Shown here: piece after piece, positions 1-64,000 of the stretch
How the letters are laid out: each line of letters starts with the position of its first letter
How positions within the stretch are numbered: position 1 is the stretch's first letter
NCBI GenBank assembly: GCA_004359435.1
Contig: PTET01000001.1
Span: 134,343 to 198,342 of the forward strand
DNA: 64,000 bases
Reading direction: 5' to 3'
From: Flavobacteriaceae bacterium
GTDB lineage: Bacteria > Bacteroidota > Bacteroidia > Flavobacteriales > Weeksellaceae
Position numbers and translations under genes: made by a program
The notes under the pieces: model-generated
What the model was told of the DNA's origin: nothing
The model's input: the letters and a program-made list of their open reading frames with translations, nothing else
Database searches by the model: none

Positions 1-1
1 T

Positions 2-547
2 ATTGATGCCAAAACCATGGAAATTCACCACGGGAAACACCATCAAGCCTATACCACAAACCTAAATGCTGCCATTGAAGGAACCGATTTGGCTGGATTA
101 AGTATCGAAGAAATCTTGGTAAAAGGTTTTGAAACTCCAGCGGTTAGAAACAACGGTGGTGGGTTTTACAACCACAATTTGTTTTGGGAAATTATGGCTC
201 CAAATGCAGGAGGCTCTCCAGAAGGAGAATTGGCCGCTGCCATTGATAGAGATTTTGGTTCTTTTGAAGGATTTAAAGATGCCTTTGCGAAAGCTGCTAC
301 AACAAGATTTGGTTCTGGATGGGCTTGGCTATGCAAAAAAGACGGAAAACTTTCTGTTTGCTCAACAGCCAACCAAGACAATCCGCTTATGCCAGGGGAA
401 TGCGGAGGATTTCCACTTTTGGGATTAGATGTTTGGGAGCACGCCTACTACCTTAATTACCAAAACAGAAGACCAGATTACATCAATGCTTTCTTTAATG
501 TTGTAAACTGGGAAAAAGTAGCCGAAAGATTTGCATCAGCAAGCTAA
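2..547 (+). CDS. sodA: Superoxide dismutase, Fe/Mn family, 5'-truncated by window edge
   Basis: Dismutates superoxide to peroxide and oxygen, normally in the cytoplasm. The frame is open from base 2 ([17 protein letters not shown]), so the gene starts upstream of the window and the ATG at 17 is internal. The first metal-ligand histidine lies in EIHHGKHH, another in GFYNHNLFW, and the last two ligands in [19 protein letters not shown]. The second-sphere glutamine is in the loop STANQDNPL and the earlier site is GGG rather than a glutamine, the pattern typical of manganese or cambialistic enzymes, so sodA is preferred over sodB. The C-terminus is complete and is followed by a strong terminator, so this is the end of its transcription unit. 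Family assignment is sure; metal use is inferred. Confidence 0.95.
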
Positions 548-573
548 TCCCTAAAAATTAGGCTTGAACGTAT

Positions 574-604
574 AAAACCTTGCTACTTTGGCAAGGTTTT
601 TTTG
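574..604 (+). terminator. Rho-independent terminator after sod
   Basis: AAAACCTTGC and GCAAGGTTTT form a 10-bp inverted repeat around a 7-base loop, and the run of T continues after the stem. It lies 27 bases after the sod stop codon and before folB, so it separates the two units. Confidence 0.85.
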
Positions 605-631
605 TGAGAGAAACCAAATAAAGTAAAAAAG

Positions 632-985
632 ATGATTGGAAAAATTCATTTGGAAAAAATCTCCCTATACGCCAAACATGGCTGCTTGGAAGAGGAAGAA
701 AAAATAGGCTCTGAATATTTGGTAGATCTAACGGTAGAAACAGATTTGGAGCTTTCTTCCAACAGCGACAACCTAGCAGATACCGTTGATTATGTGCACC
801 TAAACCTGATTGTAAAAGAAGAAATGGCGATTCGATCTAAACTTTTAGAACATGTTTGCCAAAGAATTCTAACTAGAATAAAAACTGAGTTGCCCAAGGT
901 TTTGTCGGCAAAAGTAATTTTGACCAAGGTGAATCCGCCCATTGGTGGAAATGTAAAAGGGGTTAAGGTAGAAATGCATTTTTAA
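632..985 (+). CDS. folB: Dihydroneopterin aldolase
   Basis: Converts dihydroneopterin to 6-hydroxymethyl-dihydropterin and glycolaldehyde in folate synthesis; cytoplasmic, usually an octamer. The 117-residue product has the usual family length. It opens with IHLEKISLYAKHGCLEEE, the region holding the substrate-binding glutamate, and ends with KVNPPIGGNVKGVKVEM, which matches the family signature around the catalytic lysine. It follows a terminator and precedes tRNA-Cys, so it is probably transcribed alone. A 5-formyltetrahydrofolate cyclo-ligase at 42 kb belongs to the same cofactor network but is not linked to it. Confidence 0.9.
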   Translation: MIGKIHLEKISLYAKHGCLEEEEKIGSEYLVDLTVETDLELSSNSDNLADTVDYVHLNLIVKEEMAIRSKLLEHVCQRILTRIKTELPKVLSAKVILTKVNPPIGGNVKGVKVEMHF

Positions 986-1024
986 AAAAAACCGGAAGCA
1001 TAAACCCAAGTAAAAATATTTTAC

Positions 1025-1032
1025 TAACTTTG
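1025..1032 (+). promoter_or_regulatory. Bacteroidota -7 promoter box for tRNA-Cys
   Basis: TAACTTTG matches the Bacteroidota -7 element TAnnTTTG exactly and ends 9 bases before the tRNA 5' end, the expected distance for a start close to the mature tRNA. I see no clear -33 TTG. Confidence 0.55.
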
Positions 1033-1041
1033 TGCCTCTTT

Positions 1042-1112
1042 GGTGCCGTGGCCGAGTGGCTAGGCTATGGTCTGCAACACCATCTACAGCAGTTCGAATC
1101 TGCTCGGCACCT
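1042..1112 (+). tRNA. tRNA-Cys(GCA)
   Basis: A full cloverleaf can be folded. The acceptor stem GGTGCCG pairs with CGGCACC. The anticodon stem ATGGT/ACCAT encloses the loop CTGCAAC with anticodon GCA. The T-arm AGCAG/CTGCT carries the loop TTCGAAT. The discriminator base is T, the known identity element of cysteine tRNAs. CCA is not encoded, and a T-rich tract follows. Confidence 0.95.
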
Positions 1113-1137
1113 CTATTTTTTTTGCCTTTCTTCCCTT

Positions 1138-1476
1138 CTATTTTTTGTTACCCTCTGGTTTTATATCAGAAAACTCATAGATGTTTTCTTGAACCTCATC
1201 TAAAATGTCAGAGAATTTTTCGGGCTTTAAACTATAATATTCGATGGTTTTTTTATACTGAGCCTCTTTGACTTTGTGTTTTTTAAGCACCTGTCTTAAA
1301 ATTTGTTTTTCTTCTAGCTCTAAGCTGTCACTATATACCTCATAGCTTTTATACAGATATAAATCTGTAAGTATCTCCTCAAGTTTGTTTTTAGAGACAA
1401 CTTGCTCGGCTTTTTCTTCTTTGGATTTACAAGCCACAACCAAAAGCAGCCAAAAAAAAACAAAAACATTTTTCAT
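1138..1476 (-). CDS. DUF4296 lipoprotein
   Basis: A 112-residue protein with a signal sequence ending in a lipobox (LLLVVACKSK), so it should be lipidated at Cys16 and sit in the envelope. The rest is charged and helical (NKLEEILTDLYLYKSYEVYS), which resembles the DUF4296 family of Bacteroidota; no function is known to me. Its start overlaps the end of the upstream mannosyltransferase by 4 bases, so the two are translationally coupled. This pairing recurs in flavobacteria and suggests an envelope role, but that is inference. Confidence 0.75.
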   Translation of the reverse strand: MKNVFVFFWLLLVVACKSKEEKAEQVVSKNKLEEILTDLYLYKSYEVYSDSLELEEKQILRQVLKKHKVKEAQYKKTIEYYSLKPEKFSDILDEVQENIYEFSDIKPEGNKK

Positions 1477-2192
1477 AAAACGCGGGTTATTTGTTGGTAT
1501 TTTAGTTTGATTACCCCCCAGATGGCCTCCCCAATAATAGAAGAATTCATTTTGGATTTTCCTCTGGTTCTGTCTACAAAAATAATAGGAATTTCTTTCA
1601 GAGGAATGCCTTTTACAAAAGACCGAAATTTCATTTCGATTTGAAATGCATAGCCTTTAAACTGAACTTTGTCCAGCTCAATTGCCAAAAGCGCTTCTCT
1701 AGGATAACAAACAAAGCCTGCGGTAGGGTCTTTGATTTTCATACCTGTAATCCATTGCACGTACTTTGAAGCGCCAAAAGACAAAAACAATCTAAAAAGC
1801 GGCCAATTGACAATGCTGGTTCCATTTAAATATCTAGAGCCAATGCTGACGGCTCCAGAATTTTTTGAAACTTCTAAAAGTCTTTCTAAATCAGAAGGGT
1901 TATGCGAAAAATCGGCATCCATCTGGAAAATAAAGCTGAAATCCCTCTGAAGCGCCCAATCAAATCCTGCCAAATAAGCTTTTCCAAGTCCTTGCTTTTC
2001 CTGCCTTGAAAGCAAATGCAAAAAAGGAAATTCGGCTTGAAGCCTACCCACTATTTCGGCTGTTTTATCGGGAGAATTATCATCAACAATCAAAATAGAA
2101 AAACCGGTAGAAAGCCCATCAATGGCTCGAACTATCAATTCGACATTTTCCTTTTCATTATATGTTGGAATTATCACTAAATTTGTCTCCAT
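1473..2192 (-). CDS. Polyprenol-monophosphate mannose synthase (GT2)
   Basis: Family 2 glycosyltransferase of the dolichol-phosphate mannose synthase type, 239 residues, expected to move a sugar (probably mannose from GDP-mannose) onto polyprenyl phosphate at the inner membrane face. The start LVIIPTYNEKENVELIV and the nucleotide-binding ILIVDDNSPD are typical, and the DAD metal-binding motif is in FQMDADFSHNP. There is no C-terminal membrane domain, so this is the short soluble form. It heads a two-gene unit with the DUF4296 lipoprotein and diverges from the DUF4271 gene. The sugar specificity is not visible from sequence. Confidence 0.85.
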   Translation of the reverse strand: METNLVIIPTYNEKENVELIVRAIDGLSTGFSILIVDDNSPDKTAEIVGRLQAEFPFLHLLSRQEKQGLGKAYLAGFDWALQRDFSFIFQMDADFSHNPSDLERLLEVSKNSGAVSIGSRYLNGTSIVNWPLFRLFLSFGASKYVQWITGMKIKDPTAGFVCYPREALLAIELDKVQFKGYAFQIEMKFRSFVKGIPLKEIPIIFVDRTRGKSKMNSSIIGEAIWGVIKLKYQQITRVL

Positions 2193-2240
2193 GGGTAAAA
2201 AAGTGCAATGTACCCAAAATTAGGTATTAATCTGACATTT

Positions 2241-2837
2241 ATGATCCGAAACCTTACTAACAATGACACTGCAACCCTGATGCTATTGGGCATTCTGTTT
2301 ATTATCGTACTGATAGACAGAGTATTTTCTATCCAAAAAAACTATAAAAATGGGCAAATGCTAAGTGGATTAGGACTATACTTTGTGCTTTCTATTCCTT
2401 TTGGTCTATTGATTGCCCTAATCAAGGGACTTTATTCCCCCGAAATTTTCTTGTGCTGGTATAAAATTTTAGTGCCGCTAGGTATCGTAATGACCTATTT
2501 TTTCTACAATTACCTTTGCTTTTCTATGTTTAACCACTTGTACTTAAGTGCGCATCACCAAGGGGATTCCGTTCATTTACAAAACTTAGCCCGAATTTTG
2601 ATGATCCCACTTCTTATGGTTTATGCCATGGGAATATTGTATGTAAAAGTCGACCCTATGCTGGGTTTAAAACTGGGTTTTGCAGGCTTTATAATTCTTA
2701 AAATCTATCAATTTGTAAAAATATATTCTCTGGTAACAATCACAAACTTGCTTTCACCATTGTATATAATTTTGTATTTTTGCTGCTTTGAAATTTTACC
2801 TTCTTTAGTTGCGTTAAAACTAATTTACTTGTGGTAA
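2241..2837 (+). CDS. DUF4271 integral membrane protein
   Basis: An approximately 198-residue protein with about five or six hydrophobic segments, of the DUF4271 type found upstream of hemD in flavobacteria. The ATG at 2208 would add eleven residues that reach into the divergent promoter region; the ATG at 2241 (MIRNLTNNDTATLML) is preferred because family members begin in this way. It ends 13 bases before the hemD start, so the two are probably cotranscribed. Its molecular role is unknown; a link to haem synthesis is only suggested by the neighbourhood. Confidence 0.7.
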   Translation: MIRNLTNNDTATLMLLGILFIIVLIDRVFSIQKNYKNGQMLSGLGLYFVLSIPFGLLIALIKGLYSPEIFLCWYKILVPLGIVMTYFFYNYLCFSMFNHLYLSAHHQGDSVHLQNLARILMIPLLMVYAMGILYVKVDPMLGLKLGFAGFIILKIYQFVKIYSLVTITNLLSPLYIILYFCCFEILPSLVALKLIYLW

Positions 2838-2850
2838 AACCCTGTTGCCT

Positions 2851-3600
2851 ATGAAAGTTAAATCTATACTTATTTCTCAACCCGAGCCAAGTGGTGAAAA
2901 TTCTCCTTATTTTGACATCGCTAAAAAGCACAAAGTAGTGGTTGATTTTAGACCTTTTATTCATGTAGAAGGCGCTACTGCTAGAGAAGTTAGAAGTCAA
3001 AAAATCGATTTTTCGAAATTCACTGCTGTAATTTTTACCAGTAGAAATGCCGTAGATCATTATTTTAGACTTTGCGAAGAAATGCGTTTTCCTGTGCTTG
3101 ATGCCATGAAGTATTTTTGTAAATCTGAAGCAATTGCCAATTATCTACAGAAATACATTGTTTACAGAAAGAAGAAGGTTTTTGTAGGACAAAAATCATT
3201 TGAAGATCTTATCCCCTGTCTTTTAAAATACAAAAACGAAAAATTCTTTTTGCCCACAGCAGACATCTCAACAGATGACGATTCGGATATTTTAGACCAA
3301 AACAACCTTACTTGGAGCAAAGGAGTTTTGTTTAAAACCGTGTGTTCTGATCTTTCTGATCTAGACGATGTTACTTATGATATTTTGGTTTTCTTCTCCC
3401 CAAGCGGAATCAAGTCTTTGTTTGAAAACTTTCCTGGCTTCAAACAAAACAATACTCGCATTGCCGTTTTTGGGCAATCTACCCTAGAGGCTGTAATAGA
3501 ACATGGTTTAGAGGCTCAGATTCAGGTTCCTTCTGCTGAATATCCTTCAATGACAACCGCTTTAGACAAATACATTACCCAAGCGAACAAAGGGAAGTAG
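2851..3600 (+). CDS. hemD: Uroporphyrinogen-III synthase family protein
   Basis: Closes hydroxymethylbilane to uroporphyrinogen III in haem and sirohaem synthesis. About 249 residues. The start VKSILISQPEPSGENSPYFD, the stretch FTAVIFTSRNAVDHYF and the later ILVFFSPSGIKSLF mark the two alpha/beta domains of the HemD fold; the family is weakly conserved and recognised mainly by these motifs. The ATG at 2851 is preferred over 2845. The 3' end overlaps the convergent recJ gene by 26 bases. It follows the DUF4271 gene, the usual flavobacterial arrangement. Confidence 0.8.
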   Translation: MKVKSILISQPEPSGENSPYFDIAKKHKVVVDFRPFIHVEGATAREVRSQKIDFSKFTAVIFTSRNAVDHYFRLCEEMRFPVLDAMKYFCKSEAIANYLQKYIVYRKKKVFVGQKSFEDLIPCLLKYKNEKFFLPTADISTDDDSDILDQNNLTWSKGVLFKTVCSDLSDLDDVTYDILVFFSPSGIKSLFENFPGFKQNNTRIAVFGQSTLEAVIEHGLEAQIQVPSAEYPSMTTALDKYITQANKGK

Positions 3601-5293
3601 AAATTTCTTTTAGATTTAGCTGCAAGGTTTTGTTTCCTCTAAAGTGATTGTACTCAACCTGAAAGACCACATCAAAGAGTGAGGCTGGATTTTGCCTAAC
3701 TCTTTCTGCCAAACAGAAACCTATGGCAGAAAAAACCTGTCCGTTTTGTTCTATTTGACACTGTAAATGCTGACCTTCATCTCCTACATAGCGAAGCGTA
3801 GAAGCTATAATTTTCACATTTTTGGCCAAAAAACAAGGCTTGGGATTGGCGGGTCCAAAGGGTGACATTTGCTCTATAATCCGTAAAAACTTAGGACTAA
3901 AATCAGAAAAATCGACCTCTGAATCAATCCAGATTTTTTCAATTTTCTCGCTGGGCAAAAGCGTTTTTTTCACTTGATTCTCAAAAGCCTGTTTAAAAAG
4001 ATCATAATTTTCGGCCTTGATACTCATCCCTGCTGCATATTTGTGTCCACCAAATTTTTCCATAAGCGGCGAAATGGCCAGCAAAGCATCATACACACTA
4101 TAACCCGAAACGCTTCTTGCCGAACCTACAAGTAGCCCGCCTTCTGAGGCAGTAAAAACCACAGTAGGCCTATAATAGTTCTCAATCAGCCTAGAGGCGA
4201 CAATTCCCACTACGCCTTTATGCCAATGAGGATCAAACACCACTGTTGTGGCATTGTTTTCTTCTTGGTTTTGGATTATCATCTCAAGGGCCTGTAAAGT
4301 AGCCTCTTTGTCAAATTCTTTTCTAGATTCATTTAACGCTGAAATCTGTTTTGCCTTCTGCTGAGCAACCTCGTGGCTTTTTTCCATCATCAGCGAAACG
4401 GCCTTAAGCCCAGAGTCGATTCTTCCCGCTGCATTTATTTTGGGAGAAAGTGAAAATACCACGCCAGAAACATCTAAATGGCTCAATGATTCCTCTGGAA
4501 TAAGGACTTTGAGTCCTGGTCTTGGATTTTGCCTTAACTTTTCTAAACCGAAATGGGTTAAAATTCTATTTTCTCCATCAATGGGTACAATGTCTGCACA
4601 AATGCTAACGGTAACCAGATCCAAGTAAGATTCGACTTCTTGCCTTGAAATCGAAAGCTTTTCTGCCAAAGCCTCCATAAGCTTAAAACCTACGCCACAT
4701 CCCGAAAGTTCTTTGTAAGGATACGGGCAATCCATCTGTTTTGGGTTCAAAATGGCCACCGCAGGGGGCAATACTTCTCCAGGGGTGTGGTGATCACAAA
4801 CCACAAAGGAAACTCCCAACCTCTGGGCATATTCAATTTGCTCAACAGCTCTTATGCCGCAGTCCAAACAAATGACAAGAGAAATACCATTTTCTTTAGC
4901 AAAATCGATAGATTGGAAAGAAATTCCATAACCTTCGGTGTAACGGTCTGGAATATAAGAAATCACCTTACCGGGATGAATTTTAGAAAGAAAATCGCTG
5001 AGCATAGCCACAGAGGTGGTTCCATCTACATCATAATCTCCAAAAACCAAAATAGGCTTGTTGTTTTGAATTTCCTCTAAAATAACCTCACAGGCCTTGT
5101 CCATGGATTTGAGCAAGAAAGGGTTGTGCAAATCTTCTTTTTGGGGACGAAAATAGGCCTTGGCCTTATTGAAATCGTCTATTCCTCTGGCAACCAATAT
5201 TCTTGAAAGAACCTCAGAAATACCAAGTGTCTCAGCCAAAGCTTTGGCTTTTTCTAAATCAACTTCTCGCTTTAAAATCTCTTTATCACTCAT
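3575..5293 (-). CDS. recJ: Single-stranded-DNA-specific exonuclease RecJ
   Basis: 5'-3' single-strand DNA exonuclease acting in recombination and mismatch or base-excision repair. The 572 residues match the usual length. DHH motifs are intact: DYDVDGTTS near residue 87, LDCGIRA near 143 and CDHHTPG near 166. The DHHA1 domain has FGGHKYAAGMS, and an OB-like domain forms the C-terminal third. Its start overlaps rsmI by 4 bases (ATGA), so it is the last gene of a coiled-coil protein-rsmI-recJ operon. It converges on hemD with a 26-base overlap. No damage seen. Confidence 0.95.
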   Translation of the reverse strand: MSDKEILKREVDLEKAKALAETLGISEVLSRILVARGIDDFNKAKAYFRPQKEDLHNPFLLKSMDKACEVILEEIQNNKPILVFGDYDVDGTTSVAMLSDFLSKIHPGKVISYIPDRYTEGYGISFQSIDFAKENGISLVICLDCGIRAVEQIEYAQRLGVSFVVCDHHTPGEVLPPAVAILNPKQMDCPYPYKELSGCGVGFKLMEALAEKLSISRQEVESYLDLVTVSICADIVPIDGENRILTHFGLEKLRQNPRPGLKVLIPEESLSHLDVSGVVFSLSPKINAAGRIDSGLKAVSLMMEKSHEVAQQKAKQISALNESRKEFDKEATLQALEMIIQNQEENNATTVVFDPHWHKGVVGIVASRLIENYYRPTVVFTASEGGLLVGSARSVSGYSVYDALLAISPLMEKFGGHKYAAGMSIKAENYDLFKQAFENQVKKTLLPSEKIEKIWIDSEVDFSDFSPKFLRIIEQMSPFGPANPKPCFLAKNVKIIASTLRYVGDEGQHLQCQIEQNGQVFSAIGFCLAERVRQNPASLFDVVFQVEYNHFRGNKTLQLNLKEISTSLCSLG

Positions 5294-5970
5294 GATTCTA
5301 GCTTGTCTAAAACCAGTACCATTTCGCCTTTTAGATTCCTATCCTTGGCCAGACTGGCCAATTCTTCTAAGGTTCCCCTTAGGGTTTCTTCGTACATTTT
5401 GCTAATCTCTCGGCTTAAACTTGCTTTTCGTTCGGGCCCCAAGACCACTTTAAGTTCTTCTAGGGTTTTTACAATCTTGTGGGGCGACTCATACAAGACT
5501 ACTGTTTTGTCTATAGCTTTGATGCTTTCCAGCTTGGTTTTTCTTCCTTTTTTTAAAGGTAAAAAGCCCATAAAGACAAACTCATTGCAGGGAATTCCAG
5601 AAACCACAAGGGCTGGAACAAAAGCCGTGGCTCCAGGGAGACAGGTAACTTCAATTTGGTATTGTATTGCTTGTCTAACAAGCAAAAAACCAGGATCTGA
5701 AATTCCTGGTGTTCCTGCATCGCTAATTAAGGCGATGGTTTTTCCACTCTTAAGCTCTTCCAAAACACCTTCAAGCATATTGTGCTCGTTGTGCATATGA
5801 AAAGAACGCATGGGTGTGTTTACTTCTAAGTGTTTGAGAAGTTTCCCGCTGGTTCGGGTGTCCTCTGCCAAAATTAAATCTGCTTCCTTTAAAACATTTA
5901 CCGCCCGAAAAGTGATGTCTTCTAAATTTCCGATGGGCGTAGGAACCAAATAAAGACCTTTAATGCTCAT
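5290..5970 (-). CDS. rsmI: 16S rRNA (cytidine(1402)-2'-O)-methyltransferase
   Basis: Methylates the ribose of C1402 in the decoding centre of 16S rRNA using S-adenosylmethionine. 226 residues of tetrapyrrole-methylase fold. The family start LYLVPTPIGNLEDITFRA is textbook, followed by ADLILAEDTRTSGKLL and the glycine-rich ALISDAGTPGISDPG of the cofactor site. It overlaps the upstream coiled-coil gene by 11 bases and the downstream recJ by 4, so it is the middle gene of an operon. Confidence 0.95.
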   Translation of the reverse strand: MSIKGLYLVPTPIGNLEDITFRAVNVLKEADLILAEDTRTSGKLLKHLEVNTPMRSFHMHNEHNMLEGVLEELKSGKTIALISDAGTPGISDPGFLLVRQAIQYQIEVTCLPGATAFVPALVVSGIPCNEFVFMGFLPLKKGRKTKLESIKAIDKTVVLYESPHKIVKTLEELKVVLGPERKASLSREISKMYEETLRGTLEELASLAKDRNLKGEMVLVLDKLES

Positions 5971-7012
5971 GTATAAATCGAAGATCTACCAATTCTTTAA
6001 GGCGATTGACATACTCGGTTTGCTCAGCCTTCCAGCCGTGCATTTTAACCGACTCTCCAATAAAGAAATAGGCGTCTTCTCTAGAACTGGTAAAATTTAA
6101 ACTCTCCACAAAAGCGTCAAATTTGAATTTATCTTTATCAAAAAGGTTATTAATAAAGGCTATTCTGTCGTTTAAAGAAAGTTTGATCTCAGGCAAGTTT
6201 GGATTGGGATCAGAAAAAACATAAGACTTTTCTTGCGTTTCTTCTATCGTTTGTGCTTCTTGGCTTTGGGTTTCTTTGTTTTCGGAGTCGATTTGATGAA
6301 AATCACTTACTTGTTCAACTTCATTTTCTACGGAAGAGATAGGTTCTGGATTATTTTCAGACTTGGTTTCAGTTGGATTTTCTTCTGTTAATGGAGCAAT
6401 TTCTTGAATTGGCTCTTTTTTTCCGATTCCAAGTTTGGCTTCAAGTTCTTGCAAAACTCCCTCTTGTTGTAGCTGGTCTATCTCCTGATCTACTTTAGAC
6501 TCAAGATTTTGGGTGGTTTCAGACTTCTGTTTAGATTCGAAATCGGGCTGAAACAAATGTTCTTCAGTCGCAGAAGCTTCTATGTTTTCATCGGCAGAAG
6601 GGGTTAAAACTTTATCAAGGGCCTGTTTGGCTTTTAGGGTTTCTGGATCTTCTATTTCCAAAGACTTGATGTTCTCAGTTTGGTTTTCTATGTCTTGCTC
6701 TTCGCTCAGTTCAAAAGCAGAAAGTAGGCTGGCCAATTTTTGTTTTAAGGCAATGTTTTTATTGATTTGTTTGTCTCTTTCTTTTTCCAGTTGGGCAATT
6801 TTAGAAACAAATTGTTGGTCGTTTGAAGCTTGAAAATCTTGAAGTTCCGATGAATTTTCGAGATCTTTCAAACCGTTGAAAAGATTTATTTCCTGTTGCA
6901 ATGCGCCGAAAACACTCAACATTTCCCCCGAATCTTCAACTTTTGAAAGCTTTTTTGCCAATTTTTTAATTGCATCAAAGGATTTCAATGTTCTTTTTTC
7001 AATAAATTTCAT
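5960..7012 (-). CDS. Acidic coiled-coil protein with conserved C-terminal domain
   Basis: A 350-residue protein of unknown function. Residues 1-30 are basic and helical, about 60-110 look like coiled coil (QFVSKIAQLEKERDKQINKN), and about 110-265 form a long low-complexity stretch rich in E, Q, S and T. The last 75 residues make a compact domain (LNDRIAFINNLFDKDKFKFD ... MHGWKAEQTEYVNRLKELVD). There is no signal peptide, so it is probably cytoplasmic. It opens the rsmI-recJ operon behind a good promoter. I recall similar proteins beside rsmI in flavobacteria but can name no function. Confidence 0.65.
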   Translation of the reverse strand: MKFIEKRTLKSFDAIKKLAKKLSKVEDSGEMLSVFGALQQEINLFNGLKDLENSSELQDFQASNDQQFVSKIAQLEKERDKQINKNIALKQKLASLLSAFELSEEQDIENQTENIKSLEIEDPETLKAKQALDKVLTPSADENIEASATEEHLFQPDFESKQKSETTQNLESKVDQEIDQLQQEGVLQELEAKLGIGKKEPIQEIAPLTEENPTETKSENNPEPISSVENEVEQVSDFHQIDSENKETQSQEAQTIEETQEKSYVFSDPNPNLPEIKLSLNDRIAFINNLFDKDKFKFDAFVESLNFTSSREDAYFFIGESVKMHGWKAEQTEYVNRLKELVDLRFIHEH

Positions 7013-7061
7013 GCTTCTAGATGTTTTTTTGTGTTAAATTTGACTCCAATAGGACTTCAAA

Positions 7062-7094
7062 CAAATATAATAGAAACAGAATCGATTTTTTCAA
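7062..7094 (-). promoter_or_regulatory. Promoter for the coiled-coil-rsmI-recJ operon
   Basis: On the minus strand, TATATTTG (7069-7062) matches TAnnTTTG and a TTG (7094-7092) lies 22 bases upstream, within the spacing known for Flavobacterium promoters. It is about 50 bases before the ATG at 7012. Confidence 0.55.
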
Positions 7095-7115
7095 TTTAAG
7101 TACACTTTTTTTGCT

Positions 7116-9572
7116 ATGAAATTTAGCCGATTCGAAAATTCTTTTTTATCCGAGGCTTCTGCTTATCCAAGAATTGGAACAAATCCCTTTTCTGTAGAGA
7201 GAATTTATACCGACACAAGAAAAATCATTCAAGCCTCAAATAGTGTTTTTGTTGCCCTATCAGACCAAAGGGATGGCCACTATTTTGTAGAAGAGGCCTA
7301 TCAAAAAGGCGTTCGGTTATTTGTAATCGAAAAACCGGTGGAGTACAAAGAAGATGCAAATTATTTTTTGGTGAATAGCTCCCTTACCTTTTTGCAAAAT
7401 TGGGCTAGAAATTATCGTTTGAATTTTTCTTTGCCTATAGTTGCCATTACTGGAAGCAATGGAAAAACAACCCTAAAGGAATGGATTTACCACTGTCTCT
7501 GGAAAAAATTTAACTTGGTTAGAAGTCCCAAAAGCTACAACTCACAACTCGGAGTCGCGCTTTCTGTATTTGGCATTCAAGAAAACCACAATTTGGGTGT
7601 TTTTGAAGCAGGAATTTCCCTTCCAAAAGAAATGGAGAGGCTTCAAGAAATTCTACGGCCCAAAATTGCCATTTTACTCAATGTAAATTCGGCGCATTTG
7701 GAGCATTTCAAAGACAGAAAACAGCTGATTGATGAGAAACTAAACCTATGTAAATCTGCTCAAACCATACTATGTGGGGCTGATGATCCAGAAATTTATC
7801 AGGCAGTAAAATCGAGATTTTCAGACCGAAAAGTGCTATTTTGGGCTAACGAAAATGCTTCTGCTTTACAACTAAAGATAGTAGAAAAAATAGGTGCGAA
7901 ATCTTTGGTTCGATGTGAATACAATCAAAAGACTTATGATTTTGATTTTCCCTTTCAGGATCGCGCTTCCCTTGAGAATCTTAAAGCTTTGGTTCTGCTT
8001 ATCTTTGAACTGGGACTAAATTTGGAAGATTATTACAAAGAAATCTCTAGCCTTCCTTCAATAGAAATGAGACTAGAAGTTATTGAAGGAATTCAGGACA
8101 GTCTTTTAATCAACGATGTATATTCTTCCGATCTTCAGTCTATCGAAATTGCCCTAAACGCACTTTCAGAACAGCCAAAGAAACAAAAAGCAGTTGTCAT
8201 AACCGATTTGGTAGAAAAAAATTCTGAAGAATCGGTAGTCTATCAAACCTTATCTGGTCTTATCAATGCCCAAAAACTTGAGTTTTTGGTATTGATTGGA
8301 CCAGAGATTGAAAAACACAAATCATTTTTTAAGGCACCTGTTTTTTGCTTTGACTCAACAGACAAAATGCTGGTGAATTTCGACTTTAGAAAGTTCGAAA
8401 AAATGGCCATTCTTCTGAAAGGCGCAAGAAAATTCGAGCTTGAAAAAATCACCGATCTTCTGGCAAAAAGCTCTCATGATACCAAGTTGGAAATTTCTTT
8501 CGAAGCGATGAAAAACAATTTGATTGCCTTTCAAAGCAAACTAAAACCAACTACCAAAACCATGTGCATGGTAAAAGCCTACAGTTATGGAAGTGGTGGA
8601 GCCGAAATCGCAAGGTTTTTAGAAAAACAAAAAGTAGATTATTTAGGGGTTGCCTATGCCAACGAGGGAGCCGAGATTAGACTGCAAGGAGTTGGTCTTC
8701 CGATTATGGTGATGAATCCAGAACAAAATAGCTATCAAACCATCATCCGTCACCAGCTTGAGCCGGAAATCTACAGTTTTCGGGTTTTAGAGAAGTTTCA
8801 TGCCGCATTAAACAAAGAAGCCATTCAAGAACCCTACCCGATTCACTTAAAATTCGACACAGGAATGAATCGATTGGGTTTTTTAAAGCAAGACATAGAA
8901 AACATTCTTAAGTATTTGCAAAATTCTAGCAATTTAAAAGTCGCTTCCATTTTTTCACACATGCCTAGTGCAGACAATAAAGAAAACAACGAATTTAATA
9001 TCAAACAAATAGAATCATTTGAGTCTATTTATACTTTAATTTCATCTAGACTTGGATATAAGCCTATCAAACACCTTTTGAATTCTGCTGGAATTGTCAA
9101 TTATCCCTCTGCTCATTTTGATATGGTTAGATTGGGATTAGGCTTATACGGATACTGCGACCAAATCGAAATGGAAAGAAACCTCATCCCTATTTCTAGC
9201 TTTAAAACGGTGATTTCGCAGATAAGAACCATCCATAAAGGCGAAACGGTTGGATATGGACAAAGATTTGTTGCACAAAATACCACAAAAATTGCTATCT
9301 TACCCGTAGGTTATGCAGATGGAATTAACAGAAGACTGAGTCTTGGCGTTGGATCTGTCATGATTCAGGGAAAGAAAGCGCCTTTTATAGGGAGCATTTG
9401 CATGGACATGTGTATGGTAGACATTACCCACATCGATTGCCAAGAAGGAGATCAGGTATTGCTTTTTGGGCCAGAATTAAGCGCCCGAGAAGTTGCAGAA
9501 AAACTACAAACCATTGCTTATGAAGTTTTAACCAGTGTTTCAAGTAGAGTAAAACGAGTGTATTATCATTAA
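7116..9572 (+). CDS. murF-alr: MurF-alanine racemase fusion enzyme
   Basis: An 818-residue fusion characteristic of Bacteroidota. The N-terminal half (about 1-455) is a Mur ligase that adds D-Ala-D-Ala to UDP-MurNAc-tripeptide; its ATP loop is AITGSNGKTTLKEWI, followed by NSAHLEHFKDR. The C-terminal half (about 456-818) is a PLP alanine racemase: the PLP lysine is in TMCMVKAYSYGSG, the second catalytic residue in GETVGYGQRF, and GSICMDMCMVDIT is conserved. The fusion links D-alanine supply to its use in peptidoglycan precursor synthesis in the cytoplasm. Length and motifs indicate an intact gene. The patatin gene follows after 3 bases, so they are probably cotranscribed. Confidence 0.95.
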   Translation: MKFSRFENSFLSEASAYPRIGTNPFSVERIYTDTRKIIQASNSVFVALSDQRDGHYFVEEAYQKGVRLFVIEKPVEYKEDANYFLVNSSLTFLQNWARNYRLNFSLPIVAITGSNGKTTLKEWIYHCLWKKFNLVRSPKSYNSQLGVALSVFGIQENHNLGVFEAGISLPKEMERLQEILRPKIAILLNVNSAHLEHFKDRKQLIDEKLNLCKSAQTILCGADDPEIYQAVKSRFSDRKVLFWANENASALQLKIVEKIGAKSLVRCEYNQKTYDFDFPFQDRASLENLKALVLLIFELGLNLEDYYKEISSLPSIEMRLEVIEGIQDSLLINDVYSSDLQSIEIALNALSEQPKKQKAVVITDLVEKNSEESVVYQTLSGLINAQKLEFLVLIGPEIEKHKSFFKAPVFCFDSTDKMLVNFDFRKFEKMAILLKGARKFELEKITDLLAKSSHDTKLEISFEAMKNNLIAFQSKLKPTTKTMCMVKAYSYGSGGAEIARFLEKQKVDYLGVAYANEGAEIRLQGVGLPIMVMNPEQNSYQTIIRHQLEPEIYSFRVLEKFHAALNKEAIQEPYPIHLKFDTGMNRLGFLKQDIENILKYLQNSSNLKVASIFSHMPSADNKENNEFNIKQIESFESIYTLISSRLGYKPIKHLLNSAGIVNYPSAHFDMVRLGLGLYGYCDQIEMERNLIPISSFKTVISQIRTIHKGETVGYGQRFVAQNTTKIAILPVGYADGINRRLSLGVGSVMIQGKKAPFIGSICMDMCMVDITHIDCQEGDQVLLFGPELSAREVAEKLQTIAYEVLTSVSSRVKRVYYH

Positions 9573-9575
9573 ACC

Positions 9576-11753
9576 ATGAAAAAAAATAATTTTTTCTTCA
9601 TTCTGCTTTTCTTTATGGGCTTTGTGCTTGGACAAGAAGAAAGAAAAAAAGTCGGACTGGTGCTCAGTGGTGGCGGAGCAAAAGGCTATGCGCACATTGG
9701 TGCTTTAAAAGTGATAGAACACCAGGGCATCAAAATTGATTACATTGCCGGAACAAGCATTGGCGCTATCATTGGTGGGCTATATGCTTCAGGATACAGT
9801 GCTCAACAAATTGAAGAACTCATTGAGAGAATTGATTTCTCCAAATTCATGACCCCTGGGAAACAAAGAAGTTATAAAGGGCTCTACGACAAAACTTACA
9901 ACGAAAAATACTTTGTAGAATTGGAGCTAAATAAAAAATTTGCTCCTCAGCTTCCAAGTGGAATCGTCAATAACCAAGCGCCTTTGGAACTTTTGAGCCA
10001 ATTTTTTAAACCTGTACACGACATTACCGATTTTAGTCAGCTAAAAATACCTTTTATATGTGTGGCCACCAACGCTGAAACCGGTGGCGAAAAAATCTTT
10101 GAATCTGGATATTTACCCGAAGTAATTACCGCCAGTTCTGCTTTTCCTTCACTTATTGAACCTGTTGAAATCGATGGGTCTCTGTACATTGATGGAGGGT
10201 TGGTAAATAATTTTCCGGTAGATTTGCTCAAAGACAAAGTAGACATCATTATCGGAGTAGATGTCTCAAGTGGCTTGTACAGCAAAGAAGAGCTCAATTC
10301 TGTGCCTCTTCTAATCGAACAGATTACCAGCTATCAAATGGTAAAAAAGACAAAAGAATCCAGAGATCTTGTTGACATTTTGATTCGCCCCAATATTGCT
10401 GGTTTTGGGGTGACCGATTTTGACCAAAACAAAACATTAATTGCTCTTGGAGAAACCGCTGCGCTTTTGCAACTAGACAAACTCAAAGCACTATCCACCG
10501 ACTATGCCAACCCAGGGATCAAATTAAGTGGAAAAGAAAATTACATACTGATTTCTGACCTTAAAACCTCTGGATTAAAGAATTATACCAACCAGTACAT
10601 CAAAGGAAAGCTAAACTTGGATCTTCCCGCGGTGGTATACTACCCTGATCTAATTAAAGACATAGAAAAACTATATTCCAGCGGGGATTTCAAGAAAATC
10701 AAACACAAAATTGTTCATCAAGATGCGCCCAAAAACACCTTGGAGCTAGAAATTGAAGAAAACGAACTGAAGAATCGCATCAAACTAGGGGCTCATTTCG
10801 ACAATTTGCTTGGATTTGGTCTACTTGGAAATATCACCACAAAACCCAAAAACTTCAAAAACTCTAGTGTTTCTTTGGATGCGGTTATTGGCTCGAACCC
10901 AAGATATTATTTTAACTTTTACAAAGACAATGGATTTTTGCCCAGCTTTGGGTTTAACTCGAATTACATTAGCTATGACTATAACTTTAGAGGTAGCGAG
11001 CTTGATAACATCAAAGATTTGTCATATCGAAATTCAGTGCTAACCAATCAACTATTTTTTCAGAACATTGTTTTCACTAAAATTGCTGTTGGAGTGGGTA
11101 TGGAACACCAATACATACGCTCAAGTACTGAAACCCTTGTAGACGGTCACCCTTTAAAAAACCCCTATAGAGACCACTTTTATAACCCCTATTCCTTTTT
11201 AAAAGTAGACAACCTAGACCATGCTTACTTTCCAAAAAGCGGAACCTCTACAGAAATTGTTGCCAAGCATTACCTAGCATCCAGCATAGAAGACTCCAGG
11301 TCTGTAAGCTCTGTTCGGGCTAGCCAAAAAATCGCATTCCCCATTAGCCCAAAGCTTTCGGCCCATATATGGGGAGACCTTGGCATCTCCATTGGTACAG
11401 AACCTCTCTATCACGTGTATAAATTCCATTTAGGGGGAACCAACCAGCAAGAAATTCAAAACACAAAGCCTTTTCTGGGCCTTCCTTTTGCCTATGCAAA
11501 CGGAAATTACATGCTAAATGTAGGTAGCACCCTTCAGTATTCTGTAGCGGAAAAACATTACCTCAAAGCTAGTTTTAACATGGCTTCTTTAAACGACTAT
11601 ATAGAACAAGTAAAACTAGGTGATATCGATTTCGAAGGCTATGGACTAGGCTATGGTTACGATTCACCCCTTGGCCCACTAGAGGTAATCTTCTCTTATT
11701 CTCCCCAGTACAAAAGTGTAGTTTCGTATGTTAATTTAGGATATTGGTTTTAA
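9576..11753 (+). CDS. Patatin-like phospholipase with outer-membrane beta-barrel
   Basis: A 725-residue secreted protein. Signal peptide 1-19, then a patatin domain (about 25-300) with the oxyanion motif GGGAKGYAH at 32, the nucleophile motif GTSIGAIIGG with Ser61, and the dyad aspartate in DGGLVNNFP. A POTRA-like linker (about 315-400) and a BamA-like barrel (about 400-725) ending in an aromatic residue (NLGYWF) follow. This matches the PlpD-type architecture, in which the barrel anchors or exports the lipase. Substrate is unknown, probably phospholipid. It sits 3 bases after murF-alr and 1 base before ybeY. Confidence 0.88.
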   Translation: MKKNNFFFILLFFMGFVLGQEERKKVGLVLSGGGAKGYAHIGALKVIEHQGIKIDYIAGTSIGAIIGGLYASGYSAQQIEELIERIDFSKFMTPGKQRSYKGLYDKTYNEKYFVELELNKKFAPQLPSGIVNNQAPLELLSQFFKPVHDITDFSQLKIPFICVATNAETGGEKIFESGYLPEVITASSAFPSLIEPVEIDGSLYIDGGLVNNFPVDLLKDKVDIIIGVDVSSGLYSKEELNSVPLLIEQITSYQMVKKTKESRDLVDILIRPNIAGFGVTDFDQNKTLIALGETAALLQLDKLKALSTDYANPGIKLSGKENYILISDLKTSGLKNYTNQYIKGKLNLDLPAVVYYPDLIKDIEKLYSSGDFKKIKHKIVHQDAPKNTLELEIEENELKNRIKLGAHFDNLLGFGLLGNITTKPKNFKNSSVSLDAVIGSNPRYYFNFYKDNGFLPSFGFNSNYISYDYNFRGSELDNIKDLSYRNSVLTNQLFFQNIVFTKIAVGVGMEHQYIRSSTETLVDGHPLKNPYRDHFYNPYSFLKVDNLDHAYFPKSGTSTEIVAKHYLASSIEDSRSVSSVRASQKIAFPISPKLSAHIWGDLGISIGTEPLYHVYKFHLGGTNQQEIQNTKPFLGLPFAYANGNYMLNVGSTLQYSVAEKHYLKASFNMASLNDYIEQVKLGDIDFEGYGLGYGYDSPLGPLEVIFSYSPQYKSVVSYVNLGYWF

Positions 11754-11754
11754 A

Positions 11755-12174
11755 ATGATTGAGATTCTCCCCCACTCTTTCGAGATTAAAAATGAAGAAA
11801 AAATTATCCTTTGGATAGAAAAATGCATTTACTCAATCAATGAAAATGCAGAAATTGACTGTATTGAATACAACTTTTGCAGCGATGATGAACTCCTAAA
11901 AATAAACCTGGAGCACCTTTCTCACGATACCCTTACAGACATTATCAGCTTTGACAATTCTATAGGAGAAGAAATTCTATCGGGCGAGATCTTCATCAGC
12001 ATAGAAAGAGTAAAAGAAAACGCACAAATTTTTAACGTGAGCTTTGAACAAGAACTAAAGCGAGTCATGATCCACGGTGTTTTGCATTTTCTAGGACAGA
12101 AAGACAAAACAGAAGCGCAACAGGCTCAGATGACCCAAAAAGAAGAATATTGCCTATCTTTGTGGGAAGAATAA
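11755..12174 (+). CDS. ybeY: rRNA maturation endoribonuclease YbeY
   Basis: Metal-dependent endoribonuclease acting in 16S rRNA 3' maturation and ribosome quality control; 139 residues, normal length. The metal site motif is MIHGVLHFLGQKD; the third ligand position is a lysine/aspartate rather than the HxxxHxxGxDH histidine, as I remember for flavobacterial members. The conserved DTLTDIISFD motif precedes it. It is the third gene of a murF-alr/patatin/ybeY run, and a parS-like site begins right after its stop codon. Confidence 0.9.
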   Translation: MIEILPHSFEIKNEEKIILWIEKCIYSINENAEIDCIEYNFCSDDELLKINLEHLSHDTLTDIISFDNSIGEEILSGEIFISIERVKENAQIFNVSFEQELKRVMIHGVLHFLGQKDKTEAQQAQMTQKEEYCLSLWEE

Positions 12175-12190
12175 TGTTCCACGTGAAACA
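12175..12190. other. parS: parS-like centromere site 1
   Basis: TGTTCCACGTGAAACA fits the parS consensus TGTTNCACGTGAAACA at every position. Chromosomal ParB binds such sites, usually close to the replication origin. It fills the gap between the ybeY stop and the mnmG ATG (12197), so ParB bound here would also cover the mnmG start region. A second copy lies just after mnmG. Confidence 0.8.
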
Positions 12191-12196
12191 ATTTAT

Positions 12197-13839
12197 ATGT
12201 TTTTAAGTAAGTATGATGTGATAGTAGTAGGTGGCGGACACGCAGGTTGTGAAGCTTCGAGTTCTGCAGCCAAACTCGGTTCAAAGACGCTGCTAATTAC
12301 CATGAGCCTACAAAACATCGCGCAGATGTCTTGCAATCCTGCTATGGGAGGAATTGCCAAAGGACAAATCGTAAGAGAAATTGACGCGCTCGGCGGGCTG
12401 TCTGGCTACGTTACAGACCTAACGATGATTCAATTTAAAATGCTAAACCTCTCCAAAGGAGCCGCCATGTGGAGCCCAAGAGCCCAGTCTGACCGAATGA
12501 TGTTTGCACAGCTTTGGAGAAATTTACTAGAATCTATACCTAACTTAGACCTGTTTCAAGACAGCGTATCAGAAATAATCACAGAAAACGGCAAAGCGAT
12601 TGGGGTAAAAACCCAAATGGGACAAACCATCTATGCAAAAAGTGTAATACTTACCAATGGAACGTTTTTAAACGGAACCATACACATAGGAGAAAAACAG
12701 TTTTCAGGAGGAAGAATGGCAGAAAGCTCAGCCAAAGGAATCACAGAATCTTTAATCAACTTAGGATTTACCTCTGGAAGAATGAAAACAGGAACCCCTC
12801 CAAGGGTGGACGGACGGTCTTTAGACTACTCAAAAATGATAGAGCAGCCAGGAGACGAAAACCCAGGGAAATTCTCTTACATGCCTTCAAAAAAGCTAAA
12901 AAAACAAAGAAGCTGCTACATGTCTTATACCAGCGAAGAGGTTCATGACATCTTAAAAGAAGGGTTCGAAAAATCTCCTATGTTTACAGGTAGAATTCAA
13001 GGCATTGGCCCCAGATATTGCCCATCAATCGAAGACAAAATCAACCGCTTTGCAGACAAAGAAAGGCACCAGATTTTTGTAGAGCCCGAAGGATGGACCA
13101 CCTGCGAAACCTATATCAACGGATTCTCAACCTCTCTACCAGAAGAAACCCAAGCCAAAGCTCTTCGGAAAATTCCAGGCTTTGCGTTTGCTAAAATTTA
13201 CCGACCCGGTTATGCCATTGAGTACGACTTCTTCCCTCCTACCCAGCTCAAACACACCCTTGAAACCAAGCAAATAGAAAACTTATATTTTGCAGGGCAA
13301 ATCAACGGAACAACTGGATACGAAGAAGCCGCCTGCCAAGGACTTATGGCCGGAATCAATGCACACCTAAAAATCAACGAAAAAAAGCCACTAGTAATCG
13401 CAAGAGACCAAGGCTACATAGGGGTTCTGATAGACGACCTCATCACCAAAGGAACAGAAGAACCCTACAGAATGTTCACCTCGAGAGCTGAATACAGGAT
13501 TCTACTTCGACAAGACAACGCAGACGAAAGGTTGACTGAAATCGGCTACAATCTTGGCCTGGCAAGCCAAAAAAGATGGGAGAAAACCCAACAGAAATAC
13601 CAAAAAGCAGGTGATTTTAAAACTTTTATTGAAGAAACCTCTATCAAACCAGAAGAAGTAAATCATATTTTAGAAGAAAAAGGATCTGCCCTACTGAAAC
13701 AAAGCGTAAAATCGAGCACCGTATTGGCCAGGCCTCAAATCGAGATTGAGAACTTAATGAAACCATCGCACAAGCAAGCAGAATCAGCGGAGTCGCACCT
13801 TCTGATGTAAGCGTGCTGCTGGTTCATTTAGGAAGATGA
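12197..13839 (+). pseudogene. mnmG: tRNA uridine-5-carboxymethylaminomethyl enzyme MnmG, deleted and frameshifted near the C-terminus
   Basis: FAD protein that works with MnmE to modify U34 of tRNAs. Residues 1-520 are well conserved: the FAD fold VVGGGHAGCEA, CNPAMGGIAKGQIVREIDAL, and MFTSRAEYRILLRQDNAD. After ARPQIEIENLMK the frame runs out of register and stops at 13810 (537 residues). The true C-terminus TIAQASRISGVAPSDVSVLL is present in the next frame and ends at 13839. Members of this family carry about 70-85 residues between these two parts, which are absent here. So there is a deletion plus frameshift at about 13751-13762, which removes part of the helical domain that contacts MnmE and tRNA. 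Either a real lesion or an assembly error; flanked by parS-like sites. Confidence 0.85.
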
Positions 13840-13854
13840 GTTCCACGTGGAACC
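13839..13854. other. parS: parS-like centromere site 2
   Basis: AGTTCCACGTGGAACC contains the perfect 14-bp palindrome GTTCCACGTGGAAC, identical to the parS core except for the outermost bases. It starts at the last base of the natural mnmG stop codon and is about 1.66 kb from site 1. No other CACGTG in the window has the flanking GTTCC/GGAAC arms. Confidence 0.75.
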
Positions 13855-13902
13855 AAAGAAATTGGCATGATTATTGAAAAAACAACAGCAAACTATACGA
13901 TT

Positions 13903-14463
13903 ATGAAAAAAACCATCAAAAAAATCGCCAGCTTGGCGATAATTGGAGTCTTAATGGCTTCTTGCACAACCACACAAAAACCAGCCGAAGGAGCAGTATC
14001 TGCCTCTTCTCAACAAAGAAGCGTAGACGGAGAATGGACTTTAAGCTCTATCCAACACAACGCGTCCGGTAAGGTCGAAATTCAATATCTAGACGAAGGA
14101 AGAAAAGAATGTTTGGTTGGAAGCAAATGGGTTTTGATTAGAAACTACACAGGAACCTATACCATCAACCCTGGAGCAGGCTGTAACCCTGGAGACCAAA
14201 GCATCATGTGGAGCATAGAAGAGCTAGATGGACAAAATTATTTTATGTTCAAAAAACTAACAGATCAAAAAGCCAAAGACATTTTATCTGGATACAGATT
14301 ACACCTAGACTATGTAGACGAAACCAGCATGCAGCTGTCTCAAGAAATTCCATTTGAAGGAAGCAAAATCACCATTAAATATAAAAGCATACTTAGGAAG
14401 CCTAGGGGTTTCTGCGAGCAGAATCAAAACCAAAGGTTCTGGAGAATCTGCTCCTGCCTATAG
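13903..14463 (+). pseudogene. Lipocalin-like lipoprotein gene, 3' end fused to an ompA remnant
   Basis: The product starts MKKTIKKIASLAIIGVLMASC, a lipoprotein signal with the lipobox LMASC. Residues up to about 160 resemble the lipocalin-like lipoproteins of flavobacteria (DGEWTLSSIQHNASGK, RECLVGSKWVLIRNYTG, CNPGDQSIMWSIEELDG). The ATG at 13903 is preferred to 13867, which would put charged residues ahead of the signal. After ITIKYK the frame reads into the 3' end of an OmpA gene out of register (ILRKPRGFCEQNQ) and stops at 14463. In related genomes an OmpA gene follows this one, so a deletion of roughly a kilobase probably removed the end of this gene and most of ompA. Confidence 0.7.
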
Positions 14464-14560
14464 CAATTCAACGGTTGAAGGAAAAGCCAAAAACAGAAGA
14501 GTAGAGATTTTTATTGAAGCAAATGAAAAAATGATTCAAGACGCCAAAAATGGTCTATAA
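14378..14560 (+). pseudogene. C-terminal remnant of an OmpA-family lipoprotein
   Basis: In the frame one step from the lipocalin-like gene, about 60 residues match the end of an OmpA C-terminal peptidoglycan-binding domain: IKAYLGSLGVSASRIKTKG, then STVEGKAKNRRVEIFI and a short tail ending at 14560. The first part of the domain, the N-terminal region and the signal peptide are missing. It has no plausible start of its own (the ATG at 14354 lies in the neighbouring gene). A terminator follows, as expected at the true end of the gene. Confidence 0.75.
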
Positions 14561-14582
14561 AATCTAAATTACATCAAAAAAG

Positions 14583-14623
14583 AACCCCGAAAAACGAAAT
14601 TAAGCCGTTTGCGGGGTTTTTTT
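14583..14623 (+). terminator. Rho-independent terminator after the ompA remnant
   Basis: AACCCCG pairs with CGGGGTT, with an inner AAACG/CGTTT helix, followed by a run of seven T. It lies 22 bases after the ompA stop codon. Confidence 0.85.
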
Positions 14624-14679
14624 ATGACCAAAGGTGTCTCAAGTCAAAAAAAACCTAAAAGTCGAAAAAACACACATTT

Positions 14680-16245
14680 ATGGAAGCCAAATTTTTAGCA
14701 AAAATTGGAAAAGAAGAAATCCTGATATTCATACTAGGGGCGATTTTACTCTTTGGAAATATTGGTGGACACAGCATATATATTTTAGACGAAGCGAGAA
14801 ATGCAACTTGCGCCAAAGAAATGTGGCAAAACAATCAGTGGGTAATTCCGACCTATAATGGAGAGCTAAGAACAGACAAACCCATTTTGCATTATTACTT
14901 TATGAAACTAGGATATGCAATGTTTGGCATTGGCGAAATTGGAGCAAGATTCTTTTCGATTATTTTTGGAAGCTTAACATTAACCCTAGGGTACAACCGA
15001 GTAAAAAAATACAGCGGAATAAAAACCGCCAAATGGAGCGTTTTTGCTCTTATTTGTAGTTTGGGTTTTCCTGTGCAGTTTCATCTTTCGGTTCCTGATC
15101 CATATCTGATCTTTTTTACCAGTTTAAGTCTTTACAGTTTGTTTGAAATTCTAGAAGGAAATTCAAACTTTAAATACATACTGGTTTTTTACCTCAGTTG
15201 TGCTCTTGGAATATTGACCAAAGGACCTATAGCGCTAGCAATACCGGTTTTGGTAGGATTTATTTACTGCATTTTGGCACAAAAAAATATAATTAGAAGC
15301 ATTCTTGCCCTAAAACCATGGATTGGGGCGATTATCATTCTTAGTATCTCTGGTCCTTGGTATTATTTGGTTCATCAAAAAACAGAAGGAATGTGGACTG
15401 AGGGCTTCTTCTTAGAACACAATCTAGAACGATTCTCCAAGACCAAAGAAGGCCACGGAGGATCCATTTTTCTAGCGCCTATCATGGCTTTGATAAGTCT
15501 TTTTCCATTTGGACTCTTAGCGCCAAAAGCTGTCTATTGCGCATTTAAAAGCAACGATAATTTTGTAAAATTTAATCTTTCGGTTACACTAGTTGTAATT
15601 GGAATCTTTATGCTTTCTAAGACAGTTTTGCCAAGCTATACCTCCCCTATCTTTTTATTTATCGCACTTTTAATCGCAAAAGAAGTCGAAAAAAATCCTA
15701 AATACCCACAAATAATCTTTGCAATCTTCGCACTTATTATTGGAGTTGGATTTGCTTTTAGCAAGCACTTTCTTCCAGAGCCATACAATGGTTTTGGGCT
15801 TGAAATTTTGGCCACTCCACTACTAGTAGGCAGCGCACTGTGTATGTATAATTGGGAGAATAGAGGTCAAATAAGGACCTATTTGTCCATGGGAATTTCA
15901 TTTTTAATTTTTTGCCAATTGATGTTTTATATCCTCTTTCCCAGAATTGACAAAGAAACCGCGGTGATTAAAAGTAGCCAATACCTCGATAAAAAAACAG
16001 AAAAAATATACTTTCATAGAATGAATTCTTCCTTTGCCTTTTATAGCGAAAAACCTATTAAAGGTTATGAAGAATTAGACAAAATTCAAGCGAAAATCGA
16101 CCAATCAAACACGCTATACATCATCTCCAGAAAAGACTTCGAAGAGCAGTACAAAAAACTAAAAAATGTTGAGCTTGTAGGCGAGTTCCCTGATTTGTTG
16201 GAAAATTTTACGACGGTAATTCTGAAAAAAAGACAGAATCTTTAG
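14680..16245 (+). CDS. GT39/ArnT-like membrane glycosyltransferase
   Basis: A 521-residue integral membrane protein with about eleven hydrophobic segments, of the dolichyl-phosphate-mannose protein mannosyltransferase / ArnT superfamily. The first periplasmic loop has the acidic motif YILDEARNATCAKEMWQNN, followed by TDKPILHYYFMKLGYAMFG, as in ArnT-type enzymes that take a sugar from polyprenyl phosphate. A periplasmic tail of about 90 residues follows the last membrane span. A substrate donor could come from the polyprenol-phosphate synthase at 1.5 kb. It converges on PAP2 with an 87-base overlap, which is unusually long. Confidence 0.8.
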   Translation: MEAKFLAKIGKEEILIFILGAILLFGNIGGHSIYILDEARNATCAKEMWQNNQWVIPTYNGELRTDKPILHYYFMKLGYAMFGIGEIGARFFSIIFGSLTLTLGYNRVKKYSGIKTAKWSVFALICSLGFPVQFHLSVPDPYLIFFTSLSLYSLFEILEGNSNFKYILVFYLSCALGILTKGPIALAIPVLVGFIYCILAQKNIIRSILALKPWIGAIIILSISGPWYYLVHQKTEGMWTEGFFLEHNLERFSKTKEGHGGSIFLAPIMALISLFPFGLLAPKAVYCAFKSNDNFVKFNLSVTLVVIGIFMLSKTVLPSYTSPIFLFIALLIAKEVEKNPKYPQIIFAIFALIIGVGFAFSKHFLPEPYNGFGLEILATPLLVGSALCMYNWENRGQIRTYLSMGISFLIFCQLMFYILFPRIDKETAVIKSSQYLDKKTEKIYFHRMNSSFAFYSEKPIKGYEELDKIQAKIDQSNTLYIISRKDFEEQYKKLKNVELVGEFPDLLENFTTVILKKRQNL

Positions 16246-16881
16246 GTCCATAGAAGACGAGTTAATGGTGATTCTCCAAAGTAGAATAGCGCAATGAGCA
16301 AGCAAGACCCCGAAAAATGCCCCAAAATAGACATCAATAAAAAAATGTTGAAACAAATAGATTCTAGAAAAGCCAACCCATAAAGCCAAAAGAAAGAGCA
16401 AAACTTGAGAAAATGGCCTAAATTTATACAACAAACAAAGAAGATACATCACCGAAAAAATAGTTAGGGTGTGTCCTGAGGGAAAAGTATCGTGGGAATG
16501 AACCTTCACTCCATCGGCCAAATGAATGAGCGTATTGGGTAAATTTTCATGAAAATAACCCCAAGGCCTAAGGGTATTGGGCCAAAGAAAGTTCTTAGAC
16601 AAAACAATCATAACTAGCTGCAATAAAGCCACATAGATAAGAGGTGTCACAAAATTAGGCTTTCTAAAAATAAAGAAAATAAGTATGGGTAACATCATAA
16701 ACCCATCTCCTAAGTTTGTGAACAAGGCATAAAACTTATCCCAAAATGGGGTGTGAAAAGAATTGATCTGTAAAATGAGCTGAGCCTGATCTAATAACAA
16801 AAAATAGAGGCCAAAGAACAAAAAGCCCATAACAGGTAACAAAAAAAACCATGGGAAATTATTCCTTAGACTATCCTTCAT
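16159..16881 (-). CDS. PAP2 family membrane phosphatase
   Basis: Membrane phosphatase of the PAP2 superfamily, 240 residues, probably acting on undecaprenyl-pyrophosphate, phosphatidyl-glycerophosphate or lipid A. The three phosphatase motifs are KNFLWPNTLRP, FPSGHTL and SRIYLFQHFFIDV, between about six membrane spans. Its start overlaps the end of the dehydrogenase gene by 4 bases, so the two are coupled. The last 30 residues (after ILLWRITIN) overlap the convergent GT39 gene and look unlike the family, so the original stop may have been lost. Confidence 0.85.
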   Translation of the reverse strand: MKDSLRNNFPWFFLLPVMGFLFFGLYFLLLDQAQLILQINSFHTPFWDKFYALFTNLGDGFMMLPILIFFIFRKPNFVTPLIYVALLQLVMIVLSKNFLWPNTLRPWGYFHENLPNTLIHLADGVKVHSHDTFPSGHTLTIFSVMYLLCLLYKFRPFSQVLLFLLALWVGFSRIYLFQHFFIDVYFGAFFGVLLAHCAILLWRITINSSSMDLKILSFFQNYRRKIFQQIRELAYKLNIF

Positions 16882-17816
16882 ACCCCAAATTTATCAATAA
16901 TTTGCTGAGAAATAAAATATGCCAACTTGTATTTGCTCTGGTGTGTCCATCCCGCTATATGAGGAGAAAATATAATCTTATCAGATTGTAATAAGGCCTG
17001 CAAATCTTTGTTTTCTGGATCTTTGAAATCATTTTGGAATTGACTTTCTTCTACCTCTAAAACGTCCAAACATGCACCCAAAACCTTTCCAGAATCAAGC
17101 CCCCAAAGAAGATCTTTTATAACCAAAGACTTTCCTCTTGCCGCATTGATTACGTAAATTGGCTTAGAAAATTTTGAGAGAAAATCTTTGTTTATCAAGC
17201 CACGGGTTAAAGGCGTTAAAGGGGTATGAAGGCTCAAGACATCGGCTTTTTCAAACAACTCTTCTAAAGTTACTTCACCAGCGTACTGGTTTTCGAGCCC
17301 AGAGAGAATATCATAAAAAATCACCTCAACCTGGAAACCAGAAAGTCTTTGTGCAAAAGCATTTCCCATGTTTCCGTAACCGATAATTCCAACGGTTTTA
17401 CCCGCTAGCTCTTCTCCTCTATTCTCTTCTCTATTCCAAATTCCTTTTTTAACTTGCATATTGGCAGAAAAAAGCTTGTTAAACAGGCTTAAAAGCATTC
17501 CTACGCAGTGTTCTCCAACCGCCACAGCATTTCCCTGGGGAGAATGTAAGCATACAATGCCTTGAGATCTTGCATACTCTACATCAATACTATCCATTCC
17601 CGCTCCTACTCTAGCGATAAATTTTAAGTTTTTGGCCTTGTTTATAAAAGCTTGATCGATATTAAATCTGGATCGAACCACCAAGCCTTGAAATTCGTGT
17701 ACCCTATCCAAAACCTCATCCAAAGAACTTTGATAGTCTTCAACTACTTCAAAGCCACTCTTGGTGAGGGTTTGAACCAAAACAGGATGATTGGTGTCCA
17801 AAACTAGAATGCGCAT
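16878..17816 (-). CDS. D-2-hydroxyacid dehydrogenase (phosphoglycerate dehydrogenase-like)
   Basis: NAD-dependent D-isomer 2-hydroxyacid dehydrogenase, about 312 residues. The Rossmann motif is GKTVGIIGYGNMGNAFAQRL; catalytic arginine and glutamate are in INAARGKSLVI and the region CLDVLEVEE; the catalytic histidine is in IIFSPHIAGWTHQSKYK. No ACT domain, so this is the short form; substrates could be 3-phosphoglycerate (serine synthesis) or another hydroxy acid. The ATG at 17816 (MRILVLDTNHP) is preferred to 17825, because family members begin at this strand. Upstream gene of a pair with PAP2. Confidence 0.85.
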   Translation of the reverse strand: MRILVLDTNHPVLVQTLTKSGFEVVEDYQSSLDEVLDRVHEFQGLVVRSRFNIDQAFINKAKNLKFIARVGAGMDSIDVEYARSQGIVCLHSPQGNAVAVGEHCVGMLLSLFNKLFSANMQVKKGIWNREENRGEELAGKTVGIIGYGNMGNAFAQRLSGFQVEVIFYDILSGLENQYAGEVTLEELFEKADVLSLHTPLTPLTRGLINKDFLSKFSKPIYVINAARGKSLVIKDLLWGLDSGKVLGACLDVLEVEESQFQNDFKDPENKDLQALLQSDKIIFSPHIAGWTHQSKYKLAYFISQQIIDKFGV

Positions 17817-17836
17817 AGAGGCCATGGTTTATACTA

Positions 17837-17844
17837 CAAAATTA
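17837..17844 (-). promoter_or_regulatory. -7 box for the dehydrogenase-PAP2 pair
   Basis: On the minus strand TAATTTTG matches TAnnTTTG, about 20 bases before the ATG at 17816. No clear -33 TTG. Confidence 0.35.
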
Positions 17845-17905
17845 AATTATATTTTAGCAGGACAAAAAAGAATCCACAAACTTTAAGAATTCTTAACTTT
17901 ATAAG

Positions 17906-18334
17906 ATGACCATACAAGAGATACAAGACCAAATTATCGAAGAATTTTCTTTTTTTGAAAGCTGGGAAGAAAGATACCAATATTTAATCGATCTTGGAAA
18001 AGAGCTGGATCAAAATAATGAAATGGAGAAGACAGACGCCAAACTGATTGTCGGATGTCAGTCTAGGGTTTGGCTAGAGGCCAAAATAGAGGGCGAAAAC
18101 CTAGTGTTTACAGCCGACAGCGATGCAATCTTACCCAAGGGAATTGCCGCTTTACTGGTTAGAATCTACAACAACCAACCGCCCAAAGAGATTTTGCTTT
18201 CAAATACCGATTTTATAGAAAAAATCAAATTACAAGAATTTCTATCTCCAACCAGAGCCAATGGACTACTTGCGATGATCAAACAATTTAAATTTTATGC
18301 CATCGCCTTTGAGTCTAAAAAAAACAATGCCTAG
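17906..18334 (+). CDS. sufE: SufE family protein
   Basis: Sulfur-acceptor protein that takes persulfide sulfur from the cysteine desulfurase SufS and passes it to the SufBCD scaffold for Fe-S cluster assembly. 142 residues, normal length. The conserved WEERYQYLIDLGKEL and the active-site cysteine in KLIVGCQSRVWLEAK are present. The GT9 gene begins at the base after its stop codon. The rest of the suf operon is not in this window. BioB, the U32 peptidase and the ferredoxin nearby are Fe-S clients in general terms. Confidence 0.92.
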   Translation: MTIQEIQDQIIEEFSFFESWEERYQYLIDLGKELDQNNEMEKTDAKLIVGCQSRVWLEAKIEGENLVFTADSDAILPKGIAALLVRIYNNQPPKEILLSNTDFIEKIKLQEFLSPTRANGLLAMIKQFKFYAIAFESKKNNA

Positions 18335-19333
18335 ATGAATCTTCGTCCTAAAATACTTGTGATTCGATTCTCGGCCTTTGGGGATATCGCCATGTGTTTG
18401 TCTGTGATTCGAAGTTTTAAAAAGAAATACCCGCTGGCTCAAATCTATTTTTTGAGTAGGCCATTTGCTGCGGATCTTTTTAAGGCAGAAGACATCCATT
18501 TTATCGGGGCAGATTTAGATAAGAATTTCAAGGGAATAAAGGGAGTTTTTGAGCTATTTAACATACTAAAAACCTATGATTTCACCCATGTGGCAGACTT
18601 ACATGGTGTGCTTAGAACCCATGTTTTAAGACTACTTTTTACGTTACAAAACGTAAACTTTAGGCAAATAAGCAAAGGTCGATGGGACAAATTTTGGCTA
18701 AGTTCAAAAAACAGAAAAATAAAAAAACAACTCACCACAACCCACCAGAGGTATGCCAAAGTATTTAATAAACTTGGGTTTGACTTTGAACTAGACCCCG
18801 TTGTAATCAAAAAATACAGCAAATACCAAAACAACGCCATTGGCATAGCGCCCTTTGCCAAGCACAACGAAAAGATGTATCCCCTAGAGAAAATGGAAAA
18901 AGTTGCCTTAGATTTAGCAGAAAGTGGTTACAAAATATATCTTTTTGGCGGTGGAGAGAAAGAAAAAATGATTTTGGGCGCTTGGGCAAAAAAACATCCC
19001 AACATACAATCTTTGGTTGGAAAGTTTTCCTTAGAAGTTGAGCTTAAAAAACTGAGTCAAATGGCGCTGCTTGTAAGCATGGATTCCGCAAATATGCATC
19101 TGGCTTCCCTTATGGGGGTTAGGGTAATCTCCATCTGGGGAGCAACCCATCCCTTTGCTGGATTTTTGGGTGATGGTCAAAAAATGGAAGATTGCATCCA
19201 TTTAGACCTCTCTTGTTCTCCCTGTTCGGTGTTTGGCAACAAACCTTGTTACAAAAAAACGCTAGAATGTTTAGAGATTGATCCTTCCCTTGTGGTACAA
19301 AAAATAAAAAAAGCCATGATTAGCGGAGATTAA
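18335..19333 (+). CDS. Glycosyltransferase family 9 (heptosyltransferase-like)
   Basis: 332 residues of the ADP-heptose:LPS heptosyltransferase superfamily, expected to add sugars to lipopolysaccharide core at the inner membrane. The N-terminus ILVIRFSAFGDIAMCLSVIR is the family signature, with GIAPFAKHNEKMYP in the middle and the donor-binding SMDSANMHLASLMGVRVISIWGATHPF toward the C-terminus. It begins directly after sufE, an arrangement I have seen as common in flavobacteria. The sugar and acceptor cannot be named. Confidence 0.88.
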   Translation: MNLRPKILVIRFSAFGDIAMCLSVIRSFKKKYPLAQIYFLSRPFAADLFKAEDIHFIGADLDKNFKGIKGVFELFNILKTYDFTHVADLHGVLRTHVLRLLFTLQNVNFRQISKGRWDKFWLSSKNRKIKKQLTTTHQRYAKVFNKLGFDFELDPVVIKKYSKYQNNAIGIAPFAKHNEKMYPLEKMEKVALDLAESGYKIYLFGGGEKEKMILGAWAKKHPNIQSLVGKFSLEVELKKLSQMALLVSMDSANMHLASLMGVRVISIWGATHPFAGFLGDGQKMEDCIHLDLSCSPCSVFGNKPCYKKTLECLEIDPSLVVQKIKKAMISGD

Positions 19334-19548
19334 TCCTCTTTCTCTGAAGGATTAATTTGCTGGTAAAATTTACTTTTTCCTTTTCTAGAAAACAAAAACA
19401 GTGGCATCCAAACAAAGAAAAAAAGTAGGGTGCCAAATCCATAAGCTAAATTTTTAGATCTTAACACTTGGGTAAAAAGATCAAAATATGCGCCCACTAG
19501 AAGCAAAACAACCGATAAAACAAGTACTACTGTAGAGGCTACTTTCAT
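19330..19548 (-). CDS. Small two-span membrane protein, unknown
   Basis: A 72-residue protein with two hydrophobic helices (TVVLVLSVVLLLVGAYFDLF and FGTLLFFFVWMPLFLFS) and a short polar C-terminal tail. It overlaps the end of the GT9 gene by 4 bases convergently. I do not recognise the family. The hydrophobic pattern and the clean gap to the next gene make it a plausible gene. Confidence 0.55.
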   Translation of the reverse strand: MKVASTVVLVLSVVLLLVGAYFDLFTQVLRSKNLAYGFGTLLFFFVWMPLFLFSRKGKSKFYQQINPSEKED

Positions 19549-19589
19549 AATTATATTTTAATAGATGCACTAAACTTGGTTGAATAAAA

Positions 19590-19597
19590 TATCTTTG
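19590..19597 (+). promoter_or_regulatory. -7 box upstream of the 19.6 kb outer-membrane protein gene
   Basis: TATCTTTG matches TAnnTTTG and ends 15 bases before the ATG at 19613. The nearest upstream TTG is only 11 bases away, closer than usual. Confidence 0.4.
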
Positions 19598-19612
19598 TAA
19601 AAATTTTAAAAC

Positions 19613-20416
19613 ATGAAATTACAATTTTTAGCTGTATTTATGCTCTTAACCTCGCTAGGATTTTCTCAAGAAAGAGGAAACAAAGGCAAAGCATATGCCT
19701 TTTGGGGATACAATAGAGCTTGGTTTTCTCATTCAGACATTTCTTTTTCGGGAGATAATTATAACTTTCTTCTTGAAAACGTTCATGCCAAAGACAGACA
19801 AAGTGATATTTGCATAAAATATTTAAAACCAGACAATTTAACGCTTCCCCAAACCAACATCCGATTGGGATACTTTATAGATGATCATTTTAGCATTGGT
19901 CTAAATGTAGATCATATGAAATATGTAGTACAGCCAGAACAAACGGTTCTAATGAGCGGAAACATCAACACAGGAGGTCCTTTTGATGGAAGTTACCAAA
20001 AGACAGACCGAGTGATTTCAGAAGATTTTCTCAAATTCGAGCATACAGATGGTTTAAACTACATCAATACAGAAATCAAATACCATGGGAAAATCGCCAA
20101 TATTATTCCTGGTAAAATTAGCCTAGAAGGTTTTGCTGGAAGTGGATTGGGTGTCATGTTTCCCAAGACAAATTCTACCCTGATGGGAGGAGAAAGAGCC
20201 GATAAATTTCATGTTGCTGGAGGTGGAGTTCATCTTACAACAGGTCTGAATTTGATATTTTTTGAGCATCTAACCCTTCAGGCGGAAGTAAAATCGGGAT
20301 ACATCAGAATGTGGGACATTTTAACTACCAACAACGACAGCGATAGAGCCCAACAGAGTATCTTGTTTGTAGAACCTGTATATTTAATTGGATATCAGTT
20401 CTATTTAAAAAAATAA
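19613..20416 (+). CDS. Outer-membrane beta-barrel-like protein, unknown
   Basis: 267 residues with a signal peptide (LQFLAVFMLLTSLGFSQE), then alternating strands of a small beta-barrel (GKAYAFWGYNRAWFSHSDI, IRLGYFIDDHFSIGLNVDHM, HLTLQAEVKSGYIRMW), ending LIGYQFYLKK. This points to an outer-membrane protein of an uncharacterised Bacteroidota family; I cannot name a ligand. The DH-FSIGLNVDHMKYV segment resembles barrels that are described simply as hypothetical outer-membrane proteins. Monocistronic, with its own -7 box, convergent with rnr. Confidence 0.7.
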   Translation: MKLQFLAVFMLLTSLGFSQERGNKGKAYAFWGYNRAWFSHSDISFSGDNYNFLLENVHAKDRQSDICIKYLKPDNLTLPQTNIRLGYFIDDHFSIGLNVDHMKYVVQPEQTVLMSGNINTGGPFDGSYQKTDRVISEDFLKFEHTDGLNYINTEIKYHGKIANIIPGKISLEGFAGSGLGVMFPKTNSTLMGGERADKFHVAGGGVHLTTGLNLIFFEHLTLQAEVKSGYIRMWDILTTNNDSDRAQQSILFVEPVYLIGYQFYLKK

Positions 20417-20419
20417 ACT

Positions 20420-22570
20420 TTAGTTTTCCACTAGCTCAAAATCGAGTTGTTTTTTCTCGATATCTGCACTTTTTACCTTGATTTTTACCTTATCCCCAAG
20501 GGTGATGATTTTGCCTGATCCTTGCCCTTTGATGCAGTAATTTTGAGCATCAAAAATATAATGATCATCCATCAGTGATTTTAATCGAATGAGGCCTTCG
20601 CTTCTATTTTCGGTAATTTCAACATAAATTCCCCATTCCGTAACGCCTGTAATCACCCCATCAAAAGTTTCTCCCACAAATTGTTCCATGTATTTTACTT
20701 GCATGTATTTGATGGATTCTCTTTCGGCTTCTGAGGCTAATTTTTCTCTTGAAGAACAGTGTTTGCAAAGGCCTTCCAATTCTTCTAGATTGTAGGGTTT
20801 ATCACCCTCTAAAAACTGTTGCAATATTCTGTGTGCAAGGACATCAGGGTATCTTCGGATGGGAGAAGTAAAGTGCGAATAATACTCAAAACCTAGTCCA
20901 TAATGCCCTATGTTTTGGGTAGAATACTCGGCTTTGCTCATAGACCTTAAAGTTAAGGTTTCAATCATGCTTTCTTCGGGTTTTCCTTTGACATCCAAAA
21001 GAAGTTGATTTAATGATTGGGCTATTTTCTTTTTTCCTTGAAGCTGAATTTCATATCCAAATTGGGAGACAAAACGTTTGAGATTTTGCAATTTCTCTGG
21101 ATTGGGCTCGTCGTGAATACGGTATAAAAAGTTATATCCAGAGGCTTTTTTGCTCTTTAGACTCACAAATTCGGACACCTTTTTGTTGGCAAGAAGCATG
21201 TATTCTTCAATCAAATGATTGGCATCTTTGCTCTGCTTGAAAAAGATTCCAAGGGGATCTCCCTGTGGTGAAACATTAAACTTCACCTCTACCCTATCAA
21301 AAGTTAAAGCCCCTTCTTGAATTCTTTTGGCTCGCATCTTTTTAGCGATTTTATCCAAAATAAGTATCTCAGTGGCAAAATCACCTTCTTTGGTTTCAAT
21401 GATGTCTTGGGCCTGTTGATAGGTAAATCTTTTGTTTGAATGAATTACCGTTCTGCCAAACCACTGGTCTTTGAGAACGCCTGTGGGAGAAAATTCAAAA
21501 ACAGCAGAAAAAGTGTACTTGTCTTCGTTAGGCCTAAGGGAACAGGCAAAATTACTCAGAACCTCAGGTAACATCGGCACTACTCTGTCTACCAAATAGA
21601 TAGAAGTAGCTCTAGCCTGAGCTTCTTGATCGAGCAAAGTTCCCGGCTGTAAATAATGGGCTACATCGGCAATATGAACACCGATAGAATAGTTTCCATT
21701 TTCTAAAATTTCAAAAGAGAGAGCATCGTCAAAATCTTTGGCGTCTTCTGGGTCGATGGTAAAGGTTAAAACCCCACGCATGTCTTTTCTTTTGGCAATT
21801 TCTTCTGGTAAAATTCGGGTGTCTAACTCTTTGGCTGCTCTTTCTACTTCTGGATCAAATTCAATGGGCAAATTGTACTCAGCCAAAATTGCGTGCATTT
21901 TAACTTGATGATCCTTAGGATCTCCCAGAACCTGAATAATTTCACCCGTTGGAGAAGATTTGGTAGTAGACCATTTGACAATTTTCACCACCACTTTTTC
22001 GCCATCTTTCGCACCTTTAAAATCTTCTTTTTTGATGTAAATATCGCTGTGAAACTGATTGTTGTCTATGATGACAAAACCAAAATTTCTGGCGGAATCA
22101 TAACTTAGGTTTCCAACAAAAACTTCTTTGGCTCTTTGGATAATCCCTGTTATTTTTCCTTTGGTTTTTCCTTCCTTTTTGGGACTTTGGGCTACCAAAA
22201 CAGAAACAGTATCCCCATGAAAAGCGCCACCCATATCTTTTTCGGAAATGTAGATATCGCCCTCTAATCCATCTACCATTACAAATCCGTTTCCAGATTT
22301 TGTAACATCTAAAACACCTTGAAGCTCAGAAAACTTAACACAAATTTGATATTTTCCTTTATCTTCTTCTTTGATTTTTCCCTCTTGTACCAGTTGATGT
22401 AAAGCTTTGATTACATTTTCTAGCTGAAATTTAGTAGAAAGTTCTAAAGCTTTGGCAATCTGCTTATAATTGTAACTTTGGTTGTGATTTTTAAGTAAGA
22501 ATTTTTCTATCGATTGTAGAAAAAATCCAAGTTTGGGACCTTTTTTTTTCCCGAAGTGTTTTTTATTCAT
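20420..22570 (-). CDS. rnr: Ribonuclease R
   Basis: 3'-5' exoribonuclease that degrades structured RNA, 716 residues, full family length. An N-terminal winged helix (about 20-75) precedes two cold-shock domains. The RNB catalytic core contains DPEDAKDFDDALSFE, whose aspartates bind the metals, and HYGLGFEYYSHFTSPIRRYPD. A C-terminal S1 domain (YMEQFVGETFDGVITGVTEW) ends the protein. It follows rpiB after 3 bases on the minus strand, so both are probably one unit reading away from the AT-rich region at 23 kb. Confidence 0.95.
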   Translation of the reverse strand: MNKKHFGKKKGPKLGFFLQSIEKFLLKNHNQSYNYKQIAKALELSTKFQLENVIKALHQLVQEGKIKEEDKGKYQICVKFSELQGVLDVTKSGNGFVMVDGLEGDIYISEKDMGGAFHGDTVSVLVAQSPKKEGKTKGKITGIIQRAKEVFVGNLSYDSARNFGFVIIDNNQFHSDIYIKKEDFKGAKDGEKVVVKIVKWSTTKSSPTGEIIQVLGDPKDHQVKMHAILAEYNLPIEFDPEVERAAKELDTRILPEEIAKRKDMRGVLTFTIDPEDAKDFDDALSFEILENGNYSIGVHIADVAHYLQPGTLLDQEAQARATSIYLVDRVVPMLPEVLSNFACSLRPNEDKYTFSAVFEFSPTGVLKDQWFGRTVIHSNKRFTYQQAQDIIETKEGDFATEILILDKIAKKMRAKRIQEGALTFDRVEVKFNVSPQGDPLGIFFKQSKDANHLIEEYMLLANKKVSEFVSLKSKKASGYNFLYRIHDEPNPEKLQNLKRFVSQFGYEIQLQGKKKIAQSLNQLLLDVKGKPEESMIETLTLRSMSKAEYSTQNIGHYGLGFEYYSHFTSPIRRYPDVLAHRILQQFLEGDKPYNLEELEGLCKHCSSREKLASEAERESIKYMQVKYMEQFVGETFDGVITGVTEWGIYVEITENRSEGLIRLKSLMDDHYIFDAQNYCIKGQGSGKIITLGDKVKIKVKSADIEKKQLDFELVEN

Positions 22571-22573
22571 GTT

Positions 22574-23008
22574 TTATTTACAAGACATTTTGTCTATTCT
22601 ATTTTGATGCCTTCCACCTTCAAATTCAGTACTTATAAAAGCATCTACCATTTGTAAAGCAAGTTCTATAGATACAAATCTAGCAGGAATAGAAAGTACA
22701 TTAGCATTGTTGTGTTGTCTTGCGAGTTTGGCAATTTCTACTTCCCAGCAAAGGGCAGATCTAATTTCTTGGTGTTTGTTAGCAGTCATTGATGCTCCAT
22801 TTCCAGAACCACAAATGATAATACCCAAATCTGCTTTTTTGTTTACGACTTCTAAAACGGTTGGATGTACATAATCTGGATAATCCACACTTTGGGTATC
22901 AAAAGGACCTAAGTCTATCACTTGATTTCCTAATTTTTCTAAATGGGCTTTAATAATGGCTTTGTATTCTACACCTGCATGATCTGATCCGATGGAAAAT
23001 GTTGACAT
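22574..23008 (-). CDS. rpiB: Ribose-5-phosphate isomerase B
   Basis: Interconverts ribose 5-phosphate and ribulose 5-phosphate in the pentose phosphate pathway. 144 residues, normal length. The start FSIGSDHAGVEYKAIIKAHL and the catalytic cysteine in GIIICGSGNGASMTANK are diagnostic. It reads away from the 23.0-23.5 kb stretch, opposite to pgk, and rnr follows after 3 bases. Confidence 0.93.
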   Translation of the reverse strand: MSTFSIGSDHAGVEYKAIIKAHLEKLGNQVIDLGPFDTQSVDYPDYVHPTVLEVVNKKADLGIIICGSGNGASMTANKHQEIRSALCWEVEIAKLARQHNNANVLSIPARFVSIELALQMVDAFISTEFEGGRHQNRIDKMSCK

Positions 23009-23539
23009 ATAGATTTTTAATTTTACGGTTGATATCTTAGATAATAAACTTGAAAGCTTCTTGGTAATTTGTTGAACAAAAATGAAAACTTTTTCAAAAA
23101 AAAGACTTCGATTTCATTTAGAAATAGATATATAAAGTTTTGGTAAAAAACCAAAAAAAGATTTAACAAGTTATAGAAAAACTCTTCCTATTGTTATCAA
23201 CAAAATTAAGGAATATAATCCATAAACAATCATTTATTCACAATTAACAAATATTGTTGATAAAACCAGATTATTACCTATTAACAGTAACAACCATGCA
23301 AGTAAAATTGTGAAAAAAATTGTAAAACTATTTCTTTTGAGTTCTTATAAACATTTCAACAAGCCTAACATACACAACAGTTTTACTTTTTAAAAAAATT
23401 CAAATAAAAAATATATAATAATAAATTGTTAACTGTTTATCAAGAAATCAAAATAGGATGTGAATATAGATTAGTTTTATTCAATAGATTAGATTGATTT
23501 TTTGCCTAAATTTGTAAATAGATTTAATGAAAACTACTG
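23009..23539. other. oriC: Gene-free AT-rich region, candidate replication origin
   Basis: The only gene-free stretch above 300 bases. It is strongly AT-rich, with no ORF or RNA that I recognise. It holds DnaA-box-like motifs within 124 bases: TTATCAACA (23194-23202), TTATTCACA (23234-23242, fits TTWTNCACA), TTATCAACA on the minus strand (23255-23263) and TTTTTCACA on the minus strand (23309-23317, fits TTWTNCACA). A further variant TTATCAAGA is at 23437. An A/T-only tract around 23390-23430 could be an unwinding element. The flanking genes diverge (rpiB minus, pgk plus), and two parS-like sites lie about 10 kb away. No dnaA gene is seen here. It could instead be just a long pgk/rpiB regulatory region. 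Confidence 0.5.
23507..23514 (+). promoter_or_regulatory. -7 box for pgk
   Basis: TAAATTTG matches TAnnTTTG and ends 25 bases before the pgk ATG. No clear -33 TTG at the right distance. Confidence 0.5.
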
Positions 23540-24727
23540 ATGCAAAACATACAATCTTATAATTTCAAAGATAAAAAAGCCATTGTTCGGGTTGATTTTA
23601 ATGTACCTCTTGACGATACATTTAACATAGAAGATCCAACCAGAATTACTTCTGCTCTTCCAACGATCAATCATATTTTAAATAGTGGAGGAAGCGTAAT
23701 TTTACTTTCTCACTTAGGTAGACCCGAGGGTGAAAAAAATATGGATTTTTCTTTTTCTCATTTGCTATCTCAGATGGAAAAATTAATTGGTAAACCGATT
23801 CTATTTTCTTCTGATTGTATTGGAGAAGAAGCAGATCAGAAAAAACAAGCCTTAAAGCCAGGTGAAATTTTGATGATGGAGAATGTAAGATTCTATACCC
23901 AAGAAACAAAGGGAGATATGGATTTTGCCAAAGAGCTTTCTAAACATGCAGATGTTTATGTAAATGATGCTTTTGGTGCGGCACACAGAAGTCATGCTTC
24001 AACTACCCAAATGGCTAATTTTTTTGATGATAAATTATTTGGTTTTTTGATGGAGAAAGAGCTTTTGGCCATCGAAAAAGTATTAAAAACAGGAGAAAAA
24101 CCTATTACCGCTATCATTGGAGGAGCCAAAGTTTCTTCTAAAATTACCATCATAGAAAATATACTTCCGGTAATCGATCATTTGATTATTGGTGGCGGAA
24201 TGATTTTTACTTTCATCAAAGCCATGGGAGGAAAAATAGGAACTTCTTTGGTAGAAGATGACAAAATGGAACTCGCACTTTCTCTTTTAGAAAAAGCCAA
24301 AGAAAATAATGTAAAAGTATTAATGCCCGTTGATGTAATCGCTGCCGACGCTTTTTCTAATCAGGCAAATACACAAATTGTTTCATCTTCAGAAATTCCA
24401 GAAAATTGGATGGGTCTAGATGTTGGACCCAAAACCAATCAGGAGGTTCAAAAGATAATTGAAATGTCTAAAACCATTCTTTGGAACGGACCGATGGGAG
24501 TTTTTGAGTTGCCTATTTTTGCTCAAGGAACAAAAAGTTTAGGAGATGCCATTGCAGAAGCTACCCAAAAAGGAGCCTTTTCTTTGGTTGGAGGAGGAGA
24601 TTCTGTCTCTGCTGCTCTGCAAATGGGACTCAGAGATAAAGTGAGTTATATTTCAACTGGAGGAGGAGCTATGCTAGAAAGTTTAGAAGGAAAAGCTTTG
24701 CCTGGTGTAAAAGCCATTCTGTCTTAA
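23540..24727 (+). CDS. pgk: Phosphoglycerate kinase
   Basis: Transfers phosphate between 1,3-bisphosphoglycerate and ADP in glycolysis/gluconeogenesis. 395 residues, family length, with all landmarks: KKAIVRVDFNVPLDD, the substrate-binding LLSHLGRPEG, NDAFGAAHRSHASTT, the nucleotide site IIGGAKVSSKI, and SLVGGGDSVSAALQMG near the end. Transcribed away from the candidate origin; separated from moxR by a 57-base gap without an obvious terminator. No damage. Confidence 0.96.
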   Translation: MQNIQSYNFKDKKAIVRVDFNVPLDDTFNIEDPTRITSALPTINHILNSGGSVILLSHLGRPEGEKNMDFSFSHLLSQMEKLIGKPILFSSDCIGEEADQKKQALKPGEILMMENVRFYTQETKGDMDFAKELSKHADVYVNDAFGAAHRSHASTTQMANFFDDKLFGFLMEKELLAIEKVLKTGEKPITAIIGGAKVSSKITIIENILPVIDHLIIGGGMIFTFIKAMGGKIGTSLVEDDKMELALSLLEKAKENNVKVLMPVDVIAADAFSNQANTQIVSSSEIPENWMGLDVGPKTNQEVQKIIEMSKTILWNGPMGVFELPIFAQGTKSLGDAIAEATQKGAFSLVGGGDSVSAALQMGLRDKVSYISTGGGAMLESLEGKALPGVKAILS

Positions 24728-24784
24728 AAAACAATAAAAAAACTTTAATTTTTTAGTATTAAAAAATTCAATTGTATAACATAA

Positions 24785-25784
24785 ATGAATCCAGAACAAA
24801 CTTTAGATCCAAACCAAGAAGGTTCGTCTTATACTCCCCAAATTAATCCTCAACAGCTCTTTCAGGGAGAAGTGAGACTCTATAGCCAAAAAATTCAAGA
24901 CCTAATCCAAGAAATCAACAAGGTTATCATCGGACAAGATTATATGGTAGAATCTCTGTTGATTGGTCTATTGTCTGGTGGACATGTACTTTTGGAAGGA
25001 CTTCCGGGTCTGGCCAAAACTTTGGCCATCAATACACTAGCAAAAGCTGTTTCTGGTAAATTTTCCAGAATTCAGTTTACCCCAGATCTCATGCCTGCAG
25101 ATGTGGTTGGAACGCTCATTTTCAATATGAAAGAAAACGAATTTGAGATCAAAAAAGGTCCTATTTTTGCCAATTTCGTTCTGGCAGATGAAATCAACAG
25201 AGCACCGGCCAAAGTTCAGTCTGCTCTTTTGGAAGCCATGCAAGAAAAGCAGGTAACCATTGGAGATCAAACCAATCGACCAAGAAGGAACCTATACCTT
25301 GCCAGAGGCTCAAGCAGATAGATTTATGCTCAAATGTTCAATTCAGTACCCAAGTCTAGAAGACGAGCGAATTATCATGCGTAAAAACGTAGAGCAATCT
25401 TTTGAAAAGGTTGAAAGCGTTTTGGATCTTAACACCATTTTAAAAAGTAGAGAGTTGGTTCGGGGCATTTTTATGGAAGAAAAGGTAGAAAAATACATTT
25501 TGGACATTGTTTTTGCTACCCGATACCCCGAAAAATATGGACTTTCTGAACTAAAACCGCTTATTTCATACGGAGGATCTCCAAGGGCAAGCATCAATTT
25601 GGCTTTGGCCTCTAGAGCCCATGCCTTTATTAACGGAAGAGCTTATGTAACTCCAGAAGATGTTCGACTGATCGCCAAAAATGTGCTAAGACACAGAATT
25701 GGTACCAGCTTTGAAGCCGAGGCAGAGAATATATTTTCTGAAAATATCATCGATAAAATCATCGATAAAATTCAAGTTCCTTGA
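24785..25784 (+). pseudogene. moxR: MoxR AAA+ ATPase of the bat operon, short deletion and frameshift
   Basis: MoxR ATPases act as chaperones with the VWA-domain Bat proteins. The first part (to about 25268) has Walker A GLPGLAKT, Walker [23 protein letters not shown] and then GDQT. The second part resumes in another frame at [20 protein letters not shown] and runs to a normal C-terminus (VLRHRIGTSFEAEAEN). About 14 residues (the sensor 1 strand, usually ending LATQN) are absent at 25268-25274, and the frame is shifted. As written no full-length ATPase can be made; the first ORF ends at 25321. It is the first gene of the bat operon, 23 bases before the DUF58 gene. Confidence 0.88.
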
Positions 25785-25807
25785 TTTTCTTTTAATCAAA
25801 AATCAAA

Positions 25808-26671
25808 ATGGACGCGAAGGAAATCATCAAAAGGGTTATCAAAATTGAGCTCAAAACCCGAGGACTCACCCAAAATCTTTTTTCAGGAGAATATCATTCT
25901 TCTTTCAAAGGACGAGGAATGATATTTTCTGAGGTAAAACCTTATGTCATAGGCGATGACATTCGGTCTATGGACTGGAACAAAACGGCGCATTTCAACG
26001 AGCCATTTGTCAAGGTTTTTGAAGAAGAAAGAGAACTTACCATGCTGCTTATGGTGGATGTTTCTTCTTCGGTGAATTTTGGAACCAAAAAGCAAATCAA
26101 AAAAGAAACCATGGCAGAAGTGGCGGCAACCCTTGCTTTTGCTGCGGCGCAGAATAATGATAAAATAGGGCTAATTTTATTTTCTAATCAAATTGAGTTT
26201 TATATTCCACCCAAAAAAGGAAGAAAACACGCCTTTAGAATCATAAGAGAAATTGTAGAATTTCAGCCCAAACAGTCCCAAACCAATCTTTCTGTAGCGC
26301 TGGATTTTGCTTTAAAAGCGCTCAAAAAATCGGCCAATGTATTTTTGCTTTCAGATTTTTCGGATCAGAATTATCAAAAAAATCTTTCGATTTTTTCCAA
26401 AAGACACAAGCTGGTGGGCGTTCGAATTTTCGACCAAAAAGAAGTCGATCTTCCCGATGTGGGCTGGATTCACTGTATAGACAAAGAAACCCAAAAACAG
26501 GTTTTTGTCAATACCTCTAGCCAGAAAAATAGAGATCTTTACCGAGAACAAAACAAGAACTCTCTTCGTTATTTTGAACAAGCTTTCAGGGCTTCTTCGG
26601 CCTCTAGTTTAAGCCTTAGATGCGATCTTCCCTATACCAAAGCATTGCTAAATCATTTTAAAAAAGCCTAA
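25808..26671 (+). CDS. DUF58 domain protein of the bat operon
   Basis: 287 residues, normal length for DUF58 proteins paired with moxR. The N-terminus has the family signature SSFKGRGMIFSEVKPYVIGDDIRSMDWNKTAH, followed by a degenerate VWA fold (LLMVDVSSSVNFG, a partial MIDAS). Cytoplasmic, without membrane spans. Its partner is the MoxR ATPase immediately upstream; the next gene starts at a GTG two bases after its stop. Function in envelope stress or aerotolerance is taken from the Bat operon. Confidence 0.9.
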   Translation: MDAKEIIKRVIKIELKTRGLTQNLFSGEYHSSFKGRGMIFSEVKPYVIGDDIRSMDWNKTAHFNEPFVKVFEEERELTMLLMVDVSSSVNFGTKKQIKKETMAEVAATLAFAAAQNNDKIGLILFSNQIEFYIPPKKGRKHAFRIIREIVEFQPKQSQTNLSVALDFALKALKKSANVFLLSDFSDQNYQKNLSIFSKRHKLVGVRIFDQKEVDLPDVGWIHCIDKETQKQVFVNTSSQKNRDLYREQNKNSLRYFEQAFRASSASSLSLRCDLPYTKALLNHFKKA

Positions 26672-26672
26672 A

Positions 26673-27572
26673 GTGACAAGAATAGTAACTGTTTTCTGTT
26701 TTCTTTTGGTATTTGGTTTGTCTTACGGACAAAGCGTTCGCCATGTATTAAACAGAGATTCTATTTTGATCGGTGAGCCTATTGAACTGGCGGTTTATGT
26801 AGAAAATCCATTAAGCGAAAAAGTGGTTTTTCCTCAAATTAAGGACAGTTTAAACAGCAAAATAGAAGTGCTTAAAAGCAGCATTGATACCCTAGAAAAA
26901 GACAAAAGATATGTTCTAAAACTTACGCTTACTTCTTTTGAATCAGGGCCTCATCTCTATGTTGGGCTTCCCATTATCATTGGAGATTCTAAATTTACTT
27001 CCGTTTTTGGTTTTGCTGCGCATGAGGTTTTGGTAGATCCAGAAAAAGGACCCAAAGACATCAAAGAAATTTATCTTGAAAAATTCACATTTCTAGAAAA
27101 GATTAATCAAATTTGGCCTCTGGTACTGCTATTGATTCTTTTGCTTTTGGCTGCTTTATGGTGGTTTTTTTACCGAAAGGCAAAACAAAAAAATCCGGTG
27201 CGAAACAAAGTATTAACCCCAGCAGAAGAAGCCTTACAAAGTTTAAAAGAACTCGATGCGTTGAATTATTTATCCCAAGATAAAATCAAAGAGCAGTATT
27301 ATGCCTTGGATAAAATTTACCGAATTTTTTTAAACAAACACCACAAAATTTTTACCAAACCCTTTGTGTCTAAACAGCTTTTCGCGTATATCAAACAACA
27401 TCAAATCTTGGTGGGAGAAGATTTAGAAAAATTTAAAAAGTTTCTAGACCAGGCAGACAGCGCAAAATTCGCCAAGGCCAAATTAGATCCAATTACCAAC
27501 CAAGAAAACAGACTTTTTATTCAAAAAATTATTGAGGATACCCAAATCTTAAATTTCCATCAAGATGACTAG
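26673..27572 (+). CDS. DUF4381-like bat-operon membrane protein
   Basis: 299 residues with a signal peptide (MTRIVTVFCFLLVFGLSYGQ), a periplasmic beta domain (about 20-130, with an Ig-like composition), one membrane span (IWPLVLLLILLLLAALWWFF, about 150-170) and a cytoplasmic helical tail with LTPAEEALQSLKELDALNYL and YYALDKIYRIFLN, as in the DUF4381 family. The GTG start is required by the frame. It overlaps batA by 8 bases. Probably one of the scaffold proteins around BatA/BatB. Confidence 0.75.
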   Translation: MTRIVTVFCFLLVFGLSYGQSVRHVLNRDSILIGEPIELAVYVENPLSEKVVFPQIKDSLNSKIEVLKSSIDTLEKDKRYVLKLTLTSFESGPHLYVGLPIIIGDSKFTSVFGFAAHEVLVDPEKGPKDIKEIYLEKFTFLEKINQIWPLVLLLILLLLAALWWFFYRKAKQKNPVRNKVLTPAEEALQSLKELDALNYLSQDKIKEQYYALDKIYRIFLNKHHKIFTKPFVSKQLFAYIKQHQILVGEDLEKFKKFLDQADSAKFAKAKLDPITNQENRLFIQKIIEDTQILNFHQDD

Positions 27573-28560
27573 CCTAGAATTCAAAAATCCATTTTGGCTT
27601 TTGGGGCTGCTTTTTTTGGTAGTTTGGCTTCTTGTACGTTGGATTTTTAAACGCAACCAAAACACTACCCTAGAGCTTCCTAATTTAAGCCAGTTTAAGG
27701 AGAAAACGAGTCTTTTAGAAAAGATGCTTCCCTATCTTCGTTATCTAAAGTTTTTGTCTTTGGGCTTTTTGTTTGTGGCCATGGCTAGACCCAGAGAGGT
27801 GGACCAAAGCACTGGATTTAATTCAGATTTGGGAATTGACATTATTTTGGCTGTCGATGTTTCCCCTAGTATGCTTGCCCAAGATTTACTCCCAGATAGA
27901 ATTTCTGCACTAAAAAAAGTGTGCCAAGAGTTTATTAATGCCCGGGTAACAGACCGAATTTCTCTGGTGGCCTATTCAGGAGAGTCGCTCACCAAAGTTC
28001 CTCTTACCATAGACAAGAATGTGCTAAACCAAGAAATCGAAAAACTTCAGGCAGGAGAGATTATTCCTGGCACGGCCATCGGACTGGGGCTTGCTACAGC
28101 CATAAATCACCTTAAAAACAGCAAAGCGAAAAGCAAAGTGATATTGCTTATGACCGACGGAGAAAACAATTTGCACCAAGTACCTCCCCTTGAGGCGGCC
28201 AAAGCGGCCAAAGAATTGGGTATAAAAGTATACACCATAGGCATCGGAACCAACGGATATGCCATCACTCCAACTTTAGATGTTTTAGGAAATACGGTAT
28301 TTTCCAATCAAAAAGTTGCCATAGACGAAGACCTGCTTAAAGGCATAGCCTCAGAAACTGGAGGAAGGTATTTTCGGGCCACAGACAACGATTCTTTGGA
28401 TGAAGTTTACAGAGAAATTGACCGCTTAGAAAAATCGGAAATAAAATCTTTAAACCTATACAATTACACAGAACTTTACCGCTGGTTTTTGATTCCGGGA
28501 CTTCTGCTTTTGCTGATGGATTTTGTATTTAAGTATTTGTTAATTAAACAATTAGACTAA
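27565..28560 (+). CDS. batA: BatA, VWA-domain membrane protein
   Basis: 331 residues, normal BatA length. Two N-terminal hydrophobic segments (about 10-25 and 55-75), a VWA domain (about 90-270) with a full MIDAS motif (LAVDVSPSMLA, then TAIGLGLATAIN and LMTDGENN), and a C-terminal membrane span. In Bacteroides the Bat proteins support aerotolerance; the VWA domain probably binds partner proteins through its metal site. It overlaps the DUF4381-like gene and is separated from batB by one base. Confidence 0.93.
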   Translation: MTSLEFKNPFWLLGLLFLVVWLLVRWIFKRNQNTTLELPNLSQFKEKTSLLEKMLPYLRYLKFLSLGFLFVAMARPREVDQSTGFNSDLGIDIILAVDVSPSMLAQDLLPDRISALKKVCQEFINARVTDRISLVAYSGESLTKVPLTIDKNVLNQEIEKLQAGEIIPGTAIGLGLATAINHLKNSKAKSKVILLMTDGENNLHQVPPLEAAKAAKELGIKVYTIGIGTNGYAITPTLDVLGNTVFSNQKVAIDEDLLKGIASETGGRYFRATDNDSLDEVYREIDRLEKSEIKSLNLYNYTELYRWFLIPGLLLLLMDFVFKYLLIKQLD

Positions 28561-28561
28561 G

Positions 28562-29572
28562 ATGCAGTGGGATAAGGGAGCGTACGGTTGGTTGTTTTTG
28601 CTGATGCCGATTTTGGTTTGGCTACTCACAAAATATGTAGCTTGGAGAAAGAATCTGGGTGAAAATTTGGCCGAGTCTCATTTGCTAGAATTTGTGATCA
28701 AAAACCTCAAAAACAATCGGGTGTGGCTCAAAGGAATTTTAATGCTTTTGGCTATGTTTTTTGGGATCATCGCCCTTATGGACCCTAAATTTGGGTTAGA
28801 AAAAGACAGGCAAGCCAAAAAGGGCATAGATATAGTTTATGTTTTAGACCTTTCTACCAGCATGAACTGTCAAGACCTTGCTCCAAGTAGACTTGAAAGA
28901 GCCAAAAAAATCATCTCTTCTTCCCTAGAGCGGCTTTCTGGAAATTCTGCTGGCCTTGTGGTGTTTGCTGCTAACGCTTACCACTTATGTCCGCTAACTT
29001 CAGATTTTTCTGCCATTTCTTTGTATTTAGAATCGGTAGAAACTTCTCTTTTAAGCCATCAAGGAACAGACATCGCAAAAGGTATAGAGTCTGCTAGGGT
29101 TTTGCTTTCTGATCAAAAACTATCCCAGAAAGTCATTGTACTGCTTTCCGATGGAGAAGACCATCAAGATGGGTTAGAAACCCAAATAAGCGCACTAAAA
29201 AAGGAAGGAATCAAGTTGATTGTCCTTGGGGTTGGAACTCCAGAAGGCGGTACGATTCCTGTGGTAGAAAATGGTGTAGAATCTCTTAAAGTTGACCAAA
29301 ACGGAGAAACGGTTTTAAGCAAAATACAAGAAAAAACCTTATCAGAATTAGCCGAAAAAACAGACGGCGTGTATGCGCTAAGCCAAAGTCTTAATCAGTC
29401 TATAGATTTAATTCTAAGTACTGTCCAAAAGATGGATGCAAAAAGCCAAGACACGAAAGACACGCTTAATTTAAAGCACAATTATCAGCCTTTTGTATTT
29501 TTGGCGATGCTGCTTGTTTTAGTTTATATCTTTGTACAAGAAATTAATTTGCCATGGCGAAAAATAAAATGA
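28562..29572 (+). CDS. batB: BatB, VWA-domain membrane protein
   Basis: 336 residues with the same layout as BatA: N-terminal membrane segments, a VWA domain with MIDAS residues (VLDLSTSMNCQDL, HQGTDIAKGIESA, LLSDGEDHQDG), and a C-terminal membrane span (PFVFLAMLLVLVYIFVQEI). A paralogue of the preceding gene and expected to form a complex with it. The batC start codon overlaps its stop (ATGA). Confidence 0.93.
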   Translation: MQWDKGAYGWLFLLMPILVWLLTKYVAWRKNLGENLAESHLLEFVIKNLKNNRVWLKGILMLLAMFFGIIALMDPKFGLEKDRQAKKGIDIVYVLDLSTSMNCQDLAPSRLERAKKIISSSLERLSGNSAGLVVFAANAYHLCPLTSDFSAISLYLESVETSLLSHQGTDIAKGIESARVLLSDQKLSQKVIVLLSDGEDHQDGLETQISALKKEGIKLIVLGVGTPEGGTIPVVENGVESLKVDQNGETVLSKIQEKTLSELAEKTDGVYALSQSLNQSIDLILSTVQKMDAKSQDTKDTLNLKHNYQPFVFLAMLLVLVYIFVQEINLPWRKIK

Positions 29573-30381
29573 GAACTTTCTATTTTTCTTTCTTTCTATT
29601 TTTAGGAATGTTGCCCATGGGTATTTTTAACGCCTTTGGACAATCTCCCTCCAAAAAAGAGTCTGTAAAGGCGGCAGAAGCCTACCAAAAGGGAGAGTAC
29701 ATTCAGGCCGAAAAAGGGTATCTAAAAGCGCTAGAATTAGACCCAACAAACCCAAAAACCGCCTACAATTTAGGCAACACCTATTACAAACAGGGCAAGT
29801 TAGACAAAGCCAAAGCCTATTATGACCAAAGTTTAAAGCTCTCAAAAGAACCATTGCAGAAAGCAAAGGCCAATTACAACCAAGGCAACAGTTATTTTGC
29901 AGAAAAAAACTATCAAAAGGCTATCGAAAAATACAAACAGGCTTTAAGAGAAAACCCAAGCGATAAAGACAGTCGTTACAATTTAACTTTGGCGCAAAAG
30001 AAATTAGAAGAGAAGAAAAAAGAGCAAGACAAGCAGCAAAATAACAGCGATCAACAGAAGGAGAAAGACCCTCAAAATAGCGCCAACAATCAAGATCAAA
30101 ACAAAGACCAGAATAACCCTCAGCCTAAAGACCAAGAGCCCAACAAAGATCCTAACAACCAAAAGGATCCAAACGAAAAGGGAAATGACAATCAAAAAAA
30201 CCAGAAAGATCCAAATCAACAGGAAAATCCTTCAAATTCACCTCAAAACCAGCCAAAGGGACAATCTCCCTATTCTCAGGCTATGTTAGAGGCGGCGGCC
30301 AGACAAGAGCAAAATTCAATGAAAAGAAAATTCCAACAGGCACAGGAACTTTCAGGAAATAAAAACCCAAAAGATTGGTGA
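29569..30381 (+). CDS. batC: BatC, tetratricopeptide-repeat protein
   Basis: 270 residues. The start ATG at 29569 overlaps the batB stop as ATGA; the ATG at 29554 is less likely. After a signal-like segment come three or four TPR units (AEAYQKGEYIQAEKGYLKAL, TAYNLGNTYYKQGKLDKAKA, QGNSYFAEKNYQKAIEKYKQ), then a highly polar, low-complexity tail rich in K, Q, N, D and P. TPR repeats mediate protein contacts, here probably with the other Bat proteins. The tail is repetitive in sequence and gives long antisense ORFs that are not genes. Confidence 0.9.
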   Translation: MRTFYFSFFLFLGMLPMGIFNAFGQSPSKKESVKAAEAYQKGEYIQAEKGYLKALELDPTNPKTAYNLGNTYYKQGKLDKAKAYYDQSLKLSKEPLQKAKANYNQGNSYFAEKNYQKAIEKYKQALRENPSDKDSRYNLTLAQKKLEEKKKEQDKQQNNSDQQKEKDPQNSANNQDQNKDQNNPQPKDQEPNKDPNNQKDPNEKGNDNQKNQKDPNQQENPSNSPQNQPKGQSPYSQAMLEAAARQEQNSMKRKFQQAQELSGNKNPKDW

Positions 30382-31750
30382 AAACGTTTACAAATATCCT
30401 CTTTTTTGTACTAGCTTTCTTTGGCGCAACTGTTTATGGCCAAGAAATATCATTTGAAGCCTATCCTAGCAAACAAACCGTAGCACAAGGAGAGGTTTTC
30501 GACCTTAATTTTTCAGTTGAACAGACCGGTTCTTCGGTTGATTTCAATTTGACAGACATCAAATTTCCTAGCTTTTCAGACTTTGAATATATAGCCAAAT
30601 TTGCCACCCAAAGCAAGTTGGTTACCAACGGTCAATTTTCTCAACGAACAGGAGTGAGAATTAGGGTTAGAGCACCAAAAAAGGGAAAATTCACCATAGG
30701 CAAAGCCATGGTTTTTATCAAAGGAAAAAGGTATTTTAGTAAGCCTTTTACTGTCAATGTTTCCGATTCAGGGGCCTCTACAGGTGGGAGTTCTTCTGCC
30801 TCTGGTACCGGAAGCTACACTTCTAAAGACAACACACTTTTTGTGGTAACCAGTGTAGACAATACTAATCCCTATGTACAACAAGGAGTTGTTTTAAGGG
30901 TAAAAGTATATTCTAGGTCTATGGACGCCCTTAGAAGGATGGTTGATTTAACGCCTCCAGGGCTTGCAGGTTTTTCGAATCACACCATAGATACAGACTC
31001 ACCCTTCACTCAAGAGACCTACAAAGGCATGGAAGAATTAGCAAAACCTATACTTTGGTGCCAGAGAAAGGAGGAAGTTTTCGGGTTTCGCCAAGCCAGT
31101 TTGTTTATTTTGACCCCAAAAGGCAAGAGTACGTGAGTATTCAGGTGCCTGGGGCAGAAATTTTTTCTAGCCAAGAAAATACTACAAAACCCACAGGCGA
31201 GTCTGCAAAAAAACCAGAAGACACTACCTCTGGCAATCCTTTTAAGGAGATTAAAGAGTCGGTATTTGAGTTTCAAAATACCCTAACGATGAAGATTAAA
31301 AGAAATTTCGCAGCCAATAAAAACATATTTTATTTTCTGATCGGGGCGTTTTTGCTGGGCATTTTTATGGTAACAATTCCAAGAAAACTTTGGATCAAAT
31401 ACAAAAGAAAGCAAAACGAAGAAAATAGAGCCAGCTTTTTTCCACAACTCAAAGAATTAGAAGATTTAATTGCCCAGGACAACCGTGAGGAGTTTTTGAA
31501 TCTTGCCGATGGGCTTATTTTAGAGATTCCAAAAAAATATTTGAAAATTGAAAACTCTCAGTTAGAAACCAAATTTGTTCATCAGAGCCTAAAAGAAAAA
31601 TACGATTTTCAAATTGCTGATCTTTGGAAAGAACTCTACCAAGATCTAGATCAGTTGAGGTATTCGCCCGCACTTGAAACAGAAGTCGGTTTAGTGGAGC
31701 ATTATGTAAAAATCAAGAAACTCATCCATTTGTTAAAATCACAAACATGA
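30378..31750 (+). pseudogene. batD: BatD (oxygen tolerance protein), internal deletion and frameshift
   Basis: BatD proteins are envelope proteins of about 590 residues with repeated beta domains and a C-terminal membrane span. Here the start is a GTG overlapping the batC stop. The first frame runs through a signal peptide, VAQGEVFDLNFSVEQTGS and NPYVQQGVVLRVKVYSRSMD to TYKGME. It then changes register near 31022-31045, and the other frame carries RISKTYTLVPEKGGSFRVSP, VYFDPKRQEYVSIQV, the membrane span (FYFLIGAFLLGIFMVTI) and a helical tail to 31750. Roughly 130 residues of the middle seem to be missing, with a frameshift. The first ORF ends at 31136. Confidence 0.85.
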
Positions 31751-31935
31751 AAAAAATATATATCGCAGCCCTTGTTTTTGCCCTAATTCTTATGGGAATC
31801 AATCTTGCGTCGGTCAATTATTCTCAGTCGCTTTTTTCGCTAGACAACCAAAGAAATATAATTGGGGCAATGGCCTGTTTGTCTGGCGTTTTGGTGAGCT
31901 GGGTTTTGCTTGTTTTAGAGAAAAAAAGGGGGTGA
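31747..31935 (+). CDS. Small two-span membrane protein at the end of the bat operon
   Basis: 62 residues, two hydrophobic helices (IYIAALVFALILMGINLAS and IIGAMACLSGVLVSWVLLVL) joined by a short polar loop. The ATG overlaps the batD stop as ATGA, and the next gene overlaps its own stop as GTGA, so it is translationally coupled to the operon. I do not recognise the family. Confidence 0.6.
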   Translation: MKKIYIAALVFALILMGINLASVNYSQSLFSLDNQRNIIGAMACLSGVLVSWVLLVLEKKRG

Positions 31936-32072
31936 GAGAATTCTTTTTGGCATTAGCTTTTTTACTTTTTTTCGGCTGTGAAAAGAAAAAAGATCCAGTC
32001 AAAAATCTGCCCAAACCTTGGCAAATTCAAAAGGTTTATCAAACTCCGCAAAACGAAGACTTAGGACATTGA
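31932..32072 (+). CDS. Very small lipoprotein, last gene of the bat operon
   Basis: A GTG-started ORF of 46 residues too short for the ORF track. It has a hydrophobic signal with lipobox (FFLALAFLLFFGCEKKK) and a short tail ending NEDLGH. The GTGA overlap with the preceding gene supports it. It ends 2 bases before the convergent rnpA stop. Given the many deletions nearby it could be the start of a longer gene that has lost its 3' end. Confidence 0.5.
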   Translation: MREFFLALAFLLFFGCEKKKDPVKNLPKPWQIQKVYQTPQNEDLGH

Positions 32073-32073
32073 A

Positions 32074-32445
32074 TTAGGCGTTTTTGTCTTGGCAGAATGA
32101 TTCTTTGATCCAAACAAGCGAATCCATAACGGGGATTTGTAGCGAGTTTTTGGCAGGGAGCTCAGAGGAAACATAAATGAAAGCCAGATGCAAACCAGGG
32201 CCGTCTTTGGGTTGATTTAATCGATAGGCTTCTCGAAGCAGCCTTTTGATTTTGTTTCTGTCTACTGCTTTTTTGAACCTTTTTTTAGGAACCGAAAAGA
32301 GTACTTTAACCCCATTTTTAGGTTCTTGTTGTGGCAAGTAAATGGCCCGCAATGGAAAAAAATTCTTCCCAATCCCTTTTTGGAAAAGCAGCTCTATGTC
32401 TTTTCTTTTTTTGAGTTTCTTTTCTTTTCCAAGGCTGTAGTCCAT
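32074..32445 (-). CDS. rnpA: Ribonuclease P protein component
   Basis: Protein subunit of RNase P, which removes 5' leaders from tRNA precursors. 123 residues from the ATG at 32445 (MDYSLGKEKKLKKRKDIELL); the upstream ATG at 32487 would add an unlikely hydrophobic segment. The RNA-binding RNR motif is in KKAVDRNKIKRLLREAYR. rpmH is not adjacent. It converges on the end of the bat operon. Confidence 0.9.
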   Translation of the reverse strand: MDYSLGKEKKLKKRKDIELLFQKGIGKNFFPLRAIYLPQQEPKNGVKVLFSVPKKRFKKAVDRNKIKRLLREAYRLNQPKDGPGLHLAFIYVSSELPAKNSLQIPVMDSLVWIKESFCQDKNA

Positions 32446-32484
32446 CGGGCAATAGATAATATTTATTCGGGTATAAAGGAAGTT

Positions 32485-32511
32485 CAAAGATAAGTGTTAG
32501 AAAGTTATCAA
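32485..32511 (-). promoter_or_regulatory. rnpA promoter
   Basis: On the minus strand TATCTTTG (32492-32485) matches TAnnTTTG and a TTG (32511-32509) lies 16 bases upstream. It is 40 bases before the rnpA ATG at 32445, which also supports that start. Confidence 0.5.
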
Positions 32512-32520
32512 TAGTTAATG

Positions 32521-32528
32521 TATTTTTG
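32521..32528 (+). promoter_or_regulatory. -7 box for the bacilliredoxin gene
   Basis: TATTTTTG matches TAnnTTTG and ends 23 bases before the ATG at 32552. The rnpA promoter lies back-to-back on the other strand. Confidence 0.45.
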
Positions 32529-32551
32529 TAATTCATTAAAAAAATAGCTTT

Positions 32552-32962
32552 ATGTATCCAAAAGAAATGGTTCTTCCGATGAAAGAAGAATTAACAAGAA
32601 ACGGATTTACTGATATCACAACAGCCTCTGGTGTAGAAGAAGCCTTGGCCAAAGCCGGAACTACCCTAGTGGTTATCAATTCGGTTTGTGGTTGCGCCGC
32701 GGGAAGTGCAAGGCCTGGGGTTTTGCATTCGCTTAATTCAGACAAAAAACCCAATCAACTGGTAACGGTTTTTGCTGGATTCGACAAAGAAGCTGTAGAC
32801 AAAGCCAGAGAATTTATGATGCCATTTCCTCCTTCTTCGCCTTGTGTAGCGCTTTTTAAAGACGGTGAATTGGTACATATACTAGAGAGACATCATATCG
32901 AGGGAAGAAATGCCCAAATGATCGCCGAAAACTTAAGTGGCGCATACCAAGAACACTGCTAA
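32552..32962 (+). CDS. Bacilliredoxin, BrxA/BrxB family
   Basis: 136 residues, normal length. The CGC redox motif is in [17 protein letters not shown]; proteins of this family remove bacillithiol from mixed disulfides in Bacillus, and members are common in Bacteroidota. Other family marks are [19 protein letters not shown] and [19 protein letters not shown]. Cytoplasmic. It is followed after 11 bases by asd. Whether this organism makes bacillithiol is not visible here. Confidence 0.9.
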
Positions 32963-32973
32963 AATATAAGGAG

Positions 32974-33764
32974 ATGAATATCGCAATTGTGGGTGCCAGC
33001 GGAGCCGTTGGACAAGAATTTTTACGCGTTTTAGAAGAGAGAAATTTTCCTCTTTCCAAACTTTTTCTTTTTGGATCAAACAGAAGTGCAGGCAAGACCT
33101 ATAGCAAAGGCCTAGAAACATTATTGCCAACCCCAACTGTACCACCATACAACTTGTGATGGCCTTAAAACCCCTTAACGACATTTCGCCCGTTACAAAC
33201 GTACACATTGCTACCTATCAAAGTGCTTCGGGTGCGGGAGCAAGTGGAATGGAAGAACTATTGGCTCAGGTAAAACAATTTGCAAATGGGCAGGAATTAA
33301 CCGTGGAGGCTTTTTCGTCTCAACTTTTGATGAATCTTATTCCTCACATTGACGCTGCCCAAGAAAACGACTACACCAAAGAAGAGATGAAGATGTTTTT
33401 TGAAACCCAAAAAATCCTTCATTCAACTGTAAAAACCTCAGCAACTGCTGTAAGAGTACCTGTTGTTAGGGCGCACTCAGAGGTTGTTTGGGTACAAACC
33501 CAGTCGCCGATTTCGGTTGAGAAAGCCAGAGAGGCATTCTCTAGTGCCAAGGGGGTTTCTTTGGTAGATAATTTACAAGAAAAACAATACCCAATGCCCT
33601 ATTTCTGCGCTGGAAAAGATGATGTATACATCGGTAGAATCAGAAAAGACTTGGCCCACGATAACGGACTTACTTTTTGGTCGGTTTCGGATCAGATCAA
33701 AAAAGGAGCGGCACTGAATGCGGTTCAAATCGCAGAATATCTGATAGAAAACAAAGCCCTTTGA
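32974..33764 (+). pseudogene. asd: Aspartate-semialdehyde dehydrogenase, internal deletion and frameshift
   Basis: Reduces aspartyl phosphate to the semialdehyde, for lysine/DAP, threonine and methionine. The first frame has the NADP site [20 protein letters not shown] and stops at 33159. In the next frame [20 protein letters not shown] carries the active-site cysteine, followed by [16 protein letters not shown] and a normal C-terminus at 33764. About 75 residues between them, which hold the rest of the cofactor fold, are missing at about 33105-33122, and the frame is shifted. An intact copy elsewhere would be needed for peptidoglycan. Overlapping ORFs 32974-33159 and 33156-33764 are the two halves. 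Confidence 0.88.
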
Positions 33765-33768
33765 TCCA

Positions 33769-34050
33769 TTGAAAGCCTTGCAAAAAACTTTCGATCTTGT
33801 AGCTATTTTAGAGGGTGTTTCTTACCTCTTATTGCTTTTTGTGGCTGTGCCCATCAAATACATTTTAAAGGACGCTAGTTACGTAAAAATGCTTGGAATG
33901 CCCCACGGTATATTATTTATACTTTATGTGGTTTTGGCATTTGTGTTAAAGGATAAATTAGGCTGGAGTAAACCTGTATTTCACAGTGTTTTACTTGCTT
34001 CACTGCTTCCTTTTGCCACTTTTTTTATTGGAAAAAAGTACAAAGGGTAA
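33769..34050 (+). CDS. DUF3817 integral membrane protein
   Basis: 93 residues with about three membrane spans and the DUF3817 pattern: LVAILEGVSYLLLLFVAVPIKYIL, then LGMPHGILFILYVVL. The start is a TTG; no ATG is in a better position. It begins 4 bases after the asd stop, so it is probably cotranscribed. Function unknown. Confidence 0.75.
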   Translation: MKALQKTFDLVAILEGVSYLLLLFVAVPIKYILKDASYVKMLGMPHGILFILYVVLAFVLKDKLGWSKPVFHSVLLASLLPFATFFIGKKYKG

Positions 34051-34051
34051 C

Positions 34052-35377
34052 TTATTTTTTCTTGGATCCTCTGGATTTAGGTTTTGCGTATTTTTCTTTC
34101 ATTCGCATGGAGCGTGTTTTGCTTTGATTGGTCTTGAGGTTTTTCTCTTTTTTGGGATGAAATCCAGGGCCAGAATTTAGGGGTAAATCATCATCTTCTT
34201 CTAAGAAAACCTTGTCCATTTCGTGCTCTAGAATTCTGTCTGTAAGCTCTAAGTCTTCTGGTAAAGGCAGCTCGGGCAAAGTATATTCTAAAAGCTCTTC
34301 GATGGCTTTCAATTCTTCTTTCTCTTTTTCGCTGCAAAAACTCCAAGCAATTCCACTGGCAAATGCCCTTCCGGTTCTACCTATTCTATGGATGTAGTTT
34401 TCGGGGTCGTTGGTAAGGTCGAAGTTAATTACATGACTCACTCCGCTTACATCTAACCCTCGGGCGATGATGTCTGTGGCAATGAGGAATTTAATTTTAC
34501 CTTCTTTAAAGTCGTTTACTGTATTAAAACGATAGTTTTGGGCTTTGTTAGAATGGATAACGCTCAAGATGTCTGGAAATTCTGTGTGGACAGATTGAAA
34601 GAGAAAGTCCGCCATTTTTTTGGTTCTCACAAAAATCAGCACCTTGGTCAGGCTTTTGTCGGTTTCCAAAAGATGGATAAGCAGACTGCGTTTGTTTAAG
34701 AAATGATCGATAAAATATACGCTTTGGGCGATGTTGGGAAGCCTTTTACCTGCCTCAGAAGCCTCTACTCTTTGGGGAGAATAGAAAAAATGATCGATAA
34801 GCGCATCTACCTCTGGGGTCATGGTGGCCGAAAAAAGTAAGTTTTGTCTTTTTTCTGGCAGCATGATAAACAAGCTTTCGAGTTGAACTTTAAATCCCAA
34901 ATTCAAGAGCTCATCGGCTTCATCAATCACCAATTTTTTTACGCTTTTTAGTTTGAGAAACCCGCCAAGGGCTAGGTCGATGAACCTCCCTGGGGTTGCC
35001 ACCAGTACATCGCAACCACCAGATAGTATTTCTTGCTGGTTTTTGATGTTTACACCGCCATAAACGCCTCTTATCTCCACATTCATCCAAGTTGTAATTT
35101 TCTGCACTTCTATACAGATTTGTTCTACCAGCTCTCTTGTAGGAACAATAATTACAATTTGTATGGGGTGCTTGGGGTCGAATTTCCAATGGCTCAAACA
35201 AGGAAGCAAATAGGCCAATGTTTTGCCGGTTCCGGTTTGGGCAATTCCCACCAAATCTGCACCAGAAAGTCCAACAGGAATGGCTTTTTCTTGGATAGAA
35301 GTGGGGGTTTCAAGCTCCAATTCTTTTAGTGCTTTAAGCAAGGATTTACTCAGTTTAAAATCAGAAAAAGCAGCCAT
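34052..35377 (-). CDS. DEAD-box RNA helicase
   Basis: ATP-dependent RNA helicase, about 441 residues from the ATG at 35377 (MAAFSDFKLSKSLLKAL); the ATG at 35410 adds an unlikely extension. All motifs are present: Q motif near TPTSIQEKAIP, Walker A AQTGTGKT, VPTRELVEQ, VATPGRFIDLA, DEAD in VIDEADELL, SAT in LLFSATMTPE, ATDIIARGLDV and HRIGRTGRA. The basic C-terminal tail (KPKSRGSKKK) resembles cold-shock/ribosome-assembly helicases such as RhlE, but I cannot assign a substrate. It ends 1 base after the DUF3817 gene, convergently. Confidence 0.93.
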   Translation of the reverse strand: MAAFSDFKLSKSLLKALKELELETPTSIQEKAIPVGLSGADLVGIAQTGTGKTLAYLLPCLSHWKFDPKHPIQIVIIVPTRELVEQICIEVQKITTWMNVEIRGVYGGVNIKNQQEILSGGCDVLVATPGRFIDLALGGFLKLKSVKKLVIDEADELLNLGFKVQLESLFIMLPEKRQNLLFSATMTPEVDALIDHFFYSPQRVEASEAGKRLPNIAQSVYFIDHFLNKRSLLIHLLETDKSLTKVLIFVRTKKMADFLFQSVHTEFPDILSVIHSNKAQNYRFNTVNDFKEGKIKFLIATDIIARGLDVSGVSHVINFDLTNDPENYIHRIGRTGRAFASGIAWSFCSEKEKEELKAIEELLEYTLPELPLPEDLELTDRILEHEMDKVFLEEDDDLPLNSGPGFHPKKEKNLKTNQSKTRSMRMKEKYAKPKSRGSKKK

Positions 35378-35434
35378 AGAAGATATTTTGTTTGGATAGA
35401 ACTTCCACAAAGGTAGGGCAAATCTTAAGATCTT

Positions 35435-36581
35435 CTAGGGCTCAATTTTTCGAATCAAAATTCCATAAACTGGGAAATGGTCGCTATAGCCTCCCACAAA
35501 GCGCGTTTGCTGATAAAATCTTTTGGGATATCCCACAAAAGGCTCCTTTTCTTCTTGAAGATAATCTGGATGAAAAACCCCTGTTTTATAAAGGGCGTAA
35601 GTTTTGTTGGGCTCTCCTTTTAGGTCTTTTGAATAGAGCATTTGGTCGAATAAAAACCATTGGTCCATAAAGGCCGTAGTGCCTTCTCCTTTTTTTGCAA
35701 GTTCTACAAATGGCAGGTAAAGGTTAAGTTCATTTAGAGAAAGCAAACTTGGGTCTAAAGGCGTGTCGTTGAAGTCTCCCATAATAATTTCGCTGGTTTT
35801 GTAACCGTGTTTCTGGTTGTAGGCTCTGTTTTTAAGGATTTCTTCCCGAAGGGCATAAGAAGCTTTTTCTCGCAAATAATTAGACTCTTCTTTGCCGGAC
35901 CTTCTGCTTGGCCAGTGGTTGATGTAGAGTTCTACCCACTGTCCATCTAACTTTCCTTTTACATACAAAATGTCTCGGGTATATTCTCTTTGGTTTTCTT
36001 TGTAAAGCTTTACTTGTGATAGGGGTAAACCTTTTTTCGTTGTACAAAAGGGCTACATCAATACCTCTTGGATCCATGGAGTTAAAATGAATCCATTTGT
36101 AGGGGTATCTTTTTAGGTTTTCGCTCTGGGTTAAGGCTTCTAGTACTTTGGCATTTTCAACCTCGCAAAGACCTATTAAAACAGGGGGAACAGGGCTTAT
36201 GTCTCTGCCGATTTGCGAAAGAACATAAGAGATTTGCGAAAGCTTTAACTCGTATTTTTCTGAGTTAAATTGATGTTTTCCTAAAGACGTGAAGTCATCG
36301 CTTAAAATCTGGTGTCGAATTATTTTTTGGCCATTTTTTTGCACTATGGCTCCCCCAGAAGAAAAAGAATCGAGCTCCATTTTTATTGCCTTTTCTTTTT
36401 CCATGGAAACCTGCCTTTGGCTGTCCCAAAGGGGAAGTTCGGGACTTATGACATCTGCCGAATTTAGCGTATCAAACAGGTTTTCAACATTATAGAAAGC
36501 CACGGTGGCGGTTTGATATTTTTCTTGCGCACAAATAGACAACCCAAAAACACAAAAAAAAGTTAACAAAACGCTTTTCAT
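35435..36581 (-). pseudogene. Endonuclease/exonuclease/phosphatase family protein, frameshifted
   Basis: Secreted nuclease or phosphatase of the EEP fold. The first frame has a signal peptide (MKSVLLTFFCVFGLSICAQ), TATVAFYNVENLFDTLN and LIGLCEVENAKVLEALT, up to FTPITSKAL. The second frame resumes with YTRDILYVKGKLDGQWVEL, then INHWPSRRSG, IIMGDFNDTPLDPS and GGYSDHFPVYG, so all catalytic motifs exist but in two frames. The join is at about 36007-36014, where the minus strand reads AGTAAAGC. A few residues appear to be missing there, so the lesion is a small deletion with a frameshift. It diverges from the TonB receptor gene. Confidence 0.85.
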
Positions 36582-36612
36582 TTCTTAAAAATTTTCTATA
36601 AATTTAACCAGA

Positions 36613-39036
36613 ATGAGAAAGATAAATTTCATTATTTTGGAATTTTTTATCGGACTTTTTTATGCCAAAGCCCAAAATGTTTTGGAAAACCCTATCCAAA
36701 ACGACTCTCTGGCAAAGCCAGTTTCCCAAGTTTTGGACTCCTTGGAAATAGAAGAGAGGGGACTTGTGCTTTTAAATTTGGAAGAGTTGGAAAACCAAGA
36801 AAACGCTGCTTTTCCTATGCTTGGAGCGGTGGGAGATCCCATAGAAAACAGCAAAAGGAAACTTTGGGGCGCCTACTGGGTGGCCAACCGAGGGCTTCAA
36901 AACTCAGATCAATCGGTTTTTCTCAACGATTTTTCTTTGAAAAATCCCTTTGACCGAAAGATTGATTTCCAGCAAATTTCGGGTCTTAATGCCCTGCAAA
37001 GAAATCCCTTGGAAGTTGCCTCAAGCATGCAGGTTTCCAAAATTGAAAACAGTCAGCTAGGCACAAGCCTTTCTTACCAATCCAATCCTTTTTTGTTTCC
37101 TAAAAAAGGAATCGTGAATTTTTCCAATACTAATCAAAACTATAACTACAGGCTTGGGGTTTCTCTTTGGAGTGGCGAGCTTAAAAACAACTGGGCATAC
37201 TTTTTATCGGCCACAGCTAGAATTGGAGATAGGGTAGATCAAGCAGGCGCTTATTACAACGGATATTCTGGCGCGCTATCTTTGGGGAAAAAATTTGGAC
37301 AAAACCATCTCTTGTATAGCAGTTTTGCCCTCACTTCCATAGAAAGATCTAGAGGAACGGCCTATACCCAAGAAATTTTCGATCTAAAAGGAAACAATTA
37401 CAATCCCTTTTGGGGAATGTATAACGGAGAGATTAAACACGCCAAAATTGACCAAAGTTTGTCTCCTCTTCTTCAGTTCAATTACCAGTTTTCTAATCAA
37501 AAATGGCAACTTTTTGCAGGGCTTAGCCATCAGCAAAAAACGACTTCTAGAGCACAACTTGAAACCTATACACCTTTTGGTGAGTCCTATGTTAGAAACC
37601 CTCTGCCCAATTATTACCAAAATTTGCCGTCTTATTTTAATGGTGACGATTTCTACAAACAATACTATCTCTTTAGAGAGTCAGAATCTGTTTCACAGAT
37701 CAATTGGGAAAACATCTATTTGTTCAATCAGGAGTCAAAAACGGGTGCCGCCAAATATTACATGGCAAAACAGGTGAGTGAAGACCAAACAACCTCCGCC
37801 ACCATTCGGGCAAATGTTAGGATAGACAACAAATGGGAACTTGCAACAAGGCTAGCTTTTTCTGACACAACAAGTGAAATGTATAGCGAGTTAAGTGATC
37901 TTTTGGGAGCACAGTATGTGCTAGATAAGGATGATTTTAATGACTATCAGCTCTTTGATTTAAACCAAACCAAAGAACAAAAAACAGAAGGAGACAAACT
38001 CAATTATCATTACCAGCTTCAGCATCAATCGGCTAAAATCCAAAGCAATGCAGTCTATAAAGCAGATGGATTTAATCTAGACTTTGGCGCATCTTTAGGC
38101 TGGGAGTCTTTCGCTAGAGAGGGATATTTTTTACACTTTAATCCTGCTTTGCAGTCTTTAGGCCAAAGCCCCAAAAGCCAGTGGCTAAACTGGGGTGTTT
38201 TTGGTGAATTGCAAAAAGAAATGGGAAATTTCTCTCGTTTTGGAGTGTCGGCCAAACATTTTGTTCAGACCCCTGAGTTAGACGCCATTTTTATGGGTCA
38301 AAGATATAGCAATCTGCTTTGGGATAAGACGGGTCCAGAGGAGGTTTCGGCCTTGCAATTGAGCTATTTCTTTAAAAAATCCAAATGGGAACTCGCTTTG
38401 AAAACATACGGGTTTCTGAAAAACAATGCCTCTTTGGTTCAATTCTATTATACCCAAGGAGAGGTTAACAATCTGGTGACTGAAAGAATTTCTGGGGCAA
38501 AACTACGGTATTTGGGCCTAGAGTCTTTTGCTTCTTACCAGTGGAACGATAGACTCAAAAGCAGTCTTTTGATAAGTTTGAACCAAAATACCTACCAAAA
38601 CAATCCGGATCTTTTGCTATTTGAGTCCACCAAAACAGAGCCTGTTACCAGTTATGGAAAAACCTATCTAAAAAACAGAGAGATTCCTTCTTTTCGAACA
38701 GGATTAGGGCTTCAATTAGATTATACTTTGCCTTCCTTTGCATGGATAGGCTTGGGATTTAACTATCTCTCTGGGCTAAGCGCTTCTCCAGCGGCTATAC
38801 TTTCTACCGAAAACTTTTACACTTCAAACCCGGTACCGCTTACCTCTGGAATGGATGCGAACTATTTTAGAGAAATCACCAAACCCAGAGAATTTGAAGG
38901 GGCTTTTTTGGTGAATTTATCAGCTGGAAAATCCTTTAAAGTTGGGGATCATTTTGCTGGGGTCATGCTTTTTGTGAACAACCTTTTGGACAATCAAAAC
39001 TATATCACCGGAGGGTTTCAGCAAAGTAGATACTAA
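36613..39036 (+). CDS. TonB-dependent receptor family protein
   Basis: Outer-membrane protein of 807 residues, signal peptide about 1-20. About residues 60-190 are a divergent plug-like region; the rest is a large beta-barrel with alternating aromatic strands (YNYRLGVSLWSGELKNNWAY, LYSSFALTSIERSRGTAYT, FVNNLLDNQNYITGGFQQSR). I see no TonB box. The product stops at GGFQQSRY, whereas related receptors continue for about 40 residues to a terminal aromatic strand, so the last strands may be lost. Next to the nuclease gene and followed by a choice-of-anchor J lipoprotein gene 2 bases later, a cluster seen in flavobacteria that probably uses nucleic acid or phosphate sources. Confidence 0.75.
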   Translation: MRKINFIILEFFIGLFYAKAQNVLENPIQNDSLAKPVSQVLDSLEIEERGLVLLNLEELENQENAAFPMLGAVGDPIENSKRKLWGAYWVANRGLQNSDQSVFLNDFSLKNPFDRKIDFQQISGLNALQRNPLEVASSMQVSKIENSQLGTSLSYQSNPFLFPKKGIVNFSNTNQNYNYRLGVSLWSGELKNNWAYFLSATARIGDRVDQAGAYYNGYSGALSLGKKFGQNHLLYSSFALTSIERSRGTAYTQEIFDLKGNNYNPFWGMYNGEIKHAKIDQSLSPLLQFNYQFSNQKWQLFAGLSHQQKTTSRAQLETYTPFGESYVRNPLPNYYQNLPSYFNGDDFYKQYYLFRESESVSQINWENIYLFNQESKTGAAKYYMAKQVSEDQTTSATIRANVRIDNKWELATRLAFSDTTSEMYSELSDLLGAQYVLDKDDFNDYQLFDLNQTKEQKTEGDKLNYHYQLQHQSAKIQSNAVYKADGFNLDFGASLGWESFAREGYFLHFNPALQSLGQSPKSQWLNWGVFGELQKEMGNFSRFGVSAKHFVQTPELDAIFMGQRYSNLLWDKTGPEEVSALQLSYFFKKSKWELALKTYGFLKNNASLVQFYYTQGEVNNLVTERISGAKLRYLGLESFASYQWNDRLKSSLLISLNQNTYQNNPDLLLFESTKTEPVTSYGKTYLKNREIPSFRTGLGLQLDYTLPSFAWIGLGFNYLSGLSASPAAILSTENFYTSNPVPLTSGMDANYFREITKPREFEGAFLVNLSAGKSFKVGDHFAGVMLFVNNLLDNQNYITGGFQQSRY

Positions 39037-39038
39037 AC

Positions 39039-39665
39039 ATGAAAAAAATTCAATTGAAAATCGGTTTGATTGCACTAAAAATCATCTTGATTTTTGCTCT
39101 ATTTGGGTCTTGCCAGAGTGACCAAATTCAGCTTCCTACAACCCAAAGCACCTGCATAGAAGAATTCGATTTTTATGGACAAGGCCAGACAGAATTTCCC
39201 GCTTATGTCAATTATAGCCAAACCGGACAAGTACCATGGAAAGTAAAATCGTTTTATTACAATCAGTATTTGGAATGTTCGGCCTATGCCACGGGTCAAA
39301 AGGTTTGTTCTGTTTTTGGGGTATATCTTCCAAATAAGGCAGAAGGAATTTCATTTAAAACCAAAGATGGATACAACAATGGAGCTACCACCAAAGTCTA
39401 TTTTTCACCTGAAAAACCACAAAAAGTCTCAGACGAAAGTTTTCCCCCCAGCTCTTGGGTTGATTTGAGCGAGTTTTTTGTGATTTCAAGTGGAAACAAA
39501 AGTGGTTATGGTTCTAAGTTTGTTATCTCTGGAGACTTTTATTTGTCAGAGATAAACCAAGCTGAGGGTTGGATTGTTTTTGTTTATCGGGGAGAAGACA
39601 AAAAAATTACCACCACCATGCAGATCGATCAAATTCAGCTACTATCAGATTCGCTCTGCAAATAG
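39039..39665 (+). CDS. Lipoprotein with a choice-of-anchor J-like domain
   Basis: 208 residues with a lipoprotein signal (ILIFALFGSCQSD). The rest resembles the choice-of-anchor J jelly-roll domain: EEFDFYGQGQTEFPAYVNYS, VPWKVKSFYYNQYLECSAYA, then WIVFVYRGEDKKITTTMQID. Proteins of this neighbourhood in other flavobacteria often also have a DUF5689 domain ahead of it, which is absent here. Probably a surface partner of the adjacent TonB receptor. It begins 2 bases after that gene's stop, perhaps because of the deletion suspected there. Confidence 0.7.
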   Translation: MKKIQLKIGLIALKIILIFALFGSCQSDQIQLPTTQSTCIEEFDFYGQGQTEFPAYVNYSQTGQVPWKVKSFYYNQYLECSAYATGQKVCSVFGVYLPNKAEGISFKTKDGYNNGATTKVYFSPEKPQKVSDESFPPSSWVDLSEFFVISSGNKSGYGSKFVISGDFYLSEINQAEGWIVFVYRGEDKKITTTMQIDQIQLLSDSLCK

Positions 39666-39676
39666 CAGCCTTAATT

Positions 39677-40747
39677 TTATTTGTCTAGAGGAATTTCCAA
39701 AACCCCTTTTGGGTTTTCAAATCCCAAGTAAAGCGACTCATTAGAAACCGCAATGCAGGAAATACTCCTAGCGCTTTTTTCAGTTAAAATTTCCAATATT
39801 TTTCCCTCTTTAGAGATCTTGAGAATTTGATTATTTGGTAGAAGTTGTTTTTTGAGCACTGAGGCAGGAAATCTACCCAAAAGATTTTTGAGCCATACAA
39901 ACTTGTCTGATAATGAAAGTAAACGTGAAGGCTTATAAGGAGAAACAGCCCAATACACCTCTCTATAGGCATCGTAGGTTATAGTAAAGGGCAAAGATTC
40001 TGGGGTTTGGGCAAAGTCTTCTATTTTTCCTTTTTCTGGACCATCAAGGGTTATTTGCGCAATTTTGTTTTCTCTTGGCAAACAAACAAGCAGTTTGTTT
40101 TTTTCATTGGCTTTTTGGCAAAGTCCTCTTGGGAATATAAGTCCAGTGGTTAGCGTGTCTAAGGATTCTTTTTGAAGATTGAAAGAAAGTACCTTTCCTT
40201 TGGAAGATTTTTCCACAAAAGAATCAACCCAAAAATCATGGCTTCGGCTGTGGTCACTTTCTGTAAAACAAAGGCTCTCTTGTGTTTTTATTAGGCCTCC
40301 CAGATGTCCCAAAGGTTTTTTATTTACCCCTGAAACCAGAACTCTGTAATCTAGTTGTTCCAAGGAAAAATCCAGTATTCCTCTGTTTTGGTTGGTTATA
40401 TAGAGTTTGTTTTCGGACAGATCAAAACCTGTGTTGTCTTGCTCTAAAGTAGCTAGGGTGTCAATTTTGGACAAAGAAAAGGAGTACCGAATTAAATTAC
40501 CCTTAAAATCTAAACCCAACAAACCTTCTGGCGTAAATGAAAGATCTTGGCAATTTTTGCAAAAACCCTTTAATAATTTACCTTGGCTTAAATGAGATGG
40601 GGTTGGAGTAGTTTCATCCTTTGACGCTTGGTTTTTAATTTGTGCTACATCTGAGCTATGTATTCTACCTGGCAAAACATAAACAAACAAAGCCAAAAGT
40701 AGCGCTGTCCACAGAAAAAGGCGAAAGAAATAACTTTTTAAAATCAT
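39677..40747 (-). CDS. Strictosidine synthase/SMP-30-like beta-propeller protein
   Basis: 356 residues with one N-terminal membrane anchor (about 8-25), so the rest is periplasmic. The remaining sequence resembles six-bladed SMP-30/strictosidine synthase-like propellers: GLLGLDFKGNLIRYSFS, SLCFTESDHSRSHDFWVDSF, GKVLSFNLQKESLDTLTTGL, then GPEKGKIEDFAQTPESLPFT. In animals and plants related proteins are esterases or lactonases; no substrate can be named here. It is the last gene of the plsC-rnhA-propeller run, its start overlapping rnhA by 4 bases. Confidence 0.7.
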   Translation of the reverse strand: MILKSYFFRLFLWTALLLALFVYVLPGRIHSSDVAQIKNQASKDETTPTPSHLSQGKLLKGFCKNCQDLSFTPEGLLGLDFKGNLIRYSFSLSKIDTLATLEQDNTGFDLSENKLYITNQNRGILDFSLEQLDYRVLVSGVNKKPLGHLGGLIKTQESLCFTESDHSRSHDFWVDSFVEKSSKGKVLSFNLQKESLDTLTTGLIFPRGLCQKANEKNKLLVCLPRENKIAQITLDGPEKGKIEDFAQTPESLPFTITYDAYREVYWAVSPYKPSRLLSLSDKFVWLKNLLGRFPASVLKKQLLPNNQILKISKEGKILEILTEKSARSISCIAVSNESLYLGFENPKGVLEIPLDK

Positions 40748-41214
40748 GCTTTTTGCTGTGAAGATTCAAAATATTGATCGATTTTAGGGTTTGGCAAATA
40801 GCTCCCCTTAACAGCCAGTCTGTCTGCCATTTCGTTGTATTTGTTTCCAGCATGGCCTTTTACCCACTCAAACTTTACCTTGTGTTTGGGGTAGATTAAC
40901 AAAAATCTTTTCCATAGGTCGGGGTTTTTCTTGTCTTTGAAATCTTTTTTTTCCCAAGCAAAAACCCATTTTTTTTCAATGGCATCCAAAACATATTTAG
41001 AATCCGAAAATATGGTGATGGACTGATTCTCTTTTTTTAGGGTTTCAAGACATACAATTACCGCCATAAGCTCCATTCGGTTGTTGGTGGTGTTTCTATA
41101 TCCTTCAAAAAAGGATTTTTGGTAAGAAGATCCTTCAATCATCATCACAATGCCATATCCACCGGGTCCAGGGTTTCCTCGGGCAGATCCATCGGTATAG
41201 GCCAGTATGTTCAT
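40744..41214 (-). CDS. rnhA: Ribonuclease HI
   Basis: Cleaves the RNA of RNA-DNA hybrids. 156 residues, normal length. Catalytic acids are in LAYTDGSARGNPGPGGYG, TTNNRMELMAVI, TIFSDSKYVLDAI, and the late aspartate in YNEMADRLAVKG. Its start overlaps plsC by 4 bases and its end overlaps the propeller gene by 4 bases, so it is tightly embedded in an operon. Confidence 0.95.
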   Translation of the reverse strand: MNILAYTDGSARGNPGPGGYGIVMMIEGSSYQKSFFEGYRNTTNNRMELMAVIVCLETLKKENQSITIFSDSKYVLDAIEKKWVFAWEKKDFKDKKNPDLWKRFLLIYPKHKVKFEWVKGHAGNKYNEMADRLAVKGSYLPNPKIDQYFESSQQKA

Positions 41215-41954
41215 TTCTTTAGGTAGCTTAAAAGCAGTTCTCTTGCTTTGTCTCTTAATTGTTCAGGAGAAAGATTTTGGTAATCCTCAGGGTAGAAAAC
41301 CTCCAGAAGCTCCGTGTTTACAACACCTGGCTTTCCTCTGGTCCAAGAAAAAGGAAATTTTTCTTTCATGTTTTTGATACCCAACACAACAAGGGGAAGA
41401 TTATGCTCTTTGGCAAGGGAAAAAGCACCTATTTTAAATTCGCCAAGCACAACACTTTCGTCATCTGGAACGCCTCCCTCTGGGTAAATACATATACTTG
41501 CTCCTTTGCGCTCTAGTCTTTTTTCGACCCAATCAAACACTGCTTTTTTGCTCTCAGAAGAAGATCGGTCTACCAAGATGTGGAATTTTTTTAATAGAAG
41601 ACCTACCACTGGGATTTTTTCAGCCTCTTTTTTGGCCACAAACATCAGGGGATGACCAGAAAATAATTTCACACAAACCGGAATATCCATCTCTGAGGTG
41701 TGGTTAGAAATCAGCATATAAGAAACACCTTTTTCGATGTTTTTGTTAGGATGCGCTGAGTGGTTTATCCTAATTCCAGAGAGTAGAAGTAAAATTCTAC
41801 CCCAGTATTCATGGGTGAGGTAGGTGTATTTTTTTAAAGGCTCAAAATAGTCCAAAACAAGGGCAGAAAGTCCAAGAACAAAGGCAAAGAAGAAGCCCAC
41901 CAAGGCTATCCATATTCTCCAAATAAAACTAGAAAATTTGTAGATCCATGTCAT
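41211..41954 (-). CDS. plsC: 1-acyl-sn-glycerol-3-phosphate acyltransferase
   Basis: Adds the second acyl chain to lysophosphatidic acid at the inner membrane. About 247 residues from the ATG at 41954 (MTWIYKFSSFIWRIWIALVG); the ATG at 42008 adds a non-family extension. An N-terminal membrane segment precedes the catalytic motif SNHTSEMDIP (NHX4D), with FVAKKEAEKIPVVGLLLKKF and the motif 3 region CIYPEGGVPDDE. It lies 62 bases after the 5-FCL gene and overlaps rnhA. Confidence 0.88.
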   Translation of the reverse strand: MTWIYKFSSFIWRIWIALVGFFFAFVLGLSALVLDYFEPLKKYTYLTHEYWGRILLLLSGIRINHSAHPNKNIEKGVSYMLISNHTSEMDIPVCVKLFSGHPLMFVAKKEAEKIPVVGLLLKKFHILVDRSSSESKKAVFDWVEKRLERKGASICIYPEGGVPDDESVVLGEFKIGAFSLAKEHNLPLVVLGIKNMKEKFPFSWTRGKPGVVNTELLEVFYPEDYQNLSPEQLRDKARELLLSYLKK

Positions 41955-42016
41955 GAAAACAAAGTTTGAGGTTTTAACATTCAAATTTACAGATAATTTT
42001 AGCCACAACTAGATTT

Positions 42017-42568
42017 TTAGGGATAGATTATTGCATCAAGAGAGATGTCTGTTTCTTCAGTGGCTATTTTTTCTGAGATAGGCTCAAAAAGACTGAGCCC
42101 AACTTTTTGGCAATTCGGATTTAATTTGGCCAAAAAACGGTCATAAAAACCACCTCCATATCCCACTCTATTTCCCCATATATCAGCTGCTAAAAGCGGA
42201 ACAAACACAAGATCAATCTTGTCTTCAGCAAAGGGAAGAATGTTTTTTGGCTCTGGGATTCCTTTTTCGTTTACTTCTAATTCATCAAAATTGAAAAGTA
42301 AGCTTGAGTGCATTTGATGGGTAGAAAAATCGGTTTTGGGAACCACCACAGTTTTGCCCTTTTCCCAAAGTTTTTCTATCAGCAGAGAGGTATCAACCTC
42401 TTTTTGGGCTTTGATGGGCAAAAAAACATGAAAATTTTGGCAGTTTTCAACAAAAGGCTCATTTAGAATCTTTTGGAGCAACAATTGATTTTTTTCTAAA
42501 AAGGCTTGGTTAGAAAGGGCTTTTCTTTTCTCTTTGTATAGACTTCTTAGGGCAGATTTTTGGTCCAT
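42017..42568 (-). CDS. 5-formyltetrahydrofolate cyclo-ligase
   Basis: Converts 5-formyl-THF to 5,10-methenyl-THF using ATP. 183 residues, normal length. The N-terminus SALRSLYKEKRKALSNQAFL and the nucleotide-binding GNRVGYGGGFYDRFLAKLNP are the family marks. It is in a minus-strand run with the ferredoxin (10 bases upstream) and the U32 peptidase, and is followed by plsC. Confidence 0.92.
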   Translation of the reverse strand: MDQKSALRSLYKEKRKALSNQAFLEKNQLLLQKILNEPFVENCQNFHVFLPIKAQKEVDTSLLIEKLWEKGKTVVVPKTDFSTHQMHSSLLFNFDELEVNEKGIPEPKNILPFAEDKIDLVFVPLLAADIWGNRVGYGGGFYDRFLAKLNPNCQKVGLSLFEPISEKIATEETDISLDAIIYP

Positions 42569-42578
42569 AGCAAAAAGT

Positions 42579-42809
42579 TTAGACGCTTTTTACAGAGATA
42601 ATTTTAACTGGGCAAGCGCTTGCCGCCTTTTGGTTGTCTTCTAAAATACTGTCATCAAGGTCTTTTAAGGTATGAAATCCTTTTTTGTTAACAGATCTTA
42701 AAAGCACAGATTTTCCGTCTTTTTTCGACATTTTAAATTGCCCGGGAGCCATTTCTGCACAATAATTGCAGCCGATGCATTTGTCTCTTTGTAGGGTGAT
42801 GATAACCAT
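42579..42809 (-). CDS. Single-cluster [4Fe-4S] ferredoxin
   Basis: 76 residues with one cluster motif, KCIGCNYCAEMAP, and the fourth ligand in SACPVKIISV. The ATG at 42809 is used because it directly precedes the cluster domain. It follows the U32 peptidase gene after 1 base, so the two are coupled. The ferredoxin may supply electrons to that enzyme; this is inferred from gene order. Confidence 0.85.
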   Translation of the reverse strand: MVIITLQRDKCIGCNYCAEMAPGQFKMSKKDGKSVLLRSVNKKGFHTLKDLDDSILEDNQKAASACPVKIISVKSV

Positions 42810-42810
42810 T

Positions 42811-44064
42811 TTACGATTGATATTCGGTGGCTACCACTTTGTAGAGCTTGTCTGAGGGTCGAATTTTAAAATCGAGCGGAAGGGTAATAATGTCTCCTTT
42901 TTTACCAGATTTTTCACTGGAATTTTCTACCATCAGATCTTTTACATCGGCCTCTTTGGCACCTGTGGTTGGACCGGTAATCAAAATTCTGTCGCCCACT
43001 TTTAAATCATAGGCTTCAATTAAAAATTCCCCTACAGAAGCTTTGGGATAATAATGTCTTCCTTTTCCGATGTACACTTTCTTCTGAGTGGCTTTAGATC
43101 CGCTCACCTCAGACCAAGAACCTAGTTTCTGGCCTAAATAATATCCTGACCAAAATCCACGGTTGTACACTTTTTTAAGCTCTTCCATCCATCCTTCTAC
43201 TTTTTCTTTGCTGTAAGTTCCTTGGTCGATAGAATCAATGGCTTCTCTGTAACATTGGATGGTTTTGGCTACATATTCTGGGGCTCTTCCTCTTCCTTCA
43301 ATTTTAAGCACAGACACTCCAGCGCTTGCAATTTGGTCTAAAAAATCGATGGTACAAAGGTCTTCTGGAGACATCATATACTCGTTGTCTAGCTCGATTT
43401 CAAAGCCCGATTCTTGGTCTATCACAGTATACTTTTTTCTGCAATTTTGTTTGCAAGCTCCTCTGTTGGCGCTAGAGTTGTGCGAATGAAGGCTGAGGTA
43501 GCACTTTCCTGAAACCGCCATACAAAGTGCTCCATGGCCAAAAATCTCTATTTCTACCAGTCTTCCGCCTGGGCCACAGATGTTTTCGGCCTTAATTTGG
43601 CTAGTGATTTTTTCTACCTGACTTAGGCTCAGCTCTCGGCTTAAAACCATGGTGTCTGCAAACATGGCGTAGAACTTTACGGTTTCTATGTTGGTAATGT
43701 TGATTTGGGTAGAAATATGGATTTCCATGTTTTTTTGCCTTGCATAGGCAATCACCGCCTGATCCATAGCGATAACGGCTGTAATTTCGGCCTCAACCGC
43801 TGCATCTATAAGGGTTTTGATTACAGACAAATCGTGGTCGTAAATAATGGTATTTAAGGTGAGATAAGACCGAACATTTTTTTCTTTGCATCTTTGGGCA
43901 ATTTCTTTCAGATCGCCCAGCCCAAAATTAATTGAAGCACGGGCGCGCATGTTGAGTTGATCTACGCCAAAATACACAGAATCGGCGCCATTGTCTAGGG
44001 CAGCCTGAAGCGATTCGAAGTTTCCGGCGGGAGCCATAAGTTCGATAGAAGAAGTGCGGTTCAT
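42811..44064 (-). CDS. Peptidase U32 family protein (TrhP/YegQ-like)
   Basis: 417 residues, normal length. The TIM-barrel start ELMAPAGNFESLQAALDNGADSVYFGV and the U32 signature region EIFGHGALCMAVSGKCYLS with the following cysteines (NRGACKQNCRK) are present. Members of this family, TrhP in E. coli and Bacillus, make the 5-hydroxyuridine at tRNA position 34 rather than acting as peptidases, using an Fe-S cluster. The adjoining single-cluster ferredoxin gene fits a redox role. Whether this copy modifies tRNA is inferred. Confidence 0.85.
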   Translation of the reverse strand: MNRTSSIELMAPAGNFESLQAALDNGADSVYFGVDQLNMRARASINFGLGDLKEIAQRCKEKNVRSYLTLNTIIYDHDLSVIKTLIDAAVEAEITAVIAMDQAVIAYARQKNMEIHISTQINITNIETVKFYAMFADTMVLSRELSLSQVEKITSQIKAENICGPGGRLVEIEIFGHGALCMAVSGKCYLSLHSHNSSANRGACKQNCRKKYTVIDQESGFEIELDNEYMMSPEDLCTIDFLDQIASAGVSVLKIEGRGRAPEYVAKTIQCYREAIDSIDQGTYSKEKVEGWMEELKKVYNRGFWSGYYLGQKLGSWSEVSGSKATQKKVYIGKGRHYYPKASVGEFLIEAYDLKVGDRILITGPTTGAKEADVKDLMVENSSEKSGKKGDIITLPLDFKIRPSDKLYKVVATEYQS

Positions 44065-44085
44065 GGGGAGAATAGATTTTGGCTA

Positions 44086-44093
44086 CAAATTTA
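44086..44093 (-). promoter_or_regulatory. -7 box for the U32-ferredoxin operon
   Basis: On the minus strand TAAATTTG matches TAnnTTTG, 21 bases before the ATG at 44064. No clear -33 TTG was seen. Confidence 0.4.
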
Positions 44094-44159
44094 CACATTT
44101 TTGATTGGATAGGATTTGGTATCTTGCCTTAGTTTTACAACAAGAAAAAATTCCGATTT

Positions 44160-45296
44160 ATGGACTTCGGCAAGGCATATTGCAACCTCGAAATACAAGA
44201 GCAGTGGTTTTCTCAAGCAGAAAGCGGCAGAATTTCTCATGCCCAGCTTCTGGTTTCGCCCCAAGGGGCGGGGGCGCTTCCTTTTGCCCTTGGATATGCC
44301 CAGAAGGTATTTTTGTCTTTGGATCCAACCGCTGGAGCCAAAATGAAAAGCCTTCAGCATCCAGATTTGTTTTTTTGTTTTCCAACCGCCTCAACAGAAC
44401 AAATAACTTCAGACAAAGTAGAAAGTCAGCAGTTTTTATCTTCTTTTCGGGAGTTTATCTTAGAAAATCCTTACCAAGAATTAGAAGATTGGATCTCACA
44501 CATCGGTCTTCAAAAAAAGCAAGTTTCTATCAATGTTCGGGATGCCCAGTTTCTGGTGAAGTCTTTGAGTTTGAAAAGTTACTTGGGTGGATACAAAATT
44601 GCCATTATCTGGATGGCAGAATATCTTAGCGAAGCTGCCTCTAACAAGCTGCTTAAAATGATAGAAGAGCCACCAGAAAAAACGCTCTTTTTGCTTCTTA
44701 CCCAAGACGAATCTAAAATTTTGCAGACCATTGTTTCAAGATGTCAAACCATAGAGCTCAAAAGTCCAAGCCCCAAACAGGTTCAGGAATATCTAACCCA
44801 TGAATTTCAAATTGAGCCCGATTTGGCTCATAAAATATCCCTAGAAAGCCAGCGAGATTTTAATCTCGCAGCCAAAAAAGCGGACAATCAAATTGTGTCT
44901 CAAGGGTTCGAAGAAAAATTTATAGACTGGGTAAGGCTTGCTTTTGTGGCCAAAACCAAAGTGTCGGCTTTGCAAAAACTAAACCAGTGGAGCGAAGAGG
45001 CTTGCCTTTGGCCTAAAGAAGAACAAAAACGATTTTTGAGCTATTGCATGGGTGTCTTTAGAGAGGCTTTGGTGCAAAATTATGGACTGAAAAACATCTC
45101 TAGAAATCCTATTTTAACAGAAGGTTTTGCTTGGGAAAAATTTGTGGGATACATAGATGGCGCCAACATAGAAGCATTGCTTTTGGAGCTTAACCAGGCT
45201 CATTTTCATATTGAAAGAAACGCTAATCCCAAGATTGTTTTCTTAGATACTTCCATCAAAATGATACGGCATTTGCATATGGGCGGGAAGGTTTAA
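44160..45296 (+). CDS. holB: DNA polymerase III subunit delta'
   Basis: Clamp-loader subunit, 378 residues. The N-terminal AAA-like part lacks a proper P-loop, as in delta' subunits (AQLLVSPQGAGALPFALGYA). The diagnostic region is the partner-contact and sensor stretch YKIAIIWMAEYLSEAASNKLLKMIEEPPEKTLFLLLTQ and the arginine finger area ILQTIVSRCQTIELKS. Begins after a 95-base gap with the U32 gene on the opposite strand. Many overlapping ORFs in this region are shadows of it. Confidence 0.88.
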   Translation: MDFGKAYCNLEIQEQWFSQAESGRISHAQLLVSPQGAGALPFALGYAQKVFLSLDPTAGAKMKSLQHPDLFFCFPTASTEQITSDKVESQQFLSSFREFILENPYQELEDWISHIGLQKKQVSINVRDAQFLVKSLSLKSYLGGYKIAIIWMAEYLSEAASNKLLKMIEEPPEKTLFLLLTQDESKILQTIVSRCQTIELKSPSPKQVQEYLTHEFQIEPDLAHKISLESQRDFNLAAKKADNQIVSQGFEEKFIDWVRLAFVAKTKVSALQKLNQWSEEACLWPKEEQKRFLSYCMGVFREALVQNYGLKNISRNPILTEGFAWEKFVGYIDGANIEALLLELNQAHFHIERNANPKIVFLDTSIKMIRHLHMGGKV

Positions 45297-45351
45297 AATC
45301 CCTTTTTTCCACACAAAATGTTAATAAGTATTATAAATTCCTAGGTTTGTG

Positions 45352-45359
45352 TACCTTTG
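45352..45359 (+). promoter_or_regulatory. -7 box for the T9SS type B gene
   Basis: TACCTTTG matches TAnnTTTG and ends 25 bases before the ATG at 45385. A -33 TTG is not evident. Confidence 0.5.
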
Positions 45360-45384
45360 CTTTTTGTAAATCAACACAAGTGGT

Positions 45385-46642
45385 ATGAAAAAAATTCTCT
45401 ACTCTAAATTTTGGTTGGTACTTTGGGTACTGGGCTTTGCTTTTGCGGGTGCGCAAACCAAACCAGCTAAGCCCGTGAGTAATGGGGACAAGATGTATTG
45501 CAAGTCGGACGCTAGGTTTCCAGATTTATCCGTACAGGCACCCACAGACGCAACGGTGGTTGCCACCAAATGGAATCTGGTTGCACCTATTGACGCTGCA
45601 ATAAAGAATTCTATTACAGGCTTGCCTATATATAAAAAAGGAGATATTATTCCTACTTTGTATGATGGAAGCGTTCCAGTAAATATAGAAAAAACAGGGC
45701 TAACGTATAATTTTTCTGATATCACCAATAATTCAGGTCAATCTTCGACTCCGAGCACTCTTACCCATTCAGAACTAACCTTTGCAGTTTGGAACGAAAA
45801 TGCAGCGGGTGTTCCAAGTGATTACACTTTTGTAAAAATGTCGGTTGAAACTTTTCCAGAGTTAACACCAGACCCACTCAAAACTTTTTGTTCAATCAAA
45901 GAAAACATAACGCTAAAGGTAACTCCCAAAACTGCCCTTAAAACTGGACAACAGATTGTTTGGTATTTAGACGACAATGAACATCTGGAAAAAAACTCCT
46001 TTGGGAGGAGGTGCCAGCGTTCTATTGTACCCAAACAACACTCCAACTTTTGAAGCGGCCTCCGAAGGAATTTTTTCACTAGAAATAATTTACAAAGAAC
46101 AAGGGGTAGGGACAACTAGTTATTACCCACCCATTAGAAGTGTTGGTCAAATGAAGGTAAATTATACTGGTCTGTCCATTGTAAAGACGCCTGTTAAATG
46201 TACCAGCCAAACCATTCTTACCACTAACAGTGAATTTAAACCGGTAACCATTACCGTGGACGGAAGGCAGTTTACAGACCAAGTAGATTTTAAACAATTT
46301 GAAACAGGGGTTTATCAAGTTTCTTTAGAGGATAGTTTTGGTTGCACTTTAGAAAAAGAAGTAGATTTTGTAAAAAACATCTCTGTTCCTACCTATTTTA
46401 GCCCCAATGGAGATAACATCAACGATACATGGCAGCCCAATTTGGCAGATTGTGGATCTAAAGTTAGAATCGCGATTTATGATCGATATGCCCATTTGGT
46501 GTTTACCGGAGGCCCAACCGATCCTTGGGACGGAACCAAAAATGGGGTAGAAATGCCAGAGGGAGACTACTGGTTTATCGCTAGGTTTAACGACAGCGAA
46601 CAGCAACTCCTTAAAGGAAACATAACACTAAAAAGAAGATAG
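45385..46642 (+). pseudogene. T9SS type B sorting-domain protein, one-base frameshift in an A tract
   Basis: Secreted surface protein of about 418 residues if the frame is restored. A signal peptide (LVLWVLGFAFAGAQT) leads a set of Ig/PKD-like repeats. The end has the type B sorting domain (gliding-motility-type, CHU_C): YFSPNGDNINDTWQPNL, VRIAIYDRYAHLVFTGG, WDGTKNGVEMPEGDYWF and NITLKRR. Frame 1 stops at 46053, frame 2 starts at 45977. Removing one A from the seven-A run at 45989-45995 rejoins them as HLEKTPLGGGASVLLY. The PorP/SprF gene follows, the normal partner of type B cargo. Confidence 0.85.
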
Positions 46643-46644
46643 TA

Positions 46645-47625
46645 GTGATGAAGAAATTAGTTTATTTGGTGATTTTCCTTTTGGGATTTGGTCTTTCTGC
46701 CCAAGAAGGACACCCTTTATATAACGCCTATTTGTTTGATAATTTTTATGCTCTTCATCCTTCTATGGCAGGTGTTTCTGACAATGCTAAAATTCGATTT
46801 TTATACAGAGACCAGTGGACAGCACTAGACGATGGACCCAACTTATATTCACTCAGTGGTGAGGGTAGATTTGGAAAAAATGTTGGGCTTGGGGCTTTGG
46901 TGTATGTAGATGCCAACGGAAATACTGAGCAGAAGAACGTTCAGGCTACCTATTCTTATCTCATCGACCTTTCTTCTAACAGAAGCAATTTTAGAATGCT
47001 CTCTATGGCGCTTTCTTATCAAGGGTCTATTTTAACCTACGATGTGTCCAAGTTGTTGCTAGAGAACCCATTAGCAACCAATGACCCTGTACTTGCAAGC
47101 GGCACCACAGACTTCAACCACAACGTAGGGTTAAGTGCTTCTTTTGTGAGCGATGAGTTTTTTGCCAGTGTTTCTGGAAATAATTTGGTGCCCATTTCAA
47201 CCTCCGAAAATTTTAACGAGCAGCAAAATCAAACCAACCTTGTAGCTACAGTTGGGAACGCTTTTTCTTTGGACAATGGAGGTGTTTTTTACATTGAGCC
47301 TTCTGTATCTGGAATTTACAGATTTGCCAACGATTACCAGTTTGCAGATTTAAATACTAAGTTTTATTATAACAATAAGCCTTCTGCCTTTAGACTTTGG
47401 ACGGGTGTTTCGCTTAGATCGGTATACGACAACGACAAAGTTTCTATGCTTGGAGTTACTCCGATGCTTGGTGGAAAATATCAAAAATTCACCTTTGGTT
47501 ATGCCTATCAAATTCCTTTGGATCAGTATGTTTCTGAGAATTTTGGGGCCAGCCATCAGATTTCTATCGGATTAGATTTGTTCGAAGATACAAGAAGACA
47601 ATATTGTAACTGTTCATACAAGTAA
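46645..47625 (+). CDS. T9SS-associated PorP/SprF-family outer-membrane protein
   Basis: 326 residues, signal peptide (YLVIFLLGFGLSAQE), then the family start HPLYNAYLFDNFYALHPSMAGVSDNAKIRFLYRDQW and barrel strands to FGASHQISIGLDLF. PorP/SprF-like proteins are attached to type B cargo on the cell surface and take part in its secretion or gliding. It lies 2 bases after the type B gene and is followed by a terminator, so the two form a complete unit. Confidence 0.92.
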   Translation: MMKKLVYLVIFLLGFGLSAQEGHPLYNAYLFDNFYALHPSMAGVSDNAKIRFLYRDQWTALDDGPNLYSLSGEGRFGKNVGLGALVYVDANGNTEQKNVQATYSYLIDLSSNRSNFRMLSMALSYQGSILTYDVSKLLLENPLATNDPVLASGTTDFNHNVGLSASFVSDEFFASVSGNNLVPISTSENFNEQQNQTNLVATVGNAFSLDNGGVFYIEPSVSGIYRFANDYQFADLNTKFYYNNKPSAFRLWTGVSLRSVYDNDKVSMLGVTPMLGGKYQKFTFGYAYQIPLDQYVSENFGASHQISIGLDLFEDTRRQYCNCSYK

Positions 47626-47646
47626 TTAAAGTTTTTCTTAATTTCT

Positions 47647-47684
47647 AAAGTGCAGGTTCTTTTAAAAAGAGCCTGCACTTTTTT
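47647..47684 (+). terminator. Rho-independent terminator after the PorP/SprF gene
   Basis: AAGTGCAGGTTCTTTT pairs with AAAGAGCCTGCACTT (one G-T pair), followed by T residues, 22 bases after the stop codon. The long stem would also work on the opposite strand. Confidence 0.85.
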
Positions 47685-47724
47685 ATTTCCTAAGAATAGG
47701 TTAACTTCCCCTTAAATTTTTTAT

Positions 47725-49536
47725 ATGATACATTTAGAGACACTAGATTTTTTGATTATCGCAGCTCTACTTTCCATTACCGTTCTAATTGGGGTATGGG
47801 CTTCTAAAACTGCAGGAAAAGATTCAGACGAATTCTTTTTGTCGGGAAAAAACATGCCGTGGTGGCTTATGGGTACCTCTATGGTGGCTACTACTTTTTC
47901 AACCGACACCCCCAATTTGGTAACCGACATCGTAAGAAGAGATGGTGTAGCTGGAAATTGGGTTTGGTGGGCTTTTTTAATTACGGGTCTTTTAACGGTA
48001 TTTGTATATGCCAAGCTTTGGAGAAGATCTAATGTAACCACAGATTTAGAATTTTATTCCCTTCGATATGGAGGAAAACCGGCTAAATTTCTAAGAACCT
48101 TTCGCTCTGTTTATTTAGGTGTGGCTTTTAATGTGATGGCCATGGCAGGGGTTACTCTTGCTGCTATTAAAATTGGACACATCATGTTTGGGGCAGAGCC
48201 GTGGCTTGTGGTAATAATAGCTGGAGCCATCACCGTATTTTTTAGTGCTTTTGGAGGATTCAAAGGCGTGGTTTACACCGATTTTTTTCTGTTTTTTATG
48301 GCCATGGTGGGTTCTGTTGCCAGCGCCTATTATATTGTGAATCTTCCAGAAGTGGGAGGTTTGTGTAACTTAATGAGCCAACCGGTGGTGCAAGAAAAGC
48401 AAAACTTTTTTCCAACATTGTCTAACAAAGAACAATGGATGACACTTTTTATCATCCCTCTAGCAGTACAATGGTGGAGCGCTTGGTATCCAGGGGCAGA
48501 ACCTGGTGGCGGAGGGTATGTTGCCCAAAGAATGCTAGCGGCCAAAGACGAGAATCATGCGGTGGGAGCAACTTTCTTCTTTAATTTTATGCACTATGCA
48601 GTAAGGCCTTGGCCTTGGATTTTGGTGGCTTTTGCTTCTTTGATTGTTTTCCCAGATGTAGAAAGTATAGGGAGAATGTTTCCGAACATTCCAGCGGATA
48701 AGCTAGGCCATGATTTGGCTTATCCGGCCATGCTTACCAAACTACCTGCGGGACTTTTAGGGCTTGTGTTGGCTTCGCTTTTGGCGGCCTATATCAGCAC
48801 TATTTCTACCCATCTAAACTGGGGCTCTTCTTATATTGTCAACGATTTTTATAAGTTAGAAATAAACCCAGATGCCAGCGAAAAGCAACTGGTTTTTGTT
48901 GGGCAAATATCAACGGTTCTTCTTATGGTAGTGAGCGGATTTATTGCCATGAGCCTTACCAATGCCACCCAAATTTTTAACATTATCATTATGTTTGGGG
49001 CTGGAACGGGGCTCATTTTTATTCTTAGATGGTTCTGGTGGAGAATCAATGCGTGGAGCGAAATTTCTGCCATGTTTGCCTCCGGAGTTGTTTCTTTGCT
49101 TCTAAACTTTACAGACCTTGGAAAAACCTTTTTTGGAGAAAATGGAAAGTTCGAAAGCCACTATCAATTTCCCTTTGTGGTGCTTGTAACAACGCTGGTT
49201 TGGGTTTTGATCACTTTTTTAACCAAACCAGAAACAGACCAGCAGCTTTTTGCTTTTTACCGCAGAATTAAGCCAGGTGGTCCAGGTTGGAAATTAATTA
49301 AAGAAAGAGCCCTAATCAGTGGTGAGACTCTAGAGGAAAGTAACCAAGGATGGAGTCTTCCGTATGGAATTTTGGCCATGCTTGTGGGTTGTGTTTCTAT
49401 TTACAGCTGTCTTTTTATGTTAGGAAATTTCTTATACGGGAAGCCTCAAGAAGGATTTCTACTTCTAGGCCTCTTTGTGGCTTCTGGTTTTGTGCTGCTT
49501 TGGATCTGGAAAAAGATCAAAAACAAATTGATATAA
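47725..49536 (+). CDS. Sodium:solute symporter family protein
   Basis: 603 residues with about fourteen membrane spans, SGLT-like. The sodium-site region is MVATTFSTDTPNLVTDIVRRDG and there is a later YISTISTHLNWGSSYIVNDFYK, the spans that carry the second sodium site. These transporters move a sugar, amino acid or other solute with sodium; which one cannot be told. A cytoplasmic stretch (KPETDQQLFAFYRRIKPGGPGW) separates the last spans. Probably monocistronic after a terminator. Confidence 0.88.
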   Translation: MIHLETLDFLIIAALLSITVLIGVWASKTAGKDSDEFFLSGKNMPWWLMGTSMVATTFSTDTPNLVTDIVRRDGVAGNWVWWAFLITGLLTVFVYAKLWRRSNVTTDLEFYSLRYGGKPAKFLRTFRSVYLGVAFNVMAMAGVTLAAIKIGHIMFGAEPWLVVIIAGAITVFFSAFGGFKGVVYTDFFLFFMAMVGSVASAYYIVNLPEVGGLCNLMSQPVVQEKQNFFPTLSNKEQWMTLFIIPLAVQWWSAWYPGAEPGGGGYVAQRMLAAKDENHAVGATFFFNFMHYAVRPWPWILVAFASLIVFPDVESIGRMFPNIPADKLGHDLAYPAMLTKLPAGLLGLVLASLLAAYISTISTHLNWGSSYIVNDFYKLEINPDASEKQLVFVGQISTVLLMVVSGFIAMSLTNATQIFNIIIMFGAGTGLIFILRWFWWRINAWSEISAMFASGVVSLLLNFTDLGKTFFGENGKFESHYQFPFVVLVTTLVWVLITFLTKPETDQQLFAFYRRIKPGGPGWKLIKERALISGETLEESNQGWSLPYGILAMLVGCVSIYSCLFMLGNFLYGKPQEGFLLLGLFVASGFVLLWIWKKIKNKLI

Positions 49537-49655
49537 AAATTTGTTAAAATCTTTTTTTGCATTTGCGAAAAAAACCTATATTGCATATATAGATTTTATT
49601 AACAAACCCAAAGCGTGTTGTTAACAATTTTAAAAAACAATTCAAGAATGTTGAT

Positions 49656-50471
49656 ATGAAGAAATGTTTTAAATTTTTTGGAATCGTACTTTTTACTTTT
49701 TCAACTTTGGTGCAAGCCCAAAAACAAGACGACTTAATTGTTGAGCTTGGAGGATTGTACGCAATTCCGTCTGCCATTGGAGAGCCCATCCTTATGACTT
49801 CTCCCATGGGTCAGTCTTTCCCTGACTCTGGAGGAAAAATAGATCCTTTCTTTGGGCCGATTGGTCTTATCAAATACATGTCCTCAGACCACGTGGGAAT
49901 TGCCACCCTAATTGGACTTCCTCCTCAAATGAAATACCACGGACACATCAGTTACGATGGTACCTTATATGAAATTGAGCATACCTCCAATATGCTTCCT
50001 TTGGCATTTTTGGTTTCTTATCTAACAGGCCAAGACAGAGACATTGTTAGAATAGGGATTACAGGAGGTATTGCCCTTCCGCTTTCTCTTAATAACGAGG
50101 TTGTAATTACAGATACCAGCAAAAGAGACGACCCTAGAGCGCCAGAATATTCTGAGTTTTCTTCTTTGTATGTTACCGACGCCTACCAAAGAAGAAGAAG
50201 GATGACTCCATACTTAGGTCTTTCTGCCTATGTAGATATAACGCCCAAACTGGGTGTATATGCTTCGGCGGTATACATGCCACTAGGTATAGAATACACC
50301 TACAAAGGTAAAGCCAGCGACGAGTTTGTAAATGGGATTATTGCACTTGCCGGAAACCAGTTTGTACCCAAAGACAACAACCTTATCATCAATAATGAGG
50401 TACAAGTAGATCCTATATTTCTTTCTGCTGGGATCACCTACAATTTTGGAAGCCTAGGCATACAAAGATAG
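49656..50471 (+). CDS. OmpW-like outer-membrane protein, first of two
   Basis: 271 residues, signal peptide (FFGIVLFTFSTLVQAQ), then about eight barrel strands. The OmpW family resemblance is in VGIATLIGLPPQMKYHG and NMLPLAFLVSYL, with a C-terminal PIFLSAGITYNFGSLG. OmpW-type proteins make small barrels with a hydrophobic channel, but function here is unknown. Paralogous to the next gene in length of the first half and layout. Confidence 0.65.
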   Translation: MKKCFKFFGIVLFTFSTLVQAQKQDDLIVELGGLYAIPSAIGEPILMTSPMGQSFPDSGGKIDPFFGPIGLIKYMSSDHVGIATLIGLPPQMKYHGHISYDGTLYEIEHTSNMLPLAFLVSYLTGQDRDIVRIGITGGIALPLSLNNEVVITDTSKRDDPRAPEYSEFSSLYVTDAYQRRRRMTPYLGLSAYVDITPKLGVYASAVYMPLGIEYTYKGKASDEFVNGIIALAGNQFVPKDNNLIINNEVQVDPIFLSAGITYNFGSLGIQR

Positions 50472-50498
50472 TTTTACCTGCTAACAAAACCAGAAACG

Positions 50499-51488
50499 AT
50501 GAAATTAAAGCTTATTATTATTGCGTTAATCCTTTCAATGGGTACTGCTTTTGGGCAAAAAAAAGGAGATTTTATGGTTTCCATGGGAGTATCTGCCCTT
50601 GCGCCAACCGATGCAAAACTCACCGCGCCAAGGGTTACCGCTCCTTTTTTGCTGGGTATGCCAACCAGTACAGCCACGGTGGTTACTCAACCTTCCTTTT
50701 TCTTGTATTTTGATTACATGCTTTCGGATCATTTTATGTTAAACTTTTATTTTTTACCCAGTATGTTTCCGGGCATAGGCTCTTTTACCCCAGGGCTTAC
50801 TCTGGCGGCAGATTTAGATTTGCTTATTGGAGGAATTTACCCCTATCCAGAGATTGCTTTTGTTGGGTTGCCTAGCCAGGGAAGAGTCTTTGAAAGATTT
50901 GATGGAACGGGGCTCAATTACAATTATATAGAACAAAGCCATTCTGGATCTCCACTTCCTTTTGCCATTTGGTTTACCTATTTGTTTGGAGAGCCTGGAA
51001 ACATTTTACGGGCTGGACCAGGGATTGGACTAGGTATACCCTTAACTTTTTCTTCTGGCAATACCAAATTCAAAGACCTTAGAAAAGATTACGAGTACGC
51101 AGATAGCTATACCAATAAACCTGTGAGAACCTTCGGTTCGCATACCAATGAGCTTCATCCAGATTTTGCCCTTAACTTTGTGGTAATTGTAAACCTTTCT
51201 GAGAAAGCCTTTTTAGACCTAAGAGCCAGTTATATTCCTGTTACCTATAACCAAGTAACCCATGTTCAATTAAACTTAGCTGGCTTAACGGGAGGGCTTA
51301 CAAGCAATACAGGCGAGGAAGGGCTAATGGACAACTTAAACAAGTTAACGTATCTTAAAATGGAGCCAGAAATTGTGGCCAACCCCATATTTTTCTATGC
51401 GGGAGTTGGATACAACATGGGAGATGTACCAGCCAAAGCCGGTAGGCTCATCGAAAACACCTTCCGTTCTAAGCGAAGAAAAATGTAA
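50499..51488 (+). CDS. OmpW-like outer-membrane protein, second of two
   Basis: 329 residues with a signal peptide (IIIALILSMGTAFGQKK) and barrel strands, including LPFAIWFTYLFGEPGNILRAGPGIGLGIPLTF and the end PIFFYAGVGYNMGDV. Same layout as the preceding gene (a SDH-type strand, a proline-rich loop, PxxFxAGxxYNxG near the end), so the two are probably a tandem duplication. It begins 27 bases after the first. Ligand unknown. Confidence 0.65.
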   Translation: MKLKLIIIALILSMGTAFGQKKGDFMVSMGVSALAPTDAKLTAPRVTAPFLLGMPTSTATVVTQPSFFLYFDYMLSDHFMLNFYFLPSMFPGIGSFTPGLTLAADLDLLIGGIYPYPEIAFVGLPSQGRVFERFDGTGLNYNYIEQSHSGSPLPFAIWFTYLFGEPGNILRAGPGIGLGIPLTFSSGNTKFKDLRKDYEYADSYTNKPVRTFGSHTNELHPDFALNFVVIVNLSEKAFLDLRASYIPVTYNQVTHVQLNLAGLTGGLTSNTGEEGLMDNLNKLTYLKMEPEIVANPIFFYAGVGYNMGDVPAKAGRLIENTFRSKRRKM

Positions 51489-51497
51489 ACCTTTAGG

Positions 51498-52271
51498 TTA
51501 TTTTAGCTCAATGCCTACCGGGCAGTGGTCTGAGTGTTTGGCCTGTTGTAAAATAAAAGCGCTATTAACCCTTGAGGCCAAAGACTGGCTTAAAAGCACA
51601 TAGTCTATTCTCCATCCTTTGTTGTTGGCTCTTGCATTAGCTCTATAAGACCACCAAGAATACGCGTCTTTTGTGGTTGGGTGCAAGTGTCTAAAAGAAT
51701 CAACAAAGTTTGTTTTTTCTAGAAATTCTCCAAACCAAGCTCTTTCAACAGGTAAAAAACCAGAGGTATTTTTGTTAGATACCGGGTTATGGATGTCTAT
51801 TTCTTGATGGCAAATGTTGTAGTCTCCACAGATAATCAAATGGGGAAGTGTTTTCTGCAAAGAGAGAACGTACTGGGTAAATTCTTGGCAAAAATTCAGT
51901 TTGAAGTCTAATCTGTCTAGGTTTGTGCCAGAGGGAAGATACAAACTCATCACAGAAAAATCTTCAAAATCTAAACGAATGATTCTTCCTTCTTGGTCCA
52001 TGCTTAATATTCCACTACCAAGGGTAACCTTTGAAGGGTTTATCTTACTGAAGATTGCAACGCCACTGTATCCTTTTTTTTGGGCAGAAAAAAAATGGGT
52101 TTGGTAACCCATGTTTTGTATTTCGAGAAAATCTTGTTCTGCAATTTGGTCTTGGGTTGCTTTGGTTTCTTGCAAGCACAAAACATCTGGAGCCTCTTGC
52201 CTAAGCCAATCTAAGAAACCTTTGTTGATGGCGGCTCTAATTCCGTTTACGTTGTAAGAAAGTATTTTCAT
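51498..52271 (-). CDS. xth: Exodeoxyribonuclease III
   Basis: AP endonuclease and 3'-5' exonuclease of base-excision repair. 257 residues, normal length. Motifs: NVNGIRAAINKGFLDWL, DVLCLQETKA with the catalytic glutamate, LIICGDYNICHQEIDIHNP, and the final AKHSDHCPVGIEL. Its start overlaps merR by 4 bases; the operon reads DUF2480-merR-xth. Confidence 0.95.
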   Translation of the reverse strand: MKILSYNVNGIRAAINKGFLDWLRQEAPDVLCLQETKATQDQIAEQDFLEIQNMGYQTHFFSAQKKGYSGVAIFSKINPSKVTLGSGILSMDQEGRIIRLDFEDFSVMSLYLPSGTNLDRLDFKLNFCQEFTQYVLSLQKTLPHLIICGDYNICHQEIDIHNPVSNKNTSGFLPVERAWFGEFLEKTNFVDSFRHLHPTTKDAYSWWSYRANARANNKGWRIDYVLLSQSLASRVNSAFILQQAKHSDHCPVGIELK

Positions 52272-52645
52272 AGATCTTTGGGCTTTTTCTTTTTCTTCTT
52301 CTTTTTTTCTTTGTTTTGTTCAAGTTTGGCTGGTTTGTTGGCATCCAAAATAGACTTTGTTTTTTGGAGAGATTCTGCATTTATCTCTAGGTCTTCTTGC
52401 GTTATTTTTTCAAAAGAAGCGTCTAGGGTGAAACCTTGCTCCATAAGGTCTTTAATCCGAATAATTTTGAACAAGGTTTGGTAAGAATACTGCCTGTTGT
52501 TAGACTTGGAAGCCTTAGCAAAAATGATTTTTTTATCTTCCCAATACCGAAGCTGTCTTCGGGTTACTCCCGTAAACTGCGCAGCCTCCCCTATGCCTAT
52601 GGGGATGTTTTTTATAAAGTGTTTTCTGAAATCTTTTTCTTTCAT
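52268..52645 (-). CDS. MerR-family transcriptional regulator
   Basis: 125 residues. The N-terminal helix-turn-helix and wing are in GIGEAAQFTGVTRRQLRYWEDKKIIFAKA, typical of MerR. A short dimerisation helix follows, then a lysine-rich tail (KKKKKKKKPKDL). There is no cysteine cluster, so it is not a metal sensor. Target unknown; it may control the operon it sits in. It overlaps both DUF2480 and xth by 4 bases. Confidence 0.88.
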   Translation of the reverse strand: MKEKDFRKHFIKNIPIGIGEAAQFTGVTRRQLRYWEDKKIIFAKASKSNNRQYSYQTLFKIIRIKDLMEQGFTLDASFEKITQEDLEINAESLQKTKSILDANKPAKLEQNKEKKKKKKKKPKDL

Positions 52646-53151
52646 TTTGCTTTCTTTTTATACAGTGGAACAGTGCTGCAAGCCTCTCCATACATGATGG
52701 ATCTGGCAACAGGATAGAGCTTTTCTATCAGAAGCAAATAGTTGTTTTGTGGGTCGATTCCCGTATTGCAACCTTTTAGAATAATGGGTTTGTCTTGGTA
52801 AACAGAAAAATCGTGAGCCAAAATGTTAGCGCCAATTAAACTTTCTTCCACGTCTAAGAGACTGCCTACTTTTACACTTTTTGCGACACCCACCAAATAG
52901 GTGCTTACAAGGGCAAAAGCCCATCCTGGAAGTATGGCTTCTGTGCTGCAGTGCAAAGCGACGTGCTTATCTTTAAAAGGCTCGAAAGAAAAGTCCTTTA
53001 ATTGTTCTCGAAACTCTTTTTCTACCAAAAGAATTCCTTGCTTTAACCAAGGAGATATATCTAAGGAAACACGCTCTTCCTTTGGGAGAAAGTCCCTTAG
53101 GTCAAGGGTGATTAAATCGCTCTGAGAAACTTTGTTTACAATGGTGTCCAT
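52642..53151 (-). CDS. DUF2480 family protein
   Basis: 169 residues, usual length for DUF2480. The opening SQSDLITLDLRDFLPKEERV and the later VALHCSTEAILPGWAFALV are the family marks. No known function, no membrane segment. First gene of a DUF2480-merR-xth operon and divergent from lpxB. Confidence 0.85.
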   Translation of the reverse strand: MDTIVNKVSQSDLITLDLRDFLPKEERVSLDISPWLKQGILLVEKEFREQLKDFSFEPFKDKHVALHCSTEAILPGWAFALVSTYLVGVAKSVKVGSLLDVEESLIGANILAHDFSVYQDKPIILKGCNTGIDPQNNYLLLIEKLYPVARSIMYGEACSTVPLYKKKAK

Positions 53152-53207
53152 AACATCAAATGATGGTAAATATACTAATTAGACATCGTTTTTAGTTAAT
53201 TCTAGTG

Positions 53208-53215
53208 TATATTTG
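53208..53215 (+). promoter_or_regulatory. -7 box for lpxB
   Basis: TATATTTG matches TAnnTTTG, 21 bases before the lpxB ATG, in the divergent gap with DUF2480. No -33 TTG at the usual distance. Confidence 0.45.
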
Positions 53216-53236
53216 AAAGAGAAATCTTCACATTAG

Positions 53237-53998
53237 ATGAAATATTACCTGATAGCCGGAGAAGCTTCCGGAGATTTGCATGGCGCCAATTTAATGGGCG
53301 CCCTAAAACAAATAGATCCCTTAGCCACTTTTCGGGTTTGGGGAGGAGATCTAATGGCGGAAAAGGGCGCAGAGCTGGTTTCCCACTACAAAGATCGCTC
53401 TTTTATGGGCTTTTTAGAGGTTGCCAAAAATCTACCTAAAATCTTAGGCTTTTTAAAGTTTTGCAAGGAAGACATTCAAAAGCACAAGCCCGACGTAGTG
53501 GTGTACATAGACAATTCTGGGTTTAATCTTCGTATCGCGCCCTTTGTAAAAAAGCTTGGAATTCCAAGTGTCTACTATATTTCTCCTCAGGTTTGGGCCT
53601 CTAGAAAGGGAAGGGTAAAAACCATTCTAAAAAGCGTGGATAAAATGCTGGTTGAACTTCCTTTTGTCAAAGATTTTTACAAGACATATTCCCCCGATTT
53701 TCCGGTTGAATTTGTGGGAAAAACACATCCCATAGAATACTTTATCGCCAAAAGAATTGTGACTCTAGAATACATCTCTCTTGTTAACCTTATTTGGGGC
53801 GATGAATTGGTCAAAGAACTTATTCAAGATGAGTTTAACCCTCAAAACATTAGCCAAGAACTCAAGAAAATTTTAGAGTCAACCAATGCCGAAAAAATCA
53901 AAGAAAACTACTTTTTGCTTAAACAAAAATTAGGTGGAGAAGGTGCTTCTAAAAGGGCTGCGAAGGCTATTTATTCTTTCCTTGTAGAAAAAAATTGA
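53237..53998 (+). pseudogene. lpxB: Lipid-A-disaccharide synthase, large in-frame deletion
   Basis: Joins UDP-2,3-diacylglucosamine and lipid X in lipid A synthesis. The first 155 residues are typical (KYYLIAGEASGDLHGANLM, DVVVYIDNSGFNLRIAPFV, YYISPQVWASRKGRVKTI, to FPVEFVG), then the sequence jumps at about 53717-53724 to KTHPIEYFIAKRIVTLEYIS, which belongs near residue 280, and continues to the usual end. About 115-120 residues are missing without a frameshift, giving 253 residues against about 370. The lost part includes much of the donor-binding domain, so the product would be inactive. Confidence 0.88.
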
Positions 53999-54072
53999 CG
54001 CCAAAGACCTTACTGTTAAAATTTTGGTCTTCCTAGAAAAATAGGGTAAATTAAGCAGAGAATTTGGCTTGT

Positions 54073-55926
54073 ATGAAAAATCAGCCCATTTTTTCTGTTC
54101 TTCTGGCCTTTGCTTTGGGAATAATTCTAGAGGTAAAATCCCCTGAATTTGAATGCAATACCCTTTGTAGGGCTTTTTTTTCTGGCTTTTTCTTACTTCT
54201 TTTTGTTGTTTTTAATTTTAGAAAAAAGATTCAAATTAATAGCAGACAGATTCTCTCTTTTTTAATTTTATGTCTGTTTGTACTTTGGGGATATGTAAGG
54301 CATTTTTATGCAAACAAACCTTCTTTTGAGGCGAGTTCTGGTGATCTTTTAAAAGTCAAGGTAGAAAAGATACTCTCAGCAGATTTTTACCGCCAAAACA
54401 AGGCTTTTGTTAGGGTTTTAAATCCAAAACAATCCAATTTTGAATCTAGTGCCACAAGAGCCTTGGTTTATTTTGACCAAAAAGTAAATACCGGGGAAAT
54501 TTTTTTGCTCAAGGCCAAGGTATTAGAATTTCCTAAAAACAAAAATCCATATGGGTTTGATTATGGAAAGTATCTCAAAGATCAAGGAATTCATTTCGTG
54601 TTGGAAAGCAAAGCCAGTAAAAAATTAAAAGGTCAAATTGGTATAAGAGGAAAAATTTACCAGTGGTTTGAAAGGGCACAAAATCAGTCAAGTTATACAG
54701 GAGAATCTATAGACTGGATTAAAACCATGTTTTTGGGCGATTCGATGGATTTTTCTGCCCAGCAAACTGAGGCACTTCGTACCTTGGGCCTTTCTCATGT
54801 GGTGGTAGTTTCGGGCTTACATATAGGCATTCTGTATGGTTTTTTCTGGGGAATTTTCAGCCGAATTTTTAACCTAAAAAAGAATAAAGTAGAAGTTTTG
54901 TCTTTTTTGATGGTTTTGCTCTATGTTCTGCTTTTAGAACCCACAGCTTCTGTGCTTCGGGCGGTTTTGTTCTTGGCCCTGTATATTCTCTCTAGAATAC
55001 TTAAAAGACCACAACCTTTTGAACATGTGCTTTATCTCACGGCTCTTTTATGCCTGATTTGGAATCCCAAGTTTTTGTTTCAACTGAGCTTTCAACTTAG
55101 TTTTGCGGCTGTATTTTTTATTGGTTGGCTCAATCCTTTGTGGTATAATGTTTTTGCAAAGTTTAAATACAAAGACAGCCTTTGGTTTGGTGCGATGGCT
55201 ACTTCTTTTAATGCAAATTTGGGGGTTAGCGGCATTATTTTGTATTATTTTGGAAATTTCCAGATTTATTCGGTGCTTGTCAACACTTTATTGACCCCTA
55301 TATTTTCTGTACTTACCGTGGTATATTTTTTAAGTGGGAGTTTGCTTTTGATGGGTATTGATCTCTCTTTTGTTGTAAATCCGCTTTCGGGATTTTTAGA
55401 AAATGCCTTGACTTTCTTAGAAAATGCTTTAAAACATGGATTTTCGACAGGAATGTACTTTTCCTTGTTTGAGGTTTTTCTGTATTATGCCTTTTTGTTG
55501 GCTTTGGGATTAGGCCTTAAGAAAAATTTAAAGATCCCTGTTTTGTCTTTGCTCATTTTATTGTTTGTATACCAGCTAAACGGAATAATTCAGGGGCAAA
55601 AAAGTGAAAAAAAACATGAAGTCTGGGTTTTTTATAGCCCACGGGGACTTCTTTTGACCCAAAGAAATCAAAACAAAGCCACCGTTTATTTTACAGATGA
55701 GGTTGAGATCGAGAAAATAAAGACTCAATTTCTAGATAAATGGATCAAAAGGGAAAAAGTGAATAGGGTTCGATTTACAATGCTTCCAAAGCTTGATCAT
55801 TACCAATTTGGAGCCTTGGATATAAAAAAAGACACCTCTTGTAAGTGGCAAATTTCTTCTGCCCAGCAAAAATATATCTGGTGCCTAAAAGAAAAAGGTG
55901 CTTATCATTTGAAAATCACTCCTTGA
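54073..55926 (+). CDS. comEC: ComEC/Rec2-family DNA uptake channel protein
   Basis: 617 residues, with an N-terminal OB-like domain and a competence membrane core: the signature is LRTLGLSHVVVVSGLHIGIL, then LLEPTASVLRAVLFLALYI and FQLSFQLSFAAVFFIGWLNP. About eleven spans. The metallo-beta-lactamase domain that follows in Gram-positive ComEC is absent; the last 110 residues are different. The ATG at 54073 is preferred over the TTG at 54064. Imports single-stranded DNA in natural transformation. It converges on the thioredoxin gene with 22 bases of overlap. Confidence 0.85.
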   Translation: MKNQPIFSVLLAFALGIILEVKSPEFECNTLCRAFFSGFFLLLFVVFNFRKKIQINSRQILSFLILCLFVLWGYVRHFYANKPSFEASSGDLLKVKVEKILSADFYRQNKAFVRVLNPKQSNFESSATRALVYFDQKVNTGEIFLLKAKVLEFPKNKNPYGFDYGKYLKDQGIHFVLESKASKKLKGQIGIRGKIYQWFERAQNQSSYTGESIDWIKTMFLGDSMDFSAQQTEALRTLGLSHVVVVSGLHIGILYGFFWGIFSRIFNLKKNKVEVLSFLMVLLYVLLLEPTASVLRAVLFLALYILSRILKRPQPFEHVLYLTALLCLIWNPKFLFQLSFQLSFAAVFFIGWLNPLWYNVFAKFKYKDSLWFGAMATSFNANLGVSGIILYYFGNFQIYSVLVNTLLTPIFSVLTVVYFLSGSLLLMGIDLSFVVNPLSGFLENALTFLENALKHGFSTGMYFSLFEVFLYYAFLLALGLGLKKNLKIPVLSLLILLFVYQLNGIIQGQKSEKKHEVWVFYSPRGLLLTQRNQNKATVYFTDEVEIEKIKTQFLDKWIKREKVNRVRFTMLPKLDHYQFGALDIKKDTSCKWQISSAQQKYIWCLKEKGAYHLKITP

Positions 55927-56387
55927 CGCAAAAACTCAAGAAAACTTACGCTGCTTTGGTACCCTCTAAGTATGTTGCCAATTTTTTTGGTGTTAGACAA
56001 AATAACGTAAGAAGGATATGACATCTTTTTTTGCAAAAACACATAAGCAAAGGCATTGATTCCGCCTGTGCCACTTGGAATAAATTTGTATCTATATCCG
56101 TTGAATATGGCAGGGGTTTCTTGTTCTGCATTAAATTTTACGGCAATATAGTTTTTGTTGATTTCAGCAATTACCTCTGGGTTTTTGAAAGTGGTTTGGT
56201 CCATTTTCTTGCAGTATCCACACCAATTGGTGTAAAAATCGATAAGAATCTTTTTGCTTTTGTCTTTTTCAAGCATTTTTTCGGCTTGTTCAATGGTTAC
56301 CCAGTTGATTTCTTGGGCAGAAACAAAGCCAGAGAAAAGAAGGGCGAAAAAGAAAAGATAATTTTTTATGGGGGCAAAAAGTTTCAT
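55905..56387 (-). CDS. Periplasmic thioredoxin-fold protein
   Basis: 160 residues from the ATG at 56387; the first ATG (56513) would run upstream without a signal. A signal peptide (FAPIKNYLFFFALLFSGFVSAQ) is followed by INWVTIEQAEKML and the redox motif NWCGYCKKMDQTTF (CGYC). This resembles the thioredoxin-like proteins of Bacteroidota that act in the periplasm, perhaps as a thiol reductase. The POT gene is 50 bases upstream. Confidence 0.8.
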   Translation of the reverse strand: MKLFAPIKNYLFFFALLFSGFVSAQEINWVTIEQAEKMLEKDKSKKILIDFYTNWCGYCKKMDQTTFKNPEVIAEINKNYIAVKFNAEQETPAIFNGYRYKFIPSGTGGINAFAYVFLQKKMSYPSYVILSNTKKIGNILRGYQSSVSFLEFLRQGVIFK

Positions 56388-56436
56388 AAGGTTTGTTCTT
56401 GGTAGATATATGTCTAAGGCAAGATTTGTGCCAAAA

Positions 56437-57993
56437 TTAGTGTAGGTTGGTATTGGCGCTTTGAACAATGGTTTTTTCTTTGAAAAAATAAGCCACGGGT
56501 ATAAAAAGTACAAAGGCAGCCAACATCAGCAGACCAAAAAAGTCAAAATAGGCCTTTCCGCTGAGTTTGGCACTGTAAATTTGAGCTCCTTGCGTTAGAA
56601 CTCCTTGAATTCCAGCAATGGGTTTTCCTGTTGTGATGCCTTGAAGTTGGATGTTGTTTTTATTTACGCCAGAGATAAGGTAGGTACCTTTAAAATCCTC
56701 TCCATTTTTGTCTTTTAGTCCGATGGATTCTCGAATCTCTATCTTTTCTCCTACTGCAAAAGTTTTGTTTTTTACCTCAAGAGAAGTTGCCTTATCACCA
56801 GCCAAACCTACTACTTCTGTGGGCGACACAATGGCATGGTTTACCCCTGTGGTAATAAGGTTCCCTAACGAGTGAGAGAGCAAATACAGCCCCATGATGA
56901 TAGATTTAAGTGATACAGGTGCTTGTTTGTATGAAATCTCAAGGGCGGTAATGTTCACCAGCACTTCAGCGATGGTAATGATTAAAAAAGCCCAAAAATG
57001 CCAAGAGATACTTACGGTTTCACCCTGTAAAAGCTTTTGTTCTACAATACCGAGCAAAAAGAAAGAAAAGGCAGCGATAAACATCCCTGTTGCAATTTTC
57101 CAAAGCGATTTGATTGTAGTGAATCTCTCGATAAAAGGGTAAACCAAAAAGGAAAAAATAGGCACCAAAGTAAGTACCATTACAGGGTTGATGGACTGAA
57201 TTTGAGAGGGTAAAACTTCCCACTTCCAGCTTAGAAATTCTATGGTTTTATCCATTCCAAAATGATTGGCCTGAATAATCCAAGTGCTGGAGGTTTGCTC
57301 GTAAAGCGCTGAAAACACAGAGATAAACAAATAAACTACCAAAAGTTTTCCGATGGTTTTTAGGGTTTCAGGATTTTTTAAATCTTTTAGTATTTGGTCT
57401 TTGTCTGGCTCAATGGACACATATTTTTTGTTTCCTAGCCAAAAAACTAGAGTAGCAAGCAGCATCAAGGCACCTGGGATTCCAAAGGCGATTTGCGGAC
57501 CGAATTTCTCCAGCAAAATGGGCGTTAGAATGGTAGAAACAAAGGCGCCGAGGTTTACAGCCAAATAAAACCAGTTGAAAATTCGATCTAGTAAATTTTG
57601 GTTAGAATCATCAAACTGATCTCCCACGTGGGCAGATACACAGGGTTTAATTCCACCACTTCCAAGGGCAATAAGTCCCAAACCTACCATCATTCCAGTT
57701 TTGTTTTCAATCAGAGACATCACCAAATGCCCTAGGGTATAAACCACCGAAAGACTGATGATGGTTTTGTATTTTCCAAGAAAAAAGTCTGACAAAAATG
57801 CCCCGAGAATAGGAAAAAGATAGACGCCTGCCCCAAATTTATGTATAAGTTCTACAGATTCTCCCTCGCCCATCAAAAGGTGCTGGGTCATAAAAGTCAT
57901 CAAAATGGCCTTCATGCCATAGTAAGAAAATCTTTCGGCTAGCTCGTTGCCGATGATATATGGGATTCCCCCAGGGTAGGTGCTAGTTTTCAT
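56437..57993 (-). CDS. POT-family peptide transporter
   Basis: Proton-coupled oligopeptide transporter, 518 residues with about fourteen spans. The signature ELAERFSYYGMKAILM and the second motif FNWFYLAVNLGAFVSTILTP are clear. There is a large periplasmic or cytoplasmic insertion (about 395-470, GLAGDKATSLEVKNKTFAVG ...), typical of Bacteroidota members. Substrate: di- and tripeptides by homology. No neighbour in a shared operon is apparent. Confidence 0.9.
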   Translation of the reverse strand: MKTSTYPGGIPYIIGNELAERFSYYGMKAILMTFMTQHLLMGEGESVELIHKFGAGVYLFPILGAFLSDFFLGKYKTIISLSVVYTLGHLVMSLIENKTGMMVGLGLIALGSGGIKPCVSAHVGDQFDDSNQNLLDRIFNWFYLAVNLGAFVSTILTPILLEKFGPQIAFGIPGALMLLATLVFWLGNKKYVSIEPDKDQILKDLKNPETLKTIGKLLVVYLFISVFSALYEQTSSTWIIQANHFGMDKTIEFLSWKWEVLPSQIQSINPVMVLTLVPIFSFLVYPFIERFTTIKSLWKIATGMFIAAFSFFLLGIVEQKLLQGETVSISWHFWAFLIITIAEVLVNITALEISYKQAPVSLKSIIMGLYLLSHSLGNLITTGVNHAIVSPTEVVGLAGDKATSLEVKNKTFAVGEKIEIRESIGLKDKNGEDFKGTYLISGVNKNNIQLQGITTGKPIAGIQGVLTQGAQIYSAKLSGKAYFDFFGLLMLAAFVLFIPVAYFFKEKTIVQSANTNLH

Positions 57994-58095
57994 AGGGCTA
58001 AAAATAGGAAAAAATTATTTCGATTTTTCCCAAAATACTTCATTTGTACAAAATTTCAATGAAACAAATCTAGGGCTATAAAAGCCAGAAATCCC

Positions 58096-58103
58096 TAACT
58101 TTG
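58096..58103 (+). promoter_or_regulatory. -7 box for mvaA
   Basis: TAACTTTG matches TAnnTTTG, 22 bases before the ATG at 58126. No clear -33 TTG. Confidence 0.45.
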
Positions 58104-58125
58104 GACAAACAAAAAATATGAAACC

Positions 58126-59448
58126 ATGAAGCCTGTGGAAGGATTTTCAAAAAAAAGCAAAGAACAGAAAATAGCTTGGCTATTGGAAACGTATTTACAA
58201 AGTTCTCCCCAAGACAAGAAGGTACTAGATCAGTATTTAAATCAAGACGATAATATTCAGAAGCTGCACGAAGAATTTTCAGAAAACACCCTGACCAATT
58301 TTTACATTCCCTTTGGCATTGCTCCTAACTTTTTAATCAACCAAAAATTATATGCCATTCCAATGGCCATAGAAGAAAGCTCTGTGGTAGCGGCTGCTTG
58401 TAAATCGGCCAAGTTTTGGTTAGACAAAGGCGGATTTAAAACCAAAGTACTCTCGGTTGTCAAAGTAGGGCAAGTGCATTTCACATTTAAGGGAGAGGTG
58501 CCGAAGCTCCAAGAATTCTTTAGATCTTATCTTTATTCAAAGCTTTTTGAAGACACCCAATCTATTACAGAAAACATGCAAAACAGAGGTGGTGGGATAA
58601 TCAACATAGAACTGAAAGACAAAACCGCTGATTTGGAAGATTATTTCCAGCTTTACTGCGAATTTGAGACCGTAGATTCTATGGGGGCGAATTTTATCAA
58701 TTCTTGCTTGGAGCAATTCTCCAAAACCCTAGAGCGTGAAATTCAAGGGTCAGATCTTTTCTCAAAACAAGAAAAAGAAAGTCTAACCACCATTATGTGT
58801 ATACTTTCTAATTACACCCCAGAGTGTATTGTAAGAGCCTCTGTAAAGTGCGAAATCTCTCAACTCTCTTCCGACCCTAAAGACGCTGAGCTATTTGCCT
58901 ACAAATTTAAACAGGCAGTAGAAATCGCCAATGTAGAGCCTTACAGAGCCATTACCCATAACAAAGGCATCATGAATGGGGTAGATGCGGTGGTTATAGC
59001 CACTGGAAACGATTTTAGAGCCACCGAGGCTTGCGCCCATGGTTATGCCAGCAGATCTGGCAAATACAAAAGTTTAACCCATTGTAGCATTGAAGACAAT
59101 CAGTTTGAGTTTTGGATTGATTTGCCTATTTCCATCGGAACGGTAGGAGGTTTAACTCAGCTTCATCCGCTGGCCAAATTGTCGATGAAAATACTTCAAA
59201 ATCCAACGGCTAGAGAATTGATGGAAATAATTGCCGTGGCAGGTTTGGCTCAAAACTTTGCGGCGCTTCAATCATTGGTTACAAGCGGCATTCAGAAAGG
59301 ACACATGAAGATGCATTTGCTGAACATCTTAAATTCTTTCGGGGCAAACGAAAAAGAAAAAGAATATTTTATAGATTTCTTTAAAGACAAAACCGTGAGC
59401 TATCATTTGGTAGAGGAAGAACTATCAAAGCTCAGAGAAAAAGCTTAG
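58126..59448 (+). CDS. mvaA: Hydroxymethylglutaryl-CoA reductase, class II (degradative type)
   Basis: Reduces HMG-CoA to mevalonate or works in reverse; in flavobacteria it feeds isoprenoid synthesis. 440 residues. Class II marks are GGGIINIELKDK, MGANFINSCLEQFSK, and GIMNGVDAVVIATGNDFRATEACAHGYASRSGKYKSLTH, with LPISIGTVGGLTQLHPLAKL. The catalytic histidine region is near the C-terminal ENAFA-like stretch. It converges on the flavoprotein gene with a 4-base overlap. Confidence 0.9.
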   Translation: MKPVEGFSKKSKEQKIAWLLETYLQSSPQDKKVLDQYLNQDDNIQKLHEEFSENTLTNFYIPFGIAPNFLINQKLYAIPMAIEESSVVAAACKSAKFWLDKGGFKTKVLSVVKVGQVHFTFKGEVPKLQEFFRSYLYSKLFEDTQSITENMQNRGGGIINIELKDKTADLEDYFQLYCEFETVDSMGANFINSCLEQFSKTLEREIQGSDLFSKQEKESLTTIMCILSNYTPECIVRASVKCEISQLSSDPKDAELFAYKFKQAVEIANVEPYRAITHNKGIMNGVDAVVIATGNDFRATEACAHGYASRSGKYKSLTHCSIEDNQFEFWIDLPISIGTVGGLTQLHPLAKLSMKILQNPTARELMEIIAVAGLAQNFAALQSLVTSGIQKGHMKMHLLNILNSFGANEKEKEYFIDFFKDKTVSYHLVEEELSKLREKA

Positions 59449-60686
59449 GTTCTGTTTTCCTGTTTTAAAATCTCCATAAGATGCCCACTTGCAAGGTAGG
59501 CACCGCTCCATGCAGCCTGAAAATTAAAACCGCCCGTTAGCGCGTCTATGTCTATAATTTCTCCAGCAAAATACATATTGGGATATAACTTGCTTTGCAT
59601 GGTCTTAAAGTTGATTTCTTTCTTTTCTACCCCGCCACAGGTAACAAATTCATCTTTGAAGGTGCTTTTGCCGTCAATTTGAAATTTTCCATGGCATAGT
59701 TTGTCGCAAATGATTTGAATTTTCTCTTTGGAAAGATCAGAATAGTTGAGGTTTTCGGGAATTTTTAGCTCTTGTAAAATTCCAACCCAAAATCTTTTGG
59801 GCATTGGGGTGATGCTATGTGCATAGACCGATTTTTTTGGATCAGATTTCTTTTTTTCTTCAAAAAGGGCAGTCAAATCTTCTTTATCGATGTTTAGAAA
59901 ATTCACCTCTAGGGTGAAATTGTATTGGATTTGGGCCAGAGATCTTGCGCCAAAAGAAGAAAGCTTTAAGATTCCCGGTCCAGAAAATCCCCAGTGGGTA
60001 AAAAGAAGCGCTCCTGTTTGTTCTAATTTTAAGGAAGGAATGGTCACTGAGGCGTTTTCAAAACTTATCCCCATCAGCGAGCGAACAAATTTATCTTGGC
60101 AAACAAAGGTGAAAAGCGATGCAGTAGCAGGAACCATTTTGTGGCCTAATTTTTCTAATACGCCATAAAAGCTAGGAGTTCCACCGGTACACACAAAGAG
60201 ATAATCGAACCAAAATTTTTTCTCACCACAAAGAACCCAAAATCCATTTTCTTCTGGAAGAATTTCTTCGGCCTTTGTTTGGGTTAGAAGGGTGGATTTG
60301 GAGGCACTTTTTAAAAGGGCATCAACAATGCTTTGGGAAGAATCGCTTTTGGGGAAAATTCGTCCATCTTCCTCTGTTTTGAGAGGCACGCCTTTTTCTT
60401 CGAACCAGCTCATGGCATCTTGAGGTTGAAAAGTATGAAAAACACTCAGGAGTTCTTTGTTTCCACGAGGGTAATTTTCTACGAGTTTTTTGGGATCGAA
60501 TTCTCCATGGGTTAAATTGCATCTTCCTCCCCCAGAAATTTTCACCTTTTGCAAGGGCTTGCTAGATTTTTCAAGCAAAACAACCTCAGCATTTTCAAGG
60601 TCGTTGAGCCGAGCGGCAACAAAGTATCCAGCGGCACCTGCACCTAAGATTCCAATGCGTTTTGGGTTTGGTATTTTTGTGGACAT
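59445..60686 (-). CDS. HI0933-family FAD-dependent oxidoreductase (YhiN-like)
   Basis: 413 residues, near-usual length. The dinucleotide fold is IGILGAGAAGYFVAARLNDL, followed by KVKISGGGRCNLTHGEFDP and, near the end, ALTGGFNFQAAWSGAYLASG. The substrate of this family is not established. It is on the minus strand, diverging from bioB. Confidence 0.85.
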   Translation of the reverse strand: MSTKIPNPKRIGILGAGAAGYFVAARLNDLENAEVVLLEKSSKPLQKVKISGGGRCNLTHGEFDPKKLVENYPRGNKELLSVFHTFQPQDAMSWFEEKGVPLKTEEDGRIFPKSDSSQSIVDALLKSASKSTLLTQTKAEEILPEENGFWVLCGEKKFWFDYLFVCTGGTPSFYGVLEKLGHKMVPATASLFTFVCQDKFVRSLMGISFENASVTIPSLKLEQTGALLFTHWGFSGPGILKLSSFGARSLAQIQYNFTLEVNFLNIDKEDLTALFEEKKKSDPKKSVYAHSITPMPKRFWVGILQELKIPENLNYSDLSKEKIQIICDKLCHGKFQIDGKSTFKDEFVTCGGVEKKEINFKTMQSKLYPNMYFAGEIIDIDALTGGFNFQAAWSGAYLASGHLMEILKQENRT

Positions 60687-60709
60687 GCTTTTGCTTTTTG
60701 CTATCTTTG
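60677..60709 (+). promoter_or_regulatory. bioB promoter
   Basis: TATCTTTG (60702-60709) matches TAnnTTTG and a TTG (60677-60679) lies 22 bases upstream. The ATG is 18 bases after the -7 box. The -33 element is inside the coding start of the divergent gene. Confidence 0.5.
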
Positions 60710-60727
60710 TAAACTTAAGACAAGTCT

Positions 60728-61726
60728 ATGTTAAGTCAAAATATTCAGCCAACCAATCAAGAAAATAAATCTTACGATTTACAAGAAATTTTAGATTTGT
60801 ACCATCTCCCACTGATGGAACTTGTTTTTAAAGCAGCCACGGTGCACAGAGATCATCATGATCCCAATAAGGTTCAAATTAGCTCGTTAATTTCTATCAA
60901 AACTGGGGGTTGCGCTGAGGATTGTGGTTATTGTCCCCAAGCGGCAAGATACCATACAGGGGTAAAGGGAAATGATCTGATGAGTCTAGAAGAAGTAGAG
61001 CAAATGGCAGAAAACGCCAAACAGGCTGGATCTTCTAGGGTTTGTCTTGGTGCTGCTTGGCGAAATGTGAAAGATGGTCCAGAGTTTGATAATGTGCTTG
61101 AGATGGTTAGAAGCCTCACCAAAAAGAACATGGAAGTTTGCTGTACCTTGGGTATGATTACCGAAAACCAAGCCAAAAGACTAGAAGAAGCAGGTCTTTA
61201 CGCCTACAATCATAACATAGATACCTCATCGGACTACTACAAAGAAATTATCTCTACAAGAGCCTTTGAAGATAGAATAGAGACCATTGGAAACGTCAGA
61301 AAAACATCCATCACCCTTTGTTCGGGTGGAATTATCGGCATGGGAGAAACCATAGAAGACAGATGCGCTATGCTCAAAGTTTTGGCAAACATGACTCCTC
61401 AACCTGAATCTGTTCCCATCAATGCGCTGGTTGCTGTTGAAGGAACACCCATGGAAGACATGGAGCCAGTTTCGATATTTGAGATGATAAGAACCATTGC
61501 CACAGCCAGAATTATCCTTCCCAACACTCAGGTTAGGCTTTCGGCAGGAAGAAACCAAATGAGCCCAGAAGGACAAGCTTTATGTTTTATGGCGGGAGCA
61601 AATTCTATCTTCTCAGGAGACAAACTTCTAACCACGCCTAATCCTTTGGCTAGTGAAGATGCAAAGCTTTTTAGGGAACTAGGTCTTAAACCCCAAGCAC
61701 AAAATACTGAAAGGCACAGCCGCTAA
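60728..61726 (+). CDS. bioB: Biotin synthase
   Basis: Radical SAM enzyme that inserts sulfur into dethiobiotin. 332 residues. The cluster motif is GGCAEDCGYCPQAARYHTG (CX3CX2C), with the second cluster ligands in VCCTLGMIT and the end SAGRNQMSPEGQALCFMAGAN. It stops soon after GLKPQAQNTERHSR, without the tail of some homologues. Its end overlaps the convergent 61.7 kb ORF by 41 bases. It may also depend on SufE. Confidence 0.93.
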   Translation: MLSQNIQPTNQENKSYDLQEILDLYHLPLMELVFKAATVHRDHHDPNKVQISSLISIKTGGCAEDCGYCPQAARYHTGVKGNDLMSLEEVEQMAENAKQAGSSRVCLGAAWRNVKDGPEFDNVLEMVRSLTKKNMEVCCTLGMITENQAKRLEEAGLYAYNHNIDTSSDYYKEIISTRAFEDRIETIGNVRKTSITLCSGGIIGMGETIEDRCAMLKVLANMTPQPESVPINALVAVEGTPMEDMEPVSIFEMIRTIATARIILPNTQVRLSAGRNQMSPEGQALCFMAGANSIFSGDKLLTTPNPLASEDAKLFRELGLKPQAQNTERHSR

Positions 61727-62000
61727 GGGCATAAACATAAGATTCAGAAAAATATTTTAGAGGCAATTGCAAATCTACATCAAAGATGAGGTTGGTGGTT
61801 TTTTCCTCTAGAGAATACGTAAGCCCTAGGGCGCCTTCAGCTTGGTTGGGCATACTAAGAATCGTTTTTGCTTGCAAGGCATATTGTTCTTGCGGGCTAA
61901 GGTAAGTTACCCCTACACCAGCTTTATACGTGAATTCAAATTGAGCATGTGCTAGGTTTGCCAAGGTAAAAAATGCCAGAAATAGTAGTTTTTTCATCAT
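61686..62000 (-). CDS. Small secreted outer-membrane-like protein, possibly truncated
   Basis: About 104 residues from the ATG at 62000. A signal peptide (MMKKLLFLAFFTLANLAHAQ) is followed by barrel-like strands (FEFTYKAGVGVTYLSPQEQY, EGALGLTYSLEEKTTNLIFD). The end, ALSGCAFQYFVLGV, lies inside the bioB 3' end, and barrel proteins normally go on for 80 or more residues, so the gene may have lost its second half. I do not recognise the family. Confidence 0.5.
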   Translation of the reverse strand: MMKKLLFLAFFTLANLAHAQFEFTYKAGVGVTYLSPQEQYALQAKTILSMPNQAEGALGLTYSLEEKTTNLIFDVDLQLPLKYFSESYVYALSGCAFQYFVLGV

Positions 62001-62130
62001 CCGGAGTTTATGGTTTTCGTTCAAAGATAAGCGGAACTAAACTTTAGCCCTAAAAATTTAACATTTTTGTGGTTTCAAGCATGCAGATTTTTTTGTAACT
62101 TATTGATATCCAAAACCAAATTCGAATAGT

Positions 62131-62907
62131 ATGAAAAGTTTCAATTCTTCAATGTTTATTGGAGTGTCACTTTTATTCTCTTGTAGCGCTTTGGCTCAAG
62201 TTGGAATTGGCACACAAGAACCCAAGGCGGCTTTAGACATCCAATCTAGTGAAAGCGGAATTTTAATTCCCAGATTAACCACCCAGCAAAGGGATGCCAT
62301 TGTAAATCCCCCAGAGGCACTTCTTATTTACAACAGTGATCTTAAATCCTTTGAGTTTTATAATGGATCTTCATGGAGTGCTTTGGGCTCAGGAACTTCT
62401 ACACCGCCAAAGAGCAATAGTCCGTTGTATTTTTCTGAATATGGAGAAGGAACGGGGAACAACAAATATTTGGAAATCTACAATCCAACCGATAAAGCCA
62501 TTTCGCTTTTGGGGCATCAAATTTGGAGAGGATCCAACGGAAACCCGCTTTCCAACACCAAGTTAGATTTGGTAGGAGAAATAGAGGCTTATTCTACTTT
62601 TGTGGTAGCAAATCCCAATGCAGATCCATTTATTTTATCCAAAGCCAGCCAAACCAGCGGTCTTCTAAACTTTACAGGAGACGATGCTTTGGCATTAGTT
62701 GAAAACGCTTTGCTCGTTGATGTAATTGGCAAAGAAGGGGAAGTTCCAACCGGAGGTTGGAAGGTTAATCAGGTGGATGCTGCCACCCAAAACCACACCC
62801 TTAGAAGAGACCCATCCATTGGAAAGCCCAAATTAGAATGGGTAGAAAACAATTCGGATTGGATAGTTCTTCCTAGCGACACCTGGACCAATCTTGGAAT
62901 TCGATAG
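62131..62907 (+). CDS. Secreted lamin-tail-domain protein
   Basis: 258 residues. A signal peptide (LLFSCSALAQ) is followed by VGIGTQEPKAALDIQSSES, the trimeric-stalk-like motif of flavobacterial surface proteins. The C-terminal two thirds is a lamin-tail (LTD) domain: SPLYFSEYGEGTGNNKYLEIYNPTDKAISL, then WRGSNGNPLSN and LALVENALLVDVIGKEGEV. LTD domains are seen in secreted nucleases and adhesins, but no catalytic partner is here. Converges on mfd with a 2-base gap. Confidence 0.75.
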   Translation: MKSFNSSMFIGVSLLFSCSALAQVGIGTQEPKAALDIQSSESGILIPRLTTQQRDAIVNPPEALLIYNSDLKSFEFYNGSSWSALGSGTSTPPKSNSPLYFSEYGEGTGNNKYLEIYNPTDKAISLLGHQIWRGSNGNPLSNTKLDLVGEIEAYSTFVVANPNADPFILSKASQTSGLLNFTGDDALALVENALLVDVIGKEGEVPTGGWKVNQVDAATQNHTLRRDPSIGKPKLEWVENNSDWIVLPSDTWTNLGIR

Positions 62908-62909
62908 GG

Positions 62910-64000
62910 TTAATTTTCTATGCTTTTGTGTAATTGTTGCATTCTTTGGTGGGCGTCTTGGATAGATTGAACATTTTCGAAACGTAAAAAATAGACTTGT
63001 CCACTGGCCGATTCTTTCGATGCCTTCTGTTTGAAACTGGCAAATTTGGGTGTATTTTGAATGTATAAAAGCAGTTTGTGGAATTTGTCTGACTGAAAAA
63101 AGCCCAAATCTCCATGGATCACAAAATAACAAAGTAAAGTTTTTTGTTTGAGTACAATTTTTTCTATGCCCATTTTTTTGGCCAACCATTTGAGCTCTAA
63201 ACCGGTAAAAACAGTTTCTACTTCGATGGGGAACTTTCCGAATCTGTCTATCAAATTTTGTTTGAAAATGCCTAAATCTTCAGGAGTTTCAATCTTGCTG
63301 AGCTGGGAGTACATCAAAAATCTTTCCTGAGTAGAGTTGATGTAATCATCTGGAATTTGGATGGGAAGATCGGTGTCTAGTTGTACATTTTGGTTTAGGT
63401 CAATTTCTTTGTCTTTGTACAATTCTTTGAACTCTGGCTCATGACGAAGTTCCAAAACGGCTTCATTTAAGATGTTTTGGTAGGCTTCAAAGCCTATTTC
63501 GGCAATAAATCCGCTTTGTTCGGCACCCAGAAGGTTTCCAGCGCCACGAATTTCCAGATCTTTCATGGCAATTTTAAATCCCGAACCAATGTCTGAAAAC
63601 TGTTCGATGGCTTGTAATCTTTTTCTGGCCTCGTTTGTTAGGGAGCTTGTTGGAGGGCAAATGAGGTAACAAAAAGCCTTGGTATTGCTTCTACCGACTC
63701 TTCCTCTCATTTGATGCAAATCGGCCAGTCCAAAGTTTTGCGCACCTCCGATAAAAATGGTATTGGCATTGGGAACATCTAATCCGCTCTCTACAATGGT
63801 GGTAGAAACCAGCACATCGATTTCTCCAGATCCAAATGCCAACATCAAATCTTCGAGTTTTTTGCCTTCCATCTGTCCATGTCCTATGGCTACTTTAGCC
63901 ATGGGAACCAGTCTTTGTATCATCCCTGCAATCTCTTTGAGGTTTTCGATTCGGTTGTTAATGAAATAGACCTGACCGTTTCTCTCTAGCTCAAAAGTGA
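62910..64000 (-). CDS. mfd: Transcription-repair coupling factor Mfd, C-terminal part
   Basis: Translocase that displaces RNA polymerase stalled at DNA damage and recruits UvrA. The frame is open to the window edge, so the 5' end lies outside; the last 360 residues or so are here. Helicase motifs V and VI are present: VLVSTTIVESGLDVPNANTIF and QNFGLADLHQMRGRVGRSNTKAFCYL, then the relay GSGFKIAMKDLEIRGAGNLLG. The C-terminal TRCF domain runs from about FLMYSQLSKIETPEDLGIF to the end. Confidence 0.95.
   Translation of the reverse strand, partial: TFELERNGQVYFINNRIENLKEIAGMIQRLVPMAKVAIGHGQMEGKKLEDLMLAFGSGEIDVLVSTTIVESGLDVPNANTIFIGGAQNFGLADLHQMRGRVGRSNTKAFCYLICPPTSSLTNEARKRLQAIEQFSDIGSGFKIAMKDLEIRGAGNLLGAEQSGFIAEIGFEAYQNILNEAVLELRHEPEFKELYKDKEIDLNQNVQLDTDLPIQIPDDYINSTQERFLMYSQLSKIETPEDLGIFKQNLIDRFGKFPIEVETVFTGLELKWLAKKMGIEKIVLKQKTLLCYFVIHGDLGFFQSDKFHKLLLYIQNTPKFASFKQKASKESASGQVYFLRFENVQSIQDAHQRMQQLHKSIEN

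Follow-up and report, generated by a model that had tools for sequence, protein, structure and literature searches.

The tRNA modification gene mnmG (gidA) is flanked by two palindromes in the 64,000-nucleotide stretch of Flavobacteriaceae DNA analysed here (the window), which raises the question whether they are the parS centromere of this chromosome or elements serving the gene that they enclose. A preliminary description of the window had placed a parS-like palindrome just before the mnmG start and another at its stop, and both were confirmed at their positions (Table 1). The first ends 6 bp ahead of the ATG at 12197 and follows directly on the ybeY stop at 12174. The second lies at the mnmG stop if the homologous stop codon (TGA, 13837-13839) is taken; the mechanically called reading frame (537 aa) ends at 13810. 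It stops early because mnmG has an internal deletion of about 226 bp and a frameshift near 13757 in this assembly, with the residues corresponding to approximately 521-596 of its relatives absent. The spacing of the two sites is 1665 bp here compared to about 1.89 kb in relatives, a shrinkage of the size of the mnmG deletion, which is either real or an assembly error. In five relatives examined at 60 kb, ybeY adjoins mnmG as well. Overlapping adjacent open reading frames that resemble single genes split by frameshifts were seen at 13867-14500, 24785-25784 and 45385-46642, which suggests an indel-prone assembly or gene decay.

Table 1. Features around the two parS sites and the candidate origin (positions in the window).
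Feature	Position	Strand	Remarks
ybeY (rRNA maturation RNase)	11755..12174	+	upstream of site 1; NCBIfam TIGR00043 over cut-off
parS site 1, TGTTCCACGTGAAACA	12175..12190	.	ybeY-mnmG gap; exact match to the 16-bp consensus TGTTYCACGTGRAACA
mnmG (gidA), tRNA modification	12197..13839	+	between the parS sites; NCBIfam TIGR00136, 745.6 bits
parS site 2, GTTCCACGTGGAAC	13840..13853	.	directly 3' of the mnmG stop codon; exact 14-bp core
rpiB	22574..23008	-	left neighbour of candidate oriC; NCBIfam TIGR01120 over cut-off
candidate oriC	23009..23539	.	531-bp rpiB-pgk gap, 21% GC, 5 DnaA-box-like 9-mers
pgk (phosphoglycerate kinase)	23540..24727	+	right neighbour of candidate oriC; kinase part of the bifunctional model NF010569, 501 bits, which is below the cut-off of that model

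Scanning the window with TGTTYCACGTGRAACA and allowing up to two mismatches returned only the sites at 12175 and 13840, with 0.07 matches expected from shuffled sequences; the site at 13840 has an exact core and two outer mismatches. The exact 14-bp core occurs twice in the whole genome, both times here, 1.66 kb apart, compared to about 0.018 matches per genome expected from base composition. A reversed-motif control gave no match genome-wide, and the next-best place in the genome differs from the 16-mer at two positions, and its centre is not intact. Similar palindromes scattered over the genome would have spoken against the parS reading; instead, the only two lie at mnmG. The genome is a single binned one (MAG) of 1.65 Mb in five contigs, with frameshifts and incomplete coverage, and since it is only 83% complete, further parS sites could be missing from it.

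A parS site requires a ParB that reads it, and the lack of a chromosomal ParB homologue had been named as a finding that would undermine the proposal. The window was correctly described as free of parAB; a single parA-parB operon is located at 622.3-623.9 kb of contig C1 (G000:C1:622.3-623.9 kb), approximately 475 kb from the parS sites. The protein encoded at C1:623 kb (TIGR00180, 183 bits) is the only ParB in the genome. Directly upstream lies the gene for a ParA-type ATPase of 257 aa with a KGGVGKTT motif, which was assigned by sequence motif and position. Structure matches of the ParB include Spo0J from B. subtilis (6sdk, E 1e-53) and ParB 6t1f; Noc structures align too. According to Jalal et al. 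(PMC7383237), ParB proteins conserve R173 and G201, whereas Noc has other residues at both positions. The comparison made here found the equivalents of the parS-contact residues R173, N178, G201 and R204 as well as GERRFRA (the GERR motif) kept in this ParB, and the aligned ParBs of relatives retain R173 and G201 together with N178, R204 and GERR. The retention of the specificity residues R173 and G201 indicates that the genome encodes a parS-reading ParB. Together with the genome-wide rarity of the palindromes, this chromosomal ParB supports the interpretation of the palindromes as parS.

Chromosomal parS sites normally lie close to the replication origin, and in several bacteria mnmG does so too. 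The cumulative GC-skew minimum of the window is at 23500, and the AT-richest 400 bp of the window fall into the same rpiB-pgk gap. This gap contains five relaxed DnaA boxes (TTWTHMACA) versus 0.61 expected under a first-order model (P 0.001). The boxes are relaxed matches of which only the local cluster is significant; a search for the strict box at one mismatch showed no enrichment over the whole window (18 versus 17 expected). From the skew minimum, the AT-rich stretch and the DnaA-box cluster, 23009-23539 is a probable oriC, and a distance of 9.7-11.3 kb separates the parS sites from it, in support of origin proximity. The GC skew of this MAG is weak, with the wrong sign in some 20-kb stretches, and dnaA is located on contig C2 and not beside the candidate oriC; adjacency of dnaA is common and not required. 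In gut bacteria, the origin has been located by parS and skew and reportedly does not always coincide with dnaA (PMC10197239).

Relatives give a similar picture. In the single-contig genome G020 the skew sign switches between 994 and 1136 kb; the fine minimum (1032.5 kb) lies next to rpiB-pgk, and the parS sites are at 1046.9 and 1048.8 kb. The skew minimum of G038 (1457.5 kb) is at rpiB-pgk too, with parS at 1436-1438 kb, so that parS and skew minimum are 14-22 kb apart in these two genomes. A local minimum was found 16 kb from the parS sites of G046. Local minima were sought within 60 kb, so any minimum found there lies at most approximately 30 kb away by construction; for this reason the weak minima of G007 and G048, which agree only loosely and fix the origin poorly, were not counted as proof.

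The mnmG-parS arrangement is conserved in the order as a whole and in large parts of the phylum. The exact core was found in 53 of 59 related genomes, 43 of which have at least two sites. We fetched 20 Flavobacteriales loci that had been chosen for carrying at least two parS matches, and in 19 of them parS sites directly flank mnmG at both ends; in the exception (G013) the upstream site is approximately 4 kb further out. In Flavobacteriales, no more than some tens of bp separate the upstream site from the mnmG start. In most loci with a full mnmG frame, the downstream site begins 0-11 bp beyond the stop, and in some relatives it shares the G of the TAG stop codon. Conservation is confined to the 14-bp core and the A/T edge next to it; the flanks vary. 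At 80 named Bacteroidota mnmG loci, the exact core was present at most 500 bp upstream in 56 and just downstream in 20, the latter nearly all from Flavobacteriales, and the reversed motif was found at none. Sphingobacteriales, Chitinophagales and Cytophagales often have tandem parS sites, upstream of mnmG only. Altogether, 230 of 248 genomes of a phylum-wide sample contain the core, and the reversed motif is rare. Two genomes (G037 and G052; L094, L095) have an expanded set of 7-9 parS copies each, located around mnmG.

Some lineages have parS elsewhere. In Saprospirales (L323, L324, L326, L327, L328) mnmG is unflanked and the pair is located beside a gene for an M1-type peptidase; in four of the five genomes its other neighbour is threonine synthase. 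This peptidase locus is a second, lineage-specific parS address. Two Hymenobacter genomes have parS approximately 30 kb from an equally unflanked mnmG; the gene names at the Saprospirales and Hymenobacter loci were taken from reading translations. Since parS sits at other loci in these lineages, it is movable like a centromere and not an obligate mnmG operator. A search of the whole Tenacibaculum finnmarkense genome (L195) that tolerated one mismatch did not find the parS core, and none was found in two MAGs. Genome G024 has no exact core and carries three one-mismatch sites within 3 kb (L267:5361, 6177 and 8346), 4-7 kb from pgk and away from mnmG, each with its mismatch located centrally within one half-site. 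Co-variation of variant sites (those of G024, and CACATG in family f11) with ParB was considered and rejected, as the ParBs of G024 and G045 both retain R173 and G201.

Taken from the sequence, the two sites are in all likelihood the ParB-loading parS centromere of this chromosome, a reading that draws on the sites themselves, their rarity and conservation, the presence of cognate genes for ParA and ParB, and the proximity to the origin by skew. Against it stand the weak GC skew of the MAG, the large distance between parAB and parS and the missing core in Tenacibaculum finnmarkense. ParB binding, spreading and origin movement would follow by analogy with known ParABS biology. ParB dimers made from the parAB operon would load at both parS sites and presumably act as CTP-dependent clamps that slide onto adjacent DNA including mnmG. 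ParA would then move the ParB-parS complex, so that sister origins part soon after replication starts approximately 10 kb away.

The placement at both ends of a gene might also point to operators, with ParB or another dimeric regulator controlling transcription from both mnmG ends and the pairing kept for that reason. The strict spacing in Flavobacteriales would fit such control, and in P. aeruginosa mild ParB overproduction can silence genes near the parS cluster (PMC7022226). We regard operators as improbable, because other Bacteroidota retain the upstream site only, often in tandem, and because the shifts to other loci in Saprospirales and Hymenobacter fit a centromere. The preliminary description had also raised the speculative idea that ParB spreading could silence mnmG or ybeY; that a housekeeping gene has stayed between the sites in an entire order argues against strong silencing. 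That parS stays with mnmG is most probably due to mnmG being an origin-proximal anchor that rarely moves, and not to regulation by ParB. Site 2 might be read as the transcription terminator of mnmG since it sits directly after the stop codon; this is very unlikely for a perfect palindrome without a loop and with no T run after it in the window, whose strictly fixed core recurs upstream of mnmG. Nothing was found in favour of palindromes arisen by chance or of binding sites for some other factor that recognises CACGTG. Both are practically dismissed by two cores at one place where about 0.02 per genome are expected, by the ParB with matching specificity residues and by the phylum-wide conservation, which already refutes them.

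Chromosomal parS sites of B. subtilis, Caulobacter and Corynebacterium are likewise palindromes of 14-16 bp, present in few copies and clustered near the origin, with a cognate ParA and a ParB carrying the parS-specific residues. In contrast to those systems, parAB is linked here neither to parS nor to oriC, and the sites flank mnmG on both sides. parAB usually neighbours parS, unlike in the Flavobacteriales studied here: in single-contig relatives the two are separated by approximately 1.36 Mb of 2.84 Mb (G020), 1.18 of 3.07 Mb (G038), 0.70 of 3.94 Mb (G007) and 0.17 of 1.92 Mb (G046). Many bacteria have a gidA-gidB-parA-parB cluster at the origin. The locus resembles it in having mnmG and parS near the origin, but only these two are together here, with parAB and dnaA elsewhere.

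A further difference to those ParABS systems is that Smc-ScpAB was not detected in the relatives. Family profile searches, in which positive controls worked, found ScpA in 0 of 59 and ScpB in 0 of 59 relatives, and no SMC protein over the family cut-off in any of the 59; the MksE-like family PF13835 was found in two. An Smc-ScpAB loading centre presupposes that this complex is encoded, and it was not detected in the relatives searched. The centromere thus seems to be without its usual Smc-ScpAB partner, and its usual second role, loading of this complex, is either missing or served by a different partner. A 2023 report on two gut Bacteroidetes, B. caecimuris and M. intestinale, likewise describes parS clusters near a skew-defined origin that is not always at dnaA, and without a known condensin (PMC10197239). 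It covers two strains, and mnmG is not mentioned in the parts consulted. The lack of a known condensin reported there is now extended to an order. If Bacteroidota have a ParB-parS centromere without a known condensin, the parS pair at mnmG might load an SMC-like complex of a new type or belong to a ParABS mode needing none, which we put forward as a tentative idea with rather low expectation. Judged by record descriptions, we found no publications linking parS to mnmG/gidA in Bacteroidota, which does not in itself prove novelty.

The parS pair at mnmG is very probably a genuine and orderly feature, basically of a known kind, and it shows where the origin region of this genome lies. The data suggest that parS beside mnmG could serve as a simple origin marker in many Bacteroidota, where dnaA is sometimes a poor guide. 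The 59 genomes retain ParABS where Smc-ScpAB is undetectable, and this makes a standing question directly testable, namely which role ParB has there besides its work with ParA.
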